Source: Clostridia bacterium
Lineage (GTDB): Bacteria; Bacillota; Clostridia; Christensenellales; CAG-138
Length of the DNA stretch: 64,000 nt
Assembly: GCA_017435905.1 (NCBI GenBank)
Contig: JAFSEB010000045.1
Location: forward strand, 1 to 64,000
Reading direction: 5' to 3'
Shown piece after piece: positions 1 through 64,000 of the stretch. Position 1 is the first letter of the stretch. Each line of letters opens with the position of its first letter. The notes beneath the pieces are model-generated. The model was not told where the DNA came from, did not search any database, and saw only the letters and a list, made by a program, of their open reading frames with translations. Made by a program: the position numbers and the translations under genes.

Positions 1-168
1 ACCGCAAAATGGATCGCTTTCGGGTAAATGCAAGGAAGAGGAGGAAGGCATATCCGTCGATATTCCGACCGACGATGACGATGCAGTTGCCCGGAATGGA
101 TTCGTTTTGCGGCGATGTTTTTTTAATGGGATGCCCCTAAGATGGCTTTTTGTTGTTTTTTAGCTTTT
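1..168. other. left-edge non-coding stretch
   Basis: No gene is supported here. The first 27 bases could be the last codons of a plus-strand gene (stop at 25-27), but nothing recognisable is encoded. A minus-strand frame stays open through 1-130 without an ATG, GTG or TTG start. It most likely is the region downstream of the serine dehydratase genes. Confidence 0.5.
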
Positions 169-1050
169 TCACTCCTCATTCAGCCCAAGCTGTTTGCGGA
201 TGGCTTTGCCCGTGGGGCTGGTGGCGATGCCGCCCCGGGCGGTCTCCTTGAGGTCGGCGCTCATCAGGCGGCCGACGTTTTTCATGGAGGTGACCACCTC
301 GTCAAAGGGGATGAGGCTTTTGATGCCTGCAAGGGCAAGGTCTGCGCTCAGGATGCCGTTGGCGGCGCCGATGGCGTTGCGCTTGATGCAGGGGCATTCC
401 ACAAGGCCGGCGACCGGGTCGCAGATCAGCCCCATCACGTTCTTGAGGGCGATGGCTGCGGCAGTGAGGGCGACCTCCGGCGAGCCGCCGGAAAGCTCTG
501 CAAGGGCCGCTGCCGTCATGGCGGCGCCGGTGCCGGTCTCCGCCTGGCAGCCGCCTTCCGCACCGGAAATGCTGGCGTTCCGGGCAATGAGCATGCCCAC
601 CGCACCGGCAGTGTAAAGAGCGTCAAGGAGCATCTCGTCCGTCCAGCCGTGCTTTTTTGCACAGGAGAGCAGCACACCTGGCAGGATGCCGCTGGCACCT
701 GCCGTGGGGGCGGCTACGATGCGCCCCATGGCGGCGTTCACTTCCACCACCGCCATGCTGGAGGCGATGAGCATGGCCATATCCTCGCCCATGAGGGCTT
801 TTTCCGCACGGTGCATGAGCCGTTCCGCATCGCCGCCGCTCAGACCCGAAACGGATTCCTTCGGTTCATAAAGCCCTTTGCGGACGGATTCCTTCATGGT
901 CTCAAGGTTCTTCGCCATTTCGCTGTCGATCTCCTCGACGCTGCGGCCGGAAAGGGTCACCTCGCGGCTGCGCATCACTGCGGAAATGGGGCAGCCCGTT
1001 TCTTTGCACAGGGCAAGCAGTTCTTCGCCGCTTTTGAAATCAAGGTTCAT
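169..1050 (-). CDS. sdaAA: L-serine dehydratase, iron-sulfur dependent, alpha subunit
   Basis: This subunit deaminates L-serine to pyruvate and ammonia together with the beta subunit, using an oxygen-sensitive iron-sulfur cluster. It is 293 residues, the usual length for the single alpha polypeptide of Firmicutes. The glycine- and cysteine-rich blocks typical of the family are present: EGGCQAETGTGAAM in the middle and GLICDPVAGLVECPC after it, which supply cluster cysteines. The start codon overlaps the beta-subunit stop as ATGA, so the two subunits are translationally coupled. Cytoplasmic; it points to amino acid fermentation. Identity is confident; no truncation is seen. Confidence 0.95.
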   Translation of the reverse strand: MNLDFKSGEELLALCKETGCPISAVMRSREVTLSGRSVEEIDSEMAKNLETMKESVRKGLYEPKESVSGLSGGDAERLMHRAEKALMGEDMAMLIASSMAVVEVNAAMGRIVAAPTAGASGILPGVLLSCAKKHGWTDEMLLDALYTAGAVGMLIARNASISGAEGGCQAETGTGAAMTAAALAELSGGSPEVALTAAAIALKNVMGLICDPVAGLVECPCIKRNAIGAANGILSADLALAGIKSLIPFDEVVTSMKNVGRLMSADLKETARGGIATSPTGKAIRKQLGLNEE

Positions 1051-1709
1051 ACGCTTCTTACCTCCGTAACATCTTCGCTCCAGCTTTGGATCAGCTCGCA
1101 GACCTCCTGCGATACGGGGGAGTCGGTCTCAATGATCATATAGGCGTCAAGGTTGCGCACATGGCGGAACACCTGCATGAAGGCGATGTTCACCTTCTCC
1201 TTGGCAAGCACCAGCGTAACGTGGTTGATGACGCCGGGCACATCCCGGTGGCGGACGATCAGGGTGGGATAATCGCCGGAAAACTCCACGTTCATGCCGT
1301 TGAGCTCGTTGATGCGGATGTTGCCGCCGCCAATGGAGGCACCCACCACTTCCGTCTCCCTGCCGTCGGGGGCGGTGATGCGGATGCGTGCGGTGTTGGG
1401 GTGGTCAAGGGTCTCATCGCTGAAGATGACAGTCACCTCCACGCCTGCCTCCTGCGCCAGCAGCATGGAGTAGCGAAGGCGTTCATCGTCCGGCGCAAGG
1501 CCGAGGATGCCGGCGCAAAGCGCCTTGTCCGTGCCGTGACCCCGTCCCGTTTCCGCAAAGGAGCCGTAAAGGGTCAGCTCCGCCTTTTTGACTTCTCCCC
1601 CGGCGATCTTGCGTGCCATGTTGCCGATGCGCACCGCTCCTGCCGTGTGGGAGCTTGAAGGCCCCACCATACGTGGGCCGATGATCTCAAACAATCCAAA
1701 GTTTTCCAT
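1047..1709 (-). CDS. sdaAB: L-serine dehydratase, iron-sulfur dependent, beta subunit
   Basis: Beta subunit (220 residues) of the two-subunit L-serine dehydratase. The N-terminus carries the family signature GPSSSHTAGAVRIG at about residues 14-27, and the last 70 residues form an ACT domain (GVINHVTLVLAKEKVN), a small amino-acid-binding module thought to sense serine. I chose the ATG at 1709 because an AGGAG lies 7-8 bases upstream and because homologues start just before the GPSSSHT block; a longer reading frame to 1838 runs through the promoter. It is the first gene of the sdaAB-sdaAA pair and has its own promoter at 1797-1825. Confidence 0.94.
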   Translation of the reverse strand: MENFGLFEIIGPRMVGPSSSHTAGAVRIGNMARKIAGGEVKKAELTLYGSFAETGRGHGTDKALCAGILGLAPDDERLRYSMLLAQEAGVEVTVIFSDETLDHPNTARIRITAPDGRETEVVGASIGGGNIRINELNGMNVEFSGDYPTLIVRHRDVPGVINHVTLVLAKEKVNIAFMQVFRHVRNLDAYMIIETDSPVSQEVCELIQSWSEDVTEVRSV

Positions 1710-1796
1710 ATAAAGTCTCCTGTTCTTTCCGTGATGTAACGGAGGAGGAAATATGCATTTGCGAAAAAAGGAATACCGAAATTCTTCCTCAATTTT

Positions 1797-1825
1797 ATCA
1801 TATGCCGAAAAAATCATTCCGTCAA
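1797..1825 (-). promoter_or_regulatory. sigma-A type promoter for sdaAB-sdaAA
   Basis: On the minus strand TTGACG (1820-1825) is followed after 17 bases by TATGAT (1797-1802). This predicts a leader of about 80 bases before the sdaAB start at 1709. Confidence 0.7.
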
Positions 1826-1957
1826 GCGACAGCTGCATAAAAAACGCAGCGCAGGATCACAAAACAGGGCAAAACCTGCAGGACGGGGGTGCAAAATGCA
1901 TTCCTTCCTGAAATGGAAGTTCAGCTGCAATGTGTAAATTAGTTTCGTTGAAAACGT

Positions 1958-1973
1958 TTTTATGCGCATAAAA
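1958..1973. repeat. 16-base perfect palindrome
   Basis: TTTTATGCGCATAAAA reads the same on both strands. It lies 38 bases before the first DnaA box. It could be a protein-binding site; its partner is unknown. Confidence 0.6.
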
Positions 1974-2010
1974 CGGGGAAATATACTCCGTGAAAAAAAC
2001 CGTACACAGA

Positions 2011-2074
2011 TTATTCACACAATAATCCACCCGAAACGGGGGATTGTGGATAACTATGTGGAGAATGTGGATAA
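2011..2074. other. DnaA-box cluster
   Basis: Three exact matches to TTATNCACA occur in 64 bases: TTATTCACA at 2011-2019 on the plus strand and TTATCCACA read on the minus strand at 2045-2053 and 2066-2074. A fourth, TTCTCCACA, lies between them at 2057-2065 on the minus strand with one mismatch. Such clustering is typical of replication origins and of DnaA titration or regulatory loci. No dnaA or dnaN gene is in the window. Confidence 0.75.
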
Positions 2075-2258
2075 CTTCCGCACAAACGGGATGCAGCGGC
2101 GCCATGCACGGGACAATATGGGTTTTATTACAGAAAATGACAAAAAGCGCCGGAAGAAATGCAGGGGAACATGTTCGCTTCCTGCAAAGTGCATACGGGA
2201 ACGGAAAGGCGCATAGGTATGAAGGGAAACAGCTTTGACATTTTTGGGAGGGAAAAGG

Positions 2259-3740
2259 ATGGAACTGAACTTCAGCGAGCTTGGCCTTGAACGCTTTTTG
2301 ACGCAGGCGTATTCGCAGGCATTGGTGGAAGGGGAGCTGCCCCTCCCGGATGGAAGGAAAGGGGCGGCGGTGCTGGGCGCAGAGGGCAGCGTGACCGTGA
2401 CGGACACCGCCCTTTCGGAGGGGAGCATCACCGTGGAGGGACGCCTTCGGGTGGAGCTTCTTTGCGATGACGGGGAGGGCGTATTTGCCGCAGCGTCGAG
2501 CGCCGCCTTCCGCCACAGCTTTCCCGTAAAGGAAGCGGCGCCGGGGCTGCGTGCGGAAACCTCCGTTTCCCTTGTCAGCCTGACCGTGGAGGCGGAGGAG
2601 GTACCGAAGCTTTCCGCCGTGCTGGATGTTACCTGCCTGCTGACCGATGCAGCGCCCCTTCGGGTGCTGGAAAGCTGCCGGGGCACACAGGCGCTTGAGT
2701 GCAGGCGGCAGCGCTTTGTGACGGCAGTTCCTGCTAAACTCGGGGAAGAAACGCTCGGTGTACGGGAAAAGATCAATGCGCCCGGCGTTGAACGGGTGAT
2801 CCGTGCAGGCGGCGTTTGTGAAATGCGCTCGCTGCGCCTTGGCGGCGATATGGCCCTTGTTGAAGGGATGCTTGCCGTCAATGCCCTTTGTGCCGACGGG
2901 GAGGGACGGCTGATGCAGCTGCAGCACCACATCCCCGTATCCTTTGAACTGGCGGCGGAAACAAAGGGCAGGGCCGAGGAAAGCTGCAGCGCCTCGGCAG
3001 AGGTGGTATCGGTAAGCCTTTCCCCCGTTGATGGGGAAGCAGGGCTTCTCAGCGTGCAGGCGGAGGTGACGGTGACGCTGACCGCAGCGGAAAACGCCGC
3101 CTTTGATGTGCCCCTTGCCGCCTATGTGCCGGGAGCGGATCTTGAAGCGCAGAAGGAGGAAGCGGTGTTCCTTCTTCGGGGCATGCCGGTAAAGCTCCGC
3201 TTCGGCGCCACGGAAACGCTGCAGGTGCCCGAGGGCATGCCGCCCTGCGCAAGGGTGGTATCCTGCACGGCAAGACCGCTGATCACCGCCGCAGCGGCAG
3301 AGGATGGCTGCCTTCGGGCAGAGGGGCTGCTGTTCACCCGTGTTCTGGCGGAAACGGACGGCGGCACGCTCTTTTCCTTTGCGGAGGATATCCCCTTCCG
3401 GGCGGAGTGTGCGGTGGATCCTTCCATGCAGGGTGCAGGAACGGCGGTATCCCATGCGGCGGTATCCGCATCCGGCGTGGGGCGCAGCATTTCCCTTTCC
3501 TACACGCTGCTGCTGACGGCGGCGCCCTATGCCCTTTCGGAGACGGCGGTGGTCACAGGGCTTACCGAGTGTGCAGCGCCCTTCGGGGAAAAAGGGATCG
3601 TGCTGTATTTTGCCGGTGAGGGCGAAAAGCTGTTTGATGTGGGCTGCCGCTTCCGTGTGCCGCAAAGCCGGCTCACAGCCCTCAACCCCGATGCAAAAGA
3701 GACACTCAGCGAGGGGGAACGGCTGGTGCTGCTGCTGTAA
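2259..3740 (+). CDS. SPOCS (DUF3794) domain protein with C-terminal LysM
   Basis: A 493-residue soluble protein without signal peptide. Repeated beta-rich segments resemble the SPOCS/DUF3794 module found in SipL, the Clostridioides protein that tethers SpoIVA and the spore coat; the last 45 residues (GEKLFDVGCRFRVPQSRL...LNPD) look like a LysM domain. That arrangement, DUF3794 repeats then LysM, is the one known for SipL-type proteins, so a role in spore-envelope assembly is likely but inferred. I chose the ATG at 2259 because GGGAGGG sits 6-8 bases before it. The gene stands alone between a regulatory gap and a convergent terminator. Whether this is the SipL orthologue or a paralogue cannot be settled by eye. 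Confidence 0.75.
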   Translation: MELNFSELGLERFLTQAYSQALVEGELPLPDGRKGAAVLGAEGSVTVTDTALSEGSITVEGRLRVELLCDDGEGVFAAASSAAFRHSFPVKEAAPGLRAETSVSLVSLTVEAEEVPKLSAVLDVTCLLTDAAPLRVLESCRGTQALECRRQRFVTAVPAKLGEETLGVREKINAPGVERVIRAGGVCEMRSLRLGGDMALVEGMLAVNALCADGEGRLMQLQHHIPVSFELAAETKGRAEESCSASAEVVSVSLSPVDGEAGLLSVQAEVTVTLTAAENAAFDVPLAAYVPGADLEAQKEEAVFLLRGMPVKLRFGATETLQVPEGMPPCARVVSCTARPLITAAAAEDGCLRAEGLLFTRVLAETDGGTLFSFAEDIPFRAECAVDPSMQGAGTAVSHAAVSASGVGRSISLSYTLLLTAAPYALSETAVVTGLTECAAPFGEKGIVLYFAGEGEKLFDVGCRFRVPQSRLTALNPDAKETLSEGERLVLLL

Positions 3741-3745
3741 CAAAC

Positions 3746-3776
3746 AAAAACGGCATCCCGGAAAGGGATGCCGTTT
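3746..3776. terminator. bidirectional terminator between convergent genes
   Basis: The stem CGGCATCCC / GGGATGCCG closes a five-base loop and is flanked by A-rich and T-rich tracts, so it can end both the SPOCS gene and the acyltransferase gene. Confidence 0.85.
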
Positions 3777-3779
3777 CGC

Positions 3780-5009
3780 TTATTGTTCGCTCTCTTCTTT
3801 CACCGTCTGCCGGAGAATGGGCAGCGCCAGCACGAACTGCCAGACCGCCTGCGGTTCCTTCGGGCGGATGGCGGTGGTGCGCTCCGCCGGGGGGATCTCA
3901 AAGTGCAGCCCTGCGGTGAAGGGGAACTTGTAAAGCTCCTGCAGCCTGTAGCGGAAGGAGAAGGGCTTGCCCTCCGCCGTGCCCTCGTAGGCAATGCCAT
4001 CACGGGAAAGGGTCACGGTGCCTTCGCCCACATCCTCGTGGCGGAGCTTCTTTTCGCCGATGTGGTACTGCAGGAAGCAGGGTGCCGTCAGCCTGTATTC
4101 CGGATCGGAGAAGGCTTCACGCAGCGCCTGTCTCTGGTATTCGATCCACTCCCTCGGGGAGGTGGGGATAATGTCCCTCTCCCTTGTGGGAACAAGGAAG
4201 CCGAGCTTGTTCATCCTGCCCCGGTTGCAGCAAACGGAGCAGTAGATCTCGTCTCCCTCGGTGCGTGTGGTGAATTCCTTGCCGCACTTGGGGCAGCGGT
4301 ACAGCAGGTAATGCAGGTTTTCCGCCCGGTTTTTGCCGGAGAAGGGAATGCGTGCCTTTTCCTGCCATGCGTATTCATCGTGGAAGATGCCGGCGGCAAT
4401 GCGCCTGTTGAGCTCGTCAGGGGAAAGGGACTTCACTTCCTCCGCATCCGCAGCGCATAGGATATCCGTTTCGACCCTGCCCCGGCGGTTGCCGGGACCC
4501 CACTTGGGGCGGGACAGATAAGCGCCCTTTGTGCGCACGGTGTAAACGGGGGCTTTGAGCAGCTTGCACAGCTTGCCGATGCTGTCCGGGAATTCGCCCG
4601 TCATGCCGATGCCGTTCACCTCGCCTTCCGGGTAGATGCCGATGCTGCCGCCTGCGGAAACGATGCTGCGCATATCCCGAATGGCAGCCACATCTGCGCT
4701 GAACTGTTCCTTTGGCACGCACTGCATCATGCGCAGGATGAGGGCAAGGGGCTTCTGCCCGAAAAAGTGGGAAGAAACGAGAAAGTTGAGCCGCTTGGGG
4801 TAGAACGCCACGGCGGCAAACAGGAAATCAAGGTTGGAAACGTGGTTGCCAAGCACCGTGATGGGTTCCTTTGCGTACCGGGCAGGCAGATCCTTCGGCC
4901 TGCGGTAGCCGTAGCGCAGGAAAAGGAAGGGCCGCATCACATAATAGAAAACGGTATAGGCAAGCTTCTTTTGCGGTACGGGCTTGTAGGGCTTCTTGGG
5001 TTTTGTCAT
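3780..5009 (-). CDS. PlsC-type acyltransferase with internal zinc ribbon
   Basis: A 409-residue protein of the 1-acyl-glycerol-3-phosphate acyltransferase family. The catalytic HX4D motif is seen as NHVSNLD at residues 55-61 and the second block as YPEGEVNG near 126-133, so it probably transfers an acyl chain to a phospholipid precursor at the membrane. Unusually, residues 239-260 contain two CxxC pairs (YRCPKCG and YCSVC), a zinc-ribbon signature, followed by about 150 residues of unknown fold. Start taken at 5009 because the next upstream ATG (5051) directly follows the terminator of the neighbour; neither has a clear ribosome site. Substrate is unknown. Confidence 0.8.
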   Translation of the reverse strand: MTKPKKPYKPVPQKKLAYTVFYYVMRPFLFLRYGYRRPKDLPARYAKEPITVLGNHVSNLDFLFAAVAFYPKRLNFLVSSHFFGQKPLALILRMMQCVPKEQFSADVAAIRDMRSIVSAGGSIGIYPEGEVNGIGMTGEFPDSIGKLCKLLKAPVYTVRTKGAYLSRPKWGPGNRRGRVETDILCAADAEEVKSLSPDELNRRIAAGIFHDEYAWQEKARIPFSGKNRAENLHYLLYRCPKCGKEFTTRTEGDEIYCSVCCNRGRMNKLGFLVPTRERDIIPTSPREWIEYQRQALREAFSDPEYRLTAPCFLQYHIGEKKLRHEDVGEGTVTLSRDGIAYEGTAEGKPFSFRYRLQELYKFPFTAGLHFEIPPAERTTAIRPKEPQAVWQFVLALPILRQTVKEESEQ

Positions 5010-5053
5010 TTCACACCGTATTTCTGCGCCCTTGGGCGCCTGATTTTGCATGG

Positions 5054-5080
5054 AAAAAGGGAGTGCCGCAGGGCACTCCC
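5054..5080 (-). terminator. terminator of the DUF1015 gene
   Basis: On the minus strand GGGAGTGCC and GGCACTCCC form a 9-base-pair stem followed by TTTTT. Confidence 0.85.
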
Positions 5081-5152
5081 TTCAGTATACCATTGTCAGC
5101 CGCCTTTAAGGAAGGGGCAAAGCGGTATTCCCTCGTTTTTTGCAAAAAAGAC

Positions 5153-6490
5153 TTATTTGATCTTCCTGCACTCAAGGTAGTAGCGCTTTTCGTTGGCTTC
5201 GCCCATGGAGAAGGTCTTGCGGGGCAGGGCGCCGTCGAACACAACGGTGGGGAAGAAGGCGCTCTTTGCCATGGGGGGCAGCAGGAAGCCCATGTTGCCG
5301 CTCTTGGAGCCAAGATCGTAAACAACGTCCGCACCGTGGATGTAGTCGATGGTGACGCCGCTCATTTCCTTGAGCATCGCATCAAGGGCGTTCTGCAGGG
5401 TGCCGACCTCAAGCTGTGCGGCGGGGTCGTTCACCTTCAGGTAGCCGTAGCACGTTTCGGTCACGAAGGGCAGGATATGGCCGCCGCAGGTCTTGGCGAT
5501 GCCGATGGCCTCTTCGCAGGCTTCCCTGGTGTCAAAGCGGCAAAGCTTGCAGCCGCCGTTGTCCTTGGCAAGGCGCTCAACCAGCCACTCAAGGGCCTTT
5601 TCGCTGTCAAGGTTGAAGAGCACACGGTGGATGGGCTCAAAGAGGATGCCTTCATCGTGGATGTTCTCAAGCTCCACAAGGGCATAACGGGCAGGGTGAT
5701 CCTTCTTTTCTTCTTCGCTGAGGCTGGGCTTGAGGGCTTCCCAGTTGGCCTTTGCGGTGGCGAAGGAATGGTTGCCGTCGCCCATGGCAAAGAGCATGGG
5801 GGCTTTGCCCTCGCCGTACTGCTTGGCGAAGTATTCGGGAGCCGCAAGGGCTTCAAGGGCACGAAGAACACCGTTGATCTTGTCGGCATCCTTGATCATC
5901 CAGCCGGCGATGTGGCCGCCCTTGAGCATCAGGTCGCACTCATAGGCCTTGTTCTCTTCGCAGCAGGCTGCTTCAAGGGGCTCGATGACGGTGCGCTCGG
6001 GGTCGTCGATGAGCACGAGGATGTGGGGAAGCTCCAGGGAAGCGTCCTTGCGGATGCGAAGACGGGGAGGAATGCGCTCCACGATGGTGCCCTCGCTGGC
6101 ACGGATCAGGGTCTCGCTGCCCTTGCTGTAATCGTACTCTTCAAGGTCAAGTGCCACGATAAGGCCGTTCCTGGTGTTGCCTTCCGCAGTGCGGCGCACG
6201 AACATGAAGCCTTCGCCCTTGCTTTCAAGGGTGCCTTCGGCCATGTAGCGCTCCATAGCGGCGTTGATGGCCACGATGCGCTCCGCCTCGTCGGGCTTTT
6301 CAAGGTACATCTCGGGCAGCATGAGCCTGAGGGTGGAAGGGGCATCCCCTACGATGCGCTCCGCCTCTTCCCAGTATTCGGGCTGAGAGGTGAACTGGTC
6401 GCAGGCAACAACAGCCCACTTTTCCATGGATACGCCTTCACGGGGCAGAAGGATGTCAGGTACTTTTACGCCAACGGTGTTTTTAAACAT
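5153..6490 (-). CDS. DUF1015 family protein
   Basis: A 445-residue cytoplasmic protein of the DUF1015 family; the N-terminus (VPDILLPREG, then WAVVACDQFTSQPEYWEE) and the central AMGDGNHSFATAKANWE block match what I know of the family. No reaction is firmly established for DUF1015; in other anaerobes it is found near serine/phosphoserine genes. I chose the ATG at 6490 because a GGAGG lies 8-9 bases upstream; a longer frame exists but lacks a ribosome site. It lies 70 bases behind carbamate kinase in the same direction, so the two are probably co-transcribed, and ends in a clear terminator. Confidence 0.85.
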   Translation of the reverse strand: MFKNTVGVKVPDILLPREGVSMEKWAVVACDQFTSQPEYWEEAERIVGDAPSTLRLMLPEMYLEKPDEAERIVAINAAMERYMAEGTLESKGEGFMFVRRTAEGNTRNGLIVALDLEEYDYSKGSETLIRASEGTIVERIPPRLRIRKDASLELPHILVLIDDPERTVIEPLEAACCEENKAYECDLMLKGGHIAGWMIKDADKINGVLRALEALAAPEYFAKQYGEGKAPMLFAMGDGNHSFATAKANWEALKPSLSEEEKKDHPARYALVELENIHDEGILFEPIHRVLFNLDSEKALEWLVERLAKDNGGCKLCRFDTREACEEAIGIAKTCGGHILPFVTETCYGYLKVNDPAAQLEVGTLQNALDAMLKEMSGVTIDYIHGADVVYDLGSKSGNMGFLLPPMAKSAFFPTVVFDGALPRKTFSMGEANEKRYYLECRKIK

Positions 6491-6560
6491 GTGTGCGTTC
6501 CTCCGTCTGGTTAATGATGATAGTATTGTGGTGTCTGCGGCCATGCCGCAAAACGTTGCT

Positions 6561-7499
6561 TTATGCGATAGTGGTGCCGGCGGTGCCAGCAAGGGCTTCG
6601 GCAGCCTTATCGAGGGAGGTGATGATCGCCTTGCGGCCGGGCTTGGATTCCACGAACTTCACGGCAGCTTCGATCTTGGGCAGCATGGAACCGGGGGCAA
6701 AGTGACCTTCGGCCATGTACTGCTTCGCTTCCGCCACGGTGAGGGTATCAAGATCCTTCTGGTCGGGCTTCTTGAAGTTGATGCTGACCTTTTCCACGGC
6801 GGTCAGGATCACAAGGGCGTCCGCATCAAGGTCTTCCGCCAGGCGCTCGCTGGCAAGGTCCTTGTCGATAACGGCGGCTACGCCTTCAAGGTTGCCTTCT
6901 TCGTTGCGGATGACGGGGATGCCGCCGCCGCCCACGCTGATGGCGATGAAGCCGTTGTCAACAAGGCAGCGCACCGCTTCAAGCTCCACGATCTCAACGG
7001 GCATGGGGGATGCCACCACACGGCGCCAGCCGCGGCCGGCGTCTTCCTTCATGGTGTAGCCCTTTTCATCGGCGATGGCCTTGGCTTCCTCTTCGCTGTA
7101 GAAGGGGCCGATGGGCTTGGAGGGGTTCTGGAATTTGGGGTCGTTCTTATCCACGACGACCTGCGTTACAACGGTGGCAACAGGGGTGTTGATGCCGCGG
7201 CTGCGCAGCACCTTGGAAAGACCCTGCTGGATGTGGTAGCCGATCATGCCCTGGCTCATGGCGCCGCACACGTCAAAGGGCATGGCGGGGGTCACGGCAG
7301 AGGCGTATTCGTTCTGGATCACAAGGCGGCCGACCTGGGGGCCGTTGCCGTGGGCAACAACGATGTTGTAGCCGTTTTCGATGATGTCCGCAATATACTT
7401 TGCAGTGCTTTCCACTACTTCAAGCTGTGCTTCTGCGGTGGCGGGCTTGCCGGCTTCCTGCAGTGCGTTGCCGCCAAGGGCGATTACGATGTTTTTCAT
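6561..7499 (-). CDS. arcC: carbamate kinase
   Basis: This 312-residue enzyme converts carbamoyl phosphate and ADP to ATP, ammonia and CO2, the energy-yielding last step of arginine, citrulline or agmatine fermentation. The N-terminus (IVIALGGNAL) and the VAHGNGPQVG, CVGG-like SVGGGGIPV and KDLASERLAEDLDAD blocks are all conserved; length is normal. The start is preceded by AAAGGAG. No arginine deiminase or ornithine carbamoyltransferase is adjacent, so the source of carbamoyl phosphate is not visible here. Transcribed from the promoter at 7591-7620. Confidence 0.95.
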   Translation of the reverse strand: MKNIVIALGGNALQEAGKPATAEAQLEVVESTAKYIADIIENGYNIVVAHGNGPQVGRLVIQNEYASAVTPAMPFDVCGAMSQGMIGYHIQQGLSKVLRSRGINTPVATVVTQVVVDKNDPKFQNPSKPIGPFYSEEEAKAIADEKGYTMKEDAGRGWRRVVASPMPVEIVELEAVRCLVDNGFIAISVGGGGIPVIRNEEGNLEGVAAVIDKDLASERLAEDLDADALVILTAVEKVSINFKKPDQKDLDTLTVAEAKQYMAEGHFAPGSMLPKIEAAVKFVESKPGRKAIITSLDKAAEALAGTAGTTIA

Positions 7500-7590
7500 G
7501 GTTTGCGGTCTCCTTTTTTATATGGAATTAAAATAAAAGACTGATGTAAGAGCGGTCGATAAAATATGCCTATCATACCATTATGAGCTA

Positions 7591-7620
7591 AGTATAAATT
7601 CTGCGGCAGGGCATTGTCAA
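7591..7620 (-). promoter_or_regulatory. promoter for arcC and the DUF1015 gene
   Basis: TTGACA (7615-7620, minus strand), 18-base spacer, TATACT (7591-7596). It is back to back with the promoter of the Cys-rich protein. Confidence 0.75.
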
Positions 7621-7670
7621 CAAAAAAGAACCGGGGAAAATGTGTGGAAACGATTGTATTTTGCTATGGT

Positions 7671-7699
7671 TTGACTTCTTTATGATACGGGCATATAAT
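7671..7699 (+). promoter_or_regulatory. promoter for the Cys-rich small protein
   Basis: TTGACT (7671-7676), 17-base spacer, TATAAT (7694-7699). Confidence 0.8.
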
Positions 7700-7746
7700 A
7701 TGGGCGAAAAGGCGGCTGCCGAAACCGAATGTTGAAGGAGATCGAA

Positions 7747-8013
7747 ATGGAAGAGAAGAAGTATTCCTTTTATCAGCACAAAGACTGCGAGTTTTTCCCC
7801 TGCCATAAAACGGAAAAGCCGGAAAGCTTCAACTGCCTTTTTTGTTATTGCCCCCTTTACGCTCTCGGCGAGAATTGCGGCGGCAATTTCCGCTACCTTG
7901 AAAACGGCGTAAAGGATTGCAGCGCCTGCCTTGTGCCCCACACAAAGGGCAGGGGCTACGACTACATCATGAGCCGTTACGGTGATATCGTGGAGAAAGC
8001 AAAGAAAAAGTAA
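7747..8013 (+). CDS. Cys-rich small domain protein
   Basis: An 88-residue protein with about eight cysteines, including CEFFPCHK, NCLFCYCPLY and CSACLVPH. This pattern fits the 'cysteine-rich small domain' family, which probably binds a metal or an iron-sulfur cluster; its function is not known. The family sometimes lies near cobalamin genes, but none is nearby here. I chose the ATG at 7747, with AAGGAG 8 bases upstream, over an earlier in-frame start at 7729. It has its own strong promoter and a terminator, so it is a single-gene unit. Confidence 0.8.
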   Translation: MEEKKYSFYQHKDCEFFPCHKTEKPESFNCLFCYCPLYALGENCGGNFRYLENGVKDCSACLVPHTKGRGYDYIMSRYGDIVEKAKKK

Positions 8014-8030
8014 ACAGACCCGGAAGCAAC

Positions 8031-8058
8031 AAAAGGAAGGTGCTGCGCCTTCCTTTTT
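8031..8058. terminator. bidirectional terminator
   Basis: AAAAGGAAGG and CCTTCCTTTTTT form a stem with a seven-base loop between the convergent Cys-rich and rubrerythrin genes. Confidence 0.85.
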
Positions 8059-8070
8059 TGCTGCCCGTAT

Positions 8071-8724
8071 TCAGTAGTTATCCGCCTTGCGCTCAAAATA
8101 GCTTTGAGAAAAGCCGCAGGCAGGGCAGCGCCCCGGCGCTTCCGCACCGCTGTGCAGGTAGCCGCACTGCCGGCACATCCATACGGTATCGCCGCCCTTG
8201 GTGCGGAACACGCTTTCCGTGCGGATGTTTTCAAGCAGGCGCAGGTAGCGCTCCTCGTGGGCTTTTTCCACCTCGCCCACACGGAGGAAGCGCTCTGCAA
8301 GGTAGGGGAAGCCCTCCTCCACCGCCTCCTTTGCCATACGGGCATACATTTCCGCCCACTCCTCGTGCTCGCCCTCCGCAGCGGTGATCAGGTTTTCCCC
8401 GGTGGTGCCGATGCCGCACAGTTCCTGGTACCACATCTTTGCATGCTGCCGCTCGTTTTCGGCGGTCTCCCGGAAAAAGGCGGCGATCTGCTCAAAACCG
8501 TCCCGCTGCGCAGCCTCCGCAAAGAAGTAATACTTGTTCCGCGCCCGGGATTCTCCCGAAAAGGCCTCCCACAGGTTTTTCTCCGTTTTCGTGCCCTTGT
8601 AGCGGCCGTCCGCACCGCCAAGGGGCGAAAACCGCTCCCTGGGTGCGGCGCATACGGGGCAGGTCTCGGGCGGTGCATCGCCCTCGTGGATGTAGTTGCA
8701 TACGGTGCAGATGAATCGTTTCAT
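8071..8724 (-). CDS. rubrerythrin with rubredoxin domains at both ends
   Basis: A 217-residue non-heme iron protein that reduces hydrogen peroxide in anaerobes. Three parts are visible: an N-terminal rubredoxin-like motif (CTVCNYIHEG...CPVC, residues 5-24), a ferritin-like four-helix region with the di-iron ligands (ESRARNKY, ENERQHAKMW, EVEKAHEERY), and a C-terminal rubredoxin-like motif (CRQCGYLH...CPAC). Classical rubrerythrins have only the C-terminal rubredoxin and reverse rubrerythrins only the N-terminal one, so this protein combines both. Start at 8724 is supported by GAGGAGGGG upstream. It is divergent from a regulator with a superoxide-reductase-like domain, which suggests shared control. 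Confidence 0.9.
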   Translation of the reverse strand: MKRFICTVCNYIHEGDAPPETCPVCAAPRERFSPLGGADGRYKGTKTEKNLWEAFSGESRARNKYYFFAEAAQRDGFEQIAAFFRETAENERQHAKMWYQELCGIGTTGENLITAAEGEHEEWAEMYARMAKEAVEEGFPYLAERFLRVGEVEKAHEERYLRLLENIRTESVFRTKGGDTVWMCRQCGYLHSGAEAPGRCPACGFSQSYFERKADNY

Positions 8725-8778
8725 ATTCCCCTCCTCAAAGATGGTGTTAGTGGAAGTATTGCCCGGAAAAAACAGGAA

Positions 8779-8797
8779 TATCCACCAAGCGTGGATA
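8779..8797. promoter_or_regulatory. perfect inverted repeat between rubrerythrin and XRE regulator
   Basis: TATCCAC (8779-8785) and GTGGATA (8791-8797) form 7-base arms with a 5-base spacer in the 118-base divergent region. A TATACT at 8819-8824 could be the -10 element of the regulator gene. This is a candidate operator for the adjacent XRE protein. Confidence 0.55.
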
Positions 8798-8842
8798 CCG
8801 GGATGCAAAAAAGGGTGCTATACTGGCTTTGAGGTGAAAAAC

Positions 8843-9421
8843 ATGATGCAGGAGACTACCGGCGCACGCATCGGGCGGCTGCGCCGTGAAAAGGGGCTGA
8901 CGCAGGCTGCCCTTGCGGCGATGCTTGGCGTTTCCCCGAAAGCGGTATCCAAATGGGAGAACGATAAGGGGCTGCCGGATGTATCCCTGCTTGCGCCCCT
9001 TGCGGCAGCGCTCGGGGCAGACCTGAAAGCGCTGCTCACGGGCAGCGAACGGGCGGAGAAGGGAGACAATATGAAAAAGACCAGATTTTATGTTTGCCCG
9101 GAGTGCGGCAGCATCGTCACATCCGGCGGCAATGCGGAAATTGCCTGCTGCGGCAGAAAGCTTGAAGCGCTCCTGCCGAAGAAGGCGGCGGAGCATGAAA
9201 TGCTGCGGGCGGAAAGCGTGGAGAACGATTGGTACATCACATCCGATCACCCTATGACAAAGGAGGACCACATCAGCTTCGTGGCATTCCTGACCGGCGA
9301 CAGGCTGCAGCTGATCCGGCAGTACCCGGAGTGGGATCTTTCCCTGCGCATCGAAAAGCGGCAGCACGGCACCCTTCTTTGGTACAGCAAAAAAGAAGGA
9401 CTTTTGTACCGCTATCTTTGA
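8843..9421 (+). CDS. XRE regulator fused to a desulfoferrodoxin-like domain
   Basis: A 192-residue protein. Residues 6-62 are an XRE helix-turn-helix (TQAALAAMLGVSPKAVSKWE). Residues 78-112 resemble the desulforedoxin part of desulfoferrodoxin, with CPEC (85-88) and ACCGR (102-103), enough for an Fe(Cys)4 centre. Residues 115-192 resemble a superoxide reductase domain (SDHPMTKEDHISF, then GTLLWYSKKEGL), but the usual HYI and YCN-HGL positions read DHI and YSKKEGL, so catalytic ligands look lost. A DNA-binding redox sensor is therefore likelier than an enzyme. The start at 8843 has GAGGTG upstream. Divergent from rubrerythrin with a perfect inverted repeat between them. Confidence 0.8.
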   Translation: MMQETTGARIGRLRREKGLTQAALAAMLGVSPKAVSKWENDKGLPDVSLLAPLAAALGADLKALLTGSERAEKGDNMKKTRFYVCPECGSIVTSGGNAEIACCGRKLEALLPKKAAEHEMLRAESVENDWYITSDHPMTKEDHISFVAFLTGDRLQLIRQYPEWDLSLRIEKRQHGTLLWYSKKEGLLYRYL

Positions 9422-9445
9422 TGAACACCGAAAGCAGCACATACG

Positions 9446-9473
9446 AAAGCCGCCGGCACAGCCGGCGGCTTTT
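9446..9473. terminator. terminator between convergent genes
   Basis: GCCGCCGGC and GCCGGCGGC form a 9-base-pair stem with loop ACA, preceded by AAA and followed by TTTT. Confidence 0.85.
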
Positions 9474-9491
9474 GCATACGGGTGGAAGCTT

Positions 9492-10229
9492 TCATTGGAG
9501 AGACTTATCAAACAGCACATAGTCGGCAGGGTCAACGCTTTTGCCCTTTACATACAGCCCGAAGTGCAGGTGGCTTTTTTCGCCGCATTCGGAAACGGCG
9601 GTATCCCCCACATAGCCGATGAGGTCCCCTGCATTCACCTTTGCGCCCTCCCGAAGGGGCACATCCTCCTTCAGGTTTGCATACACGGCGGTGATGCCAT
9701 CCTGCGAGAGCACCTCCACCGTGACGCCGAAGGCATCATCGTGGTAGACGCCTTCCACGGTGCCGGCATAAACCGCATGCACCTCGGTTCCCTTGGGGGA
9801 AGCCACATCCACGCCCGGGTGCGTCATCCACTGGTCAAGGGTACGGGAATAAAGGAGCGAATCCACCGCATAGCCCCATATGATCTCACCCCGAAGGGGC
9901 GGCGCCGCCTTTGTGCGCTGCGGCGCAGGGGTCTTTTCGGGCGCTGCGGTAAAGTCCGGCATGGGGGTGGGGGCAGGGGTCGGTGCAGGCGTGGGCACGG
10001 GCGTTTTCAAAGCCTCCGAAAGCCGCTCGTCGTTGGAATAGGCGACAGGCGCATCGCTGGGGGCAGGGGACGGTGCTTCCTCCTCTTCCGCCGGCAGAAA
10101 CGCCACCGCTGCTGCGGCGCCCACCACGGCAATGCAGGCGGTCAGGGCGATATAGTAGCCCTTTCCCCGAAGAAATGCGGCGCTTTTTTCCCGAAGGCGT
10201 GAAAGCACCCGGCGCAGTTTTTCCATCAT
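9492..10229 (-). CDS. membrane-anchored M23 (LytM) peptidase
   Basis: A 245-residue protein with a cytoplasmic N-terminus, one membrane helix near residues 25-45 (GYYIALTACIAVVGAAAAVA), a Pro/Thr-rich linker (TPAPTPAPTPMP), and a C-terminal M23 domain. The zinc ligands are present: THPGVD and SHLHFG, so it should be an active peptidoglycan endopeptidase outside the membrane. The layout resembles SpoIIQ, which in many clostridia keeps active-site residues, but a vegetative wall hydrolase is also possible. Start at 10229 has GGGAGG 10 bases upstream; the ATG at 10226 is an alternative. It is monocistronic and divergent from the DUF1385 block. Confidence 0.85.
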   Translation of the reverse strand: MMEKLRRVLSRLREKSAAFLRGKGYYIALTACIAVVGAAAAVAFLPAEEEEAPSPAPSDAPVAYSNDERLSEALKTPVPTPAPTPAPTPMPDFTAAPEKTPAPQRTKAAPPLRGEIIWGYAVDSLLYSRTLDQWMTHPGVDVASPKGTEVHAVYAGTVEGVYHDDAFGVTVEVLSQDGITAVYANLKEDVPLREGAKVNAGDLIGYVGDTAVSECGEKSHLHFGLYVKGKSVDPADYVLFDKSLQ

Positions 10230-10351
10230 AACAACAATACCTCCCTTTCGCTTTGCGGTCAGGCGGCAGGGAAGAGGCTGCCGCTTTTTTCCGCTTCTTC
10301 CGGTAGTGTTGCCAAAAAGCAGGTTTTTCAATCTTTTTTCACATTGGGCGG

Positions 10352-10380
10352 CTGACGGTTTTCCGCCTGCATGTTATAAT
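10352..10380 (+). promoter_or_regulatory. promoter of the DUF1385-prmC-prfA block
   Basis: CTGACG (10352-10357), 17-base spacer, TATAAT (10375-10380). A GGCGG/CCGCC inverted repeat lies over the -35 and spacer. Confidence 0.65.
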
Positions 10381-10435
10381 GATAGAAAAATGAGTCAGTA
10401 TGCCCTTTTTCGGGCATATCCACGGAGGATAGATT

Positions 10436-11419
10436 ATGGGTAAAGTTTGCACCGTCGGCGGTCAGGCCGTTATGGAAGGCGTGATGATGAAATCTCCCGA
10501 TGGCATTGCCATTGCGGTCAGGAAGCCGGACGGCACCATCGAAACGCAGTATAAAAAATACCGCACCAAGGCGCAGAAGGGCACTTTTTACGGGCTGCCC
10601 GTGGTGCGCGGCGTGGTCACGTTCGTGGAGTCCCTTTCAACGGGCATGAACACGCTGACGGAATCCGCCAAGCTTGCGGGGGAATCCTTTGATGAAGAAC
10701 CCTCCAAATTTGAAAAATGGCTGGCGGATAAGCTCGGCAAATCCGTTGAAAACATCGTGCTCGGCCTGGCGGTGATCCTGGCGGTGGTGATGGCGGTGGG
10801 CCTTTTCTTCATTCTGCCTACGCTCATCAGCTCCCTCATCCTCGGCGGCAGCGAGATCGCATCCGTTTGGAAGAGCCTTGTGGAGGGCTGTGTGCGCCTT
10901 TGCATCTTCATCTGCTACATCCTGTTCTGCTCCAAGGTGAAGGATGTGCGCCGTGTGTTCATGTACCACGGTGCGGAGCACAAGACCATTGCCTGCTACG
11001 AAGCAGAAGAACCCCTGACTGCCGAAAACGCCATGAAGCACAGGCGGCTCCACCCCCGCTGCGGCACCAATTATCTTTTCCTTGTGATGGCGGTATCCAT
11101 CCTGTTCTTTGCCGCCATCGGCTGGAATTCCAATTTCCTTGTGCGGATCCTGTCCCGCATCGTGTTCCTGCCCGTGGTGGCAGGCCTTTCCTACGAGGTG
11201 CTGCGCTTTGCGGCGAAGCACGACAACATCCTCACACGCATCATCCGTGCGCCGGGCATGGGCCTTCAGTACATCACCACCAAGGAACCCACCCCCGATA
11301 TGATCGAGGTCGCCATCACCGCCTTTGAACTTGCCATGGATCCCGAAGCCTTTCGGGCAAAGCAGGCGGCGGAAAGCAATCAGAAAGCGGAAGCCGCACC
11401 GGCGGCAGAGGAGGCATGA
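10436..11419 (+). CDS. DUF1385 membrane protein (YqhQ-like)
   Basis: A 327-residue multi-pass membrane protein. It begins with the family signature VGGQAVMEGVMMKSP and carries FMYHGAEHKTIACYE and LHPRCGTNYLF, with about four membrane helices between residues 100 and 260. Function is not established. In Bacillota this gene commonly stands upstream of prmC and prfA, as here, and its stop overlaps prmC by four bases (ATGA), so the two are coupled. The C-terminus ends in an Ala/Glu-rich tail. Confidence 0.88.
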   Translation: MGKVCTVGGQAVMEGVMMKSPDGIAIAVRKPDGTIETQYKKYRTKAQKGTFYGLPVVRGVVTFVESLSTGMNTLTESAKLAGESFDEEPSKFEKWLADKLGKSVENIVLGLAVILAVVMAVGLFFILPTLISSLILGGSEIASVWKSLVEGCVRLCIFICYILFCSKVKDVRRVFMYHGAEHKTIACYEAEEPLTAENAMKHRRLHPRCGTNYLFLVMAVSILFFAAIGWNSNFLVRILSRIVFLPVVAGLSYEVLRFAAKHDNILTRIIRAPGMGLQYITTKEPTPDMIEVAITAFELAMDPEAFRAKQAAESNQKAEAAPAAEEA

Positions 11420-12261
11420 CCTCCCTGCTGCAACAGCAGAATATCCCCCTGTTTCAGGCGATGCGCGCGGTCTCGGCCGCGCTTTTGCCCGTTGCGGGGG
11501 AAGAAGCGGACAGGGAAACACGCATCTTTTTTGCGGAAGCCCTCAACATAAAAGAGGGTGCGCTGCTGCTTCATAAAAACGATCCCCTTCCCGATGATGC
11601 GAAGGAAAAACTCCTTACCATGGTGGAACGGAGGCTGACAGGTGAGCCGCTCCAGTATATCCTCGGCGAGTGGGAGTTTATGGGGCTGCCCTTCAAGGTG
11701 GACAGCCGTGCCCTTATCCCCCGTCAGGATACGGAAACGCTGGCGGAGGCTGCCATTGAATTATTGAAGAAAAGAAAGCGCCTGCGTGTGCTTGATCTTT
11801 GCTGCGGCACAGGCTGCATCGGCATCAGCCTTGCGGTGCTTGCAAAGGCGCAGGTGACGCTTGCGGACATCAGCCGTGATGCCCTTAAACTTGCAAAGGA
11901 AAACGCCGCATTGAACGGCATCAACGCCGCTTTTTTGGAAACGGATCTGTTTTCCGCCGTGGAAGGGGAGTTTGACCTCATCGTGTCGAATCCGCCCTAT
12001 ATCAGCGCAAAGGATATGGCATCGCTGCAGAAAGAGGTGCGCTTTGAGCCTGCCCTTGCCCTCTTTGGCGGCGAGGATGGGCTGGACCTTTACCGCCGCA
12101 TTGCCGGCACATACAAGCCTCACCTTGCCCCCGGCGGCGCCATCCTGCTTGAGGTGGGCGCAGGGGAGGCAGAGGATGTAAAAGCCCTTCTCGGCGAGGG
12201 CGCATATGCCATCAGGGACCTGTGCGGCATCGACAGGGTGGTGATCAAAGATGAAGCGTAA
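11416..12261 (+). CDS. prmC: peptide chain release factor N5-glutamine methyltransferase
   Basis: This 281-residue enzyme methylates the glutamine of the GGQ motif in release factors, using S-adenosylmethionine. The N-terminal helical domain, the SAM-binding motif LDLCCGTGCIGISLA and the catalytic NPPYIS are all present. Its substrate RF1 (prfA) lies two genes downstream, which is the usual pairing. It overlaps the upstream DUF1385 gene by 4 bases and the downstream CapA-like gene by 11 bases. Confidence 0.95.
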   Translation: MTSLLQQQNIPLFQAMRAVSAALLPVAGEEADRETRIFFAEALNIKEGALLLHKNDPLPDDAKEKLLTMVERRLTGEPLQYILGEWEFMGLPFKVDSRALIPRQDTETLAEAAIELLKKRKRLRVLDLCCGTGCIGISLAVLAKAQVTLADISRDALKLAKENAALNGINAAFLETDLFSAVEGEFDLIVSNPPYISAKDMASLQKEVRFEPALALFGGEDGLDLYRRIAGTYKPHLAPGGAILLEVGAGEAEDVKALLGEGAYAIRDLCGIDRVVIKDEA

Positions 12262-13630
12262 CGTATGGTTTTCGATCCTTCTTCTCGGCGTGCTGCTGTT
12301 CTTCGGCTGCGCCCAAACGCCGCCCGTGCCCATCACGGTCACGCCTGCCCCGGCGGAGACTCCCGTGCCGAAGGCAACGCCTGCGCAGCATGAAACAACG
12401 CCTGCACCCACGGCGTCGCCCGTGCCTGTACCCACGCCGGAGCCCACTCCCACGCCGGCGCCGACGCCGCAAACGGCGGCCATCGGCTTTGCGGGGGATA
12501 TCCTGATGATGGAGACCCAGATCAATAATGCCAGGCAGCCCGACGGCAGCTATGATTTCACCGGCAGCTTTCTGCCCGTCAAGGATCTTTTCATGCAGGC
12601 GGACATGATGTGCGTGAACTTCGAGGGCGCCCTTGCAGGGGAAGAAGCCGGCTACTCAAAGCCCCGACCCACCGCACCGCCGCCCACGGAGACGAACCCC
12701 ACGCCGAAAGCGCCCTTCCAGAGCTTCAATTCGCCGGATGCATTGGCGGATAACCTTTACGCCCTCGGTGTGGACTATGCCTGCACCGCCAACAATCACA
12801 GCCTTGACAGGGGCTATGAGGGGCTTCTTGCCACGGCCCGGTGCCTGCGCCGCACCGGCATGCTGCAGGGCGGCACCTACATAAGCGAAGAGGATCGCTT
12901 CACCCCCCGTATCATGGATGTCAACGGCATCAGGGTGGGCATCATATCCGCAGCGCAGGGGCTGAACAGCAACGACGGGCTGATCCCCTCGGAAGCACGG
13001 CACTTTGCGGTCACACGCCTCACGAAAAACGAAGAGCTGCTGCAGAAGGAATTCACCCTTTGCAGGGAGCAGGGGGCGGAATTCATCATTGCCTTTGTGC
13101 ATTGGGGCGTGGAATTTGAAACGGAAGAAAACAGCACCCAGAAAAAACAGACGGAAATGCTCATTGCCATGGGTGCGGATGCCATCATCGGCAGCCATCC
13201 CCATGTGGTGCAGCCCATCAGATGGGCAGAAGCGCAGCGTGATGGGAAGGATATCCGTGTGCCGGTGGTGTATTCCCTCGGCAACTTTATTTCCAACATG
13301 TCCAACTCCTCAAAGCCTACCACCCAGTACGGCATGTTCGTGCGGCTGTGCCTTCTGAAGGAGCTGACGGGGGAAGTGCGCTGCGATGCGGTGGAATACA
13401 TCCCCGTTTATACATTCAAACAAAAACTGACGGACGGCAGGACGCTGCACCAGGCGGTGCCCTGTTATGAAGATCCATCCATGGCGGTGACCGCCGAACC
13501 CATGGATGAAGACGACCTTGAAGACCTGCAGGATTGCCGCACGCATGTGGTAAATGCTGTGGGCACGGCGGAAGATATCAGGATCATCGAATGGAGCCAA
13601 ACCTATGCGCAGCAAACTCAGGAGCCTTAA
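12251..13630 (+). CDS. CapA-family lipoprotein (poly-gamma-glutamate synthesis type)
   Basis: A 459-residue exported lipoprotein: a hydrophobic signal ending in FFGC, a long Pro/Thr/Ala linker to about residue 75, and then a CapA/PgsA-type metallophosphatase-like domain with the usual [22 protein letters not shown] and GSHPHVVQP motifs. CapA proteins take part in poly-gamma-glutamate capsule export, but many family members have other or unknown roles and no pgsB or pgsC is present here. It overlaps prmC by 11 bases and is followed closely by prfA, so it is inserted within an otherwise conserved translation block. Confidence 0.85.
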
Positions 13631-14678
13631 AGCAAGATATGATGAACTTTCCGCCCTGCTGGGCGATACCGCCGTTATTGCAGACCAAAAGCGGTACCGT
13701 GAGCTTGCCCGGGAGCATGCAGGCCTCAGCGACATCGCCGCAGCCTGCGACCGCTATGAGGAGACCCTCACCGGCATCGAGGACTGCAAAGCCATGCTTT
13801 CCGAACAGCAGGACAGCGAAATGCGTGAGCTCATCCATGCGGAGCTTGCGGAACTGGAGGAAAGGGAGACCGCCCTTGTGGAGGAGATCCGCATCCTGCT
13901 GCTCCCGAAGGATCCCAACGATGACAGGAACGTCATCATCGAGATCCGTGCCGGCACCGGCGGCGATGAAGCGGCGCTGTTCGGCGCAGACCTGCTGCGC
14001 ATGTACGAGCGCTATGCGGAGCGCCACGGCTTCAGGACCGAATTTTTGAACGACAACATGACGGAGATGGGCGGCGTGAAGGAAGTGGTGCTGTCCCTTT
14101 CCGGCAAGGGCGCCTATTCACGGATGAAATATGAATCCGGCGTGCACAGGGTGCAGCGTGTGCCCGAAACGGAATCCGGCGGACGCATCCACACAAGTGC
14201 CGCCACGGTGGCGGTGCTGCCCGAAGCGGATGACGTGGAGGTGGAGATCAACCCGGCGGATCTGCAGATCGATACTTACAGAAGCGGCGGCGCCGGCGGT
14301 CAGCACGTGAACAAAACGGAAAGTGCCATCCGCATCACCCACCTGCCCACGGGGCTTGTGGTACAGTGTCAGGATGAGCGCAGCCAGCACAAGAACAAGG
14401 ATAAGGCCATGCGTGTGCTCAAAAGCCGCCTGTTGGAGCTTTATCAGAACGAGGCGGCGGAAGCCCAAAGCGAAAACCGCCGCAGTCAGGTGGGCAGCGG
14501 CGACCGCAGCGAGCGCATCCGCACCTACAACTTCCCCCAGAACCGCATCACGGATCACCGCATCGGTCTGACGCTTTATAAGCTCGAAGCCTTTATGGAC
14601 GGGGATATGGACGAGCTGATCGAGGCGCTGATCCTTGCGGAGCGCACAGCGCTGCTGACGGGGGAAAGTCAGGAGTAA
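13605..14678 (+). CDS. prfA: peptide chain release factor 1
   Basis: RF1 reads UAA and UAG stop codons and triggers peptide release. At 357 residues it has the normal length; the catalytic motif appears as [17 protein letters not shown] near residue 225, and the [12 protein letters not shown] block follows. I chose the ATG at 13605, where GGAG lies 8-11 bases upstream and the protein begins as homologues do; this start lies inside the end of the CapA-like gene (26-base overlap). Its GGQ glutamine is the expected target of the PrmC encoded two genes upstream. Confidence 0.96.
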
Positions 14679-14694
14679 AAAAGGGGGGGCTTTT

Positions 14695-15732
14695 ATGCAG
14701 ACCCAGTTTGCAAACGCAGTGACACAAAAGGAAAACGGCACACGCCTTGGGGGCAGCATCCTCAGGGCGGGGGGACTTGTGGCGTTCCCCACGGAAACGG
14801 TGTACGGCCTTGGGGCGAACGGCCTTGACGGGGAAGCGGTGAAACGCATCTTCGAGGCGAAGGGACGCCCTTCCGATAATCCGCTTATTCTGCATGTGGC
14901 GAAAAAGAACGATGTGAAGCAGCTTTGGACACGCATCCCGGATACCGCAAGAACGCTGATGGATGCTTTTTGGCCGGGGCCGCTGACCATCATCTTCAAC
15001 CGCTCCTCCGCTGTGCCCGATGCGGTCACCGCAGGGCTTGATACCGTTGCCGTCCGCATGCCGGATAATAAAACAGCCCTTGCCCTCATCCGTGAGGCAG
15101 GGGTGCCCGTGGCGGCGCCCAGCGCCAACAGCTCCGGCAAGCCCAGCCCCACCGCTGCGGAGCATGTCAGGGAGGATCTTGAAGGAAAGATAGACCTTAT
15201 CATCGACGGCGGCCCCTGCCGCTTCGGTGTGGAATCCACGGTTTTGTCCCTTGTGGGCAAGCCCACCATCCTGCGGCCCGGCGCCGTGACGAAGGAAATG
15301 CTGGAGGCGGTCATCGGCCCGGTGGAGCTTGCTCCCTCCATCCTTTCTCCCCTGAAGGCAGGGGAGCAGGCCGCATCCCCGGGCATGAAATACCGCCACT
15401 ATGCCCCCGAAGCGGATGTGCTTGTGGGCGAAGGCATGCCCCGGCAGGCCGCAAACCGCATTGCACGGGCATACGATGCCGCCGAGGCGGAGGGGAAACG
15501 CTGCATGATTTTTGCAACAGAGCAAACACGGGCGTTTTACACCGGCAGACAATATGTTATAATAGGCGACAGGGAGGAACCCCTTACCCTTTGTGCCAAC
15601 CTGTTCGCAAAGCTGCGTGAATATTCCGAAGAAGCGGATATCATCTTTGCGGAGGCGCTGCCCGAACAGGGGGAAGGCCTTGCCTACATGAACCGCCTTC
15701 TGCGGGCGGCAGGGTTCCGCACCTTGTCCTGA
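14695..15732 (+). CDS. tsaC: L-threonylcarbamoyladenylate synthase (Sua5 type)
   Basis: This enzyme makes threonylcarbamoyl-AMP from threonine, bicarbonate and ATP, the first step of the t6A modification at position 37 of tRNAs reading ANN codons. The 345 residues include the YrdC domain (GGLVAFPTETVYGLGA and KGRPSDNPLILHV) and the C-terminal Sua5 domain (SPGMKYRHYAPEA), so it is the long Sua5 form rather than short TsaC. A GGGGGGG tract precedes the ATG. It follows prfA by 16 bases in the same operon. Confidence 0.94.
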   Translation: MQTQFANAVTQKENGTRLGGSILRAGGLVAFPTETVYGLGANGLDGEAVKRIFEAKGRPSDNPLILHVAKKNDVKQLWTRIPDTARTLMDAFWPGPLTIIFNRSSAVPDAVTAGLDTVAVRMPDNKTALALIREAGVPVAAPSANSSGKPSPTAAEHVREDLEGKIDLIIDGGPCRFGVESTVLSLVGKPTILRPGAVTKEMLEAVIGPVELAPSILSPLKAGEQAASPGMKYRHYAPEADVLVGEGMPRQAANRIARAYDAAEAEGKRCMIFATEQTRAFYTGRQYVIIGDREEPLTLCANLFAKLREYSEEADIIFAEALPEQGEGLAYMNRLLRAAGFRTLS

Positions 15733-15766
15733 AACCGAAACATAAGAAAACAAGGAGATATGACAC

Positions 15767-16207
15767 ATGAAGATCGCAATCGGCTCGGATCACGGCGGTT
15801 TCGCCCTCAAACAGGAACTGATCCCCTTCATTGAAAAGCTGGGCTTTGAGGTGAAGGATTTCGGCTGCCCCGATGAAAACAGCGTGGATTATCCCGATGT
15901 GGCTTTCGCCGTGGCGGAAGCGGTGGCGGCGGGCGAATTTTCCCGCGGCATCATCATCTGCGGCACCGGTATCGGTGTTTCCATCTGCGCCAACAAGGTG
16001 AAGGGCATCCGCTGCGCCCTCTGCACCGATGAGACCATGGCACGGCTGACCCGTGAGCATAACGATTCCAACATGCTCGCCATGGGCGCCCGTATCATCG
16101 GCAGCGAAGCCGCAAAGGGCATCGTATCCACCTGGCTTTCTACTCCCTTCTCCAAGGGCACCAGGCATATCGGCCGCATCAGCAAGATCGAAAAGTATGA
16201 GGCATAA
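15767..16207 (+). CDS. rpiB: ribose-5-phosphate isomerase B
   Basis: A 146-residue isomerase interconverting ribose 5-phosphate and ribulose 5-phosphate in the non-oxidative pentose phosphate pathway. The start IAIGSDHGGFALK and the active-site region CGTGIGVSICANK are typical, and length is normal. AAGGAGATATGACAC gives a good ribosome site. Its position before upp is conserved in many Bacillota and links ribose phosphate to nucleotide salvage. Confidence 0.95.
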   Translation: MKIAIGSDHGGFALKQELIPFIEKLGFEVKDFGCPDENSVDYPDVAFAVAEAVAAGEFSRGIIICGTGIGVSICANKVKGIRCALCTDETMARLTREHNDSNMLAMGARIIGSEAAKGIVSTWLSTPFSKGTRHIGRISKIEKYEA

Positions 16208-16279
16208 GCCTCATATTTTTTGGATATCGACCAAAGAAAACCGCACATAAAAGCGTGAAAGACACGAAAGGAGCAAATC

Positions 16280-16909
16280 ATGAGTAAACTGACGGTGGTG
16301 GATCATCCGCTCGTACAGCACAAGCTTTCCCATCTTCGGGCCAAGGAGACCGGTTCCAAGGAATTCCGTGAACTGGTGGAAGAGATCGCAATGCTTCTGA
16401 CCTATGAAGCCACCCGTGATCTTCCCCTGAAAGAGACCCTCGTGGAGACCCCCGTGGCCACCGCAAAGACCTACACCCTTGCAGGCAGGAAGCTTGGCAT
16501 CGTGCCCATTCTCCGTGCCGGCCTCGGCATGGTGGACGGCATGCTCAACCTGATCCCTGCGGCGAAGGTGGGGCACATCGGTCTTTACCGTGACCCGGAG
16601 ACCCTGAAGCCCGTGGATTATTACTGCAAGCTGCCTGCGGATGTCAGCGAGCGTGATATCATCATCGTGGATCCCATGCTTGCCACCGGCGGCAGCGCCG
16701 TGGAGGGCATCAGCGTGGTGAAGCGTGCCGGCTGCAAGCGCATCAAGCTCGTGTGCCTCATCGCTGCCCCCGAGGGCGTGAAGGCGGTGCAGGAAGCCCA
16801 TGACGATGTGGATATCTACGTTGCCAATGTGGATGACTGCCTTAACGATCACGGCTACATCGTCCCCGGTCTCGGCGATGCCGGCGACAGGATCTTCGGC
16901 ACCAAATAA
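16280..16909 (+). CDS. upp: uracil phosphoribosyltransferase
   Basis: Salvages uracil with PRPP to give UMP. The 209-residue protein has the expected start ([12 protein letters not shown]), the RAGLGMVDG block and the PRPP-binding loop [10 protein letters not shown], and ends [13 protein letters not shown] as in the family. AAAGGAG precedes the ATG. It is the last gene of the block and is followed by a strong bidirectional terminator. Confidence 0.96.
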
Positions 16910-16925
16910 GCAACAATACAATTTA

Positions 16926-16959
16926 AAAAACGCTGTGTGCAGATGCACACAGCGTTTTT
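16926..16959. terminator. bidirectional terminator
   Basis: AAAAACGCTGTGTGC, loop AGAT, then GCACACAGCGTTTTT: a 10-base-pair stem with A and T tracts, between upp and the convergent MerR gene. Confidence 0.92.
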
Positions 16960-16961
16960 GC

Positions 16962-17417
16962 TTATTCCTTGTTTGCCCGCTGCAGCAGCAACGCCGCCGC
17001 ACGGTGCTCCTCCGGCACCGCATCGGGAGAAAGCGTACCCATCGCACCGCAGCCGCCCAGCGCCTTTGCCTGTTCGTAATACCAGTGCTTGTAATCAAGG
17101 ATGGAAAGGGTCTGCTGCAGCTGCGCCATCTGCGCAAGCACCGCCTGCCGCTGCTTGTTGATAAGCGCCTGCCGGGCGGCGACGGTGTGGTCGCCCTCAA
17201 AGCAAAGGTCGATATAGGTGCGGATATCCCGGATAGGCATGCCCGTTTTCTTCAGGCACTCGATGATGTTGAGCCACTTGAAATCCGCATCCCGAAACAG
17301 GCGCACGCCGCCGGGGGAACGCTCCACAAAGGGAAGAAGCCCCTCCTTGTCATAATAACGCAGGGTAGAAGGTGCAACGCCAAGGCGTTTTGCCGCCTCG
17401 CCGATGGTATAGTGCAT
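16962..17417 (-). CDS. MerR family transcriptional regulator
   Basis: A 151-residue regulator. The N-terminal winged helix (YTIGEAAKRLGVAPSTLRYYDKEG is the recognition region, residues 3-26) is followed by the RLFRDADFKWL block and a coiled-coil dimerisation helix; the C-terminal 35 residues are the effector part, with one Cys near its middle, so no classical metal-binding cluster is evident. The ATG at 17417 has AAAGGAG upstream. The inverted repeat at 17452-17463 may be its own operator. It is divergent from mgtE by about 320 bases; whether it controls mgtE is unknown. Confidence 0.9.
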   Translation of the reverse strand: MHYTIGEAAKRLGVAPSTLRYYDKEGLLPFVERSPGGVRLFRDADFKWLNIIECLKKTGMPIRDIRTYIDLCFEGDHTVAARQALINKQRQAVLAQMAQLQQTLSILDYKHWYYEQAKALGGCGAMGTLSPDAVPEEHRAAALLLQRANKE

Positions 17418-17451
17418 GCGGACACGCTCCTTTCGGGAAGATAAAGTTAAA

Positions 17452-17463
17452 GTTCACTTGAAC
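17452..17463. promoter_or_regulatory. candidate MerR operator
   Basis: GTTCA and TGAAC arms separated by CT form a short perfect inverted repeat 35 bases upstream of the MerR gene, the type of site bound by NmlR/AdhR-like MerR proteins. Confidence 0.45.
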
Positions 17464-17551
17464 CGTACCGCTGCAGTATACCATGGGGAGAAGCATGGGT
17501 CAACGGCAGCGCAGCGGCGATCTTTTTTCTTTTGAAAAGTGCCCGTTTTTC

Positions 17552-17581
17552 TTGCAATCACCCCCGAAACGGGGGTACAAT
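17552..17581 (+). promoter_or_regulatory. mgtE promoter with palindromic spacer
   Basis: TTGCAA (17552-17557), 18-base spacer, TACAAT (17576-17581). The spacer contains CCCCCGAAACGGGGG (17561-17575), arms of five C and five G around GAAAC, a likely repressor site or an RNA hairpin if transcription starts earlier. Confidence 0.55.
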
Positions 17582-17587
17582 AAATAT

Positions 17588-17737
17588 GTATGCGGCTCAA
17601 AAGCTGCAGCGCCTCATTTTTTGAAAGGAGCAATTTTGCACCATGGACTTAGGCCCATATCCCAGTAGACCGAAGAAAGCAGAATAGGGGTACGGCACAT
17701 GCGTTTTTGGCCGTATCCGAGAAGGAGGTACGCCAAA
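17588..17737 (+). promoter_or_regulatory. structured 5' leader of mgtE, unassigned
   Basis: About 150 bases lie between the predicted start site and the mgtE ATG. TACGGC (17691-17696) pairs with GCCGTA (17710-17715), extended by GG/CC, shortly before the GGAGG ribosome site at 17724-17728. The M-box magnesium riboswitch, common before mgtE, is not recognisable: its conserved GGTGAGGCTCC-like core is absent. Confidence 0.4.
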
Positions 17738-19114
17738 ATGATCGCGAAAGTCCTTGTGCTTTTGCACGAAAAAAAGTATGCGCTGGTACGGGAGACCGTC
17801 CAGCAGATGAAACCGGTGGATATCGCAGAGGTGTTCGATGAGCTTCACGAGCTGGAAGCAAGGGAAACCGCCCTGCGCCTGTTCCGCCTGCTGCCAAAAG
17901 AAAGCGCCGCCGAAGCCTTTTCCTACATGGAGAGCGATGTCCAGCAGGACCTGATCGGCTCCATCAGCGATAATGAGCTTCGCTTTATCCTCGATGAACT
18001 GTATATGGACGACTATGTGGATCTTGTGGAAGAGATGCCTGCCAATGTCGTCAAACGCCTTCTTGCCAATTCCAGCGAGGGCAGCCGTGCGCTCATCAAC
18101 CAATACCTGCAGTATCCCGATGACAGCGCCGGCAGCATCATGACAAACGAATACGTCTATTTCCGCCCCCACATCACGGTGCGTGAAGCCTTTGACATCA
18201 TCCGCAAAACCGGTGTGGATAAGGAGACCATCTATACCTGCTATGTGGCAAGCCCCGCAAGGATGCTGGAGGGCGTTGTAACGGTAAAGGAACTGCTGCT
18301 GGCGGATCCCGAAGCAAAGATCGAGGACATCATGAGCCGCAACGTCATCCACGTGCATACGCTCGATGACAAAGAGGAGATCGCCAAGCTCTTCTCCCGT
18401 TACGATATGCTGTCCCTGCCCGTTGTGGATAAGGAAGAGCGCCTTGTGGGCATCATCACCATCGACGATGCGGTGGATGTCATGCAGGAAGAGACCACGG
18501 AGGACTTTGAAATGATGGCCGGTATGGCGCCGAGTGAAGACGCCTACCTGCGCATGCCGGTATTCTCTTTGGCGAAAAACCGCATCCTCTGGCTGCTGAT
18601 CCTCATGTTTTCCGCCATGCTGACGGGTGCGCTCATCGAGCATTACGAGGCTGCCATCGCCACGCTGCCGCTGCTCGTTTCCTTCATTCCCATGCTGATG
18701 GGCACCGGCGGTAACTGCGGTTCTCAGGCTTCCACCATGATCATCCGCGGTATGGCCCTCGATGAGATCGAGCTTTCCGACTTTTTCCGTGTGTGGTGGA
18801 AGGAAGTGCGTGTGGCGCTGCTGTGCGGCAGCGTGCTCAGCGCAGCGAACTTCCTGCGCATCTGGATCCAATACGGCGTGCTTGCCGCAAACCCGGAGCC
18901 CGACACGGTGATGATTGCAGCGGTGGTCAGCCTGACCCTGATCGCCACGGTATGCATTGCAAAGTCCCTCGGCTGCATGCTGCCCATGCTGGCAAAGAAG
19001 CTGAAGCTCGACCCTGCCATCATGGCGGCGCCCATGATCACCACGCTGACGGACGCACTTTCCATCCTCGTTTTCTTCAGCCTTGCCGTCACCATGCTCG
19101 GCAGCAGGCTGTGA
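17738..19114 (+). CDS. mgtE: magnesium transporter MgtE
   Basis: A 458-residue magnesium channel of the inner membrane. Parts in order: N-terminal helical MgtE_N domain (to about residue 115), paired CBS domains (about 120-245; DDSAGSIMTNEYVYF at their start), and five membrane helices from about 270, with LMGTGGNCGSQAST lining the pore. Cytoplasmic magnesium gates the channel through the N and CBS domains in this family. I chose the ATG at 17738 because GAAGGAGG lies upstream; an earlier in-frame ATG at 17699 lies inside a hairpin. It is followed by apbE after 23 bases. Confidence 0.94.
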   Translation: MIAKVLVLLHEKKYALVRETVQQMKPVDIAEVFDELHELEARETALRLFRLLPKESAAEAFSYMESDVQQDLIGSISDNELRFILDELYMDDYVDLVEEMPANVVKRLLANSSEGSRALINQYLQYPDDSAGSIMTNEYVYFRPHITVREAFDIIRKTGVDKETIYTCYVASPARMLEGVVTVKELLLADPEAKIEDIMSRNVIHVHTLDDKEEIAKLFSRYDMLSLPVVDKEERLVGIITIDDAVDVMQEETTEDFEMMAGMAPSEDAYLRMPVFSLAKNRILWLLILMFSAMLTGALIEHYEAAIATLPLLVSFIPMLMGTGGNCGSQASTMIIRGMALDEIELSDFFRVWWKEVRVALLCGSVLSAANFLRIWIQYGVLAANPEPDTVMIAAVVSLTLIATVCIAKSLGCMLPMLAKKLKLDPAIMAAPMITTLTDALSILVFFSLAVTMLGSRL

Positions 19115-19137
19115 GCTTTTCCCGAAAGGAACCTGTT

Positions 19138-20175
19138 TTGTACCGATCCCGCTTTTCTCGTTCAGCAGCCCTTTTCCTTGCGCTTGCGATCATTGCCTGC
19201 GCCCTTTCGGGCTGCACGGAAAGGGAAAAGCGCTATGAGGTCACCTACCTTTCCCTGTTTGATACGGTGATCACCGTCATCCTCTATGCGGCGGATGAAG
19301 CGGCCGCACAGGCGGAATTTCAGAACATTTACAGCGATCTTGCCCATTACGATGCGCTGTTTGATATCTACGAAGCCCACGGCGGCACGGTGAACCTTTA
19401 CACCCTTAACGAGACCGCCGCCATTGCCCCCGTGCAGGTGGAACAGGCGCTTTTTGACCTGCTCTGCTTCGGCAGGGAAGCCTATGAAGCCACGGAGGGC
19501 AGGGTGAACATCGCCATGGGCAGCGTGCTTTCCCTGTGGCACGAAGCAAGAAGCGCCGGCATCGAAGACCCCCAAAATGCGGCGCTCCCCGATATGACCC
19601 TGTTGCAGGAAGCCGCAGCGCATACGGATATCGGCGACCTTGTGCTTGATGAAGCGGCGCTGACCGTCTTTTTTGCGGATCCCCTTCTCAAGCTTGATGT
19701 GGGCGCCCTCGGCAAGGGCTTTGCGGCAGAACTTGCGGCGCAAAGCGCCAAAGAAAGAGGCGTTTCCCGTATGCTTTTGAACCTTGGCGGCAACGTATGC
19801 GCCGTGGGGGAAAAGGCGGAAGGCGAGCCCTGGCGCATCAACGTGCAGGATCCGGACGATGCATCGGGCGTGCTCACCACCCTTTCTTTGCAGGATGCCT
19901 CCCTTGTGACAAGCGGCGGCTATCAGCGCTACTACACGGTGGGGGGGACACAGTACCACCACATCATCGATCCCGATACACTTATGCCTGCCGCATATGT
20001 GAAGGCGGTCACCGTCACCCACGAAAACAGCGGCTGGGCGGATGCGCTTTCCACCGCCCTTTTCAATCTGCCCTATGAGGAGGGGCGTGCCCTTGCGGAG
20101 AAAATGGGTGCGGGGGCTGTTTGGGAACGAAACGACGGCAGCATTGAATGGCTGGGCATTTCGCCGGAAGAATAG
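19138..20175 (+). CDS. apbE: ApbE FMN transferase lipoprotein
   Basis: A 345-residue exported enzyme that attaches FMN from FAD to threonine or serine of partner proteins, in a magnesium-dependent reaction. The signal ends in the lipobox LSGC. Family motifs include LDVGALGKGFAAELAA, LLNLGGNVCAVG and the FAD/Mg region SLVTSGGYQRYY and HHIIDP. There is no ATG near the true start; I chose TTG at 19138, with AAAGGA 7 bases upstream, giving a normal signal peptide. The likely substrate is the FMN-binding protein three genes downstream. Co-transcribed with mgtE is likely. Confidence 0.92.
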   Translation: MYRSRFSRSAALFLALAIIACALSGCTEREKRYEVTYLSLFDTVITVILYAADEAAAQAEFQNIYSDLAHYDALFDIYEAHGGTVNLYTLNETAAIAPVQVEQALFDLLCFGREAYEATEGRVNIAMGSVLSLWHEARSAGIEDPQNAALPDMTLLQEAAAHTDIGDLVLDEAALTVFFADPLLKLDVGALGKGFAAELAAQSAKERGVSRMLLNLGGNVCAVGEKAEGEPWRINVQDPDDASGVLTTLSLQDASLVTSGGYQRYYTVGGTQYHHIIDPDTLMPAAYVKAVTVTHENSGWADALSTALFNLPYEEGRALAEKMGAGAVWERNDGSIEWLGISPEE

Positions 20176-20219
20176 GGCGAAAAACACACAAAAATCTCTG
20201 TTAAGTATTCGACAGTACG

Positions 20220-20248
20220 TTGCGTATTGTTCATGGAAATGATACAAT
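20220..20248 (+). promoter_or_regulatory. possible promoter for a leaderless NusG-II gene
   Basis: TTGCGT (20220-20225), 17-base spacer, TACAAT (20243-20248). A start site seven bases further on would coincide with the A of the next ATG at 20255. The -35 match is weak. Confidence 0.35.
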
Positions 20249-20254
20249 GTTTGA

Positions 20255-20617
20255 ATGAAAAGGTTTGATCTCATCATCATCGGTGCGGCGTTGCTGCTCG
20301 CCCTTCTTCTGCTGGTGCTGCTTGAAAGACCCAAAGGGGATGCGGCGGTTGCGGTGGTGTATGTGAACGATGCGGAATATGCACAGCTTCCCCTTGATGT
20401 GCCCACGCTTTTTACCGTGGAGCAGGAAAACGGCAGGGTGAATGTGATCGAGATCCGTGACGGTGGCGTTTTGATGGCATCCTCCAGCTGTCACAACCAG
20501 CTTTGCGTGCAGCAGGGGCATCTTACCATGGAAAAAGCGCAGTCTGCCGCCCTTGCCAACTGGATCATCTGCCTGCCCAACGGCGTCAGCATCGAACTCA
20601 AAGAGGAAACGCCATGA
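20255..20617 (+). CDS. NusG domain II-containing membrane protein
   Basis: A 120-residue protein with one N-terminal membrane helix (residues 5-24) and an extracytosolic NusG domain II fold; ASSSCHNQLCVQQG is the characteristic cysteine-bearing block and IICLPNGVSIEL the end. Function is not defined; such proteins repeatedly occur beside FMN-binding and Gx transporter genes in flavinylation clusters. No Shine-Dalgarno sequence is evident before the ATG. The stop overlaps the next gene by four bases. Confidence 0.85.
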   Translation: MKRFDLIIIGAALLLALLLLVLLERPKGDAAVAVVYVNDAEYAQLPLDVPTLFTVEQENGRVNVIEIRDGGVLMASSSCHNQLCVQQGHLTMEKAQSAALANWIICLPNGVSIELKEETP

Positions 20618-21099
20618 ATGCAAAGACCGTTGCCCGCTTCGGGCTGATGACGGGCGTGATGCTGGTGCTCGGATATGTGGAAGCGCTGCTTCCTTCCTTC
20701 GGTGCGCCGGGCATCAAGCTGGGGCTTTCCAACACCGTGCTTTTGTATGCGCTGCTGCTGTCGGGCCCAAAGGAAGCCATCCTTCTTGCGGCAATGAAGG
20801 TGCTGCTTTCCGGATTCCTTTTCGGTTCCCCCTCCGCCATGCTGTACAGCGCAGCGGGTGCGGCAATGAGCCTTCTTGTGATGGTGCTTATCAGCCGCTT
20901 TCCGCTCGTGAGCCCCGTGGGCGTCAGCGTGTCGGGCGCCGTATTCCACAACATCGGCCAGTGTGCCGTTGCAATCCTGTTTATCAAAGTGCAGGCGGTG
21001 CTTGTGTACCTGCCCGTGCTTTTGATCAGTGCGGTGATCACCGGCATCATCACCGGCATCACAGCCAAATATCTTATCCTGCATATTAAAAAGAAATGA
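20614..21099 (+). CDS. Gx transporter family membrane protein
   Basis: A 161-residue integral membrane protein with about five helices, related to the family once called heptaprenyl diphosphate synthase component I and now Gx transporter. LGLSNTVLLYALLLSGPKEA and FGSPSAMLYSAAGA are typical. The substrate is unknown; its structure class resembles ECF S components. The ATG at 20614 overlaps the previous stop as ATGA, with AGAGGA upstream. It sits in the NusG-II / Gx / FMN-binding order known from clostridial flavinylation loci. Confidence 0.85.
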   Translation: MNAKTVARFGLMTGVMLVLGYVEALLPSFGAPGIKLGLSNTVLLYALLLSGPKEAILLAAMKVLLSGFLFGSPSAMLYSAAGAAMSLLVMVLISRFPLVSPVGVSVSGAVFHNIGQCAVAILFIKVQAVLVYLPVLLISAVITGIITGITAKYLILHIKKK

Positions 21100-21110
21100 G
21101 GGTTTTTGTT

Positions 21111-21644
21111 ATGAAGAAAGTTCCTGCTTGGGTCATCCTTTGCGTGATCGCACTTGTTGCCGGCGCTGCCCTTGGCGCAACCAACGCTTTGACGAAAGAC
21201 CGTATTGCCGAGCAGGCTGCTCTGGCGGCGGAAGCTGCCCGTGCGGCGGTGCTGCCTGCGGCCGTATCCTTTGAAGAAGTGGATGCTGCCGGTGCGGTGG
21301 ATAGCTGCTACAAGGCCGTGGATGCTTCTGGCAATGCCGTGGGCTATACCGCTCTTGTGACCGTGCAGGGCTTCGGCGGCCCCATCGAAGTGACCGTTGG
21401 CGTGGATGCAAACGGCGCCCTGACCGGCATCCAGTGCGGCGGCAGCGCATTCTCCGAGACCGCCGGTCTCGGTGCAAAGGTGAAGGATGCTGCCTTTACC
21501 GATCAGTTTGCCGGCCTTGCCACCCCCGTGGCGCTCACCAAGAATGGCGGCGAAGTGGACAGCGTGACCGCTGCCTCCATCAGCTCCGGTGCGGTTTGTG
21601 ATGCGGTCAATGCCGCTGCGGAATTCATCGCCACCCTCGGCTGA
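21111..21644 (+). CDS. FMN-binding (RnfG/NqrC-like) protein
   Basis: A 177-residue exported protein with one N-terminal membrane helix and an FMN-binding domain. SETAGLGAKV matches the RnfG block, and DSVTAASISS near residue 153 takes the place of the flavinylation motif D-x-x-S/T-G-A-T/S; the acceptor would be the Ser of AAS, and the usual Gly is Ala. It is probably flavinylated by the ApbE encoded upstream and passes electrons outside the membrane. I chose the ATG at 21111 with GAGGG 8 bases upstream over 21096. A terminator follows. Confidence 0.85.
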   Translation: MKKVPAWVILCVIALVAGAALGATNALTKDRIAEQAALAAEAARAAVLPAAVSFEEVDAAGAVDSCYKAVDASGNAVGYTALVTVQGFGGPIEVTVGVDANGALTGIQCGGSAFSETAGLGAKVKDAAFTDQFAGLATPVALTKNGGEVDSVTAASISSGAVCDAVNAAAEFIATLG

Positions 21645-21665
21645 TCCCTCTTAACATGACAAAAG

Positions 21666-21697
21666 ACCTTCCATGCGGTCACCGTATGGAAGGTTTT
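21666..21697 (+). terminator. terminator after the flavinylation module
   Basis: ACCTTCCAT and ATGGAAGGT form a 9-base-pair stem with an 11-base loop followed by TTTT. Confidence 0.85.
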
Positions 21698-21741
21698 CGC
21701 TTTCTGATCCGTTTCTGATCCATCGAAAGGAGAAAAACAGC

Positions 21742-21942
21742 ATGTTCTGTCCCAAATGCGGCAGCGAAAATACCACGGAAGGCTTCCTTTCCGCCAATTA
21801 CCTTGTGCACTTCATCAAAAAAGGCACGGAAAACAAGTTCCGCCCGGAAAGCTACAGAGTGGAATGCCATGCCTGCCTTGACTGCGGCCATGTGTTTGAA
21901 ATGCAGCTCATATTCAAACCGAAAAAAGGCAAGGAAAAATAA
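21742..21942 (+). CDS. small zinc-ribbon protein
   Basis: A 66-residue protein beginning MFCPKCGSENTT and containing CHACLDCGH, so two CxxC-type pairs that probably bind zinc. The rest is basic. Function unknown. The ATG at 21742 has AAAGGAG upstream. It lies between two terminators; no promoter is obvious in the short gap, so some read-through from upstream is possible. Confidence 0.7.
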   Translation: MFCPKCGSENTTEGFLSANYLVHFIKKGTENKFRPESYRVECHACLDCGHVFEMQLIFKPKKGKEK

Positions 21943-21956
21943 AGCTGTTCATACAG

Positions 21957-21987
21957 AAAACGCCCGAAGCAAGCGCTTCGGGCGTTT
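21957..21987. terminator. bidirectional terminator
   Basis: CGCCCGAAGC and GCTTCGGGCG form a 10-base-pair stem with a four-base loop, preceded by AAAA and followed by TTT, between convergent genes. Confidence 0.9.
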
Positions 21988-21998
21988 GTGATTGGTGC

Positions 21999-22820
21999 TT
22001 ATTTGCTGCCTTTGACCTTTTCGATCAGGAAGAAAATGAGGAAGAATGCCGTGTTTACCGCCACGATGCTGGCGCCTGCCGGCGTGCCGAAGGCGTAGGA
22101 TGCCACCATGCCGAGGAAGAAGGCGGAAACGCTGAGAACGGCGGCGGTGATGACCACGCTTTTGAAGCTGCGGCAAAGGCGCATGGCAGTGAGGGCAGGG
22201 AAGATGATAAGCCCGGAAATGAGCATGGTGCCCATGATGCGCATGCCGATGACCACGGTGAGGGCGGTCAACAGCGCCAGCAGCATGTTGTAACGGGAAA
22301 CCTGCGTGCCCGTTGCCCTGGCGAAGCTTTCATCGAAGGTGATGGCGAAAATGCGGTTGTAGAACACGATGAAAAGGATCAGCACCACCGCTGCAAGAAC
22401 GAGGGAAAGGAGCACATCCCCTTCGCTCATGGCGAGGATGCTGCCGAACATGTAGCTGTACACATCCGCATTAAGGCCGCTTGTCAGGCTTGTGACGATA
22501 ACGCCTGCCGCCAGCGAAGCGGAGGCGATGAGGGCAATGGCGCTGTCGCCGCCAAGGCGGCTGTTCTGGCTGATGCGAAGAAGCAGAAATGCGGCAAGTA
22601 CCACCACGGGCACAGCCACCGCAAGGGGCGCCATATTGAGTGCCATGGCAACGGAAAGGGCGCCGAAACCCACGTGGGAAAGCCCGTCGCCGATCATGGA
22701 ATAGCGCTTTAAAACAAGGCTCACCCCGAGAAGGGCGGCACAAAGCGCCACAAGGCTGCCCACGACCAGCCCCCGAACGAGGAAGGAATAGGAGAAAAGC
22801 TCCGATAACAGGGAAAACAT
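21999..22820 (-). CDS. zinc/manganese ABC transporter permease
   Basis: A 273-residue ABC-3 family permease with about eight membrane helices; the block GDGLSHVGFGALSVA and ARATGTQVSRYNMLL are typical. It forms the channel for the metal delivered by the binding protein of the same operon. It begins three bases after the stop of the ATP-binding gene, with GAAGAGGA serving as ribosome site. The exact metal (zinc or manganese) cannot be read from the permease. Confidence 0.92.
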   Translation of the reverse strand: MFSLLSELFSYSFLVRGLVVGSLVALCAALLGVSLVLKRYSMIGDGLSHVGFGALSVAMALNMAPLAVAVPVVVLAAFLLLRISQNSRLGGDSAIALIASASLAAGVIVTSLTSGLNADVYSYMFGSILAMSEGDVLLSLVLAAVVLILFIVFYNRIFAITFDESFARATGTQVSRYNMLLALLTALTVVIGMRIMGTMLISGLIIFPALTAMRLCRSFKSVVITAAVLSVSAFFLGMVASYAFGTPAGASIVAVNTAFFLIFFLIEKVKGSK

Positions 22821-22823
22821 CGC

Positions 22824-23603
22824 TCAATCCTCCTCAAAAAAGCCGAAGCGGATACGGGGGAAATCCGGCGCACAGCCGCAGCGCAGGAACCGTGCCCCCA
22901 CATCGCTTTTGCGGTAATCCGCCGCCGTGCCGAAAAAGGCAGCGCCGTGCTCGGACAGGTGCAGTACATGGGTGGCATCGTGGAGGGCACAGCTGACATC
23001 GTGGGATACCATGAGCACCGTGATGCCCTCATCCCGGTTCAGCCGGCGAATGAGGGTGTAAAGCTCATCGGTCGCCACGGGGTCAAGGGCGGCAACGGGT
23101 TCGTCAAGCAGCAGCATTTTCGTGGTGGCGCACAGTGCCCTTGCCAGCAGCACACGCTGCTGCTGACCGCCCGAAAGGGTGCGGTAGGATTCTTTGTGAA
23201 GCGCTGCGATCCCCAGGCGGGCAAGGTTACCCTTTGCCCGTGCATGCTGGGCTTTGGAATAAAATGGGGAACGGCCGAGGCTGTTGGCACAGCCCGACAG
23301 CACCACCTCATACACGCTGGCAGGGAAATCCCGCTGCACGGCGGTCTGCTGGGGCAGGTAGCCGATCTCACGCTCTGCAAGGTTTTGATAGCGGATGACG
23401 CCGCTTCTTGGGGGCAGCAGCCCCAGAATGGCTTTGATAAGGGTGGATTTTCCGCTGCCGTTTTCCCCTACGATGCAAAGGTAATCCCCGGCACAAACGG
23501 TAAAATCCACATCCCGAAGCACGGTGCCGGTCTCATAGCCGAGGGTCAGTTTTTCCGCACGGATGAGCGTATCTGCCGCTGCGGTCTCTTTCAACTGTAT
23601 CAC
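22824..23603 (-). CDS. zinc/manganese ABC transporter ATP-binding protein
   Basis: A 259-residue ATPase with Walker A GENGSGKSTLIKA, signature LSGGQQQRVLLARAL and Walker B KMLLLDEPVAALDP. It energises the metal importer encoded on both sides. The start is GTG at 23603, 16 bases after the upstream stop, with only a weak ribosome site, so translational coupling to the binding-protein gene is likely. Confidence 0.93.
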   Translation of the reverse strand: MIQLKETAAADTLIRAEKLTLGYETGTVLRDVDFTVCAGDYLCIVGENGSGKSTLIKAILGLLPPRSGVIRYQNLAEREIGYLPQQTAVQRDFPASVYEVVLSGCANSLGRSPFYSKAQHARAKGNLARLGIAALHKESYRTLSGGQQQRVLLARALCATTKMLLLDEPVAALDPVATDELYTLIRRLNRDEGITVLMVSHDVSCALHDATHVLHLSEHGAAFFGTAADYRKSDVGARFLRCGCAPDFPRIRFGFFEED

Positions 23604-23619
23604 TTCTTTCTTGGCGGGC

Positions 23620-24594
23620 TCAAAGCAGCCCCTTTTTCAGGTTCTCAAGGTTGTCGTACATCAGGGACAGGTAGGTTTTTCCTGCATCAAAATCCTCCTT
23701 GGAAAGGTTGTGGCAGGAATGGAGCAGCAGCATCTCGCAGCCCGTTTCCGCAGCGATGGCACGGGCTACCTTGGGGTCTGCAAGCTCTTCATAATAGATG
23801 ACGCCGATGCCGCCGTTTTCGATGGCATCGGTGATCTCCGCCACCGCCTTTGCGGAGGGCTCCGTTTCCTCGGAGCAGGAATCGTAGGCGCTGATGCAGC
23901 GGATGCCGTAGCGCTTGGCAAAATAATGCATGGCAAAGCGTCCGCCGAAACAGATCTCCTTCCTGACGGCCTGTTCCGTCAGCTCAAAAAAGGCCCGGTC
24001 CAGCGCATCAAGCTCCGCCTGAAGGGCGGCAAGGTTGGTGCGGTAGGTCTCCTCATTGGCAGGATCCTTTGCAATGAGCGCCTCCGCAACGGTTTCCGCC
24101 ATCTTTGCGGCGGCGGCAGGGTCCGTCCAGATGTGGGGATCGTAATTGCCGTGGCCGTGCCCGTCTTCCTCATGGGCGTGGGCAACTTCATCAAGGGGGA
24201 TATCCACGGAGCAATCCGCAATGAGCAGCTCGCCCACCGTGCGGAAGCCGCTCATTTCGCCCTGCGCACCGCCAAGCCCGTCAAGAAGCCTTTCCGCCCA
24301 TTTTTCCATATATTCCCCGGTATAGGCGAAAATATCCGCCCGGCTCACCGCAATGATGTCCTGCGGGGTAGGCTCAAAGGAATGGCTTTCCATGCCCGGC
24401 GGCAGCAGCATGGTGACGGAGGTATCCGTGTTTGCGGCGATGGTACGGGCAAAATCGTAAACGGGGAACAGCGTTGCCACAAGGGTGATGCTGTCGCTGT
24501 CCGCTCCGCTTTCTGCGCAGCTTTGCAGCAGGGGGAAGAGGAAAAACAGCGCAAGGCAAAGGGCTGCCCTGCGGAAAAATGTCGAAATATGCAT
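23620..24594 (-). CDS. metal ABC transporter substrate-binding lipoprotein, zinc type
   Basis: A 324-residue cluster A-I binding protein anchored by a lipobox (LLQSC). The loop AHAHEEDGHGHGNYDPH near residue 140 is rich in histidine, a feature of zinc-specific (ZnuA/AdcA) rather than manganese-specific proteins; DPHIWTDP and the ligand region GGRFAMHYFAKRYG are conserved. AGGAG lies 5 bases before the ATG. First gene of the importer operon. No clear Zur box was recognised upstream. Confidence 0.92.
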   Translation of the reverse strand: MHISTFFRRAALCLALFFLFPLLQSCAESGADSDSITLVATLFPVYDFARTIAANTDTSVTMLLPPGMESHSFEPTPQDIIAVSRADIFAYTGEYMEKWAERLLDGLGGAQGEMSGFRTVGELLIADCSVDIPLDEVAHAHEEDGHGHGNYDPHIWTDPAAAAKMAETVAEALIAKDPANEETYRTNLAALQAELDALDRAFFELTEQAVRKEICFGGRFAMHYFAKRYGIRCISAYDSCSEETEPSAKAVAEITDAIENGGIGVIYYEELADPKVARAIAAETGCEMLLLHSCHNLSKEDFDAGKTYLSLMYDNLENLKKGLL

Positions 24595-24682
24595 TAGTAC
24601 TCCTAATATGTGAAATCAGTATCCCAAATGGGAGAACATCAAAAGAATAGCACAAGAAGGCGTGCTTTTCAACATGCGCCGA

Positions 24683-24712
24683 TTGAATGTATGCGGCGGC
24701 TTATGTTACAAT
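24683..24712 (+). promoter_or_regulatory. promoter for the GyrI-like membrane protein
   Basis: TTGAAT (24683-24688), 18-base spacer, TACAAT (24707-24712). Confidence 0.6.
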
Positions 24713-24773
24713 GTAAAAAAACAGGCAGAATGATCCGCTCAGCGTGAAAACAGGCCGGAAACGGAGAAAATAA

Positions 24774-25550
24774 ATGGAAGAAAACCGAAATGAGATGCAG
24801 CTGTCCATTTTGGAAAAAGAACCGGTGGGGGATGTGATCGTCCGGCAGGGTGAGATCCGCCTTGTGGGCAAAAAGACCCGCATCGTCACCGCCAACAAGC
24901 GGCAGCCCCTGCCGCAGATCAAGGCCTTCTGGCAGCAGTGCGAGGAGGACGGCACCCTGCAGGCGCTGCGAGCCCTGTCCCCCAATGCGAAGTGCTATGC
25001 GAGCGCCACGGATAATTTCGGCAAAATGGAATACGATTACTGGATCGCCGTGGAGGCGGATGAAAGCACCCCCGTGCCGGAGGGCTACGGCGTTATCGAG
25101 ACCCTTGAGACCAACTATGCCCGCTTCCGTGCGGAAGGCCCTGCCTGCGATGCGGTGTACAATCTTTGGAGCTGGATCTACCGCCGCTGGTTCACCCGGG
25201 GCGAATACAAGCACGGCATCTCTCCGGAGCTGGAGCTTTACCCCTTTGAAGGGCGTGACAGCGAAAGCTGCGTAACGGAGATCCGTGTGCCGGTGAAGAA
25301 GATCGACAAAAAGCGCATGAAGCGTTCCCAGCTTCCCATGCTGCTGCCGCCCCTTGGCGCATTGCTGGGCCTTGTGATCGGCATCAACATGGAAAACATC
25401 ACCGCCGGCCTGTTGGTTGGCTTCCTTGGCGGCTATATCGGCAGCATCGTGGTGCAGCATATCCTCGATGAGCGGGAAGTGGATAAGACCGGCCTCGAAG
25501 AGCGCCTTGATGCTCCCCAAAAGGAAGAGGAAAAGAGCGAAGAGGAATAA
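24774..25550 (+). CDS. GyrI-like effector-binding domain with membrane anchor
   Basis: A 258-residue protein. Residues 15-175 resemble the GyrI/AraC effector-binding domain, which binds small amphipathic molecules: VPEGYGVIETLETNYARF and LWSWIYRRWFTRGEY fit its core. About residues 185-235 form two hydrophobic helices (LPMLLPPLGALLGLVIGI and ITAGLLVGFLGGYIGS), and the end is highly charged (EEEKSEEE). There is no DNA-binding domain. The pairing of this domain with a membrane hairpin is unusual; ligand and role are unknown. It has its own promoter and terminator. Confidence 0.65.
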   Translation: MEENRNEMQLSILEKEPVGDVIVRQGEIRLVGKKTRIVTANKRQPLPQIKAFWQQCEEDGTLQALRALSPNAKCYASATDNFGKMEYDYWIAVEADESTPVPEGYGVIETLETNYARFRAEGPACDAVYNLWSWIYRRWFTRGEYKHGISPELELYPFEGRDSESCVTEIRVPVKKIDKKRMKRSQLPMLLPPLGALLGLVIGINMENITAGLLVGFLGGYIGSIVVQHILDEREVDKTGLEERLDAPQKEEEKSEEE

Positions 25551-25600
25551 AACAGAAACAACAAAAGGCAGAGCAAAAGGACAGTTGTCCATAAAACAGG

Positions 25601-25632
25601 AAAGCCGGGCTGCGGAATGCAGTCCGGCTTTT
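25601..25632 (+). terminator. terminator of the GyrI-like gene
   Basis: AAAGCCGG-CTGC and GCAG-CCGGCTTTT pair around GGAAT with one G/T position inside the stem. Confidence 0.8.
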
Positions 25633-25677
25633 GGCTATTTTTATTGAGTGTACCTTTGCTGTTCGGCAAATTGGAAT

Positions 25678-25977
25678 TTATCGAACTATTTCCACTTTTA
25701 CATCATGGTCACTATCGTCACAATCCAACATAATCTCCAATAAGATTAACACCATTTCGTCACCTAAGGCTTCTTTACTTTTATTAAAATTTATCCACCT
25801 AATCGTGATTGGTTCGTTATATTCATGCACACCAAATCCACCACGCAGCAAATCATTAAATGCGTTTAGATTATGTCCTGTTTTCCAGTGGAGGTTTTTG
25901 GTTAGCAATTTGTTTATTTCGCTATAAAAGCCTTCCATGTCAGTAAAGTTATTACCATCAAGTATGAAAGTTTTCAT
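25678..25977 (-). CDS. barstar family protein (ribonuclease inhibitor)
   Basis: A 99-residue protein of the barstar family, which binds and blocks barnase-type ribonucleases. It starts MKTFILDGNNFTDMEGFY and has the family core HNLNAFNDLLRGGFG near residues 42-56. GGAGGGG precedes the ATG at 25977. Base composition is clearly A/T-rich and codon use differs from all neighbours, which suggests recent transfer. No barnase, toxin or secretion gene is adjacent, so it is an orphan immunity gene or antitoxin. Confidence 0.82.
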   Translation of the reverse strand: MKTFILDGNNFTDMEGFYSEINKLLTKNLHWKTGHNLNAFNDLLRGGFGVHEYNEPITIRWINFNKSKEALGDEMVLILLEIMLDCDDSDHDVKVEIVR

Positions 25978-26060
25978 TGTTTCTTTCCCCTCCGTCAAAT
26001 TCAAGTTTATCGGTTTGTTTGGTTTATTCTGCCATGTGGGTATTATTTTTTATAAGAACA

Positions 26061-26085
26061 GGCACAGCGATCCTTCTGCTGTGCC
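26061..26085 (-). terminator. weak terminator after yerC
   Basis: GGCACAGC (26061-26068) and GCTGTGCC (26078-26085) form an 8-base-pair stem; the run after it on the minus strand is mixed A/T rather than pure T. The 160-base A/T-rich stretch 25978-26142 holds no gene. Confidence 0.4.
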
Positions 26086-26142
26086 TGCCAACTGTTTTAT
26101 CAATACGACCATTTTGCTCTGCTTATTATTTTATTCTGTTTT

Positions 26143-26442
26143 TCAGCCTTCCTGCTTTGCCATTTTGTCCAGCACGGTCTTATAGCCATCCGCCCCGTAG
26201 GCAAGGCAGCGGTTGACACGGGAAATGGTGGCGGTGGAAGCGCCGGTTTTTTCCGCAATGGCGGTATAGGTCTCGCCGCTGCGGAGAAGCTTTGCCACCT
26301 CAAGCCGCTGGGAGAGGGCACGAAGCTCCGTTACCGTGCAAAGATCCTCAAAAAAGCAATAGCATTCATCCTTGGTCTCAAGGGCGAGGATGGCATCAAA
26401 CAGGCGGTCTGCTTCATCATTTTTCAGCTTTGTCTTGTACAT
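26143..26442 (-). CDS. YerC/YecD family TrpR-related protein
   Basis: A 99-residue DNA-binding protein related to the Trp repressor. The pattern FFEDLCTVTELRALSQRL followed by the helix-turn-helix TYTAIAEKTGASTATISRV is diagnostic of the YerC/YecD family, which is conserved in Bacillota but has no agreed target. Length is normal and AAAGGGAG precedes the ATG. A TTTAAC/GTTAAA palindrome lies over its predicted promoter, consistent with autoregulation. Confidence 0.9.
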   Translation of the reverse strand: MYKTKLKNDEADRLFDAILALETKDECYCFFEDLCTVTELRALSQRLEVAKLLRSGETYTAIAEKTGASTATISRVNRCLAYGADGYKTVLDKMAKQEG

Positions 26443-26480
26443 GGGGATCTCCCTTTGTGAAGTGGTTTCCTAACAGCGAT

Positions 26481-26510
26481 AGTTTAACACGTTAAAGCAC
26501 GAAAAATCAA
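26481..26510 (-). promoter_or_regulatory. yerC promoter with overlapping palindrome
   Basis: TTGATT (26505-26510, minus strand), 18-base spacer, TAAACT (26481-26486). The sequence TTTAACACGTTAAA (26483-26496) has perfect six-base arms and covers the -10 element. Confidence 0.5.
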
Positions 26511-26521
26511 GAGGCAGATGC

Positions 26522-27286
26522 TTATTCCCTCGTCAGTTTCGCAAGGAACACACGGGTGCGCTCGTTCTGCGGATCGTCGATCACCTGCTCGGCGGTGCCT
26601 TCCTCCACGATCACGCCGCCTGCCATGAAGATGACACGGTCCGCCACGGAACGGGCAAAGGCCATTTCGTGGGTCACGATGAGCATGGTCATGTTTTCCC
26701 TGGCAAGGGCCTGAATGACGTGCAGGATCTCGCCGGTCAGCTCCGGGTCAAGGGCGCTGGTGGGCTCATCGAAAAACAGCATCTTCGGGCCCATGGCAAG
26801 GGCACGGGCAATGGAAACACGCTGCTGTTCGCCGCCGGAAAGCTGGTAGGGGTAGGCGTCGGCACGGTCGGAAAGCCCCATTTTTGCAAGCAGGGAACGG
26901 GCGGTATTTTCCGCCTCTGCCTTGCTTTTTTTCTGCACCGTGATGGGCGCATCGGTGATGTTTTTCATCACGCTGTAATGGGGGAACAGGTTGAAATTCT
27001 GGAACACAAGGCCGAACTTGCTGCGGATCTCCTTCAGTTTTGCGGCATCCCGGTAAACGGTCTTGCCGGAAGCATCCGGTGCGGCGGCGCTTTCGCCAAG
27101 GTAGGAAAGGCTGCCGCCGTCCATGGTTTCAAGCAGGGTCGCACAGCGAAGCAGGGTGGATTTGCCGCTGCCCGAAGGGCCGATGATGGCGACAACTTCG
27201 CCTTCCTTCACGCTGAGGGAGATATCTTTGAGCACCTCACGGCCGTCAAAGCTTTTTTTCAGGTTGTTGATCTCAAGAACATTCAT
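26522..27286 (-). CDS. polar amino acid ABC transporter ATP-binding protein
   Basis: A 254-residue ATPase of the GlnQ/HisP type: Walker [15 protein letters not shown]-loop QNFNLFPH, signature [15 protein letters not shown], Walker [15 protein letters not shown]. Third gene of the importer operon, 20 bases after the permease, with AAAAGGAG before the ATG. Substrate is decided by the binding protein, not by this subunit. Confidence 0.94.
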
Positions 27287-27306
27287 GGGAAGCTCCTTTT
27301 CGGCCC

Positions 27307-27957
27307 TTAGCGGTAATAGGACAGTTTGTGCTCAATGCGTTCCATGGCCCACGCCACCACAGCGTTGAAGATGTAGTAGAACACCGCCGCCGCCGCATAG
27401 GGCACCATGCTTTTTTCCGCCGAGGCGATCTGCTTGGAAAGGGTGAACATTTCAAGCACGCCGATGGCAAAGGCAAGGGAGGTATCCTTGACGAGGGTGA
27501 TGATCTCGTTGGTGGTGGGGGGCAGGATGCGCTTCACCATCTGGGGGAAGATGATGCGGCTGAAGGTCTGGCGCTTGGAATAGCCCAGCACCTCCGCAGC
27601 TTCGTACTGCCCCTTGGGGATGGATTCGATGCCGGCACGGTAGATCTCCGCAAAATAGGCGGCATAGTTGAGCACGAAGGCGATGATGACCGCATAAAAC
27701 CGGTAGCCGTTGGAAAGGGGGATCTTGAATACGAACCAGGGCGCAAAGTAGACCACCAGCAGCTGCAGCATCAGCGGCGTGCCGCGCATCACGCTGATGT
27801 AAACACGCATCAGCATGCTGAGGGGCTTAAACCGGCTCATGCGCCCGAAGGCGATGGGCAGCGCCAGCGGCAGCGCACCGAGAAGGGTGAGCGTGAAGAT
27901 CAGCACGGAGGTGAGCATACCCATGCCAAGCTGTTGGAGCATCGTTGCAAAACTCAT
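27307..27957 (-). CDS. polar amino acid ABC transporter permease
   Basis: A 216-residue His/Glu/Gln/Arg/opine family permease with about five membrane helices; YISVMRGTPLMLQLLVVYF and EIYRAGIESIPKGQYEAAEVLG are family hallmarks. Probably works as a homodimer. Separated from the upstream binding-protein gene by a 223-base structured gap. Confidence 0.94.
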   Translation of the reverse strand: MSFATMLQQLGMGMLTSVLIFTLTLLGALPLALPIAFGRMSRFKPLSMLMRVYISVMRGTPLMLQLLVVYFAPWFVFKIPLSNGYRFYAVIIAFVLNYAAYFAEIYRAGIESIPKGQYEAAEVLGYSKRQTFSRIIFPQMVKRILPPTTNEIITLVKDTSLAFAIGVLEMFTLSKQIASAEKSMVPYAAAAVFYYIFNAVVAWAMERIEHKLSYYR

Positions 27958-28002
27958 ACTGTTACCTTTCGTTGGGGGAGGATAAAAGGGATAAGACGGG
28001 AA

Positions 28003-28156
28003 AAACGCGGGCGGCAGAGGCTTTATGAAAGGAGGACATCGCCTTGATCAGCTGATCGGGAAGCGGTATCGGCGCCAAAGCAAACGGGAAAGCTGCTTTG
28101 CTGCCGATGCCGCCTCAAAAACGGCATGTCACTTTCTTGCCCCCTCGCCCGCGTTT
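28003..28156 (-). ncRNA. structured RNA element in the amino acid importer operon
   Basis: The ends pair perfectly over 11 bases: AAACGCGGGCG (28003-28013) with CGCCCGCGTTT (28146-28156). Inside, GCGGTATCGGC (28063-28073) pairs with GCCGATGCCGC (28103-28113), one G/U pair, enclosing AGCAAA/TTTGCT. ATGCCG (28107-28112) can instead pair with CGGCAT (28122-28127), which excludes the previous helix. On the minus strand the last arm runs into TTTTT, as in a terminator. It lies between the binding-protein and permease genes. Strand is inferred from the operon direction; no known riboswitch class was recognised. Confidence 0.5.
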
Positions 28157-28180
28157 GTATGGACGGGGTCTCAGTTTGGC

Positions 28181-28966
28181 TTATTTGCCGAGCACGCAGA
28201 CATCGTAGCCGAACCACTCCTCGGAGATCTTGGCGAAGGTGCCGTCCTCTACCATTTCAAGGAGGGTCTCTTCCACCTGATCACGCAGCTCGGTGTTGCC
28301 GAGTTTGAAGCCAACGCCGTACTGCTCGCTCTGCAGGGGCTGCTCCATGATCACGAACTGGTCTTCACGGCCTTCGATCTGGAAACGGGCAACGCCGATA
28401 TCCATGCCGATGGCATCCACCGCACCGGATTCAAGCTCCATGAAAGCGGTGTTGTATTCGGCGCACTGCTCAAGGGAAGCGAAGGAATCACGCAGGGCGA
28501 TGGCATCGGGGTTTTCCTCATCGTTCAGGGCAGCTTCGCAGGAGGAGTCTGCCTGCACGGTGACCACCTTGCCGGCAAGATCTGCAAAGGTGGCAAGACC
28601 GTCCGCAGCACGGGTCACGAATACCTGGGAGTTGTCGCAGTAAGCGCCGGTCCAGGTGTAAAGCTCTTCACGGCCGTTCATGGTGAAGCCGTTCCAGATG
28701 CAGTCGATAGCGCCGGATTCAAGCTCGAAATCCTTGGCGTTCCAGTCGATGGGGGAAAGCTTCAGTTCCCAGCCCCTGCGTTCGCAGACTTCTGCGGCAA
28801 GGTCAAGGTCAAAGCCGATGTAGTCGCCGTTTTCGTCGATGTAACCGTAGGGCGGGAAAGCGGCGTCAAAGCCGACGGTGAAGGTCTTGTCTTCCTTCTT
28901 GGCGCAGCCGAAGGCAGCGGTGAGAACAAGGGCAGCAACAAGCGTCAGCAGGAAAAAGCGTTTCAT
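28181..28966 (-). CDS. polar amino acid ABC transporter substrate-binding lipoprotein
   Basis: A 261-residue SBP_bac_3 lipoprotein with lipobox AFGC. FDAAFPPYGYIDENGDYIGFDLDLA is the family's N-terminal ligand block (residues 34-58), and MNGREELYTWTGAYCDN and VGFKLGNTELRDQV follow. It captures a polar amino acid outside the membrane. First gene of the importer operon; AAAGGA precedes the ATG. The promoter region has an unusual array of repeats at 28983-29020. Ligand cannot be predicted with confidence. Confidence 0.93.
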   Translation of the reverse strand: MKRFFLLTLVAALVLTAAFGCAKKEDKTFTVGFDAAFPPYGYIDENGDYIGFDLDLAAEVCERRGWELKLSPIDWNAKDFELESGAIDCIWNGFTMNGREELYTWTGAYCDNSQVFVTRAADGLATFADLAGKVVTVQADSSCEAALNDEENPDAIALRDSFASLEQCAEYNTAFMELESGAVDAIGMDIGVARFQIEGREDQFVIMEQPLQSEQYGVGFKLGNTELRDQVEETLLEMVEDGTFAKISEEWFGYDVCVLGK

Positions 28967-28982
28967 GGTCAGTATCCTTTCT

Positions 28983-29020
28983 TACTATGCACATACCGTG
29001 CATTTAATGCACTACTATGC
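28983..29020. promoter_or_regulatory. palindrome flanked by direct repeats upstream of the amino acid importer
   Basis: TACTATGC occurs at 28983-28990 and 29013-29020, exactly 30 bases apart. Between them GTGCATTTAATGCAC (28998-29012) is a perfect palindrome with 7-base arms. The array lies 17-54 bases upstream of the binding-protein start and probably binds a regulator. It has some likeness to ArgR/AhrC boxes, but the match is loose. Confidence 0.55.
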
Positions 29021-29070
29021 TAACACATTAGTGTGCTAAAGTAAAGGGGTAAAAACATATATTTTTCAAC

Positions 29071-29105
29071 AAAAAAAGCGGAAAACAGTTTTTACTGTTT
29101 TCCGC
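29071..29105 (-). terminator. terminator of the VanZ-like gene
   Basis: GCGGAAAACAGT and ACTGTTTTCCGC form a 12-base-pair stem followed on the minus strand by TTTTTTT. Confidence 0.92.
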
Positions 29106-29121
29106 AGGGGAAAAACGCATA

Positions 29122-29676
29122 TCAGCGCCTTTTAAGACAGGCGTAAGCTCGCTTTGCGAGAAGAAACAGCCCGTAGCCGAGAAGATAGCCCGCCGTGTTG
29201 AGGATAAGATCATCCACATCCGTGACCCTCGAAAAGAAGGGCAGCTGCAGCAGCTCGATGACAAGCGAAAAACCGATGCCTGATGCAATGGCTTTTTTGT
29301 GGCTGTCAAGCTCTTTGAAAACAGAAGGCCATATGATGCCGATGGGGATGAACATGGCCGTGTTGCCGATGATGTTGAGAAGGATCTGCCGCCGCTCCGG
29401 GTAATCGAGCAGGTTTTTGAAGGGGATAAGGTTGATCCTGAACGGCAATGCCCGCGATGCATCAAACACAAGGGGCTGTATCCTGCCATCCACCCTGTCA
29501 AAGGGGAAGAAGGTGAAGCGCAAAACCACAAGCAGGGCGATGAGCACCGTGAGAAGCGCCGCTTCACGCCGAAGGGAGAAGGCTTTTCTGCGGAAAAAGC
29601 AAAGGAGCCTTGTCAGCAAAAAAGCCGCCGTGACGAAAGCCGCCGCAGCAGTGTAAGAAATAAAAAGCATGGTCAT
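29122..29676 (-). CDS. VanZ-like membrane protein
   Basis: A 184-residue membrane protein with four helices. NIIGNTAMFIPIGIIWP, IELLQLPFFSRVTDVDDLILNTAG (in two overlapping blocks) match the VanZ-like family, some members of which give low-level teicoplanin resistance; most have no known role. AAAGGAAAC precedes the ATG. It lies 57 bases downstream of the fbp gene in the same direction and may be co-transcribed. Confidence 0.88.
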   Translation of the reverse strand: MTMLFISYTAAAAFVTAAFLLTRLLCFFRRKAFSLRREAALLTVLIALLVVLRFTFFPFDRVDGRIQPLVFDASRALPFRINLIPFKNLLDYPERRQILLNIIGNTAMFIPIGIIWPSVFKELDSHKKAIASGIGFSLVIELLQLPFFSRVTDVDDLILNTAGYLLGYGLFLLAKRAYACLKRR

Positions 29677-29733
29677 GTTTCCTTTCCGAAGGATACAATA
29701 CTGCCGCAGCAGGTTTGGCTGCGGCAGCCGGTA

Positions 29734-31704
29734 TTATTTGCGCTTGCTGGGATCCGCTTTGATGGCGCCGCTGCGATAGGCTTCAAGCAGCTTTTTGAGA
29801 TCCTCGATGCGGCCCCGGATCTCCACGCCCGTGTCGATATCCGCCACCATAACACGCTTGGGGAATTCCTCCACGGTGAAGCTGTGGGAGGTGATATCCT
29901 TATCGTGGCGCACGGCATCCTCAATGGTGGTGAAGGGCTCGTGGGCGGCGATGCGCATGCTGATGGAGTTGAAGAACATGGTGTAGCCGGCAATGCCCGT
30001 CTGCCCCTGATAGGCACGGCAGAAACCGCCGTCGATGACCACAAGGCGGCCGTGGGCTTTGCAGGGGTTTTCACCCTCCTTTGCCTTTACCGGGATGTGA
30101 CCGTTGACGATGCGGCTCCAGGGCTTGTTCAGACCGAAGGAGGCAAGCAGCTCACGGCAGAAGTCTTCATCGTCATAATACTCGTAATAGGGATTCTTGG
30201 GCTCCTTGTGGGTGGCTTTATCCGCAATCAGGGCACGCTCAAAGGTGGTGATGTGGCTGCGTGCGAAGATGGGGGAGTGGCGGCCGCACCACAGGAACCA
30301 CAGGAAATCACGGCCGAAGGCACGCTCTTCGCTGCCCTCGGGGGCAAAGTAACCCTCCCGGGCCTTGCTGTCGCAGAAATCGAGGAAATCACGGCCGGCG
30401 AGCACGTTGCGGCCAAACTCGAATTCCATGTAGCTGCCGTCCCGGTTGCAGGGCACGCAGCCGTGGAACAGCAGGTTGCCGTTGCAGCAGCGGTAGACGG
30501 AACCCACGGAATAAAGGAAGCGCACATGGTGCTGCAGGCGCTCGGAGTGCATGAAGGCGGTGGTCAGCTGCTGCATGAGTGCAGCCTCCTCCGGGCTCAA
30601 ACGGGTGGGATCCTTGGGATCCACGGTGGGGAAATACGTATCCTTCAGCGGATAATCCGTATCGCCTGCCCGGAAGGTGCCCTTTTCCCAGTCCACACGG
30701 GAAAGCACATCCCTGTCCGCCATGTTGAATTCGCCCCTGCGCTTGATGAGCTGGCCTTCGAGCTTGAACTGGATGACGCTGATGGCCTTGTGCATCCTCG
30801 CATACAGGTTCAGGTCACGGGGCTTGAAGGGCTCTTCCGGCAGCTTGCGGGGCTTGAAGACGGAGGCATCGCTGTCGCCGTACTGTTCGTTGGAAAACAG
30901 GGCGAGGGGCAGCAGGTTGATGCCGTAGCCGTTTTCCAGCATGTCAAGGTTATCGTACTGCACGCAGTTTCTGACCGCCGTTGCCACGCAGACATCGCTG
31001 CCGGCGGCGGCGCCCATCCACATCACATCGTGGTTGCCCCACTGGATATCCACGTTGTGGTGGGTGAGAAGGTGGTCAAGAATGACATCCGCATGGGGTC
31101 CCCTGTCGAAAATGTCGCCCACGATGTGCAGCTGGTCCACGCTCATGCGCTTGATGAGCGTTGCCATTTCGGTGATGAAGGTATCCGCCACGCCGGTATC
31201 GATGATGGCGTGGATGATGTTGTCGTAATATTTGTCCCGGTTGGGGCTCGATGAGGTGTTGATCAGCTCCTCCATGATGTAGGCGAACTCCTTGGGGAGC
31301 GCCTTTCTGACCTTGGAACGGGAATACTTGGTGGTGGAAAGCTTTACCACCGCGATCAGGCGGCGGAGGGTGACGCAGTACCAGTCGTGAAGATCCTCCA
31401 CGGTGGCTTTCGCCTCGATGAGCTTTTCACGGGGGTAGTAGATGAGGGCGGCAAGGGCACGGCGCTCGGAGCTGACGAGGGAGCCGTCAAAGGCCTTGTC
31501 GATCTTGCTGGCAACGGCGCCGCTGCCGTTGTTGAGGATGTGCAGAAATGCCTCGTGCTCGCCGTGGATGTCGCTCATAAAGTGTTCCGTGCCCTTGGGC
31601 AGGTTCAGTATGGCGGTCAAGTTGATGATCTCGGCGCTGGCGGCCTGAGGTGTGGGATATTCCCGGGCAAGCTGTTTGAGATAACGGATCTCCTGCGCTG
31701 TCAT
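29734..31704 (-). CDS. fbp: fructose-1,6-bisphosphatase, class III
   Basis: A 656-residue gluconeogenic phosphatase of the Firmicutes-specific class III, converting fructose 1,6-bisphosphate to fructose 6-phosphate. It shows calcineurin-type metal motifs: HFMSDIHGEHEAF, VGDIFDRGPHAD and WGNHDVMWMGAA, plus VNGHIPVKAKEGENP. Length is normal for the class. Cytoplasmic. It is divergent from nfo across a 182-base region. Confidence 0.95.
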   Translation of the reverse strand: MTAQEIRYLKQLAREYPTPQAASAEIINLTAILNLPKGTEHFMSDIHGEHEAFLHILNNGSGAVASKIDKAFDGSLVSSERRALAALIYYPREKLIEAKATVEDLHDWYCVTLRRLIAVVKLSTTKYSRSKVRKALPKEFAYIMEELINTSSSPNRDKYYDNIIHAIIDTGVADTFITEMATLIKRMSVDQLHIVGDIFDRGPHADVILDHLLTHHNVDIQWGNHDVMWMGAAAGSDVCVATAVRNCVQYDNLDMLENGYGINLLPLALFSNEQYGDSDASVFKPRKLPEEPFKPRDLNLYARMHKAISVIQFKLEGQLIKRRGEFNMADRDVLSRVDWEKGTFRAGDTDYPLKDTYFPTVDPKDPTRLSPEEAALMQQLTTAFMHSERLQHHVRFLYSVGSVYRCCNGNLLFHGCVPCNRDGSYMEFEFGRNVLAGRDFLDFCDSKAREGYFAPEGSEERAFGRDFLWFLWCGRHSPIFARSHITTFERALIADKATHKEPKNPYYEYYDDEDFCRELLASFGLNKPWSRIVNGHIPVKAKEGENPCKAHGRLVVIDGGFCRAYQGQTGIAGYTMFFNSISMRIAAHEPFTTIEDAVRHDKDITSHSFTVEEFPKRVMVADIDTGVEIRGRIEDLKKLLEAYRSGAIKADPSKRK

Positions 31705-31829
31705 GATGTCCTCCCTGATGGCTGCAGTATTTGCTGTGTTATAAGAAAAATGAAACCGGCTATTGGCATATCTTATATAATATCACAGATCAAAGGGAAA
31801 GACCACCCCTGCTGCTTTTTTCGGGATAC

Positions 31830-31858
31830 TTTCCCAAAATGAGGGAAAATGGTATACT
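31830..31858 (+). promoter_or_regulatory. nfo promoter with inverted repeat
   Basis: TATACT at 31853-31858 with TTTCCC (31830-31835) at -35 spacing of 17. TTTCCC and GGGAAA (31843-31848) form a perfect inverted repeat with seven bases between, which could be an operator. Confidence 0.5.
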
Positions 31859-31886
31859 GATCATAACGATCAAAGGGAGGATCAAT

Positions 31887-32720
31887 ATGCTTTACATCGG
31901 CTGTCACCTTTCATCCTCGAAAGGGTTTCTTCATATGGGGAAGGAAGCCCGCTCCATCGGCGCCAATACCTTCCAGTTTTTCACCCGGAACCCCCGGGGC
32001 GGCAGTGCCAAGCCCTTCGATGCTGAGGATGCGGCCGCCTACTGTGCTTTTGCGGAAAAGGAGGGCATCGGTTCCGTCATCGCCCATGCGCCCTACACCC
32101 TCAATGCCTGTGCGGCGGATGAAGGGCTTCGGGAATTTGCGGTGAACACCATGCGTGATGACCTTTTCCGCCTGTCCCACATTCCCGGGTGCCTTTACAA
32201 TTTCCATCCCGGCAGCCATGTGAAGCAGGGCATGGAAAAGGGCATCGAGCTGATTTCCGCAACCCTCAACGCCGTTTTGCCGGAGGCGAAGGGCACCACC
32301 GTGCTTCTTGAGACCATGGCAGGCAAGGGCAGCGAGGTAGGCGGCAGATTTGAAGAGCTGCGTGCCATCATGGACCGGGTGGAGATGCCGGAAAAGCTGG
32401 GCGTGTGCCTTGACAGCTGCCACGTGTTCGACGGCGGCTACGATATCGTCAACGACCTTGATGGCGTGCTTGCGGAATTCGACCGCATCATCGGCCTTGA
32501 TAAGCTCAAAGCCATCCACCTCAACGACAGCAAGAACGGTTACGGCACGAAAAAGGACCGCCATGCCTGCCTTGGGGAAGGGAACATCGGCCTTGATGCG
32601 CTGATGCGCCTTGTGAATCACAGCGCCCTTCGGGGGCTGCCCATCGGCCTTGAAACGCCCAACGATCTTGACGGCTACGCACGGGAGATCGCCCTTGTGA
32701 AAAGCCTGTACCGGGAATAA
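31887..32720 (+). CDS. nfo: deoxyribonuclease IV (AP endonuclease)
   Basis: A 277-residue zinc enzyme that cuts DNA at abasic sites in base-excision repair. It begins [14 protein letters not shown] and contains the metal-ligand blocks [34 protein letters not shown] and [17 protein letters not shown] chose the ATG at 31887, with GGGAGG 6-7 bases upstream; an upstream extension to 31731 covers the promoter. Single gene, ended by a bidirectional terminator. Confidence 0.95.
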
Positions 32721-32736
32721 TGCCCAAAAAGCAGCT

Positions 32737-32768
32737 GACCCGGCCTGCATTCTGCAGGCCGGGTCTTT
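32737..32768. terminator. bidirectional terminator
   Basis: GACCCGGCCTGCA and TGCAGGCCGGGTC form a strong 13-base-pair stem; TTT follows on the plus strand and TTTTT a few bases on, on the minus strand. Confidence 0.88.
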
Positions 32769-32797
32769 GTGTATAAGGAAATGTGCCGCTATCCCAT

Positions 32798-33232
32798 TTA
32801 CGCGGATGCCGCCATGATCGTTTCAAGCACTGCTTTTATATCATAAGCCGCATCGAGCTTCATGCTGCAGGGCAAGTCATCGTACATGCCGTGTTTTGCT
32901 TCCAGCATCTTTTCAACGGGGAGCGGAAGATTGCCGCGCATCCTTGCCCGGAACCGCTCTTTGATCACATCGAGCTCCGCTGTGAGAACGATGCGCAAGG
33001 CACCTTCGGGCAGCAGTTCAACATGTTCTTTTTCTGTGATGATATAGATGATATTCTCGCCGTTCACCGCTTCCTGCAGCAGCTGCCTGAAGCGGGACAA
33101 TGCAGCGGAAGGGTTCTTTTCAAGCCGCAAATAATCCTTGCCGGAATAAATCTTTGCATCGATATGCTCGTTGATTTTGCCGGCCAGCGTGGACTTTCCC
33201 ACACAGTTTTCACCAATGATGGCAATAAGCAT
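32798..33232 (-). CDS. small P-loop NTPase, kinase-like
   Basis: A 144-residue protein with an N-terminal Walker A motif GENCVGKST (residues 7-15) and a size and helix pattern typical of small nucleoside/shikimate-type kinases; a Walker B is not obvious. The substrate is unknown. AAAGGAGA precedes the ATG at 33232. It is the last gene of the long minus-strand envelope operon, 34 bases after the acetyltransferase. Confidence 0.7.
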   Translation of the reverse strand: MLIAIIGENCVGKSTLAGKINEHIDAKIYSGKDYLRLEKNPSAALSRFRQLLQEAVNGENIIYIITEKEHVELLPEGALRIVLTAELDVIKERFRARMRGNLPLPVEKMLEAKHGMYDDLPCSMKLDAAYDIKAVLETIMAASA

Positions 33233-33266
33233 GTTTTCTGTCTCCTTTCGTGCGGTTTTTCTTTGC

Positions 33267-33812
33267 CTATTTGGTTTCGAGTGCACTGAAGGGCACGAAG
33301 GGGTTCGGCACATCCTCGTGGGGCAGGATGTGCTTTTCCATCCACACCACGTCCTTCCATGCGCCGAATTTGAAGGCGCAGCGGTGGAACCGGGCGCAGG
33401 GCGTATAGCCAAGTTTTCCGTAAAAGGCTTCGCTTTGGGGGTTCGGGCAGGTGATGCAGGCATAGACCGCACCCACGTTCTGCGCTTTAAGGTGCTGTTC
33501 AAGCGCCTGCAGCAGCGCCTTTCCCACGCCCTTCCCACGGGCATCCCAATGCACATAGGATGATACCTCCGCCGCCGCATCCGCAGCACGGCGGTCGATC
33601 AGGGGCGAAGCATAGGCGTAGCCGAGGATGACGCCATCCTCCTCCGCCACAAGGTAGGGGTGGCGCAGGAGCGTTTTTTCCATGCGGCGGCAAAACTCCG
33701 CCGCATCGGGGGCGGTCAGCTCAAAGGTAACGTCCGTTTGTTCCACATAGGGGCGGTAAATGGCGGCAAGGGCAGCGGCATCCGCTGCGGTGGCTGTGCG
33801 AATTGTCGGCAT
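33267..33812 (-). CDS. GNAT N-acetyltransferase, phosphinothricin-acetyltransferase-like
   Basis: A 181-residue acetyl-CoA-dependent acetyltransferase. The start TIRTATAADAAALAAIYRPYVEQTDVTFE, the acetyl-CoA loop RGKGVGKALLQALEQ and the C-terminal FYGKLGYTPCARFHR are those of the Pat/MnaT subfamily, which acetylates amino acid analogues. GGAGG lies 9 bases before the ATG at 33812. Its start is five bases inside the end of the DHHW gene. Confidence 0.85.
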   Translation of the reverse strand: MPTIRTATAADAAALAAIYRPYVEQTDVTFELTAPDAAEFCRRMEKTLLRHPYLVAEEDGVILGYAYASPLIDRRAADAAAEVSSYVHWDARGKGVGKALLQALEQHLKAQNVGAVYACITCPNPQSEAFYGKLGYTPCARFHRCAFKFGAWKDVVWMEKHILPHEDVPNPFVPFSALETK

Positions 33813-33816
33813 GCGC

Positions 33817-35229
33817 TTATTCCTCCGCAACGGTCAGCGGCGCAAGGGCATAGCTGATGCCGTCCGCATGGAGGGTGAGGGCATATTCGCCGCTGAGCCC
33901 CTCGGGCAGCGTCAGGGAGAAGCCACGGGGGCTTTCCATGCCGCCCGTGAGCTTTTGCGCCTGCTCTTCCAAAATGGGGAAGGCTTCGTAGCTGCGGCTT
34001 TCCCCTTCCTTTTCAAGGGTGAGGAAGATGCGCTGCGGCTGCACCGCCGCATCAAAGCAGCCCTGCACCTTCATATAGCCGCCGCTTTTGAAGGAAGTAT
34101 ACTTTGCGCTGCCGCCTTCGCTGCCGGTGGAAGGTGCCTCCGTTTCCAAGGCAGGCATCATGGGGGCGCTCAGCAGCAGGTTTTTGATGTTGCGCTCCAC
34201 AAGCTCGATGAACACCGCATCCGGCGTTTCTTCATCAAGAAGGGTGTAGTTGTAGGGGAATTCTGCGCTGTATTTGACCCTGCCAAGGTTGGTGGAAAGA
34301 AGGGGCAGCAGCGCATTGCCGAAGGAATCCCGGAACAGGTGCAGCGAAACGCTGTTTTTGCCGCTCACCGTGCCAAAGGTGGTATCCTGACTGGGGCGAA
34401 CGCCTTCATCGTAGGCAAAATCTTCCCTGATGCCGTAATCGGGGCGGGGGCGGCTGCCGGAAAGGGCAGGCAGCACAAAGTTGTGAAGGTCGCCCGCATC
34501 GTCATACCGGGTGGTGGGGGAAAGGGATGCATAGGTTTCGTAGTCCGCACCCTTTGCCACACGCTCCATGATGGCGTTGTAGGCGATCAGGGCGCCACGC
34601 TCGTTCCAATGGGTGTCACGGTCGTGGTAAAGCTGCCCATCTCCCTTTCGGGCAAGGAGCAGGGAAGCAAAGTCCACGGTATCAACGCCCTCTTTTTCAA
34701 GGGCTTCATACAGCCGTGCACGGTTGCTTTCTTCATGGGTGGGCACGAGGCGGTCGGGCATGTTTTCGCCGTAAATGCTGTTTTTGTTGGGGGCAACGGC
34801 GAAGGTGAAGCCGATGCCGAGGCTTTCGCAGTATTCCTTTTCGATGCGAAGGCAGGCGGCGATGCGAGCGATCTCCTCATCCGTCAGAAGGTCAAGCCCC
34901 ATGTAATCGTGAAGGGTCTCCTGATAGAAGAGCATGTGGTTTTTGCCCACGATGACCTTTTCGTTCTGCGTATCTTGAAGGAGGGACATGGTGATGCCGT
35001 GGAAGGCGGATACCATCTCCTCCCGGAAGCCGAAATGATCCTCAAAATAGGAATCAAAGCCCTCGGGGAAGGACAGGTTCAATTTTCCCCGTTCAAACAG
35101 GGCAGGGAAACGGGCAAGGGGTCTGTTTTCCCGGTTTTCCGCTTCGTAGCCAAGCAGCAGCGCAGCGGCAGGCACCATGGAAATGGCAAGGATAAGGGCG
35201 GTAAAGGCGATCAAAAACGGTTTTTTCAT
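33817..35229 (-). CDS. DHHW/AlgX-like exported protein, module 1
   Basis: A 470-residue protein with an N-terminal signal or anchor (residues 4-27) and an SGNH-like AlgX/DHHW domain. DRDTHWNERGA near residue 203 is the motif that gives the family its name, and HLFRDSFGNALLPLL supplies the catalytic-type serine block. Such proteins accept acyl groups from a partner MBOAT and pass them to a cell-wall or surface glycan. The MBOAT gene lies 12 bases upstream. A beta-rich C-terminal 110 residues may bind the acceptor. Confidence 0.82.
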   Translation of the reverse strand: MKKPFLIAFTALILAISMVPAAALLLGYEAENRENRPLARFPALFERGKLNLSFPEGFDSYFEDHFGFREEMVSAFHGITMSLLQDTQNEKVIVGKNHMLFYQETLHDYMGLDLLTDEEIARIAACLRIEKEYCESLGIGFTFAVAPNKNSIYGENMPDRLVPTHEESNRARLYEALEKEGVDTVDFASLLLARKGDGQLYHDRDTHWNERGALIAYNAIMERVAKGADYETYASLSPTTRYDDAGDLHNFVLPALSGSRPRPDYGIREDFAYDEGVRPSQDTTFGTVSGKNSVSLHLFRDSFGNALLPLLSTNLGRVKYSAEFPYNYTLLDEETPDAVFIELVERNIKNLLLSAPMMPALETEAPSTGSEGGSAKYTSFKSGGYMKVQGCFDAAVQPQRIFLTLEKEGESRSYEAFPILEEQAQKLTGGMESPRGFSLTLPEGLSGEYALTLHADGISYALAPLTVAEE

Positions 35230-35241
35230 GCGTTTGCCCCC

Positions 35242-36645
35242 TTAAAAACGGAAATAGATGAACGGGTTGTAGGCGGCGGTGGAAAGGGAAAGGATGCTCA
35301 GAAGGAATATGAGCAGCGCCGCAAGGTAAATGCAGCACTCCGCTTTCGGGCATTTTGCCGCCAGCTTTTCCCCGATCCTGTGCATCGCAGGGGTGCAGGC
35401 GAAGAGGGAAAGAAGGAGCGCCAGAACCGCCAGCGGAGAAACGAGCAGGCTCAGCTCCGCAAGGGCTGAAGGGGTCAGCTGCCAGCCAAGGAGCATTTCC
35501 CTGAGCACCAGCACCGCTTTTTGCAGCGTTTCCGCCCGGAAGAACACGAAGCCCACCATGGCGGCAAGCACCGCATAAAGGTGGCGAAGGGCCTTCGGCC
35601 ACCGGTTCGGCTTCAGTATGCCATAGCTTTCCAGCATCAGGAAGCCGCCGTGGTAAAGCCCCCAAATGGCGAAATTCCAGCTGGCGCCGTGCCAAAGCCC
35701 CGTCAAAAGGAACACGGTGAGCTTGTTGATGCCGGTACGAAGCTTTCCCTTGCGGTTGCCGCCGAGGGGAATGTACACATATTCACGGAACCACGTGGAA
35801 AGGGAGATGTGCCAGCGGCGCCAGAAATCCTGCATGGAATCGGACACATAGGGGTAATTGAAGTTTTCCCGGAAGGTGAAGCCGAAGGCACGGCCAAGGC
35901 CGATGGCCATATCGGAATAGCCGGAAAAATCAAAATAGATCTGGAACAGGTAGGCGGCGGCGCCGAGCCATGCAGCCGGTGCGCTGAGTGCATCCGGGGA
36001 AAGGGCATACACCGCATCCGCCGTGACGGCAAGGGCGTTTGAAAGCAGCACCTTTTTTCCGAGGCCGAAGCAGAAGCGGCGAAGGCCCTCTGCGGTTTTT
36101 TCGGGGGTCACGCTGCGGCAGGCAAGCTCCTTTGCCACATCGTGATATTTCACGATGGGCCCTGCAATAAGCTGCGGAAACAGGGAGATGTAGAGCATCA
36201 CCCGGAAAAAGCTCTTTTCGCATGCCGCATCGCCCCTGTACACATCGAGCACATAGCTCATGGCCTGGAAGGTGAAGAAGGAAATGCCGATGGGGAGGGC
36301 GATCCCCACCGTTTTTACGGAAAGACCGAGAAGGCCGTTCACGCTTTCAATGAGAAAATCCGTATACTTGAAGAAAATGAGGATGCCGAGGCTCCACACC
36401 ACGCTCAATGTGACGAACAGCTTCTTCTTTGCCGGGAAGCGCACCATAAGAAGCGCCGCAAGGTAGTTCACAAAGGTGGTAAGGAGCATCAAAAGCACGT
36501 AAACAGGCTCGCCCCACGCATAGAAAAGCAGTGAGGCGAGAAGAAGGAGCGCATTGCTCCGCTTTATGCTCTTTCTGCAGCACAGGTTCACGATGAAAAC
36601 CAGCGGCAGGAACAGAAAGATGAATGTGGGGGAGCTGAAGACCAT
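35242..36645 (-). CDS. MBOAT O-acyltransferase, module 1
   Basis: A 467-residue membrane protein of the DltB/AlgI family with about eleven helices. QLIAGPIVKYHDV, FDFSGYSDMAIGLGRAFG, DFWRRWHISLSTWFREYVYIPLGG (in parts) and the catalytic histidine in GLWHGASWNFAIWG are all present. It moves an acyl group, probably acetyl, across the membrane to the DHHW protein encoded next. GGGAGAG precedes the ATG. A paralogue lies at 44411-45805. Confidence 0.92.
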   Translation of the reverse strand: MVFSSPTFIFLFLPLVFIVNLCCRKSIKRSNALLLLASLLFYAWGEPVYVLLMLLTTFVNYLAALLMVRFPAKKKLFVTLSVVWSLGILIFFKYTDFLIESVNGLLGLSVKTVGIALPIGISFFTFQAMSYVLDVYRGDAACEKSFFRVMLYISLFPQLIAGPIVKYHDVAKELACRSVTPEKTAEGLRRFCFGLGKKVLLSNALAVTADAVYALSPDALSAPAAWLGAAAYLFQIYFDFSGYSDMAIGLGRAFGFTFRENFNYPYVSDSMQDFWRRWHISLSTWFREYVYIPLGGNRKGKLRTGINKLTVFLLTGLWHGASWNFAIWGLYHGGFLMLESYGILKPNRWPKALRHLYAVLAAMVGFVFFRAETLQKAVLVLREMLLGWQLTPSALAELSLLVSPLAVLALLLSLFACTPAMHRIGEKLAAKCPKAECCIYLAALLIFLLSILSLSTAAYNPFIYFRF

Positions 36646-36666
36646 GTGTCTCTCCCTTCAAAAAAA

Positions 36667-37191
36667 TCAATAGCTGGGGGAATAAATGTAGATCTTGCCG
36701 ACAGAGTCGCCCGCAGGCTCAAACTGGATGCGCTCCGCCTCGATGTCGGCGGGGTCATTCGTGATGGAATAGGTGATGTAGCCGTCATCGAAAAAGTCGC
36801 TGCCGTATACTTCCTGCACGGAGGCGATGCTGTCTCCCACCTTTGCACCGCGGAGGGTCTCGTAGGTGCCGTCGGTCAGGGTGATCATTTCGGTGATATC
36901 CTTGCCGTCCACGGGCACGGTGTTCACCTTGATGCCGGCATAGGTGTAGGTCTTGTCCTTGCCGTCATACACGCAGCTTACCATTTCGCTGTATTCGTAG
37001 TCTTCGCCGAGGGTTGCAAGCAGGGGGGCGCTGTCCTCACGAAGATAATACACTTCGCCGTCGATCATTACGCCAAGGTCCTTTTCGGAAAAAGCACCCT
37101 CGGGGGCGGCAGGCGCACCGCCGCAGGCGGCAACGATGCAGAGCATCAGCATCACGGCAAGGGTCAGGGAGAGGGTTTTCTTGATCTGCAC
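36667..37191 (-). CDS. hypothetical lipoprotein
   Basis: A 174-residue lipoprotein with lipobox VAAC (residues 20-23) and a beta-rich body. I do not recognise a family. A GTG start at 37191 has GGAGG 10 bases upstream. It sits between the VanX-type and MBOAT genes in the same operon, so a part in envelope modification is plausible by context only. Confidence 0.7.
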   Translation of the reverse strand: MQIKKTLSLTLAVMLMLCIVAACGGAPAAPEGAFSEKDLGVMIDGEVYYLREDSAPLLATLGEDYEYSEMVSCVYDGKDKTYTYAGIKVNTVPVDGKDITEMITLTDGTYETLRGAKVGDSIASVQEVYGSDFFDDGYITYSITNDPADIEAERIQFEPAGDSVGKIYIYSPSY

Positions 37192-37226
37192 GGGGAAATA
37201 TCCTCCTTTGAAATTCGTCGTTTGTT

Positions 37227-38330
37227 TTAGCGGCCGTTTTCCGGCAGCTCATCATAGGGCAGCATGGTCACGGTGGAAAGGTCGATATCCGTGGTCATGT
37301 AGCGGCTGCGGTTCTTGCAGGAAAAATGCCACCATTCGCTTTTGATGGAATTGAAGCCGCATTTATCCATGACTTCCGTCATGTAGTCCACGTTCTTTTT
37401 GGCTTCTTCAGACCAGGTGGTGCAGGTGCGGGCGGATTCCTCCGAGAAGGTGTGCATGGGGGTGGGAAACTCAAGCTCCTCACCGGTGGCATCGTCGATG
37501 AGGGAGATATCCACCGCTGCGCCCCTGTTGTGGTTGGAGGCGGTGGTGGCAGGGTCGGCGATCCAGTGGGGATTCTTCACCACCTCAAACAGCCGCTTCT
37601 GCACCCGAAGGGGGCGGTAAGCATCGTATACCTTCAGTGTGTAGCCATCCGCCTTGAAGAGATCGAAGGCTTTCTGCAGCTTTTTTGCCACGCTGCGCTG
37701 CAGCAGGAAGACCGTTCTTCCGTAAAGGGGTTCTCCGATCACGTTTTGCGTGGTATTGAAGAGCTGTTCATACTGCGCATCCGGCAGGTAAAGCTTTAAG
37801 TCAACAAGCTCGTTTTTCACCATTACGGGGGTGACGCCGTCATCCTCAAACACAGGTGCGCCGGTGGCGGTATCCACCTTCTGGGCGGTCTCCGGCTTCA
37901 CATAGGCGTAAAGCACCGTATCCGCCGGCACAAGGTATTCCGCAAAGCAGTAGGCTTCCGTGCCGTCTGCAAGGCGCACCCTGAAAAACTCGCCTTCTTC
38001 GCCAAGGTAGCCCACCGTGTCCTCGTACTTGAGCATGCCGATCACCGAATCGGAAGAGGCGGTGGAGGGCTCGCTTCTCACGTTCAGCTCGCTGACCCTG
38101 ACCTTATAAAGGGGCAGCGGAACGGGCGTGGGCGTGGGCACGGGCGTAGGCGCAGCGGTGGGAAGGGGCGTCGGCGCCTCCGTGGGCAGGGCGGAAGGGG
38201 AAGGGTCAGCCGCCGGCGTGGGGGCGCTGATCACATCCTCCACATCAAGGACGATCTCCTCTATGGGCGCTGCCGGTGCACAGCCTGTCAGCAGCAGCGC
38301 CAGCAGCAGTATGAGTGCGGTCTTTCGCAT
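37227..38330 (-). CDS. D-alanyl-D-alanine dipeptidase (VanX-type) lipoprotein with SH3 domain
   Basis: A 367-residue lipoprotein: lipobox LTGC, a Pro/Thr linker (residues 38-70), an SH3b-like domain (about 75-135), and a C-terminal M15D peptidase. The zinc site is visible as NHNRGAAVDISL and EWWHFS. M15D enzymes cut D-Ala-D-Ala dipeptides; here export suggests turnover of wall peptides rather than cytoplasmic vancomycin resistance, since classical VanX is cytoplasmic. AAAAGGAGG precedes the ATG. No vanH or vanA is present. Confidence 0.85.
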   Translation of the reverse strand: MRKTALILLLALLLTGCAPAAPIEEIVLDVEDVISAPTPAADPSPSALPTEAPTPLPTAAPTPVPTPTPVPLPLYKVRVSELNVRSEPSTASSDSVIGMLKYEDTVGYLGEEGEFFRVRLADGTEAYCFAEYLVPADTVLYAYVKPETAQKVDTATGAPVFEDDGVTPVMVKNELVDLKLYLPDAQYEQLFNTTQNVIGEPLYGRTVFLLQRSVAKKLQKAFDLFKADGYTLKVYDAYRPLRVQKRLFEVVKNPHWIADPATTASNHNRGAAVDISLIDDATGEELEFPTPMHTFSEESARTCTTWSEEAKKNVDYMTEVMDKCGFNSIKSEWWHFSCKNRSRYMTTDIDLSTVTMLPYDELPENGR

Positions 38331-38359
38331 AGTGCCTCCTTTTCGGCGGAAGCGGAAGA

Positions 38360-39208
38360 TCAGCGGTTAGCCTCCACATCCGTCGGGTCGTAGCGTTCGC
38401 CGTTGCGGCTGGGGACTTCGTCGCTGGTGGTACCCTTGGGGGAACCGTTCACGATCTCAAGCACCGTGCCTTCCGGGCAGTTTTCATAGATGAAACGGGC
38501 GGCTTCCGTGACCATGCGCAGGCATCCGCCGGTGGATTCCTTGCCGATGCCAAGCTCGCCGTCATAATACTTGGGCCACATGTAGCCGTTGTTCTCCTCG
38601 CCGTAAAGGGGGGAGTGGATGTAAAGACGCTTGTGGTAACGGGTGGCGAACTGCACGAAGCCGCCGTCGGGGAACTCGTGCCAGCGTTCCCTGTCACCGC
38701 TGAGGGTGAAGGAACCTGCAGGGGTCTTGTTGCCGCCGTGGGCGATGCGGTAGGTCTTGTACACCTTGGAATAGGTGCCGTCGGATGCACGCTCGTAAAT
38801 GGTCAGCGTGAAGGAACCCTTTTCCACATAAAGGTAATAGGGAAGATCGCCGGAGGGAACGGAAGCATCCCCCTCCGTTTCCGGCACAGGGGTGGAAGAA
38901 GGCGCTTCGGTAGCTGCCGGTGCCTCGGTGGGCTTGGGCGTTTCCGCCGGCGCAGGGGTGGAAGCAGGTGCCTCCGTGGGGGCGGTGGTCGCCTCGGGCG
39001 CAGCGGAAAGCACCGGTGCGGCAGTTGTCTCCGGAACGGCTGCGGTGGGCACGCTGCCCTGAAGGGCAGGCGCCTCGGTGGGGGCAGGGGTCTCCACAGG
39101 GATGTCGATCACGCTGCTGCCTGCTTCGGTAACGGGCTTTGCGCAGGCTGCAAGGGGCAGAAGCATCAGCCCCACAAGCAGCAGGGCAAGGTAACGGACG
39201 GGATTCAA
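38360..39208 (-). CDS. L,D-transpeptidase (YkuD) lipoprotein
   Basis: A 282-residue lipoprotein with lipobox LAAC, a Thr/Pro/Ala/Glu-rich linker of about 90 residues and a YkuD domain. The catalytic block is KESTGGCLRM with the active cysteine, preceded by YIHSPLYG. It forms 3-3 cross-links or attaches proteins to peptidoglycan. I chose the TTG at 39208 (AGGAGG 9 bases upstream) over TTG 39214, which is too close. First gene of the envelope operon that runs to 32798. Confidence 0.88.
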   Translation of the reverse strand: MNPVRYLALLLVGLMLLPLAACAKPVTEAGSSVIDIPVETPAPTEAPALQGSVPTAAVPETTAAPVLSAAPEATTAPTEAPASTPAPAETPKPTEAPAATEAPSSTPVPETEGDASVPSGDLPYYLYVEKGSFTLTIYERASDGTYSKVYKTYRIAHGGNKTPAGSFTLSGDRERWHEFPDGGFVQFATRYHKRLYIHSPLYGEENNGYMWPKYYDGELGIGKESTGGCLRMVTEAARFIYENCPEGTVLEIVNGSPKGTTSDEVPSRNGERYDPTDVEANR

Positions 39209-39249
39209 GGTCAAAAACCTCCTAAAACAGCGAATAGGGTCACGGTATC

Positions 39250-39279
39250 AGTATACATGCACCGGGTGCGCCCTGTCAC
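39250..39279 (-). promoter_or_regulatory. promoter of the envelope operon
   Basis: GTGACA (39274-39279, minus strand), 18-base spacer, TATACT (39250-39255). Confidence 0.65.
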
Positions 39280-39334
39280 GAAAAGATGGGGCAGAGGGCG
39301 CATTTTCCAAAGAAAGTTTACAATCGGCAGGGGA

Positions 39335-40279
39335 TCAGAAGAAGGTGGCAAGTTCCTCTTCCGGCTTTTCGGCGCTCTCCACGCTGATGGCGGTGAGAAC
39401 GGGGCCCTTCATGCCGTAGGCTTTGTGGTATTCAAGCTTCACCGTGGCGGTCAGGGTGACCCAATCCCGCTTTTTCAGCTTGGCGGAATCCTTGTAGTTG
39501 CACACGAGGGCGCTGTACTGGATGTCATCCTTGCAGCAGGTCATCACATGGCGGCCGATGATGAAGATATCCTTCCCAAGACCCTTGGCGGTGGCAACGA
39601 TGCCCTTGTAGCGCAGGGTCTTGCCCTCATATTTTTCGGGATCCTCCGCAATGTCACGGTAGAAGATGGCGTAATCCCTGTCGGCGATCTCCACAATGGG
39701 GGCTTCAAGGTCATAGGGCAGGGGGTCTTCGATCTCGTCATATTCCACACGCCCATCCTCATATTCAAAGGCGATGTTGGTGCGCCGTGAGGTAGCCCTG
39801 ACGATCTTGTGGAACATGAGCTTGTCCGTGTCTTCTTCCGTGCGGTTGAACACCACAAGCTCGCAGCTTTTGAGCTTATCCACCACAAGGGAGCGCATGT
39901 TCTGGTTGTAAAGAAGGAAGGTGCGTGCATCCGCAAACAGGAATTCCTGATAGATGCTCCAACCCTCGGGCATGTTCCCGTAAAGGGAATCAAGCTGCCA
40001 CATGCCGTTGTATTCCACGATCACACGGGTGGCCTTGTGCTGTTTCAGCATGGCGGCAAGGGCTTTGGCGTTAAGGTCGGCTTCGTTTTCGATGACCTCG
40101 ATATAGACCTCGCTGCCGGAAAAAGTATCGGGAGCGTATTCCTCCTCGCCCTCCTCGCAAAGAAGGAGCAGCGTCCTTTCGCCGGCGTTGAAGCGCTTGT
40201 CCTCCAGCGTTTCCTGAATGAAACGGGTCTTGCCCGCTTCAAGGAAGCCGGTAAACAGATATACGGGGATCTCTTTCAT
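39335..40279 (-). CDS. CobW-like GTPase fused to a DUF1980-type domain
   Basis: A 314-residue protein. Its start IPVYLFTGFLEAGKTRFIQ resembles CobW/COG0523 GTPases (Walker A GFLEAGKT), but the usual CxCC metal motif is not evident. Residues 215-305 (YEGKTLRYKGIVATAKGL, then GRHVMTCCKDDIQYSALVC) resemble the C-terminal DUF1980 domain of YcgQ-type proteins. The two CobW genes are ten bases apart and form one operon. A role in metal allocation is inferred from the partner; partner permeases of DUF1980 proteins are not seen here. Confidence 0.75.
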   Translation of the reverse strand: MKEIPVYLFTGFLEAGKTRFIQETLEDKRFNAGERTLLLLCEEGEEEYAPDTFSGSEVYIEVIENEADLNAKALAAMLKQHKATRVIVEYNGMWQLDSLYGNMPEGWSIYQEFLFADARTFLLYNQNMRSLVVDKLKSCELVVFNRTEEDTDKLMFHKIVRATSRRTNIAFEYEDGRVEYDEIEDPLPYDLEAPIVEIADRDYAIFYRDIAEDPEKYEGKTLRYKGIVATAKGLGKDIFIIGRHVMTCCKDDIQYSALVCNYKDSAKLKKRDWVTLTATVKLEYHKAYGMKGPVLTAISVESAEKPEEELATFF

Positions 40280-40289
40280 GTTGTCTCCT

Positions 40290-41594
40290 TTATTTGGCGG
40301 GGAACAGCGCCTTGAGGGTATCCTCATTGAGCTTTGCGCCGATCACGCAGAGCCTGCCGGTAACGGCGGCGCCGCCTTCACGCAGGGATACCTCCCCGGG
40401 CACAAGGTCGAAGTGGAACCAGTTTCCTTCTTCGCCCTGCACGATGCCCTTTGCACGCAGCACGGCGCCGAAGCGCTCTTCATCCGCAAGGGCGTTGAGG
40501 GCTTCTTCCAGGGAAGCGGCGGAGAACTTGTGGGTGGTCTCGATGCCCCAGCTCATGAACACCTCGTCCGCATGGTGATGCCCGTGCTCGTGGTGCTCGT
40601 GACCGCAGGAACATTCGTCACCGTGGTGATGTTCGTGATGATCGTGACCGCAGCAGCATTCGCCATCGTGGTGGTGGTGCTCGTGGTGGTCGTGACCGCA
40701 GCAGCACTCGCCATCGTGGTGATGCTCATGATGCTCGTGACCGCAGCAGCACTCGTCACCGTGGTGATGTTCGTGATGGTCGTGGCCGCAGCAGCACTCG
40801 TCATCATGGTGGTGATGTTCGTGATGATCGTGGCCGCAGCAGCACTCGTCACCGTGGTGATGTTCGTGATGATCGTGGCCGCAGCAGCACTCGTCACCGT
40901 GATGATGGTGCTCGTGATGATCGTGACCGCAGGAACATTCCTCATCGTGGTGATGGTGGTGCTTTTCCTGCTGCAGCGCTTCCATGGCGGCGGTAAGGGT
41001 ATCCTTCTGTTCCATGGCGGCAAGAATCTGCGCACCGGAAAGCTCGTTCCAGGGGGTGGTGACGATCACGGCTTCCGGGTTGTGTTCCCGGAGAAGCTCC
41101 ACCGCTGCCGCCAGCTTATCCGCCTTGACGCTGTCCGTACGGGAAAGGATCAGGGCGCCGGCGTGCTCCACCTGATCGTTGAAGAACTCGCCGAAGTTTT
41201 TCATGTACATTTTGCATTTATTGGCATCCACCACGGCGGTGGCGCTGTTAAGGGAAAGGGCGGCTTCATCGATGCCCTTGACGGCACGGATCACGTCGCT
41301 CAGCTTGCCCACGCCGGAAGGCTCGATAAGGATGCGGTCGGGCGCAAAATCCCGGATCACTTTTTTCAGGGCGTCCGCAAAGTCGCCCACAAGGCTGCAG
41401 CAGATGCAGCCGGAGTTCATTTCCGTGATCTCCACGCCTGCATCCTGCAGGAAACCGCCATCCACGGCGATCTCGCCGAATTCGTTTTCGATCAAAACCA
41501 GCTTTTCGCCTTCGTAGGCCTCCCGGATCAGTTTTTTGATGAGGGTGGTCTTACCGGCGCCGAGAAAGCCGGAGAAAATGTCGATCTTTGTCAT
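40290..41594 (-). CDS. CobW/COG0523 GTPase with His/Cys-rich tandem repeats
   Basis: A 434-residue metallochaperone-type GTPase: Walker A GFLGAGKTT (residues 9-17), ENEFGEIAVDG, the metal motif CICC (63-66), and a C-terminal CobW_C domain (about 345-434). Between them residues 212-341 hold eight copies of a 15-17 residue unit of the type HHHGDECCCGHDHHE, with 57 His and 22 Cys by my count. Histidine stretches occur in zinc and nickel chaperones, but this length and the added cysteines are extreme. It probably stores or delivers zinc or another soft metal. Transcribed from 41646-41674. Confidence 0.9.
   Translation of the reverse strand: MTKIDIFSGFLGAGKTTLIKKLIREAYEGEKLVLIENEFGEIAVDGGFLQDAGVEITEMNSGCICCSLVGDFADALKKVIRDFAPDRILIEPSGVGKLSDVIRAVKGIDEAALSLNSATAVVDANKCKMYMKNFGEFFNDQVEHAGALILSRTDSVKADKLAAAVELLREHNPEAVIVTTPWNELSGAQILAAMEQKDTLTAAMEALQQEKHHHHHDEECSCGHDHHEHHHHGDECCCGHDHHEHHHGDECCCGHDHHEHHHHDDECCCGHDHHEHHHGDECCCGHEHHEHHHDGECCCGHDHHEHHHHDGECCCGHDHHEHHHGDECSCGHEHHEHGHHHADEVFMSWGIETTHKFSAASLEEALNALADEERFGAVLRAKGIVQGEEGNWFHFDLVPGEVSLREGGAAVTGRLCVIGAKLNEDTLKALFPAK
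40572..40961 (-). repeat. tandem repeat coding for His/Cys-rich units
   Basis: Eight direct repeats of 45-51 bases inside the CobW gene, each coding for an ECCCGHDHHE-like unit with three or four additional His. Unit length varies by one or two codons, which indicates growth and loss by slippage. Confidence 0.92.
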
Positions 41595-41645
41595 GGCAAA
41601 TCATCTTCTTTCCGCAGCCGTGCTGCAAGGTATTTCTAACCTTAA

Positions 41646-41674
41646 ATTATAGTCCAAAAAGCGTGAAAAAACAA
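41646..41674 (-). promoter_or_regulatory. promoter of the CobW pair
   Basis: TTGTTT (41669-41674, minus strand), 17-base spacer, TATAAT (41646-41651). The -35 element is part of the T-run of the preceding terminator. Confidence 0.7.
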
Positions 41675-41699
41675 GCGATGCGCAGATACTGCGCATCGC
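41669..41699 (-). terminator. terminator of the serine hydrolase gene
   Basis: GCGATGCGCAG and CTGCGCATCGC form an 11-base-pair stem with a three-base loop, followed on the minus strand by TTGTTTTTT. Confidence 0.88.
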
Positions 41700-41721
41700 C
41701 TGCAAATGTGAAGATTTTGTT

Positions 41722-43131
41722 TTAGTCATCGAGCCTCTGGTAGACACGGGAATAGACCTGCACGGCCCATGCCTTGCCCTCACGGATGAAGAAGTGCATC
41801 CTGCCGAGGGCGCCGGTGTTGAGGCGGCGGGTCATGAACCAGGTGCCGTCGGACCAGAGCAGTTCGATCTCGGTCTCATCGGTGCGTGCCCATGCCTTGC
41901 CGTCCTTCAGGAATACTTCCACGACCACCGGGATGCCTTCGTGGCAGATGTACTTGCCAACGAGCATTTCGGGATCCTTGAAGTCTTCGCCGGTGGGGTG
42001 CAGCCAGCGGTGGCTCTCCTCAAGGGGCAGGCCCATGATCATGTTGTACATCATCCATACAAGGGGTTCGGGATCGGAATCACCCTGATTGCAGAGGGCG
42101 GCGAAGCCGTAGTTTTCATCAAGAAGCAGACCGCCGTGGGAAGAAACGCCGTGGAGACCGCCGCTGTGCTCGCAGATAACGTGGCCGGCCTTCTCACGCT
42201 TGTTGAGGCCGTAGCAGTAGAACGCTTTCTCCTGCAGGGGGAAGCCTGCGCCGACGAAGATCTCGATGGCTTCGGCAGGGATGGCCTGCACGCCGTCGAT
42301 CACGCCGCGGTTGGCGATGCACTGATAGTAGCGGGCCATATCGTGGGCGGTGGACTTCACGCAGGCGCAGCCGCGGAAGGGGGGAAGGATGGACCACTGG
42401 TTGTCGCAGACAAGCTCGCCGTCATCGCCGACCTCAAAGAGGCTGGTGATGTTGCCGCCGGACATGGCGGTGGCTTCGCTGGCGTCAATGTCAAGGATGG
42501 AACGGGTCATGCCGATGGGCTTGAAGACACGCTCCATCAGGAACTCTTCAAGGGTGGTGCCGGAGGCGATATCCACCACATAGGAAAGGATGGCATAGCC
42601 TTCGTTGCTGTAGCTCATGATCTCGCCGGCCTGACCGAGGGTCTTGTAGGGGTTGGTGGCGATGTAATCGATGATCTCGTCGATGGTCTCCATCTTGTTG
42701 GGGGAGGTGTTCTTCATTTCACGCACCCAGTCGCTGTCACGGCCGGGGGTGTTGAGGGCGATGGACCACTCAAGGGGCTCCATGGGTGGAATGCCGGCGG
42801 TGTGCATGGCAAGGTGGCGCAGCGTCACATCCTGCTGGGGGTTGCCGGGCACGCGGAAGTTGGGGAAATATTTGCAGACGGGATCATCAAAGGAAAGCTT
42901 GCCTTCCGCTGCAAGGATGCAGCATGCAAGGGTGGTCATGGATTTGCTCATGGAAGCAATGCCGTACATGGTGTGCTCATCCACCTTGCGGCCTTCGAGA
43001 TCGGCGATGCCGTAACCCTTTTCAAAAATGACGCCTTCCGGGCCGCGGACGGCAACGGAAACGCCGGGCAGCTTCTTTTCCGCAATGAATGCCTGCATCA
43101 TTGCGTCAAGCTTCTGAAGATCGTATGCCAT
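41722..43131 (-). CDS. serine hydrolase, class C beta-lactamase fold
   Basis: A 469-residue protein without signal peptide, of the beta-lactamase/penicillin-binding-protein-like family. The active-site serine and lysine are in SMSK (residue 60 region) and the tyrosine motif in YSNEG; the third motif near EHSGGLHG is less standard. Such cytoplasmic proteins are usually esterases or D-amino-acid peptidases rather than antibiotic-inactivating enzymes. A small C-terminal beta domain follows. AGGAGG precedes the ATG at 43131. Own promoter and terminator. Confidence 0.85.
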   Translation of the reverse strand: MAYDLQKLDAMMQAFIAEKKLPGVSVAVRGPEGVIFEKGYGIADLEGRKVDEHTMYGIASMSKSMTTLACCILAAEGKLSFDDPVCKYFPNFRVPGNPQQDVTLRHLAMHTAGIPPMEPLEWSIALNTPGRDSDWVREMKNTSPNKMETIDEIIDYIATNPYKTLGQAGEIMSYSNEGYAILSYVVDIASGTTLEEFLMERVFKPIGMTRSILDIDASEATAMSGGNITSLFEVGDDGELVCDNQWSILPPFRGCACVKSTAHDMARYYQCIANRGVIDGVQAIPAEAIEIFVGAGFPLQEKAFYCYGLNKREKAGHVICEHSGGLHGVSSHGGLLLDENYGFAALCNQGDSDPEPLVWMMYNMIMGLPLEESHRWLHPTGEDFKDPEMLVGKYICHEGIPVVVEVFLKDGKAWARTDETEIELLWSDGTWFMTRRLNTGALGRMHFFIREGKAWAVQVYSRVYQRLDD

Positions 43132-43185
43132 TGTGTTCCTCCTAAAAAATGCGGCTTTGTACAGGTGCCGCGAAGTGATACCCCT

Positions 43186-43214
43186 ATTGTAAAACGGAAC
43201 ACGAATATTGTCAA
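43186..43214 (-). promoter_or_regulatory. promoter of the serine hydrolase gene
   Basis: TTGACA (43209-43214, minus strand), 17-base spacer, TACAAT (43186-43191). Confidence 0.8.
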
Positions 43215-43225
43215 AAAGAATACGA

Positions 43226-43260
43226 AAAAGGAAGGGTAACATTTTCACGTTACTCTCCCT
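43226..43260 (-). terminator. terminator after module 2
   Basis: GTAAC (43236-43240) and GTTAC (43249-43253) with partly paired purine-rich flanks form a hairpin followed on the minus strand by CCTTTTT, just before the next promoter. Confidence 0.6.
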
Positions 43261-43279
43261 TTATGGATCTGCAGCTGTT

Positions 43280-44398
43280 TTATTTCAGCATGCTGCTGCT
43301 GTTGATGACGGAGGTGCTGTAAAGGAAAAGCACATCCTGCCCGTTGAAATCCACATACTGGGGCAGGAATTCGCTTGCGATGTAGCGGATATCCACAAGG
43401 GTGATGCTCTCGTAGCCGTCAAGCAGCAGCGGTGCGATGCTGGAGGTGAAGGAATCCCGGAAAATGATGAGTTCACGCCCCTTTGCAGCGCCCTCTGCAT
43501 GGGTGTTGGTGACCTTGAGCACCGCCGCCGCACCGGAAAGGAAGATATCGTACATATCCATGCTTTTGCCGTCGGTGAGCTTTGCAAGGTCGTAAACGCC
43601 CGTTTCGGTTTTGCCCATTTCAACGTTGTAAACAAGGGCATCCTCTGTGGTGGGGCTTGTGAGGTAGGTGAGGGTATCCGGCTTGAAGGGGAGCGCTGCC
43701 TGCCCGTGGTATACGCCGTAAAAATCGGGGATGTCAATAGCCTCATATTCCCATTTGAAGCTGTCCTTCACGCCGAGACCTTCCGCAAGGCGCAGCGCCG
43801 TATCTTCAAGGCATTCCTGCCGCCAGTGGGCATCGGTGGTGTAATAGTCCTGTGCGCTGAGGGTATCGGTGACATCGATGTAGGTAAAGCCCGGCGTGTT
43901 CTCCTTCATGATGGCGAACATCTTTTCATAATCGAGGGCAGGGTAGCCGTTTTGCTCCGCAAGGAAATAGCTTTTGTCCGGCACAAGGGAAAGGAAGACC
44001 TGCGATTCGGGGAAACAGGTGTCCCGAAGCTGCACGAACTTTTCTGCCGCTCTGTATGCGGAGGATTCCGAAAGAGGATATTCGAGCTTGCCGATGTGAC
44101 CCTCCGCAAGGAAGATGCCGTTGCTGTCCTTCCTGCCGAGGAGTTTGTACTGCACGAAGGCCTTCACGGAGCGAAAGCCCTCCCGGAAGGGGAACTGGTC
44201 AAGGGCATAGGTATCGAAATTCTGGGAGAACTTCCCGCCGAGCAGGGAGGAAAGGGTGATCTCCGGCAGCTTTGCAAGGCTGCGCCGTTCCGCTGTGGAA
44301 CGGGCGGCGTCCGGCAGGAACACGTGCAGCAGGAAGCCCCCTGCCACGATGAGAAGGAACAGCGCCGCAAGGATGCGGTTTTTCAGTTTGTCATGCAT
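43280..44398 (-). CDS. DHHW/AlgX-like exported protein, module 2
   Basis: A 372-residue protein with an N-terminal membrane anchor (residues 8-29) and a DHHW domain: TTDAHWRQECLED near residue 190 and IIFRDSFTSSIAPLLL later, the two conserved blocks also found in the module 1 protein. It is about 100 residues shorter than that one because the C-terminal beta-rich part is absent. AGGAGG precedes the ATG; it starts 12 bases after the MBOAT stop. Predicted to transfer acyl groups to a surface polymer. Confidence 0.82.
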   Translation of the reverse strand: MHDKLKNRILAALFLLIVAGGFLLHVFLPDAARSTAERRSLAKLPEITLSSLLGGKFSQNFDTYALDQFPFREGFRSVKAFVQYKLLGRKDSNGIFLAEGHIGKLEYPLSESSAYRAAEKFVQLRDTCFPESQVFLSLVPDKSYFLAEQNGYPALDYEKMFAIMKENTPGFTYIDVTDTLSAQDYYTTDAHWRQECLEDTALRLAEGLGVKDSFKWEYEAIDIPDFYGVYHGQAALPFKPDTLTYLTSPTTEDALVYNVEMGKTETGVYDLAKLTDGKSMDMYDIFLSGAAAVLKVTNTHAEGAAKGRELIIFRDSFTSSIAPLLLDGYESITLVDIRYIASEFLPQYVDFNGQDVLFLYSTSVINSSSMLK

Positions 44399-44410
44399 GC
44401 TGCGGCCTCC

Positions 44411-45805
44411 TTAAAAGCGGAAATACAGGAAGGGGTTGAAGGACCCGTCCACAAGGTAAGCGGTGGAAACAAGGATGAGCGCCGCCATGAAAAGGGGCAC
44501 AAGGATAACAGCTGCCTTTTTGCCGGCTGCGGTGGAGAAAAGCCGTTCCGTCAGCCGCTTTGGCAGGGGCGTTGCGCCGATAGAGGCAATGAGCAGCACC
44601 GTGAAATAGTTTTTGCACTGGTAAAGCCCCTCTGCGCTCACAAGGGGCGCACCGCCAAAGAGGGAAAGGATGCGCTCCGAAGCGCTTGCAAGGTCCGGCG
44701 CATCGAACAGAAGGAAGCTGACCGCCGCCGCCAGCAGCAGATAAATGTGGCGAAGCACACGGGGCAGCTTGTCAAAGAAGCCCTTCAAAAGGAATTTTTC
44801 CGCCAGCAGCAGCACGCCGAAAAACAGCCCCCAAAGGATGAAGTTCCAGCTGGCGCCGTGCCAGAAGCCGGTCAGGAACCACACCGCAAAGATGTTGCGG
44901 ATGTGCTTTGCCGTGCTCACACGGCTGCCGCCGAGGGGGATGTAAACGTAATCCCGGAACCAGGAGCCGAGGGTCATGTGCCAGCGGCGCCAGAATTCCG
45001 TGGCGCTTTGGGAAATGAAGGGGTAGTTGAAGTTTTCCGGGAAGCGGAAGCCCAGCATGGTGCCAAGGCCGATGGCCATATCGGAATACCCGGAAAAATC
45101 GAAATAGATCTGCAGCATCAGCGCCGCTGCCCGTACCCATGCGCCGAGGATGCTCGCCTCCGTCGTAAGAAGGGCGGCGCTCAGCTCGCCGAGCACGTTG
45201 GCGATCAGTACCTTTTTCCCAAGACCGATGCTGAAACGCAGGGCGCCCTCGCCGATCTTTTCCACGCTGTGGGTGCGGTGGGCAAGATCGTGCGCCACAT
45301 CCGTATAGCGCACGATGGGGCCGGCGATAAGCTGCGGAAACAGGGCAATGTAAGCAGCAAGGTCGATGGGGTTTTTCTGGGGAGCGGCATCGCCCCTGTA
45401 AACATCCGCCGTGTAGCTTATGATCTGAAAGGTGTAAAAGGAGATGCCGATGGGGAGCGTCAGCTTCAAAAGCGGCAGCGAAGCCCCGAGGGCGTTGAGG
45501 TTTGCGATGAAAAAGTCCGTGTATTTATAGATGAGCAGCGGCGCCAGGGAAAAGCAGACGGAGGAAATAAGGCAGAGCTTCTTCGCCCGGGGCTTATTGC
45601 GGAATTTCCCCATCAAAAGACCGTGCACATACCCAAAGAGCACGCTTAAAAGCATCAGCACCACGAGCCTTGGCTCGCCGTAAGCGTAAAAGAAGAGGGA
45701 AAAAAGCAGCAGCACCGCATTTTTCAGTCTGCGGGGTGCGATGAAATACACGGCAAGCACCGCAAACAGGAAGAAATAAAGGAAGGTTACGCTCGAAAAA
45801 AGCAT
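44411..45805 (-). CDS. MBOAT O-acyltransferase, module 2
   Basis: A 464-residue DltB/AlgI-type membrane protein, paralogous to 35242-36645 along its whole length: QLIAGPIVRYTDV, FDFSGYSDMAIGLGTMLG, EFWRRWHMTLGSWFRDYVYI and the catalytic GFWHGASWNFILWG. AAAGGAG precedes the ATG. Together with the DHHW gene it forms a complete acyl export pair, placed after a DUF4358-like lipoprotein gene. Confidence 0.92.
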   Translation of the reverse strand: MLFSSVTFLYFFLFAVLAVYFIAPRRLKNAVLLLFSLFFYAYGEPRLVVLMLLSVLFGYVHGLLMGKFRNKPRAKKLCLISSVCFSLAPLLIYKYTDFFIANLNALGASLPLLKLTLPIGISFYTFQIISYTADVYRGDAAPQKNPIDLAAYIALFPQLIAGPIVRYTDVAHDLAHRTHSVEKIGEGALRFSIGLGKKVLIANVLGELSAALLTTEASILGAWVRAAALMLQIYFDFSGYSDMAIGLGTMLGFRFPENFNYPFISQSATEFWRRWHMTLGSWFRDYVYIPLGGSRVSTAKHIRNIFAVWFLTGFWHGASWNFILWGLFFGVLLLAEKFLLKGFFDKLPRVLRHIYLLLAAAVSFLLFDAPDLASASERILSLFGGAPLVSAEGLYQCKNYFTVLLIASIGATPLPKRLTERLFSTAAGKKAAVILVPLFMAALILVSTAYLVDGSFNPFLYFRF

Positions 45806-45837
45806 GAAAAACTCCTTTTTCTGTCGGGAATGGGGTG

Positions 45838-45864
45838 TAAAAAAAGGGGCCGCCCTGCGGCCCC
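45838..45864 (-). terminator. terminator between the DUF4358-like and MBOAT genes
   Basis: GGGGCCGC and GCGGCCCC form an 8-base-pair stem with a three-base loop, followed on the minus strand by a T-run. It may reduce rather than end transcription into the MBOAT pair. Confidence 0.85.
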
Positions 45865-45877
45865 GATACGGCTTTTG

Positions 45878-46438
45878 TTATTTGGTCACCGGTTCGCCGA
45901 TGGCGCTGAAGGAACCTTCCGCCTTGGCAAGCAGGGTGCTCATCACGGTGTCCACCATGGCGCTTTCGCCCATCACCAGCACCACATCGGTGCCGAGGGT
46001 AACGGTCTTCACGGTATCCGCCTGCACGCAGATCCACTTGGCAGGGTTGATGCTGTCGGCGATGGCGCTGCGGATGGCTTCCGTGTCGGCACCTTCCGCA
46101 ACACGCAGGTAAACGAGGGAGTAGGCGATGGAACCCACGCCGCTTTCGGAAATGATGATGCCGTCGATGCCCTCAACGCTGGTAAGGCCGGTGTGGTAGC
46201 CGACGCCGTCCATATCGGTGAGGTCAAGGGGCATGTTCATCATCATCATGGGCAGGTTTTCCGCACCGATCTCATCGTAAGCGGACTGGATGAGGTTGAT
46301 GGCATCCTCTTCGGAGAGGCTTTCGTAGGAAGCAGCGCCGCCGTTTTCACCGGCAGGGGTCTTTTCGCCGCAGGCGGAAAGAAGGAGCGCCATGACGAGG
46401 GAAAGAACGAGAACAAGGGAAAGTGCGTTACGTTTCAT
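45878..46438 (-). CDS. DUF4358-like lipoprotein
   Basis: A 186-residue lipoprotein with lipobox LSAC. The pattern with repeated short acidic segments, a run of methionines (LPMMMMNMPLDL) and two tandem half-domains recalls DUF4358 proteins, which are frequent next to MBOAT genes in clostridia; I assign this from pattern only. Function unknown. AGGAGG precedes the ATG. The 170 bases upstream (46439-46608) hold GC-rich repeats of GCTGC and no gene. Confidence 0.6.
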   Translation of the reverse strand: MKRNALSLVLVLSLVMALLLSACGEKTPAGENGGAASYESLSEEDAINLIQSAYDEIGAENLPMMMMNMPLDLTDMDGVGYHTGLTSVEGIDGIIISESGVGSIAYSLVYLRVAEGADTEAIRSAIADSINPAKWICVQADTVKTVTLGTDVVLVMGESAMVDTVMSTLLAKAEGSFSAIGEPVTK

Positions 46439-46608
46439 AAATTAAGTGACCTCCTGTGCGCGCAGCGTGCAGCTTTTGCAGCGCAGCGCAAGCGTTTTAT
46501 CGAATTTTTGGGCCATCCATTCGGGTGACTCCTTTATTCTAACGCATGTTGCAGGAAAAAGGTTGCGTTTTTCAAAAAAACTTTTTATTTTTTATTGTTT
46601 GCGCTTTT

Positions 46609-47157
46609 TCACGGCATATGCAGGTGAAAACGCTCCGGAATATGCTGCTTGCGAAGAAGGCTCATGATCAGAATCGCCAGCACGGCGCCTACAGCCCCCT
46701 GCATGATGTTGCCGGGCACGCTCGCCGCTGCGCCGAGGGCGCCAAGCCCCTTGCCGAGGATAAGCCCTGCAAAGAAGTAGTAGCCGACCACCATGATGCA
46801 CTCTGCGCTGACGGCGCTCAGGAGCATCGGCAGCAGTTTCCGTTCCTTCAGCACGGCGCCGAGCTTTTTGCACAGAAGGTATGCTGTGAGTGCCATCGCC
46901 CCCTTGATGAGGAAGGTGGCGAGCGCATAGTGGGCATATCCGGTGAAAAGATCCGCCAGCATGGAACCGATGCCTGCCGCAAGCGTGCCGTAAAGGGGGC
47001 CGAGCAGCCAGCCCGAAAGCAGCACGAAGCAGTCGCCGGGGTTCACATACCCGTTCATGGGGGAGGGGATCTGAATGATCATGGTGGAAACGCAGCAGAG
47101 TGCGGCAAAAAGTGCCGCCATGACGAGCCGCTGCACGCCCGTATCGGTATTGCGCAT
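46609..47157 (-). CDS. ECF transporter S component, possibly for a vitamin B6 compound
   Basis: A 182-residue membrane protein with about six helices of the ECF S-component type: ALFAALCCVSTMIIQIPSP at the start and GYVNPGDCFVLLSGWLLGPLYGTLAAGIGS are typical. It would bind a vitamin and use a shared ECF module encoded elsewhere. Because the divergent neighbour is a MocR/PdxR-type pyridoxal-phosphate regulator, a pyridoxine-related substrate is the best guess (compare predicted PdxU2). GGAGG precedes the ATG at 47157. Confidence 0.8.
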   Translation of the reverse strand: MRNTDTGVQRLVMAALFAALCCVSTMIIQIPSPMNGYVNPGDCFVLLSGWLLGPLYGTLAAGIGSMLADLFTGYAHYALATFLIKGAMALTAYLLCKKLGAVLKERKLLPMLLSAVSAECIMVVGYYFFAGLILGKGLGALGAAASVPGNIMQGAVGAVLAILIMSLLRKQHIPERFHLHMP

Positions 47158-47228
47158 GAAAATGACCTCCTGTCGCTGATTTTTCCTTTGCGGCATTGCC
47201 ATGATACGCAAAAACTGATATTATGAAA

Positions 47229-47259
47229 ATAACCAAACTTGTTATATTTTATAAGACCA
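47229..47259. promoter_or_regulatory. possible MocR/PdxR binding repeats
   Basis: In the 115-base divergent gap ATAACCA (47229-47235) and ATAAGACCA (47251-47259) are similar direct repeats with their CCA ends 24 bases apart. MocR-type regulators often bind direct repeats. The evidence is only positional. Confidence 0.35.
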
Positions 47260-47272
47260 GTTGGAGGGAAAC

Positions 47273-48667
47273 ATGCTGAACTATACCCCGTCCCCCGCAA
47301 AGGGCGTGCCGCTTTATCAGGGGCTTTACCGCTGCATTCGGGAGGATATCCTTTCGGGAAAGCTGAAGGCGGATGCAAAGCTGCCATCAAAGCGCAGCCT
47401 TGCCCAGCACATGAAGGTGAGCGTGATCACCGTGGAAAACGCCTATGCCCAGCTTTTGGCGGAGGGCTATATCCGTGCGGAGGAAAGGCGCGGCTACTTC
47501 GTTTGCGAGGTGGCGGAGCGAGCGGATGCGGCAGCCCCCATGAAGGCGGAGCCGGCGGCGGAAGCATCGGCGGCAGCGCCCTGCTTTCTCGACCTTTGCA
47601 GCAACCGCCCGGATGAAAGCCGCTTCCCCTTTTCCGTGTGGTCAAAGATCCTTCGGAGCGAGCTTTCGGGCCCCAAGCGCAGGCTTCTTGCCGCCACCCC
47701 CGCAAAGGGTGCGCCGGAGCTGCGCCGTGCCATTGCGGACTACCTGTTCGCCTGCAGGGGCATGTCCGTTCAGAGCGGGCAGATCGTGGTGGGCGCCGGT
47801 GCGGAGTATCTTTACAACCTCATCGTGCAGCTTCTCGGCAGGGAGCGCATCTATGCGGTGGAAGACCCGGGGCATGTGAAGGCGGCGAAGATCTATGAAA
47901 AAAACGCCATTCCCCTTCGCTATGTGCAGGTGGATGAAAAGGGCATGCAGGTGGATGCGCTGCATGAAAGCGGTGCGGATACCGCCCACATCTCCCCTTC
48001 CCACCATTTCCCCACGGGCGTGGTGATGCCCATCGGCAGGCGGCAGGAGATGCTCGCCTGGGCGGAGGCAGGGAAGGAGCGCTATATCATCGAGGATGAT
48101 TACGACAGCGAGTTCCGCTTTGCCCCAAGACCCCTTCCCACGCTGCAGAGCATCGATGTGTCGGGCAGGGTCATCTATACGAATACCTTTTCAAAAAGCC
48201 TTGCGCCCTCCATCCGCATCGGGTACATGGTGCTGCCGCCGCAGCTGCAGGAACGCTTTGAAAGGGAGCTTTCCTTCTATGCCTGCACCGTGCCGAGCTT
48301 CGAACAGTTCACCCTTGCCCGTTTTATTGCGGAAGGGCACTTTGAGCGCCACATCGGCAGAATGAAAAAACACTACCGCGCGGAACGGGATGCCGTGACG
48401 GAAGCCATCCTGAAAAGCCCCCTTGCGGACAGGGCGGAAATACTGGAGAAGGATGCAGGGCTCCACTTCCTTCTTCGGGTGAAAACGGATAAGAGCGATG
48501 AGACATTGCGCCGGGAGGCGCTGGCGGCAGGGGTGCGCCTTGCCTTCCTTTCCGAATATTCCCATGTCCCCGTGGCGGCGGAAATGCACCAGATCGTGGT
48601 GGATTATTCCGGCGTGGAACGGGAACGGCTTCAGGAAGCCTTTTCAAGGCTTGGGGAAATTTTGTGA
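47273..48667 (+). CDS. MocR/PdxR family regulator (GntR helix-turn-helix plus aminotransferase domain)
   Basis: A 464-residue regulator. Residues 13-80 are a GntR-type winged helix (DAKLPSKRSLAQHMKVSVITVENAY), and residues 105-464 an aminotransferase class I fold with the PLP-binding lysine in NTFSKSLAPSIRIGY. Such proteins sense pyridoxal phosphate and control B6 synthesis or uptake, or GABA use. Start at 47273 (GGAGGG upstream); TTG 47261 is less likely. Divergent from the ECF S component, which is the probable target along with itself. Confidence 0.9.
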   Translation: MLNYTPSPAKGVPLYQGLYRCIREDILSGKLKADAKLPSKRSLAQHMKVSVITVENAYAQLLAEGYIRAEERRGYFVCEVAERADAAAPMKAEPAAEASAAAPCFLDLCSNRPDESRFPFSVWSKILRSELSGPKRRLLAATPAKGAPELRRAIADYLFACRGMSVQSGQIVVGAGAEYLYNLIVQLLGRERIYAVEDPGHVKAAKIYEKNAIPLRYVQVDEKGMQVDALHESGADTAHISPSHHFPTGVVMPIGRRQEMLAWAEAGKERYIIEDDYDSEFRFAPRPLPTLQSIDVSGRVIYTNTFSKSLAPSIRIGYMVLPPQLQERFERELSFYACTVPSFEQFTLARFIAEGHFERHIGRMKKHYRAERDAVTEAILKSPLADRAEILEKDAGLHFLLRVKTDKSDETLRREALAAGVRLAFLSEYSHVPVAAEMHQIVVDYSGVERERLQEAFSRLGEIL

Positions 48668-48683
48668 AATATTGCCGCACCCT

Positions 48684-48712
48684 TTGAAGCGAAGGGAAGA
48701 ATCGTGTATGAT
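48684..48712 (+). promoter_or_regulatory. promoter of plsY-gpsA
   Basis: TTGAAG (48684-48689), 17-base spacer, TATGAT (48707-48712). In the leader TCCCC, GAAA, GGGGA forms a hairpin that includes the purine-rich stretch before plsY. Confidence 0.65.
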
Positions 48713-48774
48713 ATAGCTGTATGTGCGCACAGCCCACAGCGCACGGTCCCCGAAAGGGGAGGATGGAGAATGGA

Positions 48775-49404
48775 ATGGAAATACTGAAATTATGCATTGC
48801 GGTGATCGCCGCATATCTGCTCGGTTCCGTCAGCGTGGCGGTGATCCTCACAAGAAAGCAGTTCCGGCAGGATGTCAGGGAATGCGGCAGCGGCAATGCA
48901 GGCGCCACCAATGTGGCACGGGTCTTTGGCATGAAGGCAGGCGTTCTGACCTTCCTCGGCGACCTTCTCAAAACCGCACTGGCGGTGACTCTCGGCGGTC
49001 TTCTTCTTGGCGAAACGGGCAAATGCGCAGCGGCGGCAGCCTGCCTGCTGGGCCATTGCTACCCCGTGTTTTTCGGCTTTAAAGGCGGCAAGGGCGTTAC
49101 GGTGGGTGCGGCGGTGGCGCTCATGATCGATGTGCGCCTGTTCCTGTTCCTTGTAGCGGTATTCTTCCTTGCGTTCCTGATCCGCAAAACGGTATCCGTC
49201 AGCTCCGTTTGCTGCGCCCTTTCCTACCCCGTGGGCATGCTGCTTTTCGGGCACAGAAGCCTTGCGCCGGTGCTGCTTTCCGTTTTTGTGATGTGCATTG
49301 TCGTCTTCCTCCACAGGAGCAACATCAAGCGCATCATCAGCGGCACGGAACCGAGATTCAAAGCAAAAAAAGAAAAGGCCCAAGAGGACCAAATCCGGAA
49401 ATAA
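48775..49404 (+). CDS. plsY: glycerol-3-phosphate acyltransferase PlsY
   Basis: A 209-residue membrane enzyme that acylates glycerol 3-phosphate with acyl phosphate, the first step of phospholipid synthesis. AAYLLGSVSVAVIL, CGSGNAGATNVAR, HCYPVFFGFKGGKGV are the conserved blocks. Several ATGs are close together; I chose 48775 because GGAG lies 6 bases upstream, but 48763 is possible. Adjacent to gpsA, which makes its substrate. C-terminus is basic. Confidence 0.92.
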   Translation: MEILKLCIAVIAAYLLGSVSVAVILTRKQFRQDVRECGSGNAGATNVARVFGMKAGVLTFLGDLLKTALAVTLGGLLLGETGKCAAAAACLLGHCYPVFFGFKGGKGVTVGAAVALMIDVRLFLFLVAVFFLAFLIRKTVSVSSVCCALSYPVGMLLFGHRSLAPVLLSVFVMCIVVFLHRSNIKRIISGTEPRFKAKKEKAQEDQIRK

Positions 49405-49418
49405 GGAAGTATTTTTCT

Positions 49419-50378
49419 ATGAAAATATCTGTGATCGGCTGCGGACGTTGGGGTACCTTCATCGCCTGGTATCTTGACAGGCTCGGACACGCTGTGACCC
49501 TTTACGGCAGGGAAGGCTCTGCCAGGTTTCAAAGGCTGGCGGCGGAGCGCAAAAACGATTATCTTACCCTGACCGAAAGCGTGAAGCTCACCTCTTCCCT
49601 TGAAGAGGCGGCGATGGGGGATACCGTCGTTGTTTCCATCGGCTCCCAGCAGCTTGATGCGCTCATGAAGCAGCTTGCGGCACTCGGCGTTCGGCAAAAG
49701 GATATCGTGCTGTGCATGAAGGGCATTGAGGTGAAGACCGGGCGCCGCCTGAGCGAGATCGTGAAGGATAACCTTGATCCTTCCAACCGGGTCGCCGTGT
49801 GGATCGGCCCCGGCCATGTGCAGGAATTTACCCGGGGCATTCCCAACTGCATGGTGATCGACAGCGAGGATGCTTCCCTCAAGGAGCACCTGGCGGACGA
49901 ATTTGCAGGGGATCTCATCCGCTTCTATTACGGCGAGGATCTTCTTGGCAACGAGATCGGTGCGGCGGCGAAAAACGTCATCGGCATCGCTGCGGGCATG
50001 CTGGACGGGCATGATCTTACCACCTTAAAGGGGGCGCTGATGTCCCGGGGCACAAGGGAGATCGCAAGGCTCATCGAAGCCATGGGCGGCAATCCCCTTT
50101 CCGCTTACGGGCTTTGCCACCTTGGCGATTATGAAGCCACGGTGTTTTCGCCCCACAGCCAGAACCGCCGCTTCGGCGAGGCTTTCGTGCGGGGCGAACG
50201 ATACGACAAGCTGGCGGAGGGCTACTATACCGTGCAGGCGCTGATGGAGTTCGGCAGGCAGTACGGTGTGGAGCTCCCCATCTGCGAAACGGTTTATGCC
50301 ATCCTCTTTGAAGGGGCGGAGCCCCATGCAAGCATCGATGCGCTCTTCAAACGGCAGCGCAAGGCGGAGCTTCGCTGA
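49419..50378 (+). CDS. gpsA: NAD(P)-dependent glycerol-3-phosphate dehydrogenase
   Basis: A 319-residue cytoplasmic enzyme reducing dihydroxyacetone phosphate to sn-glycerol 3-phosphate. ISVIGCGRWGTFIAW is the dinucleotide-binding motif; AAKNVIGIAAGMLDG holds the catalytic lysine, and the SHSQNRRFGE-like SPHSQNRRFGEAF block is present. The ATG at 49419 has AAGGAAG upstream. The order plsY-gpsA is conserved in Bacillota and feeds phosphatidate synthesis. Confidence 0.94.
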   Translation: MKISVIGCGRWGTFIAWYLDRLGHAVTLYGREGSARFQRLAAERKNDYLTLTESVKLTSSLEEAAMGDTVVVSIGSQQLDALMKQLAALGVRQKDIVLCMKGIEVKTGRRLSEIVKDNLDPSNRVAVWIGPGHVQEFTRGIPNCMVIDSEDASLKEHLADEFAGDLIRFYYGEDLLGNEIGAAAKNVIGIAAGMLDGHDLTTLKGALMSRGTREIARLIEAMGGNPLSAYGLCHLGDYEATVFSPHSQNRRFGEAFVRGERYDKLAEGYYTVQALMEFGRQYGVELPICETVYAILFEGAEPHASIDALFKRQRKAELR

Positions 50379-50396
50379 ACGGATATATGCAAGGGT

Positions 50397-50434
50397 ACGG
50401 GCAGGAAAGCACGGCGCTTTTCTGCCCGTTTTTT
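50397..50434 (+). terminator. terminator of plsY-gpsA
   Basis: ACGGGCAG and CTGCCCGT with an inner AAAGC/GCTTT pair form a long stem followed by TTTTTT. Confidence 0.9.
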
Positions 50435-50559
50435 CGGTATAAAAAAAGAAATGACGGTGTACAAATTGTCAAAAAGAAGGTATACTGTTCGGGTGTGCGA
50501 AAAAATGCATTTCGCAGCGAAAGACCGGCTTTTTGCCGGGGAAGGACGGGATCTGTCAA

Positions 50560-51327
50560 GTGGAGTTTCTCCCTTATCTCATCGTATGCCCGCTGGTGTT
50601 CATTGCGGGCTTTGTGGATGCTATCGCCGGCGGCGGCGGTCTTATTTCACTGCCTGCATACCTGATCGCCGGCGTCCCGGTGCACATGGCCATCGGCACC
50701 AACAAGCTGAGCGCCTGCATGGGCACGGCGCTTGCCACCATCCGCTACGGAAAAACGGGCTATATCCCCCTGAAGCTGGCACCCTTTGCGGTGGCCTTCG
50801 CCCTGACGGGCTCCACCATCGGTGCCGAGCTGGCGCTGCTGCTCGATGACGGCGTGTTCAAGATCATCATGCTCTTCATCCTGCCGCTGACGGCTGCCTA
50901 CGTGCTTTTCGGCAAGGGCGTCAACGCTTCGGAAGGGGCGCAGCCGCTCCCGTTCCTCAAGGCGGTGCTCATCACCGTGGCGGTGGCTTTTTTCATCGGC
51001 ATGTATGACGGCTTCTACGGCCCCGGCACCGGCACCTTCATGATCCTGTTCCTTGTGGGCGCCGCAAAGCTCCGCCTCAGCGAAGCCAACGGCCTTTCCA
51101 AGGTGATGAACCTTTCCACCAACATCGCCGCGCTGGCGGTGTACCTGTTCAACGGCAAGGTCATCTATCCCCTCGGCCTCACGGCAGGCGCCTTCTGCCT
51201 GCTGGGCAGCTACCTCGGCACACGCCTGTTCACCAAAAACGGCGCAAAGGTCGCAAAGCCCATCATCCTCACCGTGCTTTCCATTTTCTTTGTGAAAACA
51301 GTGCTGGAGCTCGTGCAGGGAAGCTGA
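50560..51327 (+). CDS. TauE/SafE family permease
   Basis: A 255-residue membrane protein with about eight helices. FIAGFVDAIAGGGGLISLPA and the second-half repeat YDGFYGPGTGTFMILFLV are the two inverted-repeat motifs of the family, which exports sulfite, sulfoacetate or related anions; substrate unknown. No ATG fits; GTG at 50560 has GGGA 8 bases upstream, and TTG at 50533 is an alternative. A bidirectional terminator follows. Confidence 0.88.
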   Translation: MEFLPYLIVCPLVFIAGFVDAIAGGGGLISLPAYLIAGVPVHMAIGTNKLSACMGTALATIRYGKTGYIPLKLAPFAVAFALTGSTIGAELALLLDDGVFKIIMLFILPLTAAYVLFGKGVNASEGAQPLPFLKAVLITVAVAFFIGMYDGFYGPGTGTFMILFLVGAAKLRLSEANGLSKVMNLSTNIAALAVYLFNGKVIYPLGLTAGAFCLLGSYLGTRLFTKNGAKVAKPIILTVLSIFFVKTVLELVQGS

Positions 51328-51347
51328 AAACAAAGCTGCTGCATAAA

Positions 51348-51377
51348 AACGGCCCGTGATGCATATCACGGGCCGTT
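51348..51377. terminator. bidirectional terminator
   Basis: AACGGCCCGTGAT and ATCACGGGCCGTT form a 13-base-pair stem with loop GCAT, with AAAA before it; between convergent genes. Confidence 0.85.
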
Positions 51378-51406
51378 GTGTATTTGCGGGCAGCTTTTTC
51401 CGCGCG

Positions 51407-52441
51407 CTATTTGCGCAAATAATCCGCCGCGAAGGCTTCCGCATCTGCAAAACGGTTGATGGAGATCCCGGCAGCCCGATATACCGATTCGTATTTTTGC
51501 AGGCAGGCATCCAACAGGAGGGTGTTGTGCTCCAAACGGGCGGGGTCGTACGCTTCCAAAAGGCTGTCAGTGCCGATCCCGGTTTCCGAACAGATGGCAT
51601 TGAGCATGTACTGCATGCTGCACATGTTAACGAAAGAAGAAAAAATATCGCCGTTCTTTGCGGCTTCCTCCACCTTGTTGCGCCAGTTGGAATACATTTC
51701 TTCATAGGTGCCGGCAAGGCTGCAGGAGGGCGCCGCTTTTTCCTTCGGGGCGTGAAAATGCGCCCGGGCATACAGAAGAAGATCCCTGGCGATCCCTCTT
51801 AATTCACCGGCCGTTTTTGCCGCTGCGGCGGCCTGCAGCATGGCGGGGAAGGCGGGATCCACAGGCAGGGCGGAAAGCTCTTCGAGCGCCCGTTTTGTGC
51901 CCAGCCTGAAATAAGTGCCGTGAAAAAGCATGGCGGCATCCATCAGGCAATGCATCACGCCGAAAACATGAAGGCGCACCTGCCCCAACCCTTCGCAAAG
52001 GCAGGCATCCGCAAAGGCAGCCTTTGCTTTTTCCTCCAGTTCGTATACCCGGTCGAACCGCTCGCTTGAAGCAAGGATGCGCCTTGCCTGTTCCTGCAGT
52101 TCGCAGAACCGGCGGAAAGCTTCCTCATCGCGGATAAAGACGATCTTTGCATCGAGGAGCCTTGAAAGATGGGCGTGGCGGCATTGGGCATCCGCAAGAA
52201 GGCTGCTTGGATCGGCACAGTAAATATCGTAGCCCACACCGGGATCGTCAAGAATAAAGGCTGCGGCAAGGCGGCGGGCACTTTCGCCGCATGCCGGTAT
52301 CAGCAGGTCAAGATCGGACTTTCCGTGGGTATCGCCGGTGGCGGCACTGCCGTATATGCCGATCAGGGCCGGCGCATCATCGCCCAGCGTTTTTGCCTTT
52401 TCGATCACGGCCCGCAGGATCGTTTCGTTCGCTTGATTCAT
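51407..52441 (-). CDS. nucleotidyltransferase domain protein
   Basis: A 344-residue cytoplasmic protein. Residues 24-45 contain the minimal nucleotidyltransferase motif YGSAATGDTHGKSDLDLL (G-S then D-x-D), so it likely transfers a nucleotide to a small molecule or protein. The remaining 230 residues are helical, with cysteines and no known motif. Related genes include aminoglycoside adenylyltransferases and MNT antitoxins, but no HEPN partner is adjacent. Start at 52441 chosen by likely length; ribosome site is weak (GGGAA). Confidence 0.7.
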   Translation of the reverse strand: MNQANETILRAVIEKAKTLGDDAPALIGIYGSAATGDTHGKSDLDLLIPACGESARRLAAAFILDDPGVGYDIYCADPSSLLADAQCRHAHLSRLLDAKIVFIRDEEAFRRFCELQEQARRILASSERFDRVYELEEKAKAAFADACLCEGLGQVRLHVFGVMHCLMDAAMLFHGTYFRLGTKRALEELSALPVDPAFPAMLQAAAAAKTAGELRGIARDLLLYARAHFHAPKEKAAPSCSLAGTYEEMYSNWRNKVEEAAKNGDIFSSFVNMCSMQYMLNAICSETGIGTDSLLEAYDPARLEHNTLLLDACLQKYESVYRAAGISINRFADAEAFAADYLRK

Positions 52442-52690
52442 GGCGTTGTTTCCCATCTTCGGAAGGTGTATTTTGTGAAACCGGCTCATGCGGCTTATCG
52501 GCATCATTTTACCATACGGCGAAGGCGGGCACAAGCAAAAGGGCTGCCGCAAAAAACGTGTTAAATTCTATGCGTGCAAAAAAGGAGAACCTTTCGGGAA
52601 AGGGATCTAATCCTCCCGAATGGGATGCAAAGGCCGTTTTTTTCATGCATGATAGAAGAAAAGAAGGACCGTGAGAGGGGAGGAGAGCGG

Positions 52691-53752
52691 ATGCGACGTA
52701 TGGCGGCCTGCCTTCTGGCAGCACTGATGGTGGGGTATGTGTTTCCGGAGGAGGTACCGCCGTCAGCGGGGACGGAAGGGCAGGGGATGGATATCGTGAT
52801 CGTGATGGAAGCCTCAGCCCTCAATGTGCTTTCCGATGGGGTGGGCAACGCCCCGTGGTTTGGCTGCCCCTGCCTGAATGGGGAGCATTTTTATCTTGCG
52901 CCCGTGGAAACGGAGCCGTTACCCATCACCTATCCGCCTGCGGAAGCTGTTTCCGGCGCTGCGGCGCAGGATGGGATCACCCTGTACGATGCTCTCCTTC
53001 AACGGGAGGTGCTGCTTGACGGAGGGAAGGAGCTTCGCTTCAAAAAGAGCTTTCTGACCGATGCTGCGGCACGGGGCTTTGAAAGCTGGAAATACCACTT
53101 TATGAGAAACGGCGCAGGGGCGCCGGTGCGGATCGATGTGTCGGCGGAAAACGGCTGCTTCGGCAGGGACGGTGCCATCCGTGCGCTGGCGGCAGCCCTT
53201 GCGGCGGCACTGACCGCAGGCGAAGGGAACAGGGCGGCGGTGGTGCCCTGCGGCGCAGCGGGGGACAGCCGCTATATGACGCCGCTGACGGCGGAAACGG
53301 AGCTGCTTTTTGCGGCTATCGATGCGGCGCCCGCCCTTGGCGGCGGCGATGCGGCTTCGGGGCTTGCGGCGGCGCTGCGGCTTTTGAACCGCCGTCCGCT
53401 CCTTGAACGGCTGGGGCGTCCGGCGGCGGTGCTGCTTTTAACGGGCGGGGATATTTTTCCGGCGGCGGTGTGGGAACGCTGCTCCTCCCTTGTGCGGCTG
53501 CTCGAATCGCCCGGGGGCAGCCCCGGCGAGGTGCCCTTTGGCGTGTTTGTGCCAGAAAGCCTTGCCTGCGGGGCAGGCGCCGCCGTTTTTGCGGCAGGCG
53601 TCCTTGCGGAGGAAGGCGGCTTTTTCGACCTGCTGGAACGGGCAGGAGCGGAGGTCTGGTTTCTTCCGGAAAACGAAAGGGCCGAAGCTGCCGCTTCGGC
53701 CCTGCAGGATATGATATTCGAGGGGGATATTATACGGGAACCTCCCTCTTGA
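52691..53752 (+). CDS. exported von Willebrand-A-like protein, degenerate metal site
   Basis: A 353-residue protein with a short hydrophobic N-terminus (residues 3-17) that may be a signal. The stretch MDIVIVMEASALNVL and later AVLLLTGGDIFP resemble strands of a vWA domain, but the DxSxS metal motif reads ExS with the third position lost. Composition is rich in Ala and Gly. No function can be given. GAGGGGAGGAG precedes the ATG at 52691. Its last 23 bases overlap the convergent MATE gene, and a MATE terminator lies inside its coding sequence. Confidence 0.6.
   Translation: MRRMAACLLAALMVGYVFPEEVPPSAGTEGQGMDIVIVMEASALNVLSDGVGNAPWFGCPCLNGEHFYLAPVETEPLPITYPPAEAVSGAAAQDGITLYDALLQREVLLDGGKELRFKKSFLTDAAARGFESWKYHFMRNGAGAPVRIDVSAENGCFGRDGAIRALAAALAAALTAGEGNRAAVVPCGAAGDSRYMTPLTAETELLFAAIDAAPALGGGDAASGLAAALRLLNRRPLLERLGRPAAVLLLTGGDIFPAAVWERCSSLVRLLESPGGSPGEVPFGVFVPESLACGAGAAVFAAGVLAEEGGFFDLLERAGAEVWFLPENERAEAAASALQDMIFEGDIIREPPS
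53679..53702 (-). terminator. MATE gene terminator embedded in the opposite coding sequence
   Basis: GGGCCGAAGC and GCTTCGGCCC form a 10-base-pair stem with a four-base loop; on the minus strand it is followed by TTTCGTTTT. It lies within the last 75 bases of the vWA-like gene. Confidence 0.75.
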
Positions 53753-55133
53753 GCCAGGTGCCCTTGAGGAAGTAGATGAGGCTCAGGATGCCCCGTGTGG
53801 TCAGGTCCGCAAACATGGCGATCCATGCGGCGCTCAGGCCGAGGCTCGTGGTCTCAAGCAGCAGCAGCGCCAGGGGGATGCGCACCACCCACATGCCGAT
53901 GGCGGAGATAACAAAGGTGGCTCTCATCTGCCGTGCGCCGCGAAGCAGGCCCACCACCACCATCATGATGCCGTAGAAGGGCTCCGCAAAGGCTTCGATG
54001 CGCAGGATCTTGCCGCCGAGAAGGACGACCTCCGCATCCGGCGTGAACAGGGAAACGAGCCATTCGCCGCCGAAGAAAAGCACAGCGCCCATCACGGTCA
54101 TGAACATCACGCTGCCGATGAGGCAGTAATCCGCAAAGCGCTTGGCAAGATCCGGGCGTTTGGCGCCGAGGGACTGTGCCGCAAGGGCGGTCGCCGCCAC
54201 GGAGATGCCGAAGGCAGGCATGTAGATGATGGATTCCGCAGTGGTGGCAAGGCTGTGTGCCGCAAGGGAAGCCGTGCCGAGGGCGGTGACAAGGGCGGTA
54301 AGGGTGATCTGCCCGAGGGATACCATCACACGCTCAAAGGTGATGGGGGAGCCAAGGTGCACCATATCCGCAAGGATGTGCCGGTCGGGGCGGAATTTAT
54401 CCTTCAGGGAGATGCCCACGGGCGAGTTGTGGCGGAAGAGCGCTCTAAGCAGCATGGAGCCGGAGAAGGCGGTGGCGATGGCGGTGGCAGCGGCTGCGCC
54501 CCGCACGCCGAGCCCCACGCCGGGCATGGTGAAGGAAAGGCCGAGGAAGCTCACTTCCCTTGTGGGGAAGATGAAAAGGAAGTTGAGCACCACGTTGAGC
54601 ACATTGGTGGCAACGTTGAAAATGAGGGGCGTTTTCGTATCGCCGGAACAGCGCAGGATGTTGGAGCAGGCGTTGATGGCAAGGGCGAAGATGTACACGC
54701 TGCTGACGATGGCGATATAGGCGGAAGCATCGCTGCGGATGGCTTCCTCCGCACCGAGCCAGCCGGGCAGGAAGGGGGCGATGATCTGCATGATAAGGGT
54801 GGCGATCAGACCGAAGCCGAAGATGGTCAGCACCGCCTGCCGGATGACGGCACGGGCTTCTTCGTATTTTCTTGCGCCGATGTAGCGGCCCACGGGCACG
54901 CCGAAGCCCATGGCGATGCCGGAAAAGAAGCCGTTCATCAGCCATGTGAAGGAGGATGTGACCGCAATGGAAGCGGTGGCGTTTTTGCCGAGAGATCCCA
55001 CCGTGGCGGTATCCACATACTGCACGATGGAAACGAGCATTTGTTCAAGTATGGTGGGCCATGCAAGGCGCCATATGATCCGGGGGGCGGATGTGCTTTC
55101 ATCGAGGATATTGACTGCACGGCTTGCTCGCAT
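53730..55133 (-). CDS. MATE family efflux transporter
   Basis: A 467-residue, twelve-helix transporter of the multidrug and toxin extrusion family (DinF/NorM-like clostridial branch). SIVQYVDTATVGSLGKNATAS in helix 1 and PVGRYIGARKYEEARAV are characteristic. It exports cationic or other compounds in exchange for protons or sodium; substrate unknown. Single gene with its own terminator, divergent from rarA. Confidence 0.93.
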   Translation of the reverse strand: MRASRAVNILDESTSAPRIIWRLAWPTILEQMLVSIVQYVDTATVGSLGKNATASIAVTSSFTWLMNGFFSGIAMGFGVPVGRYIGARKYEEARAVIRQAVLTIFGFGLIATLIMQIIAPFLPGWLGAEEAIRSDASAYIAIVSSVYIFALAINACSNILRCSGDTKTPLIFNVATNVLNVVLNFLFIFPTREVSFLGLSFTMPGVGLGVRGAAAATAIATAFSGSMLLRALFRHNSPVGISLKDKFRPDRHILADMVHLGSPITFERVMVSLGQITLTALVTALGTASLAAHSLATTAESIIYMPAFGISVAATALAAQSLGAKRPDLAKRFADYCLIGSVMFMTVMGAVLFFGGEWLVSLFTPDAEVVLLGGKILRIEAFAEPFYGIMMVVVGLLRGARQMRATFVISAIGMWVVRIPLALLLLETTSLGLSAAWIAMFADLTTRGILSLIYFLKGTWLKREVPV

Positions 55134-55329
55134 AGAAATATTCCCTTTCCGGGCCGGTGTGCCGACTCCAAAGTATCAATACTATATTACATTGCGTAAC
55201 AGCGGAAAGTAAATGGTTTTATATTTAGAAATATGTGTGCGGAATATGAACAGAGAATAACAGCACTTCACAAGCGGACAGCTTTGTGAACTCTTTGCAA
55301 AGGAAGGCGTGGGGCGGGGAAAGAGCCGT

Positions 55330-55359
55330 TGCACGAAACGCCGGGGCGCATGTATAATG
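55330..55359 (+). promoter_or_regulatory. promoter of rarA
   Basis: TTGCAC (55330-55335), 18-base spacer, TATAAT (55354-55359). The rest of the 265-base gap 55134-55398 is A/T-rich and holds no gene. Confidence 0.75.
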
Positions 55360-55398
55360 AAGGCATACCATTCTACGGAAAAACCGGAGTGAAACGCC

Positions 55399-56766
55399 AT
55401 GCAGGGAGACCTTTTTTCGGGCAATGCGCAAAGACGCGCGCCCCTTGCGGACAGGATGCGCCCACGGACGCTGGATGAATTTATTGGGCAGGAGCATATC
55501 GTGGGGAAGGGCAGGCTGCTGCGCCGTGCCATTGAAACGGACAGCCTGACAAGCTCCATTTTCTTCGGCCCGCCGGGCTGCGGCAAGACCACCCTTGCAA
55601 ACGTCATTGCCAACACCACGGGCGCACGCATCGCCAAGCTCAACGCCGTTACCGCCGGCGTGAAGGAAGTGCGTGCCGTCATTGAGGATGCGGAAAAGGC
55701 GCTGCATCTTTACGGGCAGAGCACGTATTTGCTGCTTGATGAGTGCCACCGCTGGTCAAAGACCCAAAGTGACAGCATCCTGCCGGCCCTTGAAAGCGGC
55801 GTCATCCGCTTCATCGGCTCCACCACGGAAAACCCCATGGTCGCCATGACAAGTGCGGTGGTGTCAAGGTGCAGGCTGTTTCAGTTTTATCCCCTCACCA
55901 CGGAGGATGTGGAAAAGGCTATGCACGCCGCCCTTGCGGACAGGGAACGGGGTCTTGGCAACTATGCGGTGGAAGTGGAAAAGGATGCCTTTGCCCACAT
56001 TGCACGCATTGCAAACGGCGATGCACGCTGTGCCCTCAATGCGCTGGAGCTGGCGGTGCGCACCACGCCCCCTGCGGAGGGCGTCATCCGCATCGACCTT
56101 GCCGTGGCGGCGGAATCCGTGCAGCAGAAGGTGGTCAAGTGCGATGACCAGCAGTTTTACGATATGCTCAGCGCCTTCTGCAAAAGCCTGCGGGGCGGCG
56201 ACAGCGATGCGGCGCTTTCCTGGTTCGCACGGCTCATCTATGCAGGGGTGGATCCCCGCATCATTGCACGGCGGCTCATTGCCCACGCATCGGAGGATAT
56301 CGGCCTTGCCAATCCGCAGGCCATGGTGCAGGCTGTTTCCGCAGCCACGGCCCTTGAGCATATCGGCATGCCGGAAGCACGGCTGCCCCTTGCGCAGGCC
56401 ATCATTTTCCTCTGCGAAAGCCCCAAATCCAACGCCATCGTCTGTGCGGTGGATGCGGCGTTTGCGGATGCACGCAGCATTGCCGACGAGCCCGTGCCCA
56501 TCCACCTTCGGGATACTGCCTTTTACGGGGCGGATAAGCTCGGCCACGGCAAGGGCTACAAATATCCCCACGATTATCCCGGCCATGTGGTGGCGCAGGA
56601 ATATATGCCCCCTTCCGTGAAGGGGAAACGCTACTATATCCCCGGCAGCCTCGGCAACGAAGCGAAAATACGGGAAAACCACATCCGCAGCGGCAAGACC
56701 TTTGACGAGGCGGAGATCCCCGGCGGCATGCCAAAGCACGGCATGAAGAGCATCAAAGAGCCTTAA
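55399..56766 (+). CDS. rarA: replication-associated recombination protein A (RarA/MgsA)
   Basis: A 455-residue AAA+ ATPase acting at stalled replication forks. RPRTLDEFIGQEHIVG, Walker A FGPPGCGKTTLANV, Walker B YLLLDECHRW and sensor FIGSTTENP are present, and the C-terminal tetramerisation domain is complete (SEDIGLANPQAM, YKYPHDYPGHVV). The usual DE-IHR is here DECHR, a mild variant. Length is normal. Confidence 0.95.
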   Translation: MQGDLFSGNAQRRAPLADRMRPRTLDEFIGQEHIVGKGRLLRRAIETDSLTSSIFFGPPGCGKTTLANVIANTTGARIAKLNAVTAGVKEVRAVIEDAEKALHLYGQSTYLLLDECHRWSKTQSDSILPALESGVIRFIGSTTENPMVAMTSAVVSRCRLFQFYPLTTEDVEKAMHAALADRERGLGNYAVEVEKDAFAHIARIANGDARCALNALELAVRTTPPAEGVIRIDLAVAAESVQQKVVKCDDQQFYDMLSAFCKSLRGGDSDAALSWFARLIYAGVDPRIIARRLIAHASEDIGLANPQAMVQAVSAATALEHIGMPEARLPLAQAIIFLCESPKSNAIVCAVDAAFADARSIADEPVPIHLRDTAFYGADKLGHGKGYKYPHDYPGHVVAQEYMPPSVKGKRYYIPGSLGNEAKIRENHIRSGKTFDEAEIPGGMPKHGMKSIKEP

Positions 56767-56780
56767 AACGGCGAAATGCG

Positions 56781-56818
56781 TCTTCCCTTTGACAAGCGTG
56801 GGAAGAGATGTTTATAAT
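56781..56818 (+). promoter_or_regulatory. carD promoter with inverted repeat around the -35 element
   Basis: TTGACA (56789-56794), 18-base spacer, TATAAT (56813-56818). TCTTCCC (56781-56787) and GGGAAGA (56800-56806) flank the -35 element as a perfect inverted repeat. Confidence 0.75.
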
Positions 56819-56900
56819 TATGATAGCAAGATATACCTTTCCTTATCATAGTTTGAAAAATTCTCTTTTACCGGACAGCTGAAGAAAGGATGAAAAAGCC

Positions 56901-57371
56901 GTGTTCAAGGTCGGTGAACGGGTTTGTTACCCGATGCATGGCGTAGGCGAAATAGAGGGGATCGAAGAGCGCACGGTGCTTGGCGAAACGGCAAGCTATT
57001 ATGTGCTGCGCTTTCTCATCGGCAGGATGACCGCCTTTGTTCCCGTGAAACGGGCACAAAGCGTGGGCCTTCGCTATGTGATCGATGGGAGCGAGTGCGA
57101 AAAGGTGCTTGCATTCCTGAAGGAAACGCCGCCGGAGGAGACCGGCAACTGGAACCAGCGGTACCGGGAAAACTATGAAAAGCTCCGCCGGGGCAGTGTG
57201 TACGAAGTGGCGGAGGTGGTGCGCTGCCTTAGAAAACGGGAAGCGGAAAAGGGGCTTTCCTCCGGCGAAAAGAAAATGCTGGCAGGGGCGCAGCATGTGC
57301 TGGTGTCGGAACTGAGCGCCGCAAGCGGCATCGGTGCGGAGGAACTGTTCCGCATCATCGGCAGCGCATAA
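56901..57371 (+). CDS. CarD family transcription factor
   Basis: A 156-residue protein of the CarD/CdnL family, which binds the RNA polymerase beta subunit and stabilises open complexes. The N-terminal RNA-polymerase-interaction domain (FKVGERVCYPMHGVGEIEGIEE) and a helical C-terminal DNA-binding part (YRENYEKLRRGSVYEVAEVVRCL) are both there. GTG start at 56901 with AAAGGA upstream. It lies about 2 kb before rpoB, its likely partner. Confidence 0.9.
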   Translation: MFKVGERVCYPMHGVGEIEGIEERTVLGETASYYVLRFLIGRMTAFVPVKRAQSVGLRYVIDGSECEKVLAFLKETPPEETGNWNQRYRENYEKLRRGSVYEVAEVVRCLRKREAEKGLSSGEKKMLAGAQHVLVSELSAASGIGAEELFRIIGSA

Positions 57372-57428
57372 CGGGTTTGTTTATCGATTTATCATGAAAA
57401 GCCTTCGGGCAAAAGGAGCGTGATCAAT

Positions 57429-58520
57429 TTGGCAAGAAAGATCGCACGGCTGTTTGCGGCTGCCTTCGGCGTATTCCTGGGCATTGCGGCCGTGGAGGGC
57501 TTGAACAGGCTGTTTGTTTCCTTCGGGATGCTGAGCATGCACGAAGCTCTGCTTTCCTGGGTGATACCGGTCATCTTTGCTGCGGCGGGTCTTCTTATCG
57601 GAATCATCTTTTTTATTTTTTCCCCGCATATCATCGATGCCTCTGTCGCATTCCTCAGGAAAATGGAAGCAGCCCTTTCGGAAATGGCTCTCTCGGAGAT
57701 ATTCCTTGGGGTGGTGGGCCTTGTGGTGGGGCTTGTGATCGCATTTCTCATCAGCACCCTCACGGCAGGCATCCCCATCAAGTGGCTGGAGCTGATGGTC
57801 AACATCGTCCTTTACCTGACCCTCGGCTACCTTGGCTGGACCACCGTCACAAGGCGCAAGGGCGAGATCAACATGCCCGGCTGGTTCAAACGGGGCACCA
57901 AGGATAAAACCGGCAAGACCAGCAATACCGCACGGCCGAAGGTGCTGGACACCTCCGTCATCATCGATGGGCGCATTGCGGATATCTGCCGCACGGGCAT
58001 TGTGGAAGGCACGCTGGTGGTGCCTGCCTTCGTGCTGCAGGAGCTGCGCCACATTGCGGACAGTGCGGATTCCCTCAAGCGCAACCGTGGCCGCCGGGGC
58101 CTTGATATCCTCAACAAAATGCAGGAGGAGCTCGATATCCCCATCCGTGTCAACGAGACCGACTATGAGGACATCGCCGAGGTGGATGCGAAGCTTCTTC
58201 GCCTTGCTTATGACATCGGCGGCGTAGTGGTGACAAACGACTACAACCTCAACAAGGTGGCAGGCGTGCAGCGTGTGCCGGTTTTGAACATCAACGAGCT
58301 TGCCAATGCCATCAAGCCCGTGGTCATCCCCGGCGAGGAGATGACCGTTACCGTCATGAAGGAGGGTAAGGAAGCAGGTCAGGGCGTTGCCTACCTTGAC
58401 GACGGCACCATGATCGTGGTGGACGGCGCCAGAAAGCGTGTGGGTGAAACCATGGATGTGACCGTAACAAGCGTGCTGCAGACCGCCGCCGGCAGGATGA
58501 TCTTCGCCAAGATCAAGTGA
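57429..58520 (+). CDS. PIN-TRAM domain membrane protein (YacL-like)
   Basis: A 363-residue protein with four N-terminal membrane helices (to about residue 135), a PIN-type nuclease domain (KVLDTSVIIDGRIADIC, with later acidic residues in EVDAKLLRLA and VVTNDYNLNKVA) and a C-terminal TRAM domain (about 290-360) that may bind RNA. The active-site aspartates appear intact. Function in Bacillota is unclear. I chose TTG 57429 (GGAG 10 bases upstream); GTG 57420 is too close to that site. Confidence 0.88.
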   Translation: MARKIARLFAAAFGVFLGIAAVEGLNRLFVSFGMLSMHEALLSWVIPVIFAAAGLLIGIIFFIFSPHIIDASVAFLRKMEAALSEMALSEIFLGVVGLVVGLVIAFLISTLTAGIPIKWLELMVNIVLYLTLGYLGWTTVTRRKGEINMPGWFKRGTKDKTGKTSNTARPKVLDTSVIIDGRIADICRTGIVEGTLVVPAFVLQELRHIADSADSLKRNRGRRGLDILNKMQEELDIPIRVNETDYEDIAEVDAKLLRLAYDIGGVVVTNDYNLNKVAGVQRVPVLNINELANAIKPVVIPGEEMTVTVMKEGKEAGQGVAYLDDGTMIVVDGARKRVGETMDVTVTSVLQTAAGRMIFAKIK

Positions 58521-58535
58521 TATTTCGCGCTTCCC

Positions 58536-58568
58536 GTGCGCCCCGCGATTTTTTTCGCCGGGGCGCAC
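58536..58568 (+). terminator. hairpin after the PIN-TRAM gene
   Basis: GTGCGCCCCG and CGGGGCGCAC form a 10-base-pair stem with a 13-base loop. No T-run follows directly, but TTTTTT comes about 17 bases later. Confidence 0.55.
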
Positions 58569-58665
58569 TTGCATGTAAAGCTGTTTTTTCCTTTTATAAA
58601 TATATGGTTTTTCCAAAAAACAGCAAAAATAACACCAAAAACAAGAAAAAACCGCCCGGAATGCG

Positions 58666-58694
58666 TTGACAAGCTTGACAGCCGGTGATACAAT
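58666..58694 (+). promoter_or_regulatory. rpoB promoter
   Basis: TTGACA (58666-58671), 17-base spacer, TACAAT (58689-58694). A second TTGACA lies at 58675-58680. The predicted leader is about 165 bases. Confidence 0.8.
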
Positions 58695-58715
58695 AATAAA
58701 CTGCGTTAGCATGGT

Positions 58716-58758
58716 AATCTGTGCGAATTATCAGCTTTTTCGGGCTGAGGCGCAGATT
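58716..58758 (+). promoter_or_regulatory. hairpin in the rpoB leader
   Basis: AATCTGTGC (58716-58724) pairs with GCGCAGATT (58750-58758) with one G/U, and inside it TCAGC (58731-58735) pairs with GCTGA (58744-58748). It begins about 15 bases after the predicted start site and could regulate rpoBC expression. Confidence 0.55.
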
Positions 58759-58866
58759 TGGCTGAATTTGGGTATGGAATATATTCAAATTGGGAAAAAT
58801 GTCCGTTGGGGTAACGCGCCCCCGCAATCAAGCCGCAAATGCGGTGAAAGTATAGGAGTGAACGCG

Positions 58867-64000
<5,134 letters not shown>

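Follow-up and report, generated by a model that had tools for sequence, protein, structure and literature searches.

The SBP-permease gap of an amino-acid-type operon

We analysed a 64,000-nucleotide stretch of DNA from a Clostridia bacterium (CAG-138), referred to below as the window. On its minus strand, three genes form an operon in the order SBP, permease, ATPase:

28181..28966, minus strand: family-3 (polar amino-acid type) solute-binding protein (SBP), operon gene 1 (SBP_bac_3, E = 3e-30)
27307..27957, minus strand: permease, operon gene 2 (BPD_transp_1, E = 9e-27; TIGR01726 above cut-off)
26522..27286, minus strand: ATPase, operon gene 3 (ABC_tran, E = 9e-35)

The SBP was matched by the NCBIfam models of Lys/Arg/Orn, Gln and cystine binding proteins, every one of them under its curated cut-off. 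A Shine-Dalgarno-like AAAGG lies immediately 5' of the permease ATG. The first gap of the operon, from the SBP gene to the permease gene, is 223 nt long and contains a folded element, in the position between binding-protein and permease genes where a preliminary description of this DNA had placed it.

Two further features may bear on the control of the operon. Upstream of the SBP we found a promoter-like TTTACT-17 nt-TAGCAT (29017-29045, minus strand) whose spacer holds an operator-like inverted repeat, TAGCACACTAATGTGTTA. This arrangement is conserved in all four congeners, with the repeat lying between a TTTACT-type hexamer and, 17 nt further on, a TAGCAT, TATCAT or TACTAT hexamer; the flanks differ. 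Directly 3' of the ATPase gene is a gene for a YerC/YecD-family TrpR-like regulator (26143-26442, minus strand; TIGR02531, E = 8.8e-41), whose product is a candidate binder of the operator-like repeat. A regulated step of the operon may lie at the promoter rather than at the RNA element. The stretch that separates the SBP promoter from a VanZ-like gene also holds a clear terminator hairpin of 12 pairs with T7 after it on the minus strand (29078-29105), which is common to the window and congener G002 only.

Outer stem and adjoining U tract

The element is closed by the following parts, given as RNA of the transcribed strand:

28146..28156, minus strand: 5' arm of the outer stem, AAACGCGGGCG, a perfect reverse complement of 28003-28013, kept in congeners G001, G002 and G003
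28003..28013, minus strand: 3' arm of the outer stem, CGCCCGCGUUU
28001..28005, minus strand: U tract UUUUU, then CCCGUCUU; the first three U of the tract are paired to AAA in the 5' arm

In plus-strand letters, 28003-28013 reads AAACGCGGGCG and 28146-28156 reads CGCCCGCGTTT, its exact reverse complement, so the eleven perfect pairs reported earlier were recovered in full, as was the run of the closing arm into TTTTT on the minus strand. Eight of the 11 bp are G-C or C-G, and UUUUU follows directly, its first U's being paired to A's. The element thus has a GC-rich stem above the 7-bp minimum and a U-rich tract after it, the features by which internal terminators are recognised, and it also has their location: a hairpin directly 3' of the SBP gene that opens the operon, with the translocator genes 3' of it on the same strand. 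It is absent from a simple terminator scan because that scan permits loops of 3-8 nt only, and the outer arms in the window are 132 nt apart.

Among 2000 dinucleotide-shuffled versions of the gap, just 11 contained a perfect inverted repeat of at least 11 bp. The fold energy of the element on the minus strand is -79.7 kcal/mol, with folding z-scores of -7.0 for this strand and -5.4 for the plus strand, and none of 200 shuffles was equally stable. The fold is more than chance, and the structure is real. In the full-length fold the outer stem had a pair probability of ~1.0. Antitermination was considered and rejected for the window: when growing transcripts were folded, the 5' arm first paired with sequence just upstream of it, but this pairing was displaced by the terminator stem once the latter had been made.

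Comparison with congeners

Four other genomes of the genus were compared, three of which contain an ortholog of the SBP (98, 91 and 88% identical). The SBP-permease gaps of these three congeners are 111, 115 and 99 nt long, compared with 223 nt in the window. In each of the three congeners with the operon, a core CGCGGGC...GCCCGCG occupies the corresponding position and has a U-rich tract after it (UUUUU, CUUUCUUU and UUUU); between the core arms there are 33, 11 and 12 nt in the congeners versus 134 nt in the window. The three congeners thus have a compact single stem-loop and the window does not, a compact form being the look of the published set of such terminators and not a proven functional requirement. 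The outer stem is close to invariant across the genus, and the few changes in it cost pairs at or near its ends; with so little variation, no compensatory covariation of the stem was seen within the genus.

When the window gap was aligned with that of the closest relative, a single major difference emerged: in the window, a domain of ~105 nt is inserted in the loop, near 28023-28127, with approximate ends. This domain was missing from all three congeners, including the relative with the 98%-identical SBP. With the domain lacking in 3/3 relatives, it is best explained as a gain in the window genome, although the genomes compared are few and the relatives may conceivably have lost it.

The inner domain

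The ~105-nt domain is a long imperfect palindrome that contains two helices:

28023..28127, minus strand: extra domain of ~105 nt inside the loop, from pairwise alignment to G002; absent from congeners
28122..28127, minus strand: 5' arm of the short inner helix, pairing with 28107-28112
28103..28113, minus strand: 5' arm of the long inner helix, pairing with 28063-28073 in 10 pairs and one C.A mismatch on the minus strand
28063..28073, minus strand: 3' arm of the long inner helix, pairing with 28103-28113

The short helix had been described as having six pairs, and ATGCCG (28107-28112) is indeed the perfect reverse complement of CGGCAT (28122-28127). The long helix, described as having 11 pairs, exists at its place with only 10 Watson-Crick pairs; at its remaining position the plus strand would pair U.G, but the minus strand, which is the one transcribed, has a C.A mismatch. 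The two helices cannot form together, as had been noted. Both lie within the insert and neither overlaps the outer stem; therefore, switching between them neither makes nor breaks that stem.

As to the origin of the domain, it might be a MITE/REP-like mobile palindrome that entered the terminator loop, or an artefact of the draft assembly; either would be compatible with a terminator at this place. The insert is nearly palindromic and its absence from the closest relative at the same position looks like an empty site. However, neither BLAST nor a covariance model detected a second copy in the window genome and the four others of the genus; a plus-strand match of the covariance model was the element's own palindrome seen from the opposite strand. 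Nor was a clear target-site duplication seen. We regard either origin as rather unlikely. A REP/MITE-type repeat, a multi-copy class, was rejected as an assignment, with a single copy in the five genomes of the genus. Searches of phage, plasmid and viral collections returned nothing resembling the insert. Searches of Rfam gave no match to the element at gathering or relaxed thresholds, only chance-level matches, mostly to microRNA families that fit a plain hairpin; this agrees with the earlier failure to recognise a known RNA class.

Since the outer stem keeps a pair probability of ~1.0 despite the insert, the simplest view is that the insert would be a neutral or modestly tuning expansion of the loop. 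It probably alters the efficiency or the stability of the outer stem rather than adding a switch.

Hairpins at the SBP-permease junction of homologous operons

Homologous operons were surveyed in public genomes and in the family and order, the named records being mostly Lachnospiraceae, Oscillospiraceae and other Clostridia. A strong hairpin was present in 40 of 60 distinct SBP-permease gaps of at least 40 nt, where mononucleotide shuffles predicted 5.5, and 31 of the 60 had a strong hairpin with T's at its end (at least four T's within nine bases), where about 1.5 were expected. The scan required loops of 3-10 nt, so that the window's own element and that of G002 are not counted among these. 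In 90 operons with both junctions, a strong hairpin occurred 40 times at the SBP-permease junction and once at the permease-ATPase junction, a contrast that is partly due to gap length, the second gap having a median of 13 nt. Because the hairpin sequences differ between genera, it is position and shape that are conserved rather than sequence. The element is not essential, since the gap is shorter than 40 nt in about a third of the homologous operons.

Two of the gaps surveyed, L014 and L028 (208 and 212 nt), from two genomes of one genus, have at least two strong hairpins each and contain similar GGGG(G/A)CTGCG(G/T)CCCCGA(A/T)CCCCCGGA stretches, which could represent a repeat family.

Proposed mechanism

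We propose, with a probability of about 0.83 and from comparison of sequences, that the element is an intra-operon intrinsic (Rho-independent) partial terminator with an expanded loop, which would also stabilise the 3' end of the SBP mRNA. The preliminary description had named an expression-setting terminator within an operon among its options, and this option is supported by the three congeners out of three, by the junction-specific enrichment of hairpins and by a published mechanism. RNA polymerase leaving the SBP gene would transcribe the GC-rich outer stem and then the U tract, where some transcripts would stop, the remainder continuing into the permease and ATPase genes. The hairpin would cap and protect the short SBP mRNA, and the predicted outcome is an excess of SBP over the translocator. 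In the window genome the loop appears to have been enlarged by ~105 nt that would fold as a nested imperfect palindrome, leaving the outer stem intact. Because the outer arms are 132 nt apart, and the stem has to form around a large prefolded domain before the polymerase clears the U tract, the efficiency of termination in the window may be low. For the window operon, the structure, its conserved position, the insert relative to the congeners and the enrichment of hairpins at this junction are observed, and from these we infer termination, its efficiency and the SBP:translocator ratio.

Alternatively, the hairpin might act mainly after transcription, not terminating but blocking 3'-5' exonucleases once the operon mRNA has been cut, so that the SBP segment lives longer, a process known as selective RNA processing and stabilisation (SRPS). 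The very stable fold (-79.7 kcal/mol) 3' of the SBP would suit this role; stem-loops of this kind are known from clostridial operons, according to one report (PMC8219983), and folding energy influences the stability of SBP mRNA according to Wu et al. (PMC9045158). However, pure protection needs no U-rich tract, and one follows the stem directly in 3/3 congeners, while T tracts, equally unneeded for protection, are enriched across the homologues. A mainly post-transcriptional role is therefore unlikely.

It is very improbable that the insert represents a regulatory domain, specific to this lineage and of recent acquisition, that tunes termination from within the terminator loop through a ligand, a protein or folding kinetics; if true, it would mean that a fixed-ratio terminator had been converted into a regulated one.

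A riboswitch requires a conserved aptamer and a pairing in competition with the terminator. A riboswitch or attenuator had been among the earlier suggestions. The two mutually exclusive inner helices and the significantly stable fold would fit a ligand-responsive element of this kind, with the helices switching the expression of the permease, but this is scarcely credible: the inner pairing, which was to be checked in homologous gaps, is not conserved, the inner domain being absent from every relative, even one with a 98% identical SBP; the competing helices lie outside the terminator stem, whose pair probability is ~1.0; one of these helices carries a C.A mismatch on the transcribed strand; and Rfam holds no match.

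If the partial terminator proposed here is correct, it would show that a striking 'alternative-pairing' fold seen in a single genome need be no more than an ordinary terminator that sets expression ratios and has an enlarged loop. The window and its insert-free relative would form a natural pair for relating loop size to termination.

Comparison with known systems

In 2022, Wu et al. (PMC9045158) demonstrated by experiment that internal terminators set the SBP:translocator ratio in Clostridia. In Ruminiclostridium cellulolyticum, 16 stem-loops placed between reporter genes gave termination efficiencies of 20.7-96.1%, the evidence consisting of reporters and Northern blots; the set comprised single stem-loops only, no antiterminators were found in it, and the ratios were near-constant between carbon sources (PMC9045158).

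The window element resembles these terminators (PMC9045158) in its host, of the class Clostridia, in the position of the SBP at the 5' end of the operon, in the long GC-rich stem in the SBP-translocator gap, in the U tract partly paired with 5' A's, and in that no antiterminator pairing with the stem was found. In contrast to the published single stem-loops of -38 to -10 kcal/mol (PMC9045158), it carries a folded loop domain of ~105 nt and has an energy of about -80 kcal/mol. Unlike the terminators of the cellulolytic Clostridia (PMC9045158), it lies in an operon of the amino-acid type and is a predicted terminator. The mechanism shown in cellulolytic Clostridia would thereby be extended by one genus and to an amino-acid-type operon.

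As described in two reports (PMC8219983, PMC10311766), SRPS stem-loops of the cip-cel type in clostridial operons are likewise stable stem-loops at the 3' end of a gene within an operon that set transcript ratios. Those stem-loops depend on a nuclease cut, whereas the U tract of the window element points to termination.
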